From: Bifidobacteriaceae bacterium
GTDB lineage: Bacteria; Actinomycetota; Actinomycetes; Actinomycetales; WQXJ01
Length of the DNA stretch: 33,546 nt
Direction: 5' to 3'
Assembly: GCA_031255835.1 (NCBI GenBank)
Contig: JAIRRT010000059.1
Coordinates: 1 to 33,546 of the forward strand
Shown: one piece after another, positions 1 to 33,546 of the stretch
How positions within the stretch are numbered: position 1 is the stretch's first letter
Layout: every line of letters starts with the position of its first letter
Notes under the pieces: generated by a model
What the model was told of the DNA's origin: nothing
What the model saw: the letters and a program-made list of their open reading frames with translations, nothing else
The model's database searches: none
Program-made: the position numbers and the translations under genes

Positions 1-291
1 CGGAGCACCAAAGTCGTGGTGAAGGTGGCGGCTAAGCGGCCGCGCGCCAAGGTGGCCAAGGTGACTGCGAGTGGGGTGCCCAAGCGGCTCGCGCCGGGGG
101 CGGCGGTGTCGGTGCGCGGTGCCTACTCTCCGGCGTCGGCGCCGGCGGTCAAGGTGCGGTACAGCTCCTCGCGCCCGTCCGTGGCGAGGATCGATTCAGC
201 CGGCCGGCTGCGCGCGCTGAAGCCCGGCCGCACCACGCTCACGGTCCGAGCCGGCTCCAAACGAATCAAACTCCCCTTGACAGTCCGCTAG
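1..291 (+). CDS. C-terminal fragment of a bacterial Ig-like (Big2-type) domain protein
   Basis: The reading frame is open from base 1 and stops with TAG at 289-291, so only the last 96 residues of a longer protein are visible. The fragment is Lys/Arg/Ala/Val rich. It ends in a Big2-like repeat, with the typical pattern of an SSRPSVARID-like strand, a glycine turn, a LKPGRTTLTVRAG strand and a final short strand. Big2 domains are found in secreted or surface-anchored adhesins and in cell-wall-binding or calcium-binding proteins. Nothing in this fragment shows an enzyme domain or a sorting signal, so the function of the whole protein cannot be given. It is convergent with ald. A secreted surface protein is the best inference. 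Confidence 0.7.
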   Translation, partial: RSTKVVVKVAAKRPRAKVAKVTASGVPKRLAPGAAVSVRGAYSPASAPAVKVRYSSSRPSVARIDSAGRLRALKPGRTTLTVRAGSKRIKLPLTVR

Positions 292-300
292 CTGCACCTC

Positions 301-400
301 GGCACCACACCGCACCACCGCACCGCGGAGCCCCATGCGTCCAGCCGCGCCCCGCACCGCGGCACCACCCCGCACCACCCCACCCTGCACCGCGCCGCGG
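301..400. repeat. C-rich low-complexity spacer between convergent genes
   Basis: The spacer between the Ig-like gene and ald is made of irregular repeats of CCGCACCACC and CACCGCGG units. No ORF, rho-independent terminator with a T-run, or RNA gene is visible. It may help end transcription from both sides, but this is inference only. Confidence 0.4.
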
Positions 401-408
401 CGCCAGCC

Positions 409-1524
409 TCACCTTGCGGCTATGGCTGGCGCCTCGACTGCGGTCAGGCCAAAGGCCTCGGCAACTGCCGCGTTGAACAGCGTGCCGCCGTGGGTGGTCA
501 GGCCGCCGGCAAGGACCGGGTCATCCGCCACGGCTACCCGCCATCCGGCATCGGCCAACCGCAAGACGTACGGCAATGTGGCGTTGGTCAGCGCCATCGT
601 CGATGTCTCCGCAACCGCGCCAGGCATGTTCGCAACGCAGTAGTACAGCGCGTTGTGCACGGGGAAGACCGGGTCGCGGTGCGTGGTGGGGTGCGAGCCC
701 TCGAAGCATCCTCCCTGGTCAATGGCGATATCGACCAGCACCGAGCCTGGCCGCATGGTGGCGACCATCTGCTGCGTCACCAGCTTTGGCGCCCGCGCGC
801 CCGGGATGAGCGCCGCCCCGATCACCAGGTCCGATTCCCCCACCAGGTCCGCGATGGCAGATTCAGTCGAGACCAGGGTGGCCGCCCGCCCGCCAAACCG
901 GACATCCAGCGCCCGCAGCCGCGGCAGCGACACGTCCACCAGCGTCACCTGCGCGCCGAGCCCCAGCGCGTTGGCCGCCGCATGCTCCCCTGCAACCCCG
1001 CCGCCGATCACACTCACCCGCGCCGGCCGCGTTCCAGCCACCCCACCAGGCAAAACGCCCCTGCCGCCGTGGGCTGACATCAGGTGATACGCCCCGACCA
1101 GCGAGGACAGCCGCCCGGCAATCTCGCTCATCGGCGCCAGGAGCGGCAGGCTCCCATCGGCCGCCCGCACGGTCTCGTAGGCGATCGAGGTGGTGCCGGA
1201 GCTCAGCAACCTGCTGGTCAGCGGCTCATCAGCCGCCAAATGCAGATAGGTGAACAGCGTCAACCCTTCACGCAAAAAGTCATACTCGCTTGGTATCGGC
1301 TCCTTGACTTTGACCACCAGTTCGGCGTCCCAAGCCTGCTGAGCCTCCCCGACGATGACGGCCCCGTGAGCCACGTAGTCCTCGTCACCAAAACCTGCCC
1401 CCGCCCCGGCCCCATGTTGGACCAGCACCTGGTGCCCGGCGCGCGACAGCTCGCGGGCTCCAGCCGGGGTGAGCGATACGCGCCGCTCGTTGTCCTTCAC
1501 TTCTGCTGGAATACCGATGCGCAT
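409..1524 (-). CDS. ald: Alanine dehydrogenase (NAD-dependent)
   Basis: Catalyses reversible oxidative deamination of L-alanine to pyruvate and ammonia with NAD, in the cytoplasm. The ATG at 1524 gives 371 residues, the usual family length, and has an SD-like GAAGGGAG upstream; the frame continues further 5' but without similarity. The N-terminus MRIGIPAEVKDNERRVSLTP is typical and contains the substrate-contacting Arg. VKVKEPIPSEY, the catalytic-His segment FTYLHLA, and the MSEIAGRLSSLVGA segment follow. The Rossmann NAD site is VSVIGGGVAGEHAA, near residue 170. The C-terminal half has HNALYYCVANMPGAV and the ALTNATLPY segment. The canonical GGKGVLLGG loop reads GGRGVLPGG here. It lies 232 bp downstream of an Lrp/AsnC regulator on the same strand, a class that often controls ald. 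Confidence 0.95.
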   Translation of the reverse strand: MRIGIPAEVKDNERRVSLTPAGARELSRAGHQVLVQHGAGAGAGFGDEDYVAHGAVIVGEAQQAWDAELVVKVKEPIPSEYDFLREGLTLFTYLHLAADEPLTSRLLSSGTTSIAYETVRAADGSLPLLAPMSEIAGRLSSLVGAYHLMSAHGGRGVLPGGVAGTRPARVSVIGGGVAGEHAAANALGLGAQVTLVDVSLPRLRALDVRFGGRAATLVSTESAIADLVGESDLVIGAALIPGARAPKLVTQQMVATMRPGSVLVDIAIDQGGCFEGSHPTTHRDPVFPVHNALYYCVANMPGAVAETSTMALTNATLPYVLRLADAGWRVAVADDPVLAGGLTTHGGTLFNAAVAEAFGLTAVEAPAIAAR

Positions 1525-1737
1525 CCGACATCTCCCTTCAGCCAGCGGCGGTCCGTCCCACGTCCCGCCGTCCCTGGCCCGGAAGGCACCAGGATTGCGG
1601 ATTATTCGCCCCGTGTCTGCATCCCCCGCATCTTTCCGCCACTTCCAGCCCATACGCGCTAGTTACTTCGCCAACCACCCCACACCCCCGCCACCCCCCG
1701 AACATCCTTCACCCCACCCAAAGCGAGACGGGGACCC

Positions 1738-1756
1738 GGGGCGGGGGTGGGTGGGG
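1738..1756 (+). other. Potential G-quadruplex directly after the Lrp gene
   Basis: Four G-runs of 4, 5, 3 and 4 bases are separated by single-base loops (C, T, T) on the plus strand, ending one base before the Lrp stop codon. The plus strand is the template for the minus-strand Lrp-ald pair. A C-rich stretch at 1673-1691 could also pair imperfectly with it. It may separate the two transcripts. This rests on sequence pattern only. Confidence 0.5.
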
Positions 1757-2284
1757 TTAGGAGAGGGGGCGGCGGGTTTCTTCGAAGCCGTTGGGGGTGG
1801 GGTCTCGGTGGTCGGCGCCTACTAGGTGGTCGAAGACTATGTGGGTTTGGGTTGAGGCCACTGAGGGGTCCATCGACAGTTGGAAAGTGACGAAGTCGCG
1901 CAGCTGGGCGGTCGAGGTGCAGGCCACGTGGACCAGGAAGTCCTCGGCTCCACCGATGTAGAACAGGTCGATGACGGCCGGCTGGCGGATTATTCGGCGT
2001 TCGAATTCCAGGGCGTGACCTCGCCCTTCGGCCCGCAGGCGGACGGCGATGACGGCTTGGATCGGCAGACCTACTGCGGCTAGGTCGACTCTGGCGTGGG
2101 CAGAGCGATATGCGCCGGATTGGCGCAGCGCGCGCAGACGGGTCAGCGTTGTCGAGGGTGCTACGTGCAGGCGCCGGGCGAGTTCGGCATTGGGCAGGCG
2201 CGCGTCGCGATACAACTCCCAAAGGATCTGCTCATCCAGCCGGTCAAGACCCTCTGACGTCCGGTTCCATTTGCCGCTCGACAC
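1757..2284 (-). CDS. Lrp/AsnC-family transcriptional regulator
   Basis: A 175-residue one-domain-pair regulator. An N-terminal winged helix-turn-helix occupies about residues 14-60 (LDRLDEQILWELYRDAR, then AELARRLHVAPSTTLTRLR). A C-terminal RAM/AsnC ligand-binding domain follows at about 70-150 (VDLAAVGLPIQAVIAVRL, then GGAEDFLVHVACTSTAQLRD). Members bind amino acids and assemble as octamers or dimers on DNA. The GTG start at 2284 has a near-perfect SD, AAGGAGG, six bases upstream. Its position just upstream of ald on the same strand suggests it controls alanine metabolism, as AldR does in mycobacteria, though there the regulator is usually divergent. The effector cannot be read from sequence. 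Confidence 0.88.
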   Translation of the reverse strand: MSSGKWNRTSEGLDRLDEQILWELYRDARLPNAELARRLHVAPSTTLTRLRALRQSGAYRSAHARVDLAAVGLPIQAVIAVRLRAEGRGHALEFERRIIRQPAVIDLFYIGGAEDFLVHVACTSTAQLRDFVTFQLSMDPSVASTQTHIVFDHLVGADHRDPTPNGFEETRRPLS

Positions 2285-2463
2285 CGGTCTCCTCCTTGTG
2301 ATCCGTGATCCAGCCCACCGTCAGGGCGGGTATCGCACCCCACCCTCACCTTGCTCATCCGTGTTCCACGTGACCCATCATCCAGCTCAGCAGCTCGCCC
2401 GCTCTGCGCGCCTCGCCCGGATCACTCACCTTGCTCGCCGTGCCCGCCCAACTCTCCGCCGCA

Positions 2464-3090
2464 CTATTCGGCTGGGGGTAGGGCGTCTAGGCCGGCGGGG
2501 GTTCTGGCTGCTTGGGATAGTGCGAGGATGCCTACTGTTGCTGTTGGGGAAACCAGGCTGCCGTCCATGACCCGCGCCGCTGCCTCCTCCAGGTCGATCC
2601 AGACCGGCACGAGGTCTGACTCCTCATCCTCGCGGCTGAACTGATCGCTGACAGGAATCTTCGACAATCCGCGCGCCAAGAACACCGCGATCCGCTCGTT
2701 GCACCCACCTGGGGTTGTGTAGAACTCGATCAACCGACGCCAATCCTGCGCCAACAGATCTGCCTCCTCGGCCAGTTCCCGCTTGGCTGCCGCCAGTGGC
2801 GCCTCGCCGGGCTCGTCCAGCAAACCTGCTGGTGGTTCCCACAACTCGGACCGCACCGGATGCCGGTATTGGCGCTGCAACAACACCCGGCCTGCATCAT
2901 CCATCGCCATGATCGCAACCGCGCCGGGGTGGTCGGTGAACTCGCGGACCACCACGCCGGCGCCCGGCAACTCGACCTCCTCAGACACAAAACTCTGCAC
3001 CCGTCCAGCAGCCAGCACCCGCCGCCCCAGAATCCGCCTGCTCGCCGGCAGATCACAAGGGCCGTCGCCGCCCAGACCGGCGGGGCTCAC
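2464..3090 (-). CDS. NUDIX hydrolase, ADP-ribose pyrophosphatase type
   Basis: Probably cleaves ADP-ribose (or a similar nucleoside diphosphate sugar) to AMP and ribose 5-phosphate, in the cytoplasm. The 208-residue protein has the Nudix box [18 protein letters not shown] followed by AEEADL. The REL-AEE core that binds the metal is intact, and the box has the one-residue-longer spacing seen in actinobacterial ADP-ribose pyrophosphatases such as M. tuberculosis Rv1700. The upstream [11 protein letters not shown] and downstream [18 protein letters not shown] segments also fit ADPRase-like members. The GTG start at 3090 overlaps the pyrG stop (GTGA), so it is translationally coupled. The pyrG-NUDIX order is the same as in mycobacteria. 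The exact substrate is inferred. Confidence 0.88.
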
Positions 3091-4817
3091 TTCTCGGCCT
3101 CGGGGGCTCGGGCGTGGGCGCCGGGGGGGCGGACTGGCTCCACTTCTAGTAGGCGGGATGCTCGCTGACGCGCTAGGGCTGCCTCTACCAGTCCGGCAAA
3201 CAGTGGGTGGGCTGCGGTTGGGCGGGACTTGAACTCTGGGTGGCCCTGCGTCCCGATGTAATACGGGTGCATTTCCCGATCCAATTCCATGAATTCGACC
3301 AGATTCCCGTCCGGTGACGTCCCAGAGACCCGCAACCCCGCCTCGCTCAGCCGGTCGCGATAAGCATTCGCCACCTCATAACGATGACGATGCCGTTCAC
3401 TCACCTCAACCATTCCGTAAACCGTCGCAGCCAGCGAGTCAGCCGTCAATACCGCATCATAGGAACCGAGCCGCATTGTGCCACCCATGTCACCCTGGCC
3501 GTCAACAATCTCGCGCTGCTCAGCCATTGTGGCCACAACCGGATCAGGAGTATCGGGGTCAAATTCCGAGCTTGAAGCCTCAGCCAATCCGAGCACCCCA
3601 CGGGCAAATTCAATGACCATACACTGCAACCCCAAGCACAGCCCCAAAGCCGGCAACTCGTGCGTCCGGGCATACCGCAACGCTCCGAGTTTCCCTTCGA
3701 TTCCGCGTATCCCAAACCCGCCGGGAACCACTATGCCGTCCACGTCACCCAGCTGCTGCCTGGCCCCAGCCTCGGTCTCGCACTCATCGCTTGGCACCCA
3801 GCGGACCTTGACCCGCGCGTTGTGGGCAAACCCCCCGGCCCGCATCGCCTCGATGACTGACAAATACGCATCTGGCAGGTCAATGTACTTGCCTACCAGG
3901 GCAATCGTCACCTCGTAGGCCGGCTGATGGACCCGCTCCAACAGCTGTCCCCACGCGCTCCAATCCACATCCCGGAACGGCAAACCGAGCCGCTGCACCA
4001 CAAACGCATCGAGCCCACCGGAATGCAGCACCCGCGGGATATCGTAGATAGACGGAGCGTCCGCACAGGTCACCACACCTTGCGGCTCAACATCGCACAT
4101 CAACGCGATCTTCCGCTTTATCCCCTCAGGCAATTCCCTATCTGCGCGGCAAACAATCGCATCCGGTTGTATACCAATTGAACGCAGCGCCGCCACGGAG
4201 TGCTGAGTGGGCTTGGTCTTCAGCTCCTGGCTCGGCCCGATGAACGGCACAAGCGAAACATGCAGGAAGAAGCAGTTGTCCCGCCCAATATCCTGCCGCA
4301 CCTGACGGGCGGCCTCAAGGAATGGCTGAGACTCAATATCGCCCACCGTCCCACCGATTTCAGTGATCACCACATCGACATCGTCCGTGGCTTGGGCCCG
4401 CATGCGGCGCTTGATTTCATCGGTGATATGGGGAATGACCTGGACCGTATCCCCAAGGTATTCGCCGCGCCGTTCTTTGGCTATTACGGTGGAATACACT
4501 TGGCCGGTGGTGACGTTCGCCTGAGCGCTCAATGGCACGTCCAGGAACCGCTCATAGTGACCGATATCGAGGTCTGTCTCGGCGCCATCGTCGGTGACAA
4601 AGACTTCACCGTGCTGGAAGGGGTTCATGGTGCCCGGATCGACGTTCAGGTACGGATCGAGCTTCTGCATGGTGACGCGAATCCCGCGTGACCTGAGCAA
4701 ACGCCCAAGCGAAGAGGCCGTCAGCCCCTTGCCAAGAGAGGAAGCCACCCCGCCAGTGACGAAGATATGCCGGACAGTTGTATGGGCTTGGCCTAGGCGC
4801 AAGCTCGCGCGCTGCAT
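3087..4817 (-). CDS. pyrG: CTP synthase
   Basis: Converts UTP to CTP with ATP and glutamine. The start chosen is ATG 4817 (576 residues); the frame is open for another 148 codons, but those are Arg/Gly-rich antisense-like sequence lying over the glycosyltransferase. The synthetase domain begins with [20 protein letters not shown] (P-loop), then [15 protein letters not shown] and the [11 protein letters not shown] signature. The glutaminase domain at about residues 300-550 has GGFGIRG, the nucleophile elbow GLCLGLQC, and the catalytic GHPEFKSRP (His-x-Glu). All catalytic residues are present. It starts 17 bp after the glycosyltransferase stop, with only a weak SD (GAAG), so readthrough coupling is likely. 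A GTG immediately before the ATG is an alternative start. Confidence 0.97.
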
Positions 4818-4834
4818 CACGGGCTTCGATGCTA

Positions 4835-5872
4835 TCAGCCGCCGGCGCCCGCGCGCGCATATATCGCCATGACATGGGCCAGCATGTCGGCCGGCCCCGG
4901 CAGTTCCTCGCCCCGCCGCCTGGCCGCCTGCTTGGCGCGCGCCAGCCGCTCCGGCTCGCAGATCATTCCGACGATGCCGTCCCCCACCTCGCCCGCGTCC
5001 CTCGCCACCAGCACACCGCCGCTTCCAACCACCGCCCGGGTTCCGCCGACGTCGGTGGCAACCACCGCCGCGCCGGCGCGCAGCGCCTCTTGCAGCCCGA
5101 GCGGTTGGCCCTCCCACACGGCGGTGGAGACAACAAGATCGGCGGCGCCATACAGATCGGGCAGGTCGGCGCGCCGCCCCAGCAGCATCACGGGCGCCCC
5201 GGACTGCTCGATCAGCCCGGTCAGGCGGGCGCGCTCCGGACCGTCCCCGGCAATCGCCCAAACAAAGCGCTGCTCCGCCCCGGCGCGCGCCAGTTGCGCC
5301 ATCGCGTGGGCAGCGGCATCGATGGCCAAGTCCAGTCCCTTTTGCCTGGCCAGACGGGCTGCGGTGATGATCAGCACCACGGACGGATCGAGCCCCAAGT
5401 CCGCCAACACGCTGGCCCGCGGCCGGCTGGGCGGACCGATGTCAGGCGCGGGAACCGGCGTCCATTCGCTCACCTTGGCGCCGTGGCGCCTCGCCCAATC
5501 CACCAGGTCCTGGCTCACCCCGAGCACGGCATCGGCCCGCGCCACCACACGCGCCAACCCGGCACCAACCCCTCTGACCCACCTCGAGCCAACGGGCCGG
5601 TTGTGCAGCGTGACAACAACGGCCGGGCGGGCCCCCCGCCGCCGTCTACGGACCGCGAGCACAGCGGAGGCTCCAGCTTTCAGGCCGTGGGCGTGGACGG
5701 CATCGGCGGACGCGATAGCGCGGGTGATTGAGCGGTCCGCCAGCCGCGCGCGCGCACCGACCCCCAGGATCACCTCGACGCTGTGCCCGGCCTGGCGCTG
5801 GGCGCTTGCCAGCCCATCGACGTGCGCCCCGATGCCCCCCTGCGAGGGACCGACCAGGTGAACAATGCGCAC
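4835..5872 (-). CDS. GT4-family (GT-B fold) glycosyltransferase
   Basis: A retaining glycosyltransferase of the GT4 type, acting on an unknown acceptor. The GTG at 5872 gives 345 residues starting [17 protein letters not shown], the usual GT4 N-terminus with a GG-x-H acceptor loop. It has GGAGGGAG seven bases upstream. A GTG at 5935, overlapping the ftsQ stop, would add 21 residues without family character. The C-terminal donor domain shows [49 protein letters not shown] and the EX7E-type segment [20 protein letters not shown]. There are no membrane segments. It sits directly after ftsQ, where many actinobacteria have ftsZ, so a role in cell-envelope glycan is possible but unproven. Confidence 0.87.
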
Positions 5873-5931
5873 GGCCAGGCTCCCTCCGTTGACCGCCTGC
5901 TCAGGCGCCCCTAACTGTAGCGGCGCCCGCC

Positions 5932-7317
5932 TCACTCCAGCGGGTCCACCTCGGTTTGGGCTGCATTCTCGCCGCCGATGCCGGTGCCGGCCTCTCCCGC
6001 AACCTCGCCTTCACCGCTACCGGCGCCGTCGCTCCAGGACTCACCGTCACCCTCACCCTCGTCCCAGAACTCGCCTTCGCCCTCACCACCGGATTCGCCG
6101 TCACCTTCAACCCCGGACTCACCCTCGCCCTCACCGTCCCCATCTCCCTCCCCGTCCCCGCCGCCATCGGCAACGCGCAGGAACGGCATGTTGGGCGCCG
6201 AGACGTTGTACTCCGCGGCCGGGGTGCGCAACAGCACCTTCAGGGCGGCGGCTTTGAGGGCGCTCTGCGAGGCGTCTCCCCACAGCACCTGCTGCCCGCC
6301 GGCCAGCGTGAACTCGACAGTGTCCCTGGTGGCGGCACCAATCGAGGTGATCTTGGCGGCCAGGTCCGCCGGGATTGTCGCCAACACGCCCAGCACGGTT
6401 TGCAGGGTGCGCGCGTCGCGGTCGGTCAACGGGACGTCGATCACGGGCACGCCGCTGGGCGGTTCGAGCACGGCCGCCAGCTGCACACCCTCGTTGTCCA
6501 GCAGCACAAAGTCGCCTTGGCGCGCCACGGCCGCCACGGGTATGCGCGGCTCGATGGTCACCGTCATGCCGGTGGGCCACACGCGCGCAACGGACGCGGA
6601 CTTGACGCCGCGGATCTCCTCGACCTGACCGGCCAGCTGACCGACGTTTAGCCTGGCCAGCGGCACTCCGACCGCCGGCGCGACAACCTCGCCCACCTGC
6701 TCTGGGGTGACCACGCCGGCAATCCCGCGCACCTCGATCTGCCCCTCGCGCACCGCGAACACCGGCGAGAACAGGACCACGCCGGCCACCCCAGCCAACG
6801 CGGCCGCCAACGCCACCCGCCGGGCGATCCGCCAACCTGCCGCACGCCGCTCGGCCCGCGCCCGCGCCGCAAACCTGTCCCGCGAGTCAGCCAGCGCCTG
6901 GTCCGCCTGCGACGCCTCCCGCACGGCCGCAGCCTTACCCCGCTTCTTGACCCGTACGATGCCGCCCCCCGGCCCACCGCCCTCAGTCCCCCCACGCGCT
7001 GTGGCCGGCCTAGCAGGCGGCCGCTTGGCGCCGCCGGCGCCAAGCCCGGCAGGGCGGCCAGCCGTATCCCGCACCACCTCGCGGTCACCGGAACGCTTCG
7101 GGGCAGCCCCACCGCCGCGCTTCGCCGGGCGACCACCCACCGGCTTCCCGCCGCCCGCCGCACCGCCCGGTGCACCACCACCCCGCGCCGCTGCGCCCCG
7201 GGCCTTGACGCTGCGCCCGCCGCCACGCTTGGGTTTCTCGTTCCCACCATGCTCCAGGACCGCCACGAGCCGCCGGCCTGGCATGGGTTGGATTTGCGGG
7301 GTGCGCCTGTGGGTCAC
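5932..7317 (-). CDS. ftsQ: Cell division protein FtsQ with long basic N-terminus and acidic Gly/Glu tail
   Basis: A bitopic membrane protein of the divisome core that links early proteins to FtsW/FtsI. Of 461 residues, 1-160 form a basic Gly/Arg/Lys/Ala-rich cytoplasmic tail. About 165-187 is the single membrane helix. About 188-258 is the POTRA domain (REGQIEVRGIAGVVTPEQV through MTVTIEPRIPVA). 260-380 is the FtsQ-type C-domain, including VLLDNEGVQLA. Residues 384-461 are an acidic low-complexity tail of GEGDGE-type repeats ending in DPLE. The POTRA and preceding hydrophobic helix make the call secure; both extensions are unusual. The GTG start overlaps the murC stop (GTGA). The downstream gene is a glycosyltransferase, not ftsZ. 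Confidence 0.9.
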   Translation of the reverse strand: MTHRRTPQIQPMPGRRLVAVLEHGGNEKPKRGGGRSVKARGAAARGGGAPGGAAGGGKPVGGRPAKRGGGAAPKRSGDREVVRDTAGRPAGLGAGGAKRPPARPATARGGTEGGGPGGGIVRVKKRGKAAAVREASQADQALADSRDRFAARARAERRAAGWRIARRVALAAALAGVAGVVLFSPVFAVREGQIEVRGIAGVVTPEQVGEVVAPAVGVPLARLNVGQLAGQVEEIRGVKSASVARVWPTGMTVTIEPRIPVAAVARQGDFVLLDNEGVQLAAVLEPPSGVPVIDVPLTDRDARTLQTVLGVLATIPADLAAKITSIGAATRDTVEFTLAGGQQVLWGDASQSALKAAALKVLLRTPAAEYNVSAPNMPFLRVADGGGDGEGDGDGEGEGESGVEGDGESGGEGEGEFWDEGEGDGESWSDGAGSGEGEVAGEAGTGIGGENAAQTEVDPLE

Positions 7318-8831
7318 TGGACCTCACCTCGAGGGGATGGTGCGGCATCGTGGGGGGTGTCTAGGGCGGCGAAAATGGCTGGGACCAGGGTTGTTATGTC
7401 GCCGGCGCCGAGCACCAGGACTATGTCACCTGGCCGCGCCCAGGCCGCGAGGCGCCTGGGCACCTCATCCCAGTCCGGCAGGTGCACGGCTGAGTCGAGG
7501 CGCGAGGCGATCAGGGCGCCATCGACCCCAGGAATCGGCTCTTGCCGCGCGGCATACACATCCATCACGCCAACGGCATCGGCCATGGAAAGTGCCTCGG
7601 CAAACTCGTCGGCCAGGTCCCGGGTGCGGCTGTACAGGTGCGGCTGGAACACGACCAGGATGCGCCCCCCGGGCGGAGCGATGGACCGGGCCGCCTCCAG
7701 AGTCCTGCGGATTTCCGTTGGATGGTGTGCGTAGTCCTCGATCAGCCGCACGCCGCGCGGGGAGCCGTGATCCTCGAACCGCCGCCGAGTTCCGCGATAC
7801 TCCTCCAGCCCGCTGACCAGCGCATCCAGATCCACCTCACCGGACTCCGAGGCGAGGCGGATCGCGGCGGAGCTGGCCAGCAGGGCAGCGGCGGCGTCCA
7901 GGGCAACGTGCCGGCCTGGGCTCGGCAGCCGCAGCACAACGGGCGGGCCTTCCGGAAGAGCGATCTCGACCCGCTCCCGGCCCCTCTCGCTCGGCAAAGA
8001 ACGCAGCCTGACCTGCGCATTCGCCTCAAACCCATACGTCACCACGCTCAGGTCACCCCGCGACACCAGCGCACCCGCACCCACAGCACCACCCGCGCCC
8101 ACAGCGCCACCAGCGCCCACAGCGCCGCCAGCACCACCAGCACCACCCCGCCCAACCCCATCCGCGATCCCCGCCGCGGCTGGATCATCGGCGCAGGCCA
8201 CCAGCACACCACCGCGCTTGATCGTGGCGACAAAACGCTCAAACGCCAGGCGGAACGCCTCGGCCGATCCGTGATGGTCCAGGTGATCCGGCTCAACGTT
8301 GGTGATCACGGCGACATCGGGCTCGTAGGCCACAAACGTGCCGTCGGACTCGTCCGCCTCAATCACCGCCACGCCGCCGCCACCCGTGTGCGCCCCGGTC
8401 CCCCCCTCAACCAGTTCGCCGCCGATGGCGTAACTCGGGTCCCATCCAGCCGTCACCAAAGCGTTGACAGTCATGGCCGAGGTTGTCGTCTTGCCATGGG
8501 TCCCGGACACGGCGACCAGCACATTGCCGCGCACAACCCGCGCCAACGCCTCGGAGCGGTGAATGATCTCGATTCCAAGCAGGCGCGCCCGGGCCAACTC
8601 AGCGTTGGAATCCGGCACCGCTGAGGAGCGAACCACCAGGTCAACCAGTTCAACCGCTCCCCCATCATGCGGCCAACGCGCGTCAATCCCCACCCCTCGC
8701 AGCTGCTCCAGCACCGGCGAATCCGCCCGGTCCGTGCCCGAGACCCGCCAGCCGGCATCGTGCCAAAGCACCGCCAGCGCGGACATGCCGGCCCCACCGA
8801 TGCCGACAAAATGAACCCGTTTCCCGCTCAT
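7314..8831 (-). CDS. murC: UDP-N-acetylmuramate--L-alanine ligase
   Basis: Adds L-Ala to UDP-MurNAc using ATP, the first amino-acid step of peptidoglycan precursor synthesis. The ATG at 8831 (ATGA overlap with murG) gives 505 residues; upstream codons in frame are murG shadow. Seen in order: the UDP-sugar site VHFVGIGGAGMSALA, the ATP P-loop AVSGTHGKTTTSAM at about residue 110, EADESDGTF, NVEPDHLDHHGS, and the ligand-domain motifs EDYAHHPTEI and FQPHLYSRTRDL. Between the central-domain CADDP segment and the following strand, residues 226-254 are a Gly/Ala/Val insertion encoded by 18-bp tandem repeats. This lies in a surface region and probably does not stop activity. Confidence 0.96.
   Translation of the reverse strand: MSGKRVHFVGIGGAGMSALAVLWHDAGWRVSGTDRADSPVLEQLRGVGIDARWPHDGGAVELVDLVVRSSAVPDSNAELARARLLGIEIIHRSEALARVVRGNVLVAVSGTHGKTTTSAMTVNALVTAGWDPSYAIGGELVEGGTGAHTGGGGVAVIEADESDGTFVAYEPDVAVITNVEPDHLDHHGSAEAFRLAFERFVATIKRGGVLVACADDPAAAGIADGVGRGGAGGAGGAVGAGGAVGAGGAVGAGALVSRGDLSVVTYGFEANAQVRLRSLPSERGRERVEIALPEGPPVVLRLPSPGRHVALDAAAALLASSAAIRLASESGEVDLDALVSGLEEYRGTRRRFEDHGSPRGVRLIEDYAHHPTEIRRTLEAARSIAPPGGRILVVFQPHLYSRTRDLADEFAEALSMADAVGVMDVYAARQEPIPGVDGALIASRLDSAVHLPDWDEVPRRLAAWARPGDIVLVLGAGDITTLVPAIFAALDTPHDAAPSPRGEVQ
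8077..8130. repeat. Three 18-bp tandem repeats inside murC
   Basis: Three consecutive 18-bp units (8077-8094, 8095-8112, 8113-8130) differ by a few bases, each holding a CCCACAGC core on the plus strand. They encode a Gly-Ala-Val-Gly-Ala-Gly hexapeptide on the minus strand. Further degenerate CACCAG units follow to about 8156. In-frame length variation by slippage would not break the gene. Confidence 0.85.
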
Positions 8832-9904
8832 CCGATCGCCTCCGCAATTGAATCGGCCAGGCGGGCTGCCCCGTCGCGGATGCCGACCTTGGAGGCGAGG
8901 GACGCCATCGTCGGCAAGCGGGTTGGGTCCGCGAACAGGCCGGGCAGGTGGCCGGCAGCCCATTCGGGGGTGAACTGGGCGTCAGGGACGGCGATGGCGC
9001 CGCCAACCTCCACCAGGCCGCGCGCGTTGAGTGCCTGCTCGCCGTTGCCGATGGGCAGTGGCACCAGCACCGACGCGACCCCAACCGCAGCGATCTCACA
9101 GACCGTCCCCGCCCCGGCGCGCGCCACAAGCAGATCACCCGCCGCATAGGCAAGTGCCATGTCATCGAGGTATTCGCGCACCACATACCCCCCGTGCACG
9201 ATGCCGTCCCTCACCTCTCCCGCCTTGTCCGCCCCGGTCAGATGCAGAATTTGAACGCCGTCCGCAAGCAGTTGGGGGGCGGTGGCGAGCACGGTTTGGT
9301 TGATCCGGCGGGCGCCGAGCGAGCCGCCTGTGGCCACCAGAATTGGCCGCTCGGGGTCAAGGCCGAGGGCCTCGGCAGCCGGGCGGCGCTGGGCGGCGCG
9401 GTCCAGGGTGGCGATGGCCGGGCGCAGCGGCAGGCCGGTCAGCCGAGCGCGCGGCAACGGGGTGCCAGGCAGCGCGACCGCCACAACGGCAGCGTGCCGG
9501 GCGCCGAACCGGTTGGCCAGGCCGGGGCGGAAGTTGGCCTCATGCACCACAATCGGTACGCCGGCCCGGCGGGCAGCCAGATACGCCGGCATCGCCACAT
9601 AGCCGCCAAAACCGACCACCACCTCGGCATCTATCTGCTCGATGGCGTGGCGTGCACCGCGCACCGCTTTGGCCAGACCGCCAGGCAGGGAGAACCATTC
9701 GGCGCTGGGCCGGCGCGGCAGGCGGGCTTTGGGGATTGTGATCAGGTCAAGCCCTGCGGCCGGAACCAGCCGGGATTCCAGCCCTGCCGCTGTTCCCAGT
9801 ACCGCCAGCTGGGCTGATGGATCGCGCCGCTGAAGCTCACCGGCTGTCGCCAACAGCGGGTTTACGTGTCCGGCGGTCCCGCCGCCGGCCAGGAGCGCCC
9901 TCAT
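8828..9904 (-). CDS. murG: UDP-GlcNAc:undecaprenyl-PP-MurNAc-pentapeptide GlcNAc transferase
   Basis: Converts lipid I to lipid II on the inner face of the membrane (GT28 family). The 358-residue length is typical. Motifs seen: the glycine-rich loop 1 LLAGGGTAGHVNPLLA at residues 4-19, then loop 2 VVVGFGGYVAMPAYLAA and VVHEANFRPGLANR. The donor-binding domain has VATGGSLGARRINQTVL (loop 3), HLTGADKAGEV, and the UDP-GlcNAc site ARAGAGTVCEIAAVG with LVPLPIGNGEQALNA. The His in GGTAGH and the Glu in TVCE are present. The ATG at 9904 overlaps the ftsW stop and its TGA overlaps the murC start, so it is translationally coupled on both sides. Confidence 0.97.
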   Translation of the reverse strand: MRALLAGGGTAGHVNPLLATAGELQRRDPSAQLAVLGTAAGLESRLVPAAGLDLITIPKARLPRRPSAEWFSLPGGLAKAVRGARHAIEQIDAEVVVGFGGYVAMPAYLAARRAGVPIVVHEANFRPGLANRFGARHAAVVAVALPGTPLPRARLTGLPLRPAIATLDRAAQRRPAAEALGLDPERPILVATGGSLGARRINQTVLATAPQLLADGVQILHLTGADKAGEVRDGIVHGGYVVREYLDDMALAYAAGDLLVARAGAGTVCEIAAVGVASVLVPLPIGNGEQALNARGLVEVGGAIAVPDAQFTPEWAAGHLPGLFADPTRLPTMASLASKVGIRDGAARLADSIAEAIG

Positions 9905-11118
9905 CGGCGCCTCGGTGCCAACACGCCAAAGGCACGGGCCACCACACCGCGTTTGGCCCGGATGAACGGCCCGATGTCCGGATCAGTCCGCATCAGCCCA
10001 ATGACTGTGCCGATGGCCGCCAGCCCAGCGATCAAAGCGCTGCCACCAGCAGAAACGAACGGCAGCGGCACCCCGATCACCGGCAGCACCCGGATCACCA
10101 TCCCGATGTTCACAATGGCTTGGCCAATTAGCCAGCAGGAGATCGCTCCAACGGTCACCTGGGCAAAGCGTCGGGGATGCAGCCGCACCACTTGCAGCAA
10201 ACCGATGGCCAACACGCCGAATAGCAGTAGCACCACGCAGCAGCCCATCAGCCCCAACTCGGCCCCTATCACAGCGAAAATGAAGTCCGAATCGGCTTGG
10301 GAAAGCCATTCCCATTTCACCCGTGAAGCACCCAACCCTTGACCGAACACACCGCCTTCTGCCAGAGCATAGGAAGCTTGGTCAACTTGCCAGCATTCGG
10401 CATATTTCTCACATGCGGATGAATCGAACAGCACCCGCAACCGGCTGCGCCGCTGTTCATCGCCCATGACCTCAATAAAAGCCGCCAAACCCAGCCCGAG
10501 GGTCACCAGACCGATCTTGTGCCAGGGCACACCGGCCACAACCAAAGTGCCAACAGCCATCAGTCCAATCACCGAGGCGGTCCCGGCATCGTGCCCCAAC
10601 ACCACTAGGCCACCGGCCAGGGCGACGCCCAAAAGCGCAGGTACGGCAAGGTGGAACCAGTCATTGACCATCCGGGCTTTGGCCACCAACACGGACGCCA
10701 ACCAGACTGCCAGGCCGTACTTCAAGAACTCTGAGGGCTGGACGGTGTAGTTGCCAATCACCAGCCAGTTTGTATTGCCGCCCCGGCTTTCACCAATCAG
10801 CAACACAGCCGCTTGGAAGGCGAGTGTCGCAGCGAACACAACCCAGGCCCAGGGCTTTTCCCATTTCGGGATGGGCACACGCGACAACGCAAACCCAGCT
10901 GCCAAACCCAGTCCAATGAAAGCCAACTGTTCGCGTGCTTTTGCCCACGGAGAATCGCCTGCGGAAAGCGCATCCACCGTGTGGGAGGACACCACCATGA
11001 CGAATCCCAAAGCCACAAGCAAAGCCGTCGCGAATATGATCATGTAATACGCCGTCACCAAAGACCGGGCCGCCTGAGGCCGTTCGATGGCGAACGGCTG
11101 GCCGGGAGCGATTGTCAT
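9901..11118 (-). CDS. ftsW: SEDS peptidoglycan glycosyltransferase FtsW
   Basis: Polymerises lipid II into septal glycan strands together with FtsI. The 405-residue protein has about ten hydrophobic segments. SEDS signatures seen: YTVQPSEFLKYGLAVWLAS at about 124-142, GHDAGTASVIGL, then GVFGQGLGASRVKWEWL and the extracellular-loop segment ADSDFIFAVIGAELGLMG, whose Asp278 matches the residue needed for polymerase activity in the family. The common GEELG of this loop is GAELG here. The terminal PLPFVSAGGSALIAGLAAIG is the conserved last pair of helices. The ATG overlaps the murD stop. Its place between murD and murG identifies it as FtsW rather than RodA. Confidence 0.95.
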   Translation of the reverse strand: MTIAPGQPFAIERPQAARSLVTAYYMIIFATALLVALGFVMVVSSHTVDALSAGDSPWAKAREQLAFIGLGLAAGFALSRVPIPKWEKPWAWVVFAATLAFQAAVLLIGESRGGNTNWLVIGNYTVQPSEFLKYGLAVWLASVLVAKARMVNDWFHLAVPALLGVALAGGLVVLGHDAGTASVIGLMAVGTLVVAGVPWHKIGLVTLGLGLAAFIEVMGDEQRRSRLRVLFDSSACEKYAECWQVDQASYALAEGGVFGQGLGASRVKWEWLSQADSDFIFAVIGAELGLMGCCVVLLLFGVLAIGLLQVVRLHPRRFAQVTVGAISCWLIGQAIVNIGMVIRVLPVIGVPLPFVSAGGSALIAGLAAIGTVIGLMRTDPDIGPFIRAKRGVVARAFGVLAPRRR

Positions 11119-12566
11119 TCCTGACCTCCCACTTCCGCCCGGGCCGATTCCGCCCGCACCGCCTGTGCGAACGCCTGCCCGCGCTCGGCATAGGAGGTGA
11201 ATTGGTCCTGCGAGGCGGCTGCCGGCGCCAACACAACCGCCGCAGCACCTGACGCCATCCGGCGCGCAGCCTGAACCGCCCGGGACATCACCACGTCAGT
11301 TTCCCCGTCCGGCACCTCCACAACGGGCAGGCCGGGCGCGTGTCGCCCAAGCGGGCCGGCAAAGGCTGCCGTATCCCGCCCAATCAACACAACTCCCCGC
11401 AACTTCCCGACGATGCCGCGCACCAGCTCCTCGATGTCGGTCCCCTTGGTCAATCCGCCTGCAACCCACACCACGCTGCGCGGGCCGAAGCCGGCCAGAT
11501 CAGCCTGGACGGCGTGGGGATTTGTGGCCTTGGAGTCATCGAAGTAGTCCGCTGCGTCGATTTGGCCCACCAGACTCATTCGGTGTTCGCCCACAGCGAA
11601 ATCGGTCAGCGCCTTTGCGATAGCCGGCGGCTCTACACCGGGCAGTGAACGGACCAGAGCCATGGCAGTCAGCGCGTCGAGCACAAGATGATCTGGCGGG
11701 GCGGAGGCGGCCCTCGGTGCAAGGCCAGGCGCTCCACCGTGCCGCGGCGTGGCCAGATGTGCCAAATCACTCACCTGCGCCAACACCTCGCCATCGGCCC
11801 AGGCCCTGTCAACAATCGCCCCATCCACCACGCCGATCTGCCTGTCAGCCGGCTCACCCAACGTCACGCCCAGGATCCTCGAATCCCGTCCAGGGTGACC
11901 CCACCGGTGGACGGCCTCGGTCAACCCCTTCTGCGGACCGACTATCACGCACAGGAAGGCGCCATCGGCAATCCTCGCTTTATCGCGCCAGTAGTCCTGC
12001 TGTGAGCCGTGCCAGTCCAGGTGGTCCGGCGCCACGTTGAGCAGTGCTGCTGCCCAGGGCTTGATTGAGCTGGTGAAGTGCAGCTGGAATGAGGACAACT
12101 CGCACACAAACAGCTCAACCGACTCATCGCTCACGGCCTCGACAAGCGGCTGGCCGATGTTCCCGGCGGCGACAGCGTTCAAGCCTGCCGCCTGGAGGAT
12201 CGCGGCCGTCAGCTCCACGGTTGTTGTCTTGCCGTTGGTTCCTGTCACGCACAGCCACGGCGCCTGCTTCTTAGCGCGGGTGCGCCACGCGAGTTCCACC
12301 TCGCTCCAGATCTCGATTCCAGCGCTTACAGCCTCCGCCAAAGGAGGGCGCCACGGCGGCCAACCTGGCGAGGTGACAATCAAGTCGATCCCGGCCAGAT
12401 CGAGCTGCTCACCCTTGATAGGTGCTATCCCCTCGACAGGCTCGGTTGCGGCATCGTCCACTGGGATGATCTGCGCGCCGGCCTGGATCAGGGTGCGCGC
12501 GGCTGCCCGCCCGGACGCTCCCAGGCCAAGGACAGCGACTGTGGCCCCCGCGATGTCGAGTGCCAC
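11115..12566 (-). CDS. murD: UDP-N-acetylmuramoyl-L-alanine--D-glutamate ligase
   Basis: Adds D-Glu to UDP-MurNAc-L-Ala with ATP. The 483 residues run from a GTG start three bases after the mraY TAG. The N-domain starts ATVAVLGLGASGRAAARTL. The P-loop is WLCVTGTNGKTTTVELTAA at about residues 104-122. The central domain has LNVAPDHLDWHGS and a Lys-containing YWRDKARIA (carbamoylated lysine region). The C-domain has GEHRMSLVG, YFDDSKATNPHA and VWVAGGLTKGTD. These fit MurD rather than the other Mur ligases. The stop overlaps the ftsW start. Confidence 0.97.
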   Translation of the reverse strand: MALDIAGATVAVLGLGASGRAAARTLIQAGAQIIPVDDAATEPVEGIAPIKGEQLDLAGIDLIVTSPGWPPWRPPLAEAVSAGIEIWSEVELAWRTRAKKQAPWLCVTGTNGKTTTVELTAAILQAAGLNAVAAGNIGQPLVEAVSDESVELFVCELSSFQLHFTSSIKPWAAALLNVAPDHLDWHGSQQDYWRDKARIADGAFLCVIVGPQKGLTEAVHRWGHPGRDSRILGVTLGEPADRQIGVVDGAIVDRAWADGEVLAQVSDLAHLATPRHGGAPGLAPRAASAPPDHLVLDALTAMALVRSLPGVEPPAIAKALTDFAVGEHRMSLVGQIDAADYFDDSKATNPHAVQADLAGFGPRSVVWVAGGLTKGTDIEELVRGIVGKLRGVVLIGRDTAAFAGPLGRHAPGLPVVEVPDGETDVVMSRAVQAARRMASGAAAVVLAPAAASQDQFTSYAERGQAFAQAVRAESARAEVGGQE

Positions 12567-12569
12567 CGG

Positions 12570-13664
12570 CTACTCCGCCAGGAATTGGAGCGATTCGCCG
12601 TAGAACAGGCCGACCCCAGCGGCGGCAAACAGCACAGCGATGAGCCAAAAACGTATCACGATGGTCACTTCGCCCCAGCCGCACAACTCGAAGTGGTGAT
12701 GCAGCGGTGCCATCTTGAATACGCGTTTTCCCCCTGTCAGTTTGAACCATCCCACTTGGATGATGTCTGACATGATGATGATGAAGAACAGTCCACCAAT
12801 CAGGAGAGCCAAGAACTCGGTCCGCGTGACTATCGACACACCTGCGTAGGCTCCACCAAGCGCTAGCGAGCCTGTATCCCCCATGAAGATGCGGGCTGGA
12901 GAAGCGTTCCACCAAAGAAAACCAAGACACGCACCCATGATGGCTGCCACAGCAATTGTCACATCGAGCGGATCACGCACCTGATAGCAGCCGTCCAATG
13001 AGGAGGTTGCCACACAGGACCGGTTCATCTGCCACAGGCCCACAATCACATACGCGCCAAACACCATGGCCGATGCGCCCGTGGCCAGGCCATCCAGCCC
13101 GTCAGTCACGTTGACAGCGTTGGACCAAGCGGTGATGAGGAAGTTGGCCCACAGCACAAACAAAATGATCCCGAGGGTTTTCCCAGCGAACGCCAAGTCC
13201 ACGCCAGTATCACGCAGGAAGGAGATTTTGGTCGATGCCGGACGCAGACCTTCAGAATCGGGGAACCCCATGGCCATCAAAGCGAACGCCACCCCGACAG
13301 ATCCCTGACCAACAATTTTCCAGATCGGTGAAAGGCCAAGCGAACGCTGGCGGCGGATCTTCAGCGAATCATCCAGGAATCCGACAAATCCGAGCCCGCC
13401 CATCAAGAACAGAACCAGCAACCCGGACGCACCGGGTCTGTGTGATCCAGCCACCACGTTGGACCCGAAATAGCCGGCCATCGCAGCGACAATGATGACA
13501 ATTCCACCCATTGTCGGAGTGCCGCGTTTGGTGAAATGGGCCGTCGGACCGTCCTGACGGATGAACTGCCCCCAAGAGTTGGACACCAAAAGCCGAATGA
13601 ACAGCGGCGTGCCCAGAAGCGACACGATCAGCGCTATGCCAGCGGCGCCCAGAATGTTCAGCAT
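12570..13664 (-). CDS. mraY: Phospho-N-acetylmuramoyl-pentapeptide transferase
   Basis: An integral membrane enzyme that transfers phospho-MurNAc-pentapeptide to undecaprenyl phosphate, giving lipid I. The ATG at 13664, with GGAGG seven bases upstream, gives 364 residues and overlaps the murF end by 7 bp; the longer frame only covers murF sequence. Ten hydrophobic segments are apparent. Signature motifs: [16 protein letters not shown] at about 31-46, the catalytic Asp pair in [26 protein letters not shown], the metal-binding [12 protein letters not shown], and the histidine triad [11 protein letters not shown] near the C-terminus. All are intact. Confidence 0.97.
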
Positions 13665-15082
13665 GGGGCAGCCTCCGGATTGGCCAGGGACTCGGCCAGG
13701 CGCCACAGGCCTGTCCCGTTGGAGCCCTTGATGAGGATGATCGTTTCGGTCGCCTCCGCTTCTCGGATGTCGCTGGGCCTGGGCGGGGCCTCGCAGAACT
13801 GTACGGCGCGCGGGTCCATACCGGTGTCAAGCGCGCCGGACAAGGCCGGTTTCGCCCCAGTTCCAACCACGGTCAGGCGGTCCAAACCCAACTCCGCGGC
13901 CAACACTCCGAGCTGGCGGTGGGCGCCCTCGCTGGCCGATCCCAACTCCAACATCTCCCCCAAAACCGCCCAACTGCGCCTTCCGGTCGCCTTGGCCCGC
14001 GCCGCCAAGAACCGCATTGCAGAGTCCGCCGATGCCGGATTGGAGTTGTACGCGTCATCCAGCAGTTCCAGCCCGCCTGGCAGGTCTGTCAGCGCCATCC
14101 GATGTGGCGAATCCGCTCCGGCTCCGGCCAAGGCCTGGCATATGGCCGCCAAGTCGATCCCCAACGCCAGGCCACCAGCAACGCTGGCCAGCAGGTTGAC
14201 CCCATGGTGCAAACCGATCAGTCCGCTGGCAATCTCCACCTCCCCTTGTGGGGTGAGGATTCTGCACGTCAGGCGGCCGGCATCGTCCAACCAGGATTGC
14301 TTCAGCCGGACCCTCGCGGCGGGCGAGGCGCCGAACGTCATGAGGTGGGCGGTGGTTGGCATGGTGGCCACGCGCGGATCATCTGCAGCCAGCACGGCTG
14401 TGGCGTCTGGTCCCAAAGCGGCAGGCAGTTCGGATTTGGCGGCGGCAATCGCCTCGATGGAGCCGAACTCTCCGATGTGAGCTGGGGCAACGCCCAACAC
14501 CACGCCGACATCGGGCGGGGCTATCCAACACAGGTGCGCAATCTCGCCCACGTGGTTGGCGCCCATCTCCAGCACCAGCACCCGGGTGGCGGGGCTGGCC
14601 TGCAGGACGGTCAGTGGCAGCCCGATGTCGTTGTTGAAGGATCCGCGGGCCGCGACAGTGGGGCCTAGCGCTCGGCCGAGCCTGCCCAGCAGGTCCTTTG
14701 TGGTGGTCTTGCCGACGGACCCGGTGACGGCGATCACCTTGAGGTTCTTGCGCAGGCTTTGCAGGTGGGCGCGGGCGAGTAGGCCGAGCCCGGCCAAAGT
14801 GTCCGGCACCAACACGTGTGGCACCGCAACGGGCCGGCTGGCCAACACCAGGGCGGCGCCGGCCTCGTAAGCGGCCTGGGCGTAGTCGTGACCGTCGGCT
14901 CGCTCCCCAGCCACCGCAACAAACAGTGCGCCTGGGCCAGCCTGCCGCGAATCGAGGGTGCACGAGGTCACCGGAGTCTCGGAGTTCACGGCACCGGGTC
15001 CGGCCGGTTCAGAGCCAGCCGGTCCACCCAGCTCCAGGTGACCGCCGGTGATGGCGGCGACCTGTCCGGCCGTCATGTCCAT
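13658..15082 (-). CDS. murF: UDP-N-acetylmuramoyl-tripeptide--D-alanyl-D-alanine ligase
   Basis: Adds D-Ala-D-Ala to complete the UDP-MurNAc-pentapeptide. It has 474 residues. ATG 15082 is preferred over a second ATG at 15076 because AAGGAG lies eight bases before the first; both overlap the murE stop. The N-domain includes [19 protein letters not shown] and [19 protein letters not shown]. The P-loop is [46 protein letters not shown] and [18 protein letters not shown] follow, all typical of MurF. The C-terminal [15 protein letters not shown] is the usual end motif. The stop overlaps the mraY start. Confidence 0.97.
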
Positions 15083-16599
15083 GGCCCGTGCTCCTTCAAT
15101 GCCTCAGCCAGGACGGCCCTATCGTCAAAGTCGATGGTGCGATCGCCAACAACCTGCCCGGTCTCGTGGCCTTTGCCCAACACGGCCACGGTGTCACCCA
15201 ACTGCGCCTGGTCAAGTGCCGCAGCAATCGCCTCGGCCCTGTCAGGTACCTCCTGAACGGCCACGTGAGCACCCGGGCCGGCACCCGAACCCGAACCAAC
15301 CCCAGCCAGCACAGCGCGGCGGATGGCGGCTGGATCCTCATCGCGAGGGTTATCGTCCGTGACTATCACCACGTCGGCCTGGCCTGCTGCTGCGGCCCCC
15401 ATCTCGGCTCGTTTGCCGCGGTCACGCCCGCCACCCGCCCCCAGCACCACAATCAGCCGGCCGGCGGTGCGGGCCCGCAGTGCGTGCAGCACGGCGTTGA
15501 TGGCGGCAGGAGTGTGGGCAAAATCCACCACGGTCAGCGGGGCAGGGTCGGGGCCGCGCACAGGTTCCATCCGGCCCGGCACACATTTCAGGGCGCTGAT
15601 GCCGGCGGCGGCCACGTCCGGATCGATGCCAGCCACAATGGCAGCGGCCAAACCTGTGGCCGCGTTGACCAGGTTGAACTCGCCTACCAGCCGCGTGGCG
15701 GCCTCAACCGACACAGGCCCGGTCAGGGCAAATCCCTGGGCCGGCTCGCCATCGATCATCACTGTGCCGCGGCGCTCGGCCCGCCAGTCAGCCGTCTCAT
15801 CCCAGCCAACCCGAACTGTCGGAATGCCCGGCTTCATCTGGGCGGCGGGCTGGTCCCCCACCCAGACCACGCCGTGGCGTGCCCTGTCGGGTTGGAACAG
15901 GCTGGCCTTGACGGCGTGATACGCATCGACGCTTCGATGGAAGTCCAGATGATCACGGGCAAGGTTTGTCAGCACGGCAACGTCGAGCACAAGTCCGTCC
16001 ACTCGCCCCAGGGCCAGCGCGTGGGATGACACCTCCATGGCGCAGCCTTTGATCCCGGCCTCCCGCATCGCCGCCAGCGCGGCCTGCAGGTCCGGTGCCT
16101 CCAGCGTGGTGCGCGGCGAGGCAACCGGCACACCATCAAACCCAACCGCCAACGTGCCGAGCACAGCTGAGCGCGACCAGGCTTGGCGCATGGCCGCATC
16201 GACCAGCCATGCAACAGTCGTTTTCCCGGTGGTGCCTGTGATGCCAACCAGCGTCAAATCATCGGCGGGCCTGTCGTAGAACCACGCCGAGAGCGGCCCA
16301 AGGCGGCCGCGGGGATCGGGGACCACAAGGTATGGGATACCTGGATCGATCATGGTTGCGCCGGCATCGTCGGTAAGGACTGCCACGGCACCGGCTCGCA
16401 GCGCCGCCGGAACGTAGGCTGCCCCATGCGCGTTGGCGCCGCGAACCGCCACAAACAGGTCACCGGGCCTGACAGAACTGGTGGCCACAGCCAAACCTGT
16501 AATAAGTACGTTCGATTCCCCGCGGGCGGCTGCTCCGAGGAATCCGGCGATCTCACCGAACGTCCGGTGCGGCGGGACCGAGGGCTTCAACGGGTTCAT
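15073..16599 (-). CDS. murE: UDP-MurNAc-L-Ala-D-Glu ligase, probably adding meso-diaminopimelate
   Basis: Adds the third stem-peptide residue. The 508-residue protein has DSR-like SSVRPGDLFVAVRGANAHG, the P-loop GITGTTGKTTVAWLVD, MEVSSHALALGRV, NLARDHLDFHRSVDAYHAVK (with the Lys that is carbamoylated in the family), DFAHTPAAI, and the C-domain TDDNPRDEDP. DNPR is the motif of diaminopimelate-adding MurE (E. coli), while the lysine enzyme of S. aureus has DNPA, so DAP is inferred. The usual TTPEA segment reads TTLEAP here. It starts at ATG 16599, with an AAGG-type SD, 36 bp after ftsI, one of only three clear gaps inside the operon. Confidence 0.96.
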   Translation of the reverse strand: MNPLKPSVPPHRTFGEIAGFLGAAARGESNVLITGLAVATSSVRPGDLFVAVRGANAHGAAYVPAALRAGAVAVLTDDAGATMIDPGIPYLVVPDPRGRLGPLSAWFYDRPADDLTLVGITGTTGKTTVAWLVDAAMRQAWSRSAVLGTLAVGFDGVPVASPRTTLEAPDLQAALAAMREAGIKGCAMEVSSHALALGRVDGLVLDVAVLTNLARDHLDFHRSVDAYHAVKASLFQPDRARHGVVWVGDQPAAQMKPGIPTVRVGWDETADWRAERRGTVMIDGEPAQGFALTGPVSVEAATRLVGEFNLVNAATGLAAAIVAGIDPDVAAAGISALKCVPGRMEPVRGPDPAPLTVVDFAHTPAAINAVLHALRARTAGRLIVVLGAGGGRDRGKRAEMGAAAAGQADVVIVTDDNPRDEDPAAIRRAVLAGVGSGSGAGPGAHVAVQEVPDRAEAIAAALDQAQLGDTVAVLGKGHETGQVVGDRTIDFDDRAVLAEALKEHGPWT

Positions 16600-16635
16600 C
16601 GGGCATTGACCTTACGTGACTGGAGGCGGCCTGCC

Positions 16636-18408
16636 TTACCAGGTTGTGGGAATTTTCACGGGCTCATCTGTGGAGGGCGGAACGTCGAGGCGCTGCAGCG
16701 CAAACGAGGCGACCTTCTTGAAGACCGGCGCCGCCACCGTGGCCCCCCATGACGACGTCTGGGCATCATTGACAATCACGGCAACCGCGATGCGCGGATC
16801 ATTGGCGGGGGCCAGGCCGATGAACGAGGACACGAAGAAGTCAGCGTTGCCGTCCGGGCCGATCATCTCCGACGTGCCTGTCTTGCCAGCCACGCGATAA
16901 CCGGTGATTTTCGCGGTCCCGCCAGTGCCGTCATCGACCACCGATTCCAGCATGCCGACCAGCTGGTTGGCGGTGTCTCGGCTGATCACACGGTTGCCCT
17001 TGCCAACTGTGGTGGTGTCGGTGCGCCCGTCTGGGCACTGCCAGGAACGCACCAGGTGCGGCGGCATGGCCACCCCACCGTTCCCGACAATCTGGTACAC
17101 CCCGGCGGCCTGCAGCGCGTTGACGCCAACCCCCTGGCCAAACAGCACGGTGTTGCGCGTCCGCCCATCCCACCACTGCGTACCAGGAACATGGACGATG
17201 CCGGGATTTTCAGCTGGCAGCTCAACTCCCGTGACCTTGCCGAACCCGAACTTGGTCAGGTAGTCGTAGCGGGTCTGATCTGGCACGTTCTGGGCGGCCA
17301 TCATGGTGCCGATGTTGGAGGACTGCGCCAGGATGCCGTTCAACGTCCAGTTGGATGTGGCGTGCTCGTCATGGTCTTTGAACACCTGCCCGCCAAATGT
17401 CGCTGTCCACGGCACCGAGTATGTGCTGGTCGGGGTGGCTTCACCGGTCTCCAGGACCATGGCCATTGTCACGACCTTGCCGGTTGAGCCGGGCTCGAAG
17501 ATGTCCTCCACGGCTGCTGAGCCGCCCAGTCCGCGCTCACGGGCCTCGGCTGGATCGACGGTGCCGGAGTCTGCCAGCGCCAGGATCTCGCCTGTCTTGA
17601 CGTCCAACGCCACCACTGAGCCGGATTCGGCGCCCATCTCGGCAACCTGATCATCTATGGCGTTTTGGGCGGCCCACTGCAGGTCAGAGTCGAGTGTCAG
17701 CACCACGTCGCAGCCTGAGCGGGCCGGGGTGCCGGAGTATTCGCCGCCTGGGATCGGTTGGCCACCGCCGCCCACCTCGACGTCGCGCGAGCCCGGTTTG
17801 CCGGTGAGCAGGTCGTTTTCGGTCAGCTCTAGGCCCGTGTAGTGGCCTGGGTGGTCATCGTCGCCTTCGCCCTTGAACGGGTAGCCGAGGATGTTCCCGG
17901 CCACGGCCCCGGCCGGGTAGGACCGCTCGTAGTACAGGGTGCCGAAGATGCCGCGCACCCCGAGTTCTGAGATGCGGCGCCACAGCGGCGGTTCGGCGTC
18001 TTTGATGAGTGGCACCCACGCCGAATCCCCGGTCAGGGCGCCGCGCAGCTCGGTTTCATCCCAACCGATCACCGGTGCAAGGAGTTCCGCGGCCCCCGCC
18101 GCGCCTGCGTATGCGACGTTGCCGTGGGAGTCCTTGCGGACAAACAGGTCTATCTCAAGCTGGTTGGCCTCCACTGAGTATCGCGGCACGTCAGTGGCAA
18201 GAATTGTGCCGTCAGCAGCCAAGATGTCCCCTCGGCGTGCCGGCTCGTCGTAGTGGACCATCCGGGTGGTGACGCCTTGGGCGGCCAGGGCGTCGGCTTG
18301 GACAGCTTGGATGTAGATCAGCCGGGCGCCAAAGCCCAGCAGCACCAGCAGCACGCCAATCCGGATGAAACGCTGCCGCGGTCCTGGCCGGGCCGCCCCC
18401 TGCCTCAC
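16636..18408 (-). CDS. ftsI: Septal transpeptidase FtsI (class B penicillin-binding protein)
   Basis: Cross-links septal peptidoglycan as partner of FtsW. Of 590 residues, about 15-35 form the N-terminal membrane anchor. About 55-230 are the class B dimerisation/pedestal region, starting with the conserved EPARRGDILAADGTILA. About 235-585 are the transpeptidase. Active-site motifs: SxxK at Ser308-Thr-Gly-Lys311 in EPGSTGKVV, SxN at Ser363-Ser-Asn365 in AQSSNIGT, and KTG at 509-511 in VAGKTGTSEM. No PASTA domains follow. The GTG start overlaps the ftsL stop (GTGA). Confidence 0.97.
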   Translation of the reverse strand: MRQGAARPGPRQRFIRIGVLLVLLGFGARLIYIQAVQADALAAQGVTTRMVHYDEPARRGDILAADGTILATDVPRYSVEANQLEIDLFVRKDSHGNVAYAGAAGAAELLAPVIGWDETELRGALTGDSAWVPLIKDAEPPLWRRISELGVRGIFGTLYYERSYPAGAVAGNILGYPFKGEGDDDHPGHYTGLELTENDLLTGKPGSRDVEVGGGGQPIPGGEYSGTPARSGCDVVLTLDSDLQWAAQNAIDDQVAEMGAESGSVVALDVKTGEILALADSGTVDPAEARERGLGGSAAVEDIFEPGSTGKVVTMAMVLETGEATPTSTYSVPWTATFGGQVFKDHDEHATSNWTLNGILAQSSNIGTMMAAQNVPDQTRYDYLTKFGFGKVTGVELPAENPGIVHVPGTQWWDGRTRNTVLFGQGVGVNALQAAGVYQIVGNGGVAMPPHLVRSWQCPDGRTDTTTVGKGNRVISRDTANQLVGMLESVVDDGTGGTAKITGYRVAGKTGTSEMIGPDGNADFFVSSFIGLAPANDPRIAVAVIVNDAQTSSWGATVAAPVFKKVASFALQRLDVPPSTDEPVKIPTTW

Positions 18409-18887
18409 AGTTCCGCCTCAGGGGGTTGGGAGAGCGATTCCTCGCCGGATTCCTCGCCTGCCCACTCGGATTCCTGGTTCACTTCCTCGGATTCCTCGCC
18501 CGCTGCCACCGGCTGGCCGATGGTCGAGCCGTCGCTCAGCCGCACATAGGTGATGTGCGTCCCAGGCAACATCCCCAGGTCACGGGCCCTATCGGCCAGC
18601 GAGGCCGGCGATTCATGATCGTTTATCCGTTCAAGCACAATGGCCCGCTGTTCCGCCAGGTCAGCCAACTCGACCTCCAACTCGTGCCGCTCAAAGGCGT
18701 CGGCCGCCATCGTCGTGTTGAACCACAGCACTGCCCCGACACCCACTGCCAACAGCCAACCGCACACGATCACCAACAGGGCGTAACCAACACGCCGGCG
18801 TGGCGGACGGACCACACGCAACGCGGGGCGGGTGGTCGGTTCAGGTGTGCTGGCGCGCCGCGGAACTGGCGCTGGAATGGCACTCAT
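18405..18887 (-). CDS. ftsL: FtsL-like divisome protein with acidic C-terminal tail
   Basis: A 160-residue bitopic protein called from position and shape: it lies between rsmH and ftsI, with stop and start overlaps on both sides. Residues 1-33 are Pro/Arg-rich and cytoplasmic. 34-56 are a single membrane helix. 62-92 are a heptad-like Glu/Leu/Ala coiled coil (FERHELEVELADLAEQRAIV), then SPASLADRARDLGMLPGTHI, which resembles the conserved end of FtsL/septum-formation-initiator proteins. Residues 130-160 are very acidic (EESEEVNQESEWAGEESGEE), an extension most FtsL proteins lack. Sequence conservation in this family is low, so topology and context carry the call. Confidence 0.85.
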   Translation of the reverse strand: MSAIPAPVPRRASTPEPTTRPALRVVRPPRRRVGYALLVIVCGWLLAVGVGAVLWFNTTMAADAFERHELEVELADLAEQRAIVLERINDHESPASLADRARDLGMLPGTHITYVRLSDGSTIGQPVAAGEESEEVNQESEWAGEESGEESLSQPPEAEL

Positions 18888-19855
18888 GCAGCCTCGTTTC
18901 GGATTCGTTCAGCGGCCCGCAGCCGAGCGGCAGCCGCCCGCGGGTTGGCCGTGATTTCGGCTTCGCTTGCGCGTTCTGCCCCGCGAGTCAGCAGCCGCAA
19001 CCGCGGTTTGGTCGCCTCAGGTTCAACAGGCAGTCCCACCGGAGCCGACGATGACGCACCCGCCACCAGCACCCGTTTGGCCATCCGGTCCTCAAGGGAG
19101 TGGTAGGCCAGCACCGCGATCCGTCCCCCCAACCCGAGCAGTCCTATGGCGGCCGGCAGGGCTTGGTGCAGGGCGTCTAGCTCGCCGTTGACCTCGATCC
19201 GTAGGGCTTGGAACGTTCGCTTGGCCGGGTTGCGGCCGGTCCGCCGGGACCGGGCCGGTACAGCTTGGGAGATGGTCTCGACCAACTCGCCGGTGCGGTG
19301 CAGAGCCTTCTGCTCGCGGCGACGGACTATCGCTTGGGCGATGCGCCTGGCGTTGGGCTCATCTCCGTACTGGCGCAGTACGCGAGCCAGACTGTCCATC
19401 GAATAGGTGTTTACGACATCGGCGGCGTTCAGGTTGGCGTTGGGGTCCATCCGCATGTCCAACTCGACGTCCCGGGAGTAGGCGAACCCGCGTTCGTCTG
19501 TGTCGATCTGCATGGAGGACAGCCCCAGATCGAACAACACCGCGTCAACTCGGTCCAGGCCAAGGCCGCTGACCACGGTCGCGATCTGGTCAAAAACGGC
19601 GTGGACCAGGGTGACGGGGATGGTCGGTACGCCGGCGGCATCGAAGGCTGCTTGGCTGATGGCCAGCGCGTTTGGGTCGCGGTCGATTCCGATCACCCGG
19701 ATATCCGGGCAGCGGGCGGCCAGGGCGAGTGTGTGGCCGCCGGCGCCGAGTGTGGCATCCACCAGGACCGCACCGGGCCGCGACAAGGCCGGCGCAAGCA
19801 GCGCTGCGACGCGGTCGGCCATGACCGGCAGGTGGGGTGGTGGGACACGGTCCAC
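18884..19855 (-). CDS. rsmH: 16S rRNA (cytosine1402-N4)-methyltransferase
   Basis: Methylates N4 of C1402 in 16S rRNA with SAM; formerly mraW. GTG 19855 gives 323 residues, with AAGGAG seven bases upstream. An upstream GTG at 19960 adds 35 Pro/Ser-rich residues without similarity. The start VDRVPPPHLPVMADRV contains the conserved HxPV entry. The SAM site is DATLGAGGHTLALAA with IGIDRDPNALAI. LFDLGLSSMQID, DVELDMRMDP, EVNGELDALHQALP and AVLAYHSLEDRMAKR are the family motifs in order. The 180-bp gap to mraZ is the longest inside the operon; it has no visible gene. Confidence 0.96.
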   Translation of the reverse strand: MDRVPPPHLPVMADRVAALLAPALSRPGAVLVDATLGAGGHTLALAARCPDIRVIGIDRDPNALAISQAAFDAAGVPTIPVTLVHAVFDQIATVVSGLGLDRVDAVLFDLGLSSMQIDTDERGFAYSRDVELDMRMDPNANLNAADVVNTYSMDSLARVLRQYGDEPNARRIAQAIVRRREQKALHRTGELVETISQAVPARSRRTGRNPAKRTFQALRIEVNGELDALHQALPAAIGLLGLGGRIAVLAYHSLEDRMAKRVLVAGASSSAPVGLPVEPEATKPRLRLLTRGAERASEAEITANPRAAAARLRAAERIRNEAA

Positions 19856-20035
19856 GGATGCGCTCCTTGTGCTGCTGACTGGGGGGCTTTGCGGGGCGGT
19901 GCGAGGTTGGTGGGGCTGGGGTGGGGCTGGTCCGTCACCAGTCCTGGTCCCCCTCCGCACGAATCCGGCGCCGGGGAAGTGCGTCGGGTCGGGCGGGGTG
20001 GAGGCCAGGGCGTGCGAAGGCCCGGCGTGGTGTGG

Positions 20036-20461
20036 CTACCTCACCCCCTCATTCAGTGCGGCATAGGGCGTGACATAGCGCTCGTAGTAGGCGTCCCAGG
20101 CGCCGGCCGACCACACCTCCATGCGCCGTTCCAGCGCGACTATCACCAGATCGCGCTCGAGGCCGGCGTATTCGCGTAGGGCCGGTGGGATGGTCAGGCG
20201 GCCTTGTTTGTCCACGTCAGCGGCGGCAACTGAGGAGTAGAAGATGCGGTCAAACGCCATGGCCGGCATGCCGCTGGGGGCGTCTTCAGCCATGCGTTCG
20301 CGGTAGGCAGCGAATTGATCTTCGGAGAACAGGAACAGGCAGCGGTCCTGGCCGCGGGTCAGATAGGTGCCGCCGGCCAACTGTGGTCGGGTCTTGGCTG
20401 GCAGGACGATGCGACCCTTCTCATCGAGCTTGAGTCGGAACTCTCCGAAGGCCGCTGGCAT
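20036..20461 (-). CDS. mraZ: Transcriptional regulator MraZ
   Basis: Represses the dcw operon in E. coli by binding short direct repeats upstream of its own gene. The 141-residue protein has two SpoVT-AbrB-like DNA-binding halves: LKLDEKGRIVLPAKTRPQL at about 10-28, and VDKQGRLTIPPALREYAGL at about 83-101, each with the DxxGR core. Length and position as first gene of the dcw block fit. The ATG at 20461 has AAGGAGG a few bases upstream. A phased operator-like repeat lies 40-90 bp upstream. Confidence 0.96.
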   Translation of the reverse strand: MPAAFGEFRLKLDEKGRIVLPAKTRPQLAGGTYLTRGQDRCLFLFSEDQFAAYRERMAEDAPSGMPAMAFDRIFYSSVAAADVDKQGRLTIPPALREYAGLERDLVIVALERRMEVWSAGAWDAYYERYVTPYAALNEGVR

Positions 20462-20500
20462 CGTCCCTCCTTCCCCGAGTTAGGCGCCGGCAGGACCCCT

Positions 20501-20550
20501 TCCCGCCAATGCCCTCCACTGTACTCCTATTCACTCCACTTGGCCCCACC
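20501..20550 (-). promoter_or_regulatory. MraZ operator: 10-bp-phased direct repeats
   Basis: Read on the minus strand, five consecutive 10-bp units share a TGG(A/C)G-like core: GGTGGGGCCA, AGTGGAGTGA, ATAGGAGTAC, AGTGGAGGGC and ATTGGCGGGA. MraZ is known to bind tandem TGGG-containing repeats with about one-turn spacing in front of mraZ. The exact 10-bp phasing would place all sites on one DNA face, matching an MraZ ring. No -10/-35 pair could be assigned with confidence. Confidence 0.7.
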
Positions 20551-20692
20551 AAAGGTCCCAGACGCGCCAACCAGCTCCAAAGTGATCCCCACCACAAACA
20601 GATTTCCCCAGCTCAGAGCCCTACAGAACCCGCCCACCATCTCACCATCTGAGACACCCCCAGTGGAGCGCCAGCCGAACCCCCCACCACCA

Positions 20693-20799
20693 CCCGTTTT
20701 GGGCACTTGCGGTCGTCATCGTCGGCCGGCCAAGGGCGAGTTTGTGCTCAGGCACCAGGATCAGGGAGAAACGGGACAACCCTAAGTGCCCAAAACGGG
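20693..20799. repeat. Perfect 16-bp inverted repeat flanking 75 bp
   Basis: CCCGTTTTGGGCACTT at 20693-20708 is matched exactly by its reverse complement at 20784-20799. The 75 bp between hold no convincing gene. Related half-sites follow: CAAGTGC at 20811-20817, and GTTTTGAGCACTTGCGG at 20824-20840, which matches 20696-20712 except for one base. No target-site duplication or transposase is visible, so a MITE-like remnant, a dispersed intergenic repeat or a protein-binding cluster are all possible. Confidence 0.8.
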
Positions 20800-20840
20800 A
20801 TGAAAACCCCCAAGTGCACAGGCGTTTTGAGCACTTGCGG

Positions 20841-20942
20841 CTGCTCGCCGGGCGTGGGGAGGGATAGTTCTCTGGCTACCAAGACCGCACAGCGAGCGCG
20901 CTTGCTGCTCGCCGGGCGGCGAGGGGAGGGTTAGTTCTCTGG
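20841..20942. repeat. Direct duplication of about 36 bp at the 3' end of the DUF3040 gene
   Basis: The segment 20841-20875 (CTGCTCGCCGGGCG, a G-rich stretch, then TAGTTCTCTGG) recurs at 20905-20942 with a 3-bp insertion and a few changes. The second copy contains the DUF3040 stop codon (20931-20933) and its last codons. The first looks like a copied gene end lying outside the gene. A hairpin GCGAGC/GCTCGC (20892-20897 with 20907-20912) lies between; it has no T-run and could still act as a weak terminator. Confidence 0.75.
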
Positions 20943-21302
20943 GCGGCGGTCGTTCCAGCGGTCTTCGAAGCGCTGGGTGAAGCGGGCGCGCGGCGGTTTG
21001 GGCGCCTTGCCTCCGGCCCCACCGGACCGTGCGACACGCCCTGCGCGCCCAGGTCCACTCAACGCCACCCATCCGCCAACGAACATCACAGCGAAACCCA
21101 CCAGGCTGAGCCAGATCAGCGACACTGTCATGCCCACCACCAGCACGGCCAGGCCAAGCAGAATAAGGAAAATCCCCAACGCTATGCGGCCACGGCGGGG
21201 ACTGGCTGAGCTCGTCAGCGAAGTGGCGAGCTTCGGATCGTCCGAGGTGAGCTGTTGCTCCATCTCGGCGAGCACACGCTGCTCATACTCCGATAGCGGC
21301 AT
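20931..21302 (-). CDS. DUF3040-family membrane protein
   Basis: A 123-residue small membrane protein of unknown function, widespread in Actinobacteria and often found near mraZ. The start ATG 21302 (MPLSEYEQRVLAEMEQQL) has GGAGG five bases upstream; this opening is the DUF3040 signature. Residues 43-60 and 63-84 form two adjacent membrane helices, and the last 35 residues are basic (KAPKPPRARFTQRFEDRW). Both ends probably face the cytoplasm. The gene end is part of a local duplication. Confidence 0.9.
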   Translation of the reverse strand: MPLSEYEQRVLAEMEQQLTSDDPKLATSLTSSASPRRGRIALGIFLILLGLAVLVVGMTVSLIWLSLVGFAVMFVGGWVALSGPGRAGRVARSGGAGGKAPKPPRARFTQRFEDRWNDRRPEN

Positions 21303-21364
21303 GACCACCTCCACTCAAGCTGGGCGCTTTGCCCCTGTTATCCGTCAAGCATACGGCCGGCGAA

Positions 21365-22558
21365 CTAGGTCCGAAACCCAGGGGTGTCATCAAGCAGCGA
21401 TGCTGGACGCAGTGCCGCAGCACCGAACCGCCCGCGGACTGCATCCCCCGCCGCTTGGGCACGGCGCTGCGCGTCGAAGTCTGAATCGCCATCCAGGGTG
21501 GGTTGGACCACCACGCGGTCCAGTGCCACAAGGTGCTCCAGGCGCACCCCAACCAGCCGCACAGGAAGACCTTTCAGATCGACAGATTCAACAAGTTCGC
21601 GGGCCGATGCCGCCAAAATGGGGGTCAGATCGGTTGGCGCTGGCAGGGTGCGGGACCGCCCCGAGGTCACGAAATTGGATGTGCGCACCTTGACCGCCAC
21701 CGTCTGGCAGGCAAGGCCCGCGCGGCGCATGCGGCGGGCCGCTTTATCCGCCATGGCCAGCACAGCTGCATCGAGTTGGCGGCCGCGCGGCAAGTCGTGA
21801 TCGAACGTCGTCTCGGCCCCAATCGACTTCTCCAGGCGGGTCGGGGAGACCGGCCGCGGGTCATTGCCATCGGCCAGCGCGGCGAGGTGGTCCGCCCATG
21901 CCTGCCCCACGGCTCGGCGCAGCACACCCGGCGGGGTGGCAGCGACATCGGCGACGGTCCTGATGCCGAAATTGGCCAGTGCTTGGGTGGCTTTTCCGCC
22001 CACGCCAGGCAGCGCCGAGACCGGCAGCCCACGCATGAAAGCGACAGTCTGACCGGCCGGCACCTCGAGCAGTCCGTCCGGTTTTGCGCGCGTAGATGCG
22101 ATCTTCGCCACAGTTTTCGACGTGCCGATCCCAACTGAGCACACCAGCGCCAGTTCACTGCGCACCTGCGCGCGAATTGCCTGGCCAATCGCGTAAGGCG
22201 ACCCCAACCGGCGCGTGGACCCGGTGACATCGAGGTAGGCCTCATCAACTGAGACCTGTTCCATCAGCGGAGTGACTTGCCGCAGAATCGCCATCACATG
22301 GTTGGACGCCACCGCATACTCCCGGTGATCCGGCGCCACCACCACCGCCGCGGGGCACAGCCGCTCCGCCCGCGCCATCGGCATCCCGGAGGTCACCCCA
22401 AACGCCCGCGCCTCATACGTCGCCGTGAGCACAACCGACCGCCCCCGTTGACCGACGATGACGGCCCTCCCCTTCAGCTCAGGGCGTCGCCTTAGTTCGA
22501 CAGAGGCGTAAAACGAGTCCATGTCGACGTGGAGAATCGACCGGTCCGTGCTCGCCAT
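21365..22558 (-). CDS. dinB: DNA polymerase IV (Y-family translesion polymerase)
   Basis: Error-prone polymerase that bypasses DNA lesions. The 397-residue length fits. Motifs: ILHVDMDSFYASVE at 8-21 (first catalytic Asp and steric-gate Tyr region), TATYEARAFGVTSGMP, MEQVSVDEAYLDVTG with the catalytic Asp-Glu pair at about 104-105, SVGIGTSKTVAKIAS, and the helix-hairpin-helix LPVSALPGVGGKATQAL. The little-finger domain covers about 240-350. The usual C-terminal beta-clamp motif (QxxLF type) is not obvious; the tail ends DDTPGFRT. No LexA box was seen within the 120 bp upstream. It follows cspA after a terminator-like hairpin, so it probably has its own promoter. Confidence 0.95.
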   Translation of the reverse strand: MASTDRSILHVDMDSFYASVELRRRPELKGRAVIVGQRGRSVVLTATYEARAFGVTSGMPMARAERLCPAAVVVAPDHREYAVASNHVMAILRQVTPLMEQVSVDEAYLDVTGSTRRLGSPYAIGQAIRAQVRSELALVCSVGIGTSKTVAKIASTRAKPDGLLEVPAGQTVAFMRGLPVSALPGVGGKATQALANFGIRTVADVAATPPGVLRRAVGQAWADHLAALADGNDPRPVSPTRLEKSIGAETTFDHDLPRGRQLDAAVLAMADKAARRMRRAGLACQTVAVKVRTSNFVTSGRSRTLPAPTDLTPILAASARELVESVDLKGLPVRLVGVRLEHLVALDRVVVQPTLDGDSDFDAQRRAQAAGDAVRGRFGAAALRPASLLDDTPGFRT

Positions 22559-22631
22559 TCCCCAAGCCTAGGCGCCTGGACGCACGTGAGTCCCACGCCC
22601 GGCAACTCCACGCCCCCAACTCCAGACAGAC

Positions 22632-22666
22632 CGAAGGCCTCGCCAGCTGAGCCAGCGAGGCCTTCG
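22632..22666 (-). terminator. Stem-loop terminator after cspA
   Basis: A perfect 12-bp inverted repeat, CGAAGGCCTCGC (22632-22643) and its complement (22655-22666), with an 11-nt loop, begins about 20 bp downstream of the cspA stop. On the minus strand it is followed by GTCTGTCTGG rather than a strong T-run, so it is an actinobacterial-style terminator by shape. It lies 74 bp before dinB. Confidence 0.75.
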
Positions 22667-22686
22667 CACTGAAATGATGCGGAGCT

Positions 22687-22890
22687 CTAGAGCATCCTGA
22701 CCTTCGATGCCTGGATTCCTTTGTCGCCACGGGCGACTTCGAATTCCACGGCTTGGCCTTCGTCCAGCGACTTGTACCCATCGGCGTCAATCGCGGACCA
22801 ATGAACGAAGACGTCAGGGCCGCCCGCGTCCTGCTCGATGAAGCCGTAGCCCTTGTCGGGGCTGAACCACTTCACTTTTCCTGTTGCCAT
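22687..22890 (-). CDS. cspA: Cold-shock protein, CspA family
   Basis: A single-strand RNA/DNA-binding chaperone of 67 residues, one cold-shock domain. RNP1 is KGYGFIEQ (residues 13-20) and RNP2 is VFVHWSAI (27-34). The first is preceded by GKVKWFSPD, all typical. The ATG at 22890 has AAGGA about ten bases upstream. It is probably monocistronic, with a terminator downstream and a structured leader upstream. Paralogs are common, so whether this one responds to cold cannot be told from the protein. Confidence 0.95.
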
Positions 22891-22907
22891 CGGCTGTCTG
22901 TCCTTTC

Positions 22908-22940
22908 GGGGACTGTCGAGTCCCCGCGAATCTCGCGGGG
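22908..22940 (-). promoter_or_regulatory. cspA leader with two mutually exclusive hairpins
   Basis: In mRNA sense, CCCCGCGA-gat-TCGCGGGG (22940-22922) forms a perfect 8-bp stem. GGGGACT-cgac-AGTCCCC (22925-22908) forms a perfect 7-bp stem. The four G of 22925-22922 are needed by both, so only one can form at a time. The SD sequence GAAAGGA begins immediately after the second stem. Further upstream, ACCTGCC/GGCAGGT (22980-22986 with 22944-22950) could pair. Switching that exposes or buries the ribosome site is inferred. Confidence 0.65.
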
Positions 22941-23108
22941 CGTACCTGCCGCAATGTCTTGCGATGTCGTTCCGTGCTGGGCAGGTCTACCCTGGGCCGA
23001 GCTTGGTGCCGCAAACCTCAAATCACTGCTGCACCGCACAGCATGACAGGAAAACCAAGTGCGGTCCACCCCATCGGGCCAAAAGCCGCAACAGTGGCGG
23101 CGCGCCGG

Positions 23109-24026
23109 CTAGCTCTCAGACGGGTGATCGCCGTCATCGGACCTGGACTGCTCCGCAAGGAAGGCCTCCAACTCCGCCGCAATCGTCTCGGCATCGGGCA
23201 ACGCCTCACCTGGAAGGGCGAGCAGACCCGATCCGTTGCGCTCGTCGTGGCGGCGCTCCAGGTCCCGAACCATCTCTTCCAATTCGCTTGAACCCTCGAT
23301 CTGCCGAGCGATGTCCCGCCCAGTAGTTTCCGCCTGAGCGGTCAGCCGGCTGAGGTCAAAGTCCAGGCTGGACACCTGGCTGACCCGTTCCAGCAGAGCA
23401 ACCGCGGCCGGCGCGTAGGGCAGCACGGACAGATAGTGCGGCACATGCACCAACACGGTCTTGGAGTCGATGCCGCGCTCAGCGAGCCGGTAGTCAATCA
23501 GTGCCTGGGCTGAGCCTGGCACCTGAACCTTCGCTTTGCGGGCCTCACCTTGGACAAGAGCCACACCCGTGGCCGGGCTGGTCACCCGAAGCGGCCTGGT
23601 GTGGGGGGTGGGAGCCGGCAGTCCGTGCATCCCAATCGCTTGGCTAACCCCCAGGTCACCGGCGATGTCGCCTATGGCACCTGCGAACGCTTCCCACCTC
23701 ACGTCCGGTTCGGGGCCGTACATCAGCAGAAAGTCGGTCCCCTTGGCGTCACGAATCAGATCGATAGCCAACTCCGGGGTGTGGACGGCCTCCCACCCGG
23801 CCTCGCCGATCACCATCGGTGGGCGCCGGGAGCGGTAGTCCACCAGCTCATCGACGTCGAACGTCACCACCCGCCGGGCGTCACCATGGCCCAGAAAGTC
23901 ACCAATTGCCAGGCCAGCCGCCATTCCGGCGTCAACAAACCCATCCAACGCATACAGCAGGACGGGCGATGTCCCACGAGCCTCCGCCGCCATGGCAGAG
24001 TCAAGGGAGTACAAAGGAGTGGTCAA
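23109..24026 (-). CDS. PAC2-family protein (proteasome assembly chaperone-like)
   Basis: A 305-residue member of the PAC2 (PF09754-like) family, which is common in Actinobacteria and named after eukaryotic and archaeal proteasome assembly chaperones. The bacterial role is not established. Family features: PVLLYALDGFVDAGMAAGLA at the N-terminus, TFDVDELVDYRSRRPPM, LLMYGPEPDVRWEAF, and VHVPHYLSVLPYAPAAVALLERV in the second half. The acidic C-terminus is helical. The TTG start at 24026 is supported by AAGGAGG seven bases upstream; the first in-frame ATG would remove the conserved N-terminal strand. It is divergent from helD, and its stop lies 218 bp from the cspA start. No proteasome gene is in this window. 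Confidence 0.88.
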   Translation of the reverse strand: MTTPLYSLDSAMAAEARGTSPVLLYALDGFVDAGMAAGLAIGDFLGHGDARRVVTFDVDELVDYRSRRPPMVIGEAGWEAVHTPELAIDLIRDAKGTDFLLMYGPEPDVRWEAFAGAIGDIAGDLGVSQAIGMHGLPAPTPHTRPLRVTSPATGVALVQGEARKAKVQVPGSAQALIDYRLAERGIDSKTVLVHVPHYLSVLPYAPAAVALLERVSQVSSLDFDLSRLTAQAETTGRDIARQIEGSSELEEMVRDLERRHDERNGSGLLALPGEALPDAETIAAELEAFLAEQSRSDDGDHPSES

Positions 24027-24159
24027 ATCTACGCCTCCTTCTGGTAGTCAGAACTCTCCTGCCACTTACAACACATTGCCAGCCGCCCCAATTCCCCCAG
24101 AACAGCACGTTGCCCTCTAGGATAGAAGGCCGGTTGCGCCAGGGGAGGTGAGGTGAACC

Positions 24160-26523
24160 TTGAGTGTCGGTCTTTCGAACTCAGGGCTCGACCGCGAGCA
24201 GGCGTACATTGACGTGCTCTACAGCCGTCTTGACGAGCTGATTCGCGCCTCAGCAGAGCGCCTCGATGAGGTCCGCCACGCCCGCTTTTCCGGTTCGCCA
24301 CAGAACCGTTCTGAACGCGACGCGTTCGCCGCACTGCACTCCGACAGGGTGGCCCAGCTGTCCAGCGTGGAAGACAGGCTGTGCTTCGGTCGCCTAGACC
24401 TTGCCCCCCAACCACCCCTCGCCGATGCCGTCCCACCCCCCGCCGATGCCGTCCCGCCCCCCGCGCAGTCCCGTCACCTTGGCGAGGCGGCCGGCCCAGA
24501 TGAGGCTGAGCCGGCGGTGCGGTACATCGGGCGAATCGGCCTGACCGATTCGGCCCACAACCCGATCCTGACCGACTGGCGGGCCCCGGCGGCCGAGCCG
24601 TTTTACCAGGCCACAGCCCGTCATCCGATGGGAGTCAGGCGCCGGCGCCACATCGCCACATCCGGGCGGCAGGTGGTGGCCGTCGAGGACGAGTTGTTCG
24701 ACATCGACGGCATAGATGAGATCGCCACACTTTCTGGCGAGGGTGCTCTGCTCGCGGCATTGGCGAGCCACCGCACAGGGCGAATGAGCGACATCGTCGC
24801 CACGATCCAACGCGAACAGGACCGGATTGTGCGGGCACCAATCGATGGTCCGCTTGTGGTCGAGGGCGGCCCTGGAACGGGCAAAACGGCGGTAGCGCTA
24901 CACCGGGCCGCCTACCTGCTGTACACGCACCGCGAACGCATAGGCAGGTCCGGGGTGCTTGTGATCGGTCCGAGCGGGGCGTTCTTGACCTACATCGACC
25001 ACGTTCTGCCCTCGCTGGGCGAGACCGGCGTGGTCACCGCCACAATGGCGTCGCTGCTGCCTGGACTGACAGCCACCGTCGAGGACGCCGCGCCGGTTGC
25101 CGCCATCAAGGGGCGGGCGGCGATGGCCCAGGTCATCAGGCGAGCCATCCGCAACCGCCAGCGCCTGCCGGCAAACGACAGGACCGTCACCGTGCGGGGA
25201 AAGCAGTTGACGTTGCGGCGTGCAGATGTTGTGGCAGCACGTGACGCCGCGCGGCGTTCCCACCGGCCATACAACCAGGCCAGACGCGTTTTTGCCCGCT
25301 ACCTGATCGATCTGCTGACCGACAGGCTGGCAAAGAAATCGACCACCAGTTTCGCGTTGGCGGACCGCAGTGAGCTGGCCGATGACGTCCGCCGCGCCCG
25401 TGACGTGCGGGTGGCGGTGAACCTCTCGTGGATGCCGATGACACCGGCTGGCCTGCTGGAGGAGCTGTACGCCAACCCGGTGCTGCTGGCGGCCGCAGGC
25501 GGGCGCGATCTGACGGCCAGCGAGGTTGAGCTGCTGACCAGACCGGCTGGCTCGCCATGGACGGTCTCGGACATCCCGTTGCTCGATGAAGCGGCGGAGC
25601 TGTTGGGCGTGGATGATTCAGCTGACCGCGCAGCGGCAGAGGCTGCTGCCGCAGCTCAGGCGCGGGACGTGGCCTACGCCGGCGAGGTGGCAGCAGTGCT
25701 GGGCGGCGGTTGGGTGAGCGGCGAACAGTTGGCCGGCCGCTGGGCCGCCAGCGCGCCCCAACTCACGCTCGCGGACAGGGCCGCGCGGGACCGCACCTGG
25801 ACCTACGGACATGTGGTGGTGGACGAGGCCCAGGAACTCTCACCGATGGATTGGCGCTGTGTGCTGCGCCGTTGCCCCTCAAGGTCCATGACCATTGTCG
25901 GAGACACCGGCCAAACCCACTCCCCCGCCGGCACCCTGAACTGGGATGCGGCCCTAACCCCCATCTTCGGCCCCCGCCACTCCAACCCCGACGATGCCGC
26001 CCCCTCCAAACCGCTTTCCGGCAAGGGACAGAGGGGAAGGGGTTGGCGCCTGGAACGGCTGAGCATCAACTACCGCACGCCGGCCGCCATCGTCGCCGAG
26101 GCTGACGCGACCGCCTTGGCCGCTGGGGTGGGCGTCACCCCGACCACGGCCGCCCGTGATGTTCCCAACGCGTTTGCCCAGGTGCAAGGCGGTGCCGACC
26201 CGATTGCCACAGCGCTCGGCGAGGCAACCAGGTTCCTGACCGAGTCCAAGGACGGCCGCCTGGCGATCATCGCCCACCCGTCAGACATCGAGGCTGTACG
26301 CCAAGGCGTGGAACACTCCGACCTGGCCAGCCAAGCCACCGGCCCAAGTGTGCTGGACGCCCGCCTAGCCGTCTTCACCCCAGCCCAGGTCAAAGGCTTG
26401 GAGTTCGATGACGTAGTGGTACTAGATCCAACCCGCATAGCCGCCGGCCCCGGCGGCCCCCGAGACCTCTACGTAGCCATGACCCGCCCCACCCAACACC
26501 TCCGCCTAATCCTCCCCAGCTAG
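24160..26523 (+). CDS. helD: HelD-family ATPase (RNA polymerase recycling, UvrD-like superfamily 1)
   Basis: HelD proteins enter RNA polymerase channels and release stalled polymerase; some actinobacterial members (HelR) protect against rifampicin. The 787 residues start EQAYIDVLYSRLDELI, the N-terminal coiled-coil arm seen in the family. After it come YIGRIGLTD and the Walker A GGPGTGKT (236-243), in a 1A domain with LLYTHRERIGRSGVLVIGPS. A helical insert of about 300-540 includes the family-specific arm. Walker B is VVVDEAQELS (552-561), then GDTGQTHSP, the motif-IV-like INYRTPAAI, VKGLEFDDVVVLDP and YVAMTRPTQHL. TTG 24160 is used with an AGGTG SD; no in-frame ATG precedes the conserved arm. 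It is convergent with nrdJ. Confidence 0.92.
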   Translation: MSVGLSNSGLDREQAYIDVLYSRLDELIRASAERLDEVRHARFSGSPQNRSERDAFAALHSDRVAQLSSVEDRLCFGRLDLAPQPPLADAVPPPADAVPPPAQSRHLGEAAGPDEAEPAVRYIGRIGLTDSAHNPILTDWRAPAAEPFYQATARHPMGVRRRRHIATSGRQVVAVEDELFDIDGIDEIATLSGEGALLAALASHRTGRMSDIVATIQREQDRIVRAPIDGPLVVEGGPGTGKTAVALHRAAYLLYTHRERIGRSGVLVIGPSGAFLTYIDHVLPSLGETGVVTATMASLLPGLTATVEDAAPVAAIKGRAAMAQVIRRAIRNRQRLPANDRTVTVRGKQLTLRRADVVAARDAARRSHRPYNQARRVFARYLIDLLTDRLAKKSTTSFALADRSELADDVRRARDVRVAVNLSWMPMTPAGLLEELYANPVLLAAAGGRDLTASEVELLTRPAGSPWTVSDIPLLDEAAELLGVDDSADRAAAEAAAAAQARDVAYAGEVAAVLGGGWVSGEQLAGRWAASAPQLTLADRAARDRTWTYGHVVVDEAQELSPMDWRCVLRRCPSRSMTIVGDTGQTHSPAGTLNWDAALTPIFGPRHSNPDDAAPSKPLSGKGQRGRGWRLERLSINYRTPAAIVAEADATALAAGVGVTPTTAARDVPNAFAQVQGGADPIATALGEATRFLTESKDGRLAIIAHPSDIEAVRQGVEHSDLASQATGPSVLDARLAVFTPAQVKGLEFDDVVVLDPTRIAAGPGGPRDLYVAMTRPTQHLRLILPS
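24421..24462 (+). repeat. 21-bp tandem duplication in helD
   Basis: Two 21-bp units differing by one base encode Ala-Asp-Ala-Val-Pro-Pro-Pro twice (residues 88-101). They lie between the N-terminal coiled coil and the next domain. The duplication lengthens a proline-rich linker. Confidence 0.85.
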
Positions 26524-26544
26524 CGGTGGGGGTGGCGCGGGGGG

Positions 26545-29340
26545 TTAGGAGCAGCCGGAGGTTGAACCGCAGCCTTCGCACACGTGGCATGAGCCTGACG
26601 GGCGCATCTTGGTGCCGCAGGTCATGCACATTGGGGAATCGGCTTCACGGCCCTGCAGGGCATCCATCAGTTCAGCCGAGGAATGGACCGCCCGGTTGGT
26701 CCCGGCAGCCGGCTCAATCTCCAGCCCCTGGGACATTGGACCATCATCCACCGACAGTTCCTCATATGACCCGGTTTCCAGCTGACGATGCCGCTCTGTG
26801 GCCGTGTAGATTCCCAGTGCGTCGCGGGTTTCAAAGGGGAGATAGTCCAGAGCCAGGCGGCGGAAGATGTAGTCCATCACCGAGTGGGCCATGCGGACAT
26901 CAGGATCATCGGTCAGGCCGGAGGGTTCAAACCTCTGGTTGACAAACTTTTGGACAAAGCTTTCCAGCGGGACGCCGTATTGCAGACCGATGGAAACAGC
27001 AATGGAGAACGCGTCCATCACACCGGCGAGGGTGGACCCCTGCTTGCCGAGCTTCAGGAACACCTCACCCAAACCATCATCGGGATATGAACCGGACGTG
27101 ATATAGCCCTGGGCGCCGGCCACCGAGAAGGAGGTTGTTACTGAGGGGCGTTGTTTGGGGAGGCGGCGGCGGACTGCTCGGGGGGTGGGGGGTGCGTCAT
27201 CGGACTTGGTGGTTTTGGTTGAGTCTGACACATCTGACAAAGGCTGGGAGACCTTGCAGTTGTCACGGTAGATGGCCAGGGCTTTGACGCCGAGTTTCCA
27301 GCCCTCGAAGTAGATCGACTCAATATCGGCCACGGAGGCTGATTCGGGCAGGTTGACTGTCTTGGAGATGGCGCCGGACAAGAACGGCTGGACAGCTGCC
27401 ATCATTCGGACGTGACCCATTGGGGCAATGGCCCGGCGGCCCACGGCACAATCGAACACCTCGACGTGCTCGGGGCGCAGTCCGGGCGCGTCAACCACAT
27501 GGCCGTGGGCTGTGATGAACTCGACAATCGCCTCGATTGTCTCTTCTGGATAGTTGAGCCGGCGCAACGCAATCGGGACGGTCTGGTTGACTATCCGCAT
27601 CGATGCCCCGCCAACCATCTTCTTGTATTTCACCAGCGAGAAATCCGGTTCGATGCCGGTGGTGTCGCAATCCATCATGAACCCGATGGTGCCTGTGGGC
27701 GCCAGGACTGAGACCTGGGCGTTGCGCCAACCGTGGGCTGCCCCCAACGCCACGGCCGTCTCCCACGTCTTGCCGGCTGCCCGCAGAATGTCGCCATCCA
27801 GTGATGCCACTGGCACAAGAGCGTCATTCGCGGCATGGTGCTTGCGCAGCACACGGGCGTGGGCTTCCCCGTTCAGGGCCAGGCCCTCATACGGGCCAAC
27901 CACCGCGGCCAGTTCAGCTGAGCGACGGTACGCCGTGGCCGTCATCAGGGAGGTGATGGCAGCAGCCAGGGCGCGGCCGCCGTCCGAATCATAGGCGAGG
28001 CCAGAGGCCATGAGCAGCGCACCGAGGTTCGCGTAGCCGATGCCCAGTTGCCGGTATGCGCGGGTTGTCGTGGCGATTGGGTCGGTTGGGAAATCGGCAA
28101 AGCTGATCGAGATTTCCATCGCTGTGATCACCAACTCAACTGCCGTGGTGAAACGCGCGGTGTCAAACGTTCCGTCCGGCTGGAGGAACGCCAACAGGTT
28201 CAAAGACGCCAGGTTGCACGAGGAGTTGTCCAGGTGCATGTATTCGGAGCAGGGGTTCGATGCCGTGATCCTGCCGGTTTCAGGCGACGTGTGCCACGAG
28301 TTGATCGTATCGTCATATTGAATCCCTGGATCAGCGCATTCCCAGGCGGCTTGAGAGACGGTGTGGAACAGCTCACGGGCATCAACCGATTCGACTGCCT
28401 CCCCAGTGGTGCGGGCACGCAAATCGAACTTCTCGCCAGCCTCGACAGCCCGCATGAACGCATCAGAAACTCGCACAGAGTTGTTGGCGTTTTGGTATTG
28501 GACCGAAGAGATATCCCGGCCGTCCAGGTCCATATCGAACCCGGCTTCACGTAGAGCCCGGATCTTCTTCTCCTCGTGTGATTTTGTCAAAACGAACTCG
28601 ACAATGTCCGGGTGGTCAATGTCCAGTACAACCATCTTCGCGGCCCGGCGCGTTGCACCACCGGACTTGATTGTGCCAGCTGAAGCATCAGCCCCACGCA
28701 TAAACGACACCGGCCCTGAAGCAGTCCCACCAGATGAACGCAACAGTTCCTTCGAGGAACGGATACGCGACAGGTTTACACCTGCCCCTGAACCGCCCTT
28801 GAAAATCATGCCCTCTTCGGTGTACCAGTTCAGGATCGAAGTCATCGTATCGTCAACCGACAAAATGAAGCAGGCTGAAACCTGTTGAGGTGCGGTGGTA
28901 CCTACGTTGAACCAGACCGGAGAGTTGAAGGAAAACACTTGGTGCACAAGCATCCAGGTGAGCTCCTCGCCAAAGATGCGGGCGTCATCGTCGGTGGCGA
29001 AATAGCCGGCGTCTTGGCCGGCCGAGACGTACTTGCCAACCACCCGGTCAATGATCTGGCGCAGCGAGTACTCCCTATCTGGGGTGCCGACGGTGCCACG
29101 GAAGTACTTGGTTGCCACGATGGTGGAGGCGTTGACGGACCAGAACTCGGGGAACTCGACGTCCTTCTGCTCGAAGACCGTCTGACCTGTCTTCCAGTTG
29201 GTTTGCACCACGTCGCGCCGCTCCCAGGTGACCTCCTCATACGGGTGGACCCCAGCGGTGGTGAACACCCGCTCAATGCGCAGCGCCTTGGGCCCCGAGT
29301 CGGTGTCCGGGTGCGTGCCGGTCTGGTTCAGGTCGGTCAT
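26545..29340 (-). CDS. nrdJ: Class II (adenosylcobalamin-dependent) ribonucleotide reductase
   Basis: Reduces ribonucleotides to deoxyribonucleotides with vitamin B12. The ATG at 29340 gives 931 residues, with AAGGAG nine bases upstream; the 22-codon extension overlaps nrdR. Cys157 (VSACFIL), Cys364 (NPCSE) and Cys375 (SSCNLASLN) match the redox pair and thiyl cysteines; the last two are 11 apart, as in other class II enzymes. WYTEEGMIFKGGSGAGVNLS and QVSVLAPTGTIGFMMDCDT fit the family, as does GYITSGSYPDDGLGE in the C-terminal part. The end has a Cys-rich zinc motif, CMTCGTKM-CHVC-CGSTSGC. It is co-transcribed with nrdR one base upstream. Confidence 0.97.
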   Translation of the reverse strand: MTDLNQTGTHPDTDSGPKALRIERVFTTAGVHPYEEVTWERRDVVQTNWKTGQTVFEQKDVEFPEFWSVNASTIVATKYFRGTVGTPDREYSLRQIIDRVVGKYVSAGQDAGYFATDDDARIFGEELTWMLVHQVFSFNSPVWFNVGTTAPQQVSACFILSVDDTMTSILNWYTEEGMIFKGGSGAGVNLSRIRSSKELLRSSGGTASGPVSFMRGADASAGTIKSGGATRRAAKMVVLDIDHPDIVEFVLTKSHEEKKIRALREAGFDMDLDGRDISSVQYQNANNSVRVSDAFMRAVEAGEKFDLRARTTGEAVESVDARELFHTVSQAAWECADPGIQYDDTINSWHTSPETGRITASNPCSEYMHLDNSSCNLASLNLLAFLQPDGTFDTARFTTAVELVITAMEISISFADFPTDPIATTTRAYRQLGIGYANLGALLMASGLAYDSDGGRALAAAITSLMTATAYRRSAELAAVVGPYEGLALNGEAHARVLRKHHAANDALVPVASLDGDILRAAGKTWETAVALGAAHGWRNAQVSVLAPTGTIGFMMDCDTTGIEPDFSLVKYKKMVGGASMRIVNQTVPIALRRLNYPEETIEAIVEFITAHGHVVDAPGLRPEHVEVFDCAVGRRAIAPMGHVRMMAAVQPFLSGAISKTVNLPESASVADIESIYFEGWKLGVKALAIYRDNCKVSQPLSDVSDSTKTTKSDDAPPTPRAVRRRLPKQRPSVTTSFSVAGAQGYITSGSYPDDGLGEVFLKLGKQGSTLAGVMDAFSIAVSIGLQYGVPLESFVQKFVNQRFEPSGLTDDPDVRMAHSVMDYIFRRLALDYLPFETRDALGIYTATERHRQLETGSYEELSVDDGPMSQGLEIEPAAGTNRAVHSSAELMDALQGREADSPMCMTCGTKMRPSGSCHVCEGCGSTSGCS

Positions 29341-29341
29341 A

Positions 29342-29815
29342 TCAGGTTGCTCCTTGGGTTGGATCTGGTTGGACTTCGGCCCGCAAGGCCGCGATCTCCG
29401 CTTCAAAATCTGCCAGGCTGGCGAAGCCGCGATACACCGAGGCGAACCTCAGGTAGGCGACCTCGTCGAGTTGACGCAGTGAGGGCAGGACCTCCAGGCC
29501 GATCTCGTGGGCGTCGATCTCGGCGGCACCGCGGCCGCGGATGGTCTCTTCGACCCCGTGGGCGAGCCGGGCCAGATCATCCTCCGAGACAGGCCTGCCC
29601 TGACAGGCTTTGCGCACGCCGGCCAGCACCTTCTCGCGCCGGAACGGCTCGGTGGTGCCGGACCGTTTGACAACGGACAGGCTGGCGGTCTCCACCGTGG
29701 TGAAGCGCCTGCCGCACGCCTGACACTGGCGGCGACGACGGGTGCTCGCACCATCGTCCGATGTGCGCGAATCGACAACCCGCGAATCATCATGCCGGCA
29801 GAACGGGCAGTGCAT
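29342..29815 (-). CDS. nrdR: Ribonucleotide reductase repressor NrdR
   Basis: A (d)ATP-sensing repressor of ribonucleotide reductase genes. The ATG at 29815 gives 157 residues; the longer open frame is intergenic. Residues 1-35 form a zinc ribbon ([17 protein letters not shown], with [10 protein letters not shown] at about 31-40). The ATP-cone domain follows at about 49-139 ([20 protein letters not shown], then [19 protein letters not shown]). It is the first gene of the nrdR-nrdJ pair and probably represses it through the boxes upstream. Confidence 0.96.
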
Positions 29816-29874
29816 GGTCCCCTTCGTTCTTGAAAAAAAGTCGCCTCGGCGGTTCGGCCCCTTGGACCCGGCGA

Positions 29875-29922
29875 CCACCACATATGCCGCTGGGCGCCAG
29901 AGACGACCACTACATCTGGGGC
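29875..29922 (-). promoter_or_regulatory. Pair of NrdR boxes 32 bp apart
   Basis: CCACCACATATGCCGC (29875-29890) and CCACTACATCTGGGGC (29907-29922) share 12 of 16 bases and resemble the NrdR box (near-palindromic, ACAC-AT-rich-GTGT). Their 32-bp spacing is three helical turns, the arrangement reported for NrdR operators. They lie 60-107 bp upstream of nrdR, so autoregulation and nrdJ control are inferred. Confidence 0.65.
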
Positions 29923-30019
29923 GCAACACTACGAGTCTGAAGCGCCTCGCGCAACCCCGCCGCGCCAGTGATTCGCGCGTGTCCGGCGGGGCGGCAAAGC
30001 GACACGCCGAAGGCCGATG

Positions 30020-30035
30020 TCGTACAACTGTTCGC
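30020..30035 (+). promoter_or_regulatory. LexA (SOS) box
   Basis: TCGTACAACTGTTCGC matches the actinobacterial SOS box TCGAAC-N4-GTTCGA at 10 of 12 defined positions. It lies 74 bp upstream of the lexA start, the place expected for autoregulation. Confidence 0.8.
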
Positions 30036-30057
30036 GCATCTGATGCTTTGTGGCGTA

Positions 30058-30089
30058 GGGTTGGGGCCGACCACAAACAGCCCCAACCC
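30058..30089 (+). promoter_or_regulatory. 10-bp perfect stem-loop in front of lexA
   Basis: GGGTTGGGGC (30058-30067) and GCCCCAACCC (30080-30089) form a perfect stem with a 12-nt loop. It ends 19 bp before the lexA ATG and 8 bp before the GGAGG SD. Whether it is in the mRNA leader depends on the transcription start, which I cannot place. A possible -10 element, TAGGGT, overlaps its left edge (30056-30061). Confidence 0.6.
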
Positions 30090-30108
30090 ATCGACGCGGA
30101 GGGTCGCC

Positions 30109-30792
30109 ATGGCGCGTGTCAGCAAGTCGAAGAGGTGGGTGGCAGTCTCCGGACTGACCGACCGCCAAAAGGAAGTACTCAAGGTCATCGAGGACTCAGT
30201 TCGCAACCGCGGCTACGCCCCTTCGATGCGGGAAATTGGCGAGATTGTGGGTCTGACCAGCCCTTCTAGTGTCAAGCATCAGCTGCTCGCCCTGGAAGCC
30301 AAGGGCTATATTCGCCGCGACCCCAACCGTCCGCGCGCCCTGGAACTGCTCGCAACATCGGCCCGGCTGCCGTTCTCAGCTTCCGAAATGGCCGCACGAG
30401 CCTCAGAGCGCAAACCCGAGCCGGTGCTGGTTCCGCTGGTGGGCCGGATCGCCGCAGGCGGCCCGATCATGGCCGAGCAATCCTTGGAAGATGTGCTGCC
30501 GTTGCCACGCGAACTGGTGGGCGATGGCGAGCTGTTCATGCTGCGCGTGCTTGGCGATTCGATGAGCGGCGTGGCGATCTGTGATGGCGACTGGGTTGTG
30601 GTCCGCTCCCAGCCCACCGCCGAGAACGGCGAGATTGTTGCAGCCTTGCTCGATGACGAGGCCACCGTAAAAACCTGGAAACGCGCCGAAGGCATCGCCT
30701 GGCTGCTGCCAGCCAACCCCTCATACCCACCCATCCCCGCTGCGAACGCAACAATCCTCGGCCGAGTGGTGGCGGTCCTAAGAGCCCTCTAG
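30109..30792 (+). CDS. lexA: SOS repressor LexA
   Basis: Represses DNA-damage genes and self-cleaves when RecA is activated. ATG 30109 (227 residues) has GGAGG six bases upstream; the longer open frame starts before the LexA box and is not used. The N-terminal winged helix covers about 15-80 ([16 protein letters not shown], then [20 protein letters not shown]). The cleavage site is Ala116-Gly117 in RIAAGGPI. The catalytic dyad is Ser151 (VLGDSMSG) and Lys188 (ATVKTWKR). All functional residues are present. It is divergent from nrdR-nrdJ and convergent with the methyltransferase, with only 5 bp between the two stops. Confidence 0.97.
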
Positions 30793-30797
30793 GAGTT

Positions 30798-31436
30798 CTA
30801 CGGGTTCTGTGCGCCGCGGGGATGCCCTGTCCGCAGGACCCGGTCACCCTTGGCGCTAGCCAACCGGTCCGTGGGGTGGCCTAGCTGGTTCAGTTGGGCC
30901 TGAATCGAATCCGCCCCCAAGTGCCGTCCGATGACGAAGTCGGCCTGGCCATCCGGTGCCAGCCGCGCAGTCCAATCGGTCAGCAACTCCACCAACGCAG
31001 CCTTGCCGATCCTGACCGGCGGGTTGGACCAGATCGCATCGACGCTGGTCAGCGCCGCAGTTTCGCTCGGATCCAACGTGACCACATTGGTCAGCCCCAG
31101 CCTGTCCGCGTTGATTTCAGTCAGCTCGCGGGCCGCCTGGTTGACATCGATGGCCGCCACCTGTGCGCGGGGGGCAAGGGACGCCATCGTCAGCGTCAGG
31201 GGGCCCCAACCGCAACCAAGATCGACAAGCAGACCCGCCGGCGGCAGCCCGTGCATGGGGCCGAGCCGCGCCAACGTCCGCAACAGCACCGCGGTTCCAA
31301 GATCGATCCGGCTGGCCGAGAACACACCCGCCGCGGTGGCCACAGTGACAGGCCGGCCGGCGATGACGACCTGGAGATCACGCAGGGTGCCGCGGTCCAG
31401 CGGTGCGGACTTGAAGTAGTGGGAGCCGGGCGGCAC
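30798..31436 (-). CDS. RsmC-like class I SAM-dependent methyltransferase
   Basis: A 212-residue methyltransferase of the RsmC/RlmG-like family (MTS domain), probably acting on guanine in rRNA. The start SHYFKSAP is the family's HYF entry. FSASRIDLGTAVLL and the SAM-binding motif LVDLGCGWGPLTLTMA come next. IDVNQAARELTEINA holds the acidic ribose-binding residue. The catalytic IWSNPPVRIGK, an NPP-x motif, indicates N-methylation of a base. It is shorter than E. coli RsmC, which has an extra N-terminal copy. The GTG start at 31436 has only a weak SD. The exact target nucleotide is not inferable. Confidence 0.88.
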   Translation of the reverse strand: MPPGSHYFKSAPLDRGTLRDLQVVIAGRPVTVATAAGVFSASRIDLGTAVLLRTLARLGPMHGLPPAGLLVDLGCGWGPLTLTMASLAPRAQVAAIDVNQAARELTEINADRLGLTNVVTLDPSETAALTSVDAIWSNPPVRIGKAALVELLTDWTARLAPDGQADFVIGRHLGADSIQAQLNQLGHPTDRLASAKGDRVLRTGHPRGAQNP

Positions 31437-31501
31437 AGGGCAAGCTTAACGGCCCTCTGGCTGGTCAAGGCGGACCGTCCGTGGCAGGCTTGGTTGGCCC
31501 C

Positions 31502-31540
31502 AGGGGCGCATGGCAAGGGGCGCATGAACCTAGGGGCGTG
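31502..31540. repeat. Short direct repeats just upstream of hflX
   Basis: AGGGGCGCATG occurs at 31502-31512 and 31516-31526, and AGGGGCGTG at 31532-31540, directly ahead of the hflX SD (AAGGAGG at 31541-31547). Spacing is 14 and 16 bp. They could be operator sites or chance duplications. Confidence 0.5.
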
Positions 31541-31554
31541 AAGGAGGAATCGCA

Positions 31555-33006
31555 GTGGGCGCAAACGAAGACGAGGTGGATGTCGAGTCGATTTTGGCGT
31601 CCTTTGCAGGCACGGCGCTGGGGCAGGACCAGGACGTGGATTCAGCTGAGCTTGCCGAACGTGCGGCGGTGGGCCGGACGGCTCGGATATCTACAGAGCG
31701 GGCTGACGTCAGCGAGGTTGAATACCGCCAGCTCAGGTTGGAGCAGGTCATTCTGGTTGGGCTTTGGGGATCCCAAACGAGTTTGGAGCAGGCCCAGGTG
31801 TCGCTGCGTGAGTTGGCGGCGTTGGCGCAAACGGCCGGATCGCAGGTGCTGGAGGCGGTTGTTCAGCGGCGGGACAAGCCGGACCCGGCCACCTACCTTG
31901 GATCGGGCAAGGCCACCGAGGTGGGCGGATTGGTTGCGGCCCTCGGGGCGGACACGGTGATTGTCGATGGCGAATTGGCGCCGTCCCAGCGCAGGGCGTT
32001 GGAGGATGCGGTGGACGCCAAGGTGGTGGACCGCACAGCGGTGATCCTGGACATTTTCGCTCAGCACGCCCAGTCGCGTGAGGGCAAAGCCCAGGTCGAG
32101 TTGGCTCAACTTGAGTATTTGCTACCTCGGTTGCGTGGCTGGGGTGAGTCGATGTCCCGCCAGGCTGGCGGGCGGGTGGCCGGAGGTGCCGGCATCGGCT
32201 CACGTGGGCCAGGTGAGACCAAGATCGAGTTGGACCGCCGGAGGATTCGCACCCGGATTGCCCGGCTGCGTCGCGAACTTGCACAGATGGCGCCAGCCAG
32301 GGTGACGCGACGGGCCAAGCGGCGGCGGTCTGCGGTGCCGTCTGTGGTCATAGTCGGGTACACCAACGCTGGAAAGTCGACGCTGTTGAACAGGCTGTCT
32401 GGGGCGGACGTGCTGGTGGGCAACGCGCTCTTCGCAACGCTCGATCCGACGGTCAGGCGGGCTGAGACGCCGGATGGGCGGGCCTACACACTGACTGACA
32501 CAGTTGGATTTGTGCGGGATCTGCCGCACGAGTTGGTTGAGGCATTCCGTTCCACCCTTGAGGAGGTTGGCCAGGCTGACCTGGTGCTTCACCTGGTTGA
32601 CGCCTCACATGATGATCCGGAAGGTCAGATTCGAGCCGTCCGGGAAGTGGTTGCTGGAATCGATCAAGCCGATCAGATTCCGGAGCTACTTGTGGCCGGA
32701 AAGGTCGATGCAGCCGAGCCGGATGCGTTGGCCGGGCTCATGGCGCGCCACCCGGCGGCGGTGGCGGTCTCAGCCAGAACCGGGGAGGGGATGGATGATC
32801 TAGCCGCCCGCATCGCTGAGGCGCTGCCCCGCCCCGAGGTGGAGGTCGATGTGGTGGTGCCATTTGACCGCGGTGACCTGGTGAACCTTGTCCACGAGCA
32901 CGGCGAGGTACTGGAGCAGGACTACCTGGCCGCCGGCACCCACCTGGTGGCCAAAGTGGACCCAGCCCTGGCCGCCCAACTCACCCAAGCCGCCAGCCAG
33001 GCGTGA
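31555..33006 (+). CDS. hflX: GTPase HflX
   Basis: A ribosome-associated GTPase that splits stalled ribosomes. The 483-residue protein has an N-terminal HflX domain (about 55-220) with DPATYLGSGKATEV, VDGELAPSQRRALED and VVDRTAVILDIFAQHAQS, and a linker with GIGSRGPGETKIELDRRRI. The GTPase domain has G1 GYTNAGKS (268-275), G2 in LFATLDPT, G3 DTVGF (315-319) and G5 SARTG. The G4 motif, normally NKxD, reads GKVD (in LLVAGKVDAAE), so the base-contacting Asn is Gly. The GTG start at 31555 has AAGGAGG seven bases upstream. A C-terminal domain of about 90 residues completes the family layout. Confidence 0.95.
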   Translation: MGANEDEVDVESILASFAGTALGQDQDVDSAELAERAAVGRTARISTERADVSEVEYRQLRLEQVILVGLWGSQTSLEQAQVSLRELAALAQTAGSQVLEAVVQRRDKPDPATYLGSGKATEVGGLVAALGADTVIVDGELAPSQRRALEDAVDAKVVDRTAVILDIFAQHAQSREGKAQVELAQLEYLLPRLRGWGESMSRQAGGRVAGGAGIGSRGPGETKIELDRRRIRTRIARLRRELAQMAPARVTRRAKRRRSAVPSVVIVGYTNAGKSTLLNRLSGADVLVGNALFATLDPTVRRAETPDGRAYTLTDTVGFVRDLPHELVEAFRSTLEEVGQADLVLHLVDASHDDPEGQIRAVREVVAGIDQADQIPELLVAGKVDAAEPDALAGLMARHPAAVAVSARTGEGMDDLAARIAEALPRPEVEVDVVVPFDRGDLVNLVHEHGEVLEQDYLAAGTHLVAKVDPALAAQLTQAASQA

Positions 33007-33069
33007 CGCCGGTAGCGAAAACAGGGCAATGGAGGCTCGGCGCCCGTCGGTGTGCAGCGAATTGCGCAT

Positions 33070-33075
33070 TAGCAT
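33070..33075 (+). promoter_or_regulatory. Possible -10 element for leaderless dapF
   Basis: TAGCAT fits the actinobacterial TANNNT -10 consensus and lies seven bases before the GTG at 33083, which has no SD. This spacing is typical of leaderless transcripts in Actinobacteria. No good -35 is seen. Confidence 0.4.
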
Positions 33076-33082
33076 TGCCCGC

Positions 33083-33546
33083 GTGAATGGCCTCCCCAAT
33101 CCCGATTTCACCGGGCTGACGTTTGTTAAAGGGCACGGCACCGAGAACGACTTCGTCCTCTACGCCGACCCTGACGGCGTGCTGCCGATGGACGCCCAGA
33201 CCGCCGCATGGATGGCTGACCGGCGCCGCGGCATCGGCGCTGACGGCGTCATCCGGGCGGTGCGGACCTCTGCGGCCGATGAGATCGTGGCAGGCCTGGG
33301 CGTTGAGGCGTTCGAGGCCGACTGGTTCATGGACTACCGCAACGCGGACGGATCGGTTGCCGAGATGTGCGGCAACGGCGCCCGGGTGTTTGTCGAGTTC
33401 CTCCAGGCCGCCGGGCTGGCCGATCTCCCCGAGGGCAAATGCATGCCCATAGCCACCCGCGGCGGTGTCCGCCAGGTCTGGCGCGAGGGCCACAACTACG
33501 CAGTTGACATGGGCAAATGGACCTTCCCCACTGACTCTTCCACCCC
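33083..33546 (+). CDS. dapF: Diaminopimelate epimerase, 5' part (cut by window end)
   Basis: Converts LL- to meso-diaminopimelate, the precursor for lysine and the DAP in peptidoglycan. Only the first 154 codons are present; the frame is still open at the last base. The conserved start FVKGHGTENDFVL, RRRGIGADGVI, MDYRNADGSVAEMCGNGARV (catalytic Cys96) and IATRGGV are seen. GTG 33083 is preferred because the family starts about ten residues before FVKGHGT. A TTG at 33062 and an ATG at 33029 are in the same frame without a good SD. It follows hflX by 76 bp, the same order as in mycobacteria. Confidence 0.93.
   Translation, partial: MNGLPNPDFTGLTFVKGHGTENDFVLYADPDGVLPMDAQTAAWMADRRRGIGADGVIRAVRTSAADEIVAGLGVEAFEADWFMDYRNADGSVAEMCGNGARVFVEFLQAAGLADLPEGKCMPIATRGGVRQVWREGHNYAVDMGKWTFPTDSST

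Follow-up and report, generated by a model that had tools for sequence, protein, structure and literature searches.

A conserved hairpin element in the 5' leader of a PAC2-linked actinomycete csp gene

Introduction

Cold-shock proteins (CSPs) bind RNA and melt its secondary structure (PMC7858274). How they are controlled in actinobacteria is poorly known, and the published cases rest on the E. coli cspA model by way of Rfam. The C. glutamicum cspA gene (cg0215) has a 181-nt leader whose start was mapped by RNA-seq (PMC3890552). This leader was labelled RF01766 by Rfam match only, and the same paper calls the label unproven. Cold raises M. smegmatis cspA by only about 2-fold (PMC10454040). Such weak cold induction means that cold regulation may not apply to the csp gene studied here. 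Because the source organism is likewise an actinobacterium, and an uncultured one, the cspA of enterobacteria makes a poor reference.

A sequence-only reading of this locus proposed that two competing hairpins in the csp leader form an RNA switch. Here we compare the leader with those of relatives.

Results

The csp locus

The window is the whole 33,546-nt stretch of DNA analysed, and its genome is a 2.2-Mb draft assembly of 206 contigs. The csp gene (22687..22890, minus strand; 22690-22890 without the stop codon) encodes a 67-aa cold-shock protein that matches the Pfam cold-shock domain (CSD; PF00313, E 1.2e-27). A PAC2-family gene (PF09754; 23109..24026, minus strand) lies upstream and a DinB-type polymerase gene downstream, all on the minus strand. 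The PAC2 gene marks the csp ortholog. It is found on the same strand as csp at 28 of 30 motif loci, and the compared leaders therefore belong to one csp ortholog. The source genome has a second cold-shock-domain gene (G000:C70:5987-6178, L002; a 150-aa open frame) whose leader differs. Right behind the csp stop codon is a 12-bp perfect inverted repeat without a T run (CGAAGGCCTCGC/GCGAGGCCTTCG, 22632-22666), a possible terminator candidate that would leave csp monocistronic.

Three overlapping helices

Read as RNA on the minus strand, the csp leader is AAGACAUUGCGGCAGGUACG-CCCCGCGA-GAU-UCGCGGGG-ACUCGACAGUCCCCGAAAGGACAGACAGCCG-AUG. Stem 1, here called P1 and singled out by covariation, is CCCCGCGA-GAU-UCGCGGGG (in DNA form CCCCGCGA-GAT-TCGCGGGG; 22922..22940, minus strand; -14.6 kcal/mol). 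Stem 2 is an alternative helix, CGGGGACU-CGAC-AGUCCCCG in RNA form and CGGGGACT-CGAC-AGTCCCCG in DNA form (22907..22926, minus strand), which is present in the window but not conserved. Its 7-bp form has an energy of -11.1 kcal/mol, and it reaches 8 bp once one further C-G pair is added. The Shine-Dalgarno (SD) sequence GAAAGGA was read directly (22901..22907, minus strand), and its first G falls inside the 8-bp form of stem 2. Both stems had been placed on the minus strand, where both were found. They are mutually exclusive, as had been claimed, through a shared stretch of five bases (CGGGG) rather than four G residues, and stem 2 has 8 bp rather than the 7 bp first given. A third overlapping helix around the SD had been overlooked. 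This helix, GUCC-CCGAAA-GGAC (22900-22913), has its GUCC in common with stem 2 and overlaps the SD in part.

Perfect hairpins of at least 7 bp number 18 in the window against a simulated mean of 21.1. There is one pair of competing hairpins against a simulated mean of 0.22, and one or more such pairs appear in 18% of first-order-Markov simulations (33.5 kb). Neither the hairpin counts nor the competing pair exceeds chance across the window, which leaves the geometry by itself as weak evidence. What is significant is the position in a csp leader and the conservation of stem 1 elsewhere.

Promoter and transcription start

In 29 of the 39 csp leaders scanned, a phylogenetic footprint, TG-N-CANN(A/C)T, lies 3-8 nt ahead of a G(T/G/C)TGC(A/G)G-type element. 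In the window this corresponds to a probable extended -10 (cctgtCATGCT; 23040..23045, minus strand). Sequence comparison puts the transcription start site (TSS)-proximal element GGTGCAGCAGTGA (23023..23035, minus strand) at the 5' end of the inferred leader. It is identical in a same-family genome (G005, L204) and aligns with GTTGCAG of other families. From the footprint we infer that csp transcription starts near 23035, which would give a leader of 145 nt. Inferred leaders across relatives are 108-186 nt long, in line with the 181 nt mapped for C. glutamicum cspA (PMC3890552). Transcription thus likely starts upstream of stem 1; the sequence-only reading depended on there being no start downstream of 22940, and the footprint speaks against one.

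A long-range helix between the TSS element and CAUUGCGGC, both of them UGC elements, was suggested by RNAalifold and by eye, but a swap test did not support it (p=0.66). In 11 of 119 leaders the stretch from the TSS element to P1 contains a GC hairpin and a T run that together resemble a terminator, against 4.9 expected from shuffles. Carriers outside the window's family are L012, L027, L030, L218, L238 and L248 (upstream of csp), as well as L251 and L252, and there are class-level examples too. These hairpins look like attenuators. E. coli CspA-family proteins are known antiterminators.

A leader element conserved in the order

We searched 396 order-level genomes with an exact pattern of two shared blocks, CAUUGCGGC and UCCCCGRAAGGA, which flank a spacer that bears a hairpin. 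In the element as defined here, these parts lie no more than about 70 nt from the start of csp. Twenty genomes matched, all directly upstream of a csp ATG, and the reversed control pattern gave 0. The window matches at 22901-22956; it belongs to the defining set, and its match is not independent. The 20 rows were aligned with MAFFT without fitting to structure (alignment A2). Variation in A2 falls on the hairpin arms and spacers and hardly touches the blocks CAUUGCGGCA and GUCCCCGRAAGGACA, most of both being demanded by the pattern. The element CATTGCGGCA (22947..22956, minus strand), 5' of the hairpin, is identical in all 20 rows, its first nine bases lying within the search pattern, and has variant forms in other families. 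Block GUCCCCGGAAGGACA stays constant while the spacers on its sides change.

A covariance model, R1, found 58 of the 396 order genomes at E<=0.01, the f1 relatives G005, G008 and G013 among them. It scores the window, one of its 20 training rows, at 61.9 bits (E 6e-13). At class level R1 added three further csp leaders beyond the order, and the weak matches that were checked all lie upstream of csp. Nine f4 matches (L200, L205, L206, L210, L211, L215-L217 and L219) have no csp behind them and were treated as probable false positives.

P1 shows two-sided changes at 7 of 9 pairs in A2. For the whole structure, 93.8% of cells are paired and the score for covariation, 0.340, lies above the shuffles (0.188; 0 of 500 as high) and the slid registers (at most 0.152). 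Alignment A3 holds the 66 distinct R1 matches fitted to the model, with the nine non-csp f4 matches kept in the pair counts. Here P1 covaries at 9 of 9 pairs (score 0.536 vs 0.173), and in A3 as in A2 its covariation is higher than in any of the 500 shuffles or any slid register. A2 is the cleaner test, because A3 is model-fitted and includes the nine non-csp matches. The helix is paired in the window member. Stem 1 therefore passed the covariation check that had been proposed for it, in A2 and in A3, and comparison across leaders points to compensatory selection on this 8-9-bp hairpin. The P1 loop is GAU in the window and of an ACAGG type in most relatives, where it is common but variable, which makes the window a diverged member. 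On these alignments the leader is a diverged member of an actinomycete PAC2-linked csp-leader element. The element is apparently uncatalogued: no description of it was found in the open-access literature searched.

Stem 2 is confined to the window genome

The same check failed for stem 2. Mapped onto A2, it is paired in 36.0% of cells vs 36.3% in shuffles, with no covariation, and among the relatives compared it is present in the window genome only. We predicted folds at 4-45 C. Short transcripts gave 0.92-0.97 for stem 1, 0.77-0.90 for the SD hairpin and 0.04-0.05 for stem 2. The inferred full-length transcript is predicted to be near-isoenergetic between the two stems (stem 1, 0.46-0.67; stem 2, 0.52-0.81), and its temperature trend runs in opposite directions with 60 nt vs 21 nt of coding sequence. 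No consistent temperature response of the stem 1/stem 2 balance emerged in these predicted folds; the transcript ends decide the balance. A mutually exclusive two-hairpin switch needs both helices conserved, and stem 2 is not. With neither conservation of stem 2 nor a consistent temperature response, the proposed RNA switch did not hold up, and a two-hairpin thermoswitch is unlikely. The G4/C4 arms of the window lineage most likely gave rise to stem 2 by accident.

Pairing around the SD

Block GTCCCCGAAAGGAC (22900..22913, minus strand) holds the SD and is nearly invariant in A2. It may form a weak SD hairpin, P2, from GUCC/GGAC (about -3.5 kcal/mol). GUCC/GGAC is in every A2 row, and invariant sequence is uninformative on pairing. 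Its paired share is 95.6% in A3, where two-sided changes are few. SD structure was tested against shuffles over csp leaders collected by protein search, an unbiased set. SD-sequestering structure was not enriched across these leaders (for local energy the trend ran the other way, p=0.06), nor were SD-spanning pairs (p=0.91) or structure in the segment after P1 (p=0.13), and SD accessibility was slightly above shuffles (p=0.011). A general SD hairpin in csp leaders is not supported, as no shuffle test gave enrichment. P2 stands as a possible, predicted SD hairpin. The f9 leader L187 retains GUCC-CCGGAU-GGAC although its SD has shifted downstream, which hints at a role for this pairing independent of the SD. 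The f9 leaders L187, L194, L198 and L202 carry GUCC (or GUC) ahead of two GGAC copies, of which the second forms the SD (e.g. GUCCCCGGAUGGACAGAAGGAC), a layout in which GUCC could select either copy. An alternative pairing under P1, UUGCGG/CCGGAA, is predicted in some relatives, and both of its sides are nearly invariant.

Discussion

Comparison among relatives establishes the element, its place and the pairing of P1 as features of sequence, and the element probably regulates csp translation or mRNA stability in cis. The reading that we favour, with moderate confidence, is a PAC2-linked cis regulator of csp composed of the TSS element, an internal element, P1 and the SD block, which would affect csp translation or the stability of its mRNA. 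On this reading csp would be transcribed with a 5' leader of about 145 nt, and the feature would make up its 3' half. In order, such a leader would present the TSS-proximal G(U/G/C)UGC(A/G)G, a CAUUGCGGCA-like element, P1 and, shortly after P1, the GUCCCC-GRAAGGAC block with the SD. P1 would fold first and keep upstream leader sequence away from the ribosome-binding site. It would also isolate and position the SD block, with the SD sitting in the short, weakly paired GUCC/GGAC segment. Opening of this segment by the ribosome or, presumably, by Csp as an RNA chaperone could then result in autoregulation. A structure-conserved RNA element in which P1 and the UGC(A/G)G repeats are what Csp reads, with autoregulation by a route unlike that of the enterobacterial cspA thermosensor, is a tentative proposal that may well not apply.

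P1 could instead have no regulatory part and serve mainly to stabilise or insulate a highly expressed mRNA, protecting it from RNases and screening the SD from sequence upstream. This would explain why the pairing of P1 is kept while its sequence drifts, and it agrees with csp SDs being slightly more accessible than shuffles. However, the invariant flanking blocks and the recurrent ACAGG-type loop of relatives suggest specific recognition, and we regard a purely structural role as rather unlikely. In a two-state switch, stem 1 and the SD hairpin would leave the SD partly closed, and stem 2 would capture GUCC and leave the SD open, driven by temperature or by Csp. The topology suits this, as stem 2 removes GUCC from GGAC, and so do the near-equal energies of the two states in the inferred full-length transcript. 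Yet relatives lack stem 2, the temperature trend flips with transcript length, stem 1 and the SD hairpin prevail at every temperature in short transcripts, and the geometry does not exceed chance across the window; such a switch is improbable. The agreement of the window's hairpin numbers with simulation would fit functionless chance inverted repeats. For stem 2 this is the likely explanation. For P1 it is disfavoured by covariation, and together with the empty reversed control and PAC2 synteny this makes chance a very improbable account of the leader as a whole.

The closest actinobacterial case, the C. glutamicum cspA 5'-UTR, resembles the present leader in being a long, mapped csp leader (181 nt), and the excerpted description of it contains no P1-type hairpin (PMC3890552). 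The Rfam cspA thermoregulator of E. coli (RF01766) shares with it a structured 5' leader of a CSD-family gene and a weak Rfam overlap. The match (22713-22942) is largely coding sequence and scores 24.7 bits, where the gathering score is 78, and neither the window nor seven relatives gave a gathering-level Rfam match. The helix conserved here is another one, in a leader of about 145 nt. This bears out the suggestion that the leader is structured in a way unlike that of enterobacterial cspA. SD-sequestering RNA thermometers of the ROSE and fourU types share a possible short helix over the SD, which is predicted here, but neither fourU nor ROSE sequence was seen in the csp leader. Thermometers of this kind open when heated, whereas cold induction would need the opposite sign. 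The covarying leader, tied to one syntenic csp ortholog, offers a defined RNA that is testable in relatives with finished genomes, and the E. coli cspA label does not transfer to this actinomycete csp-leader element.
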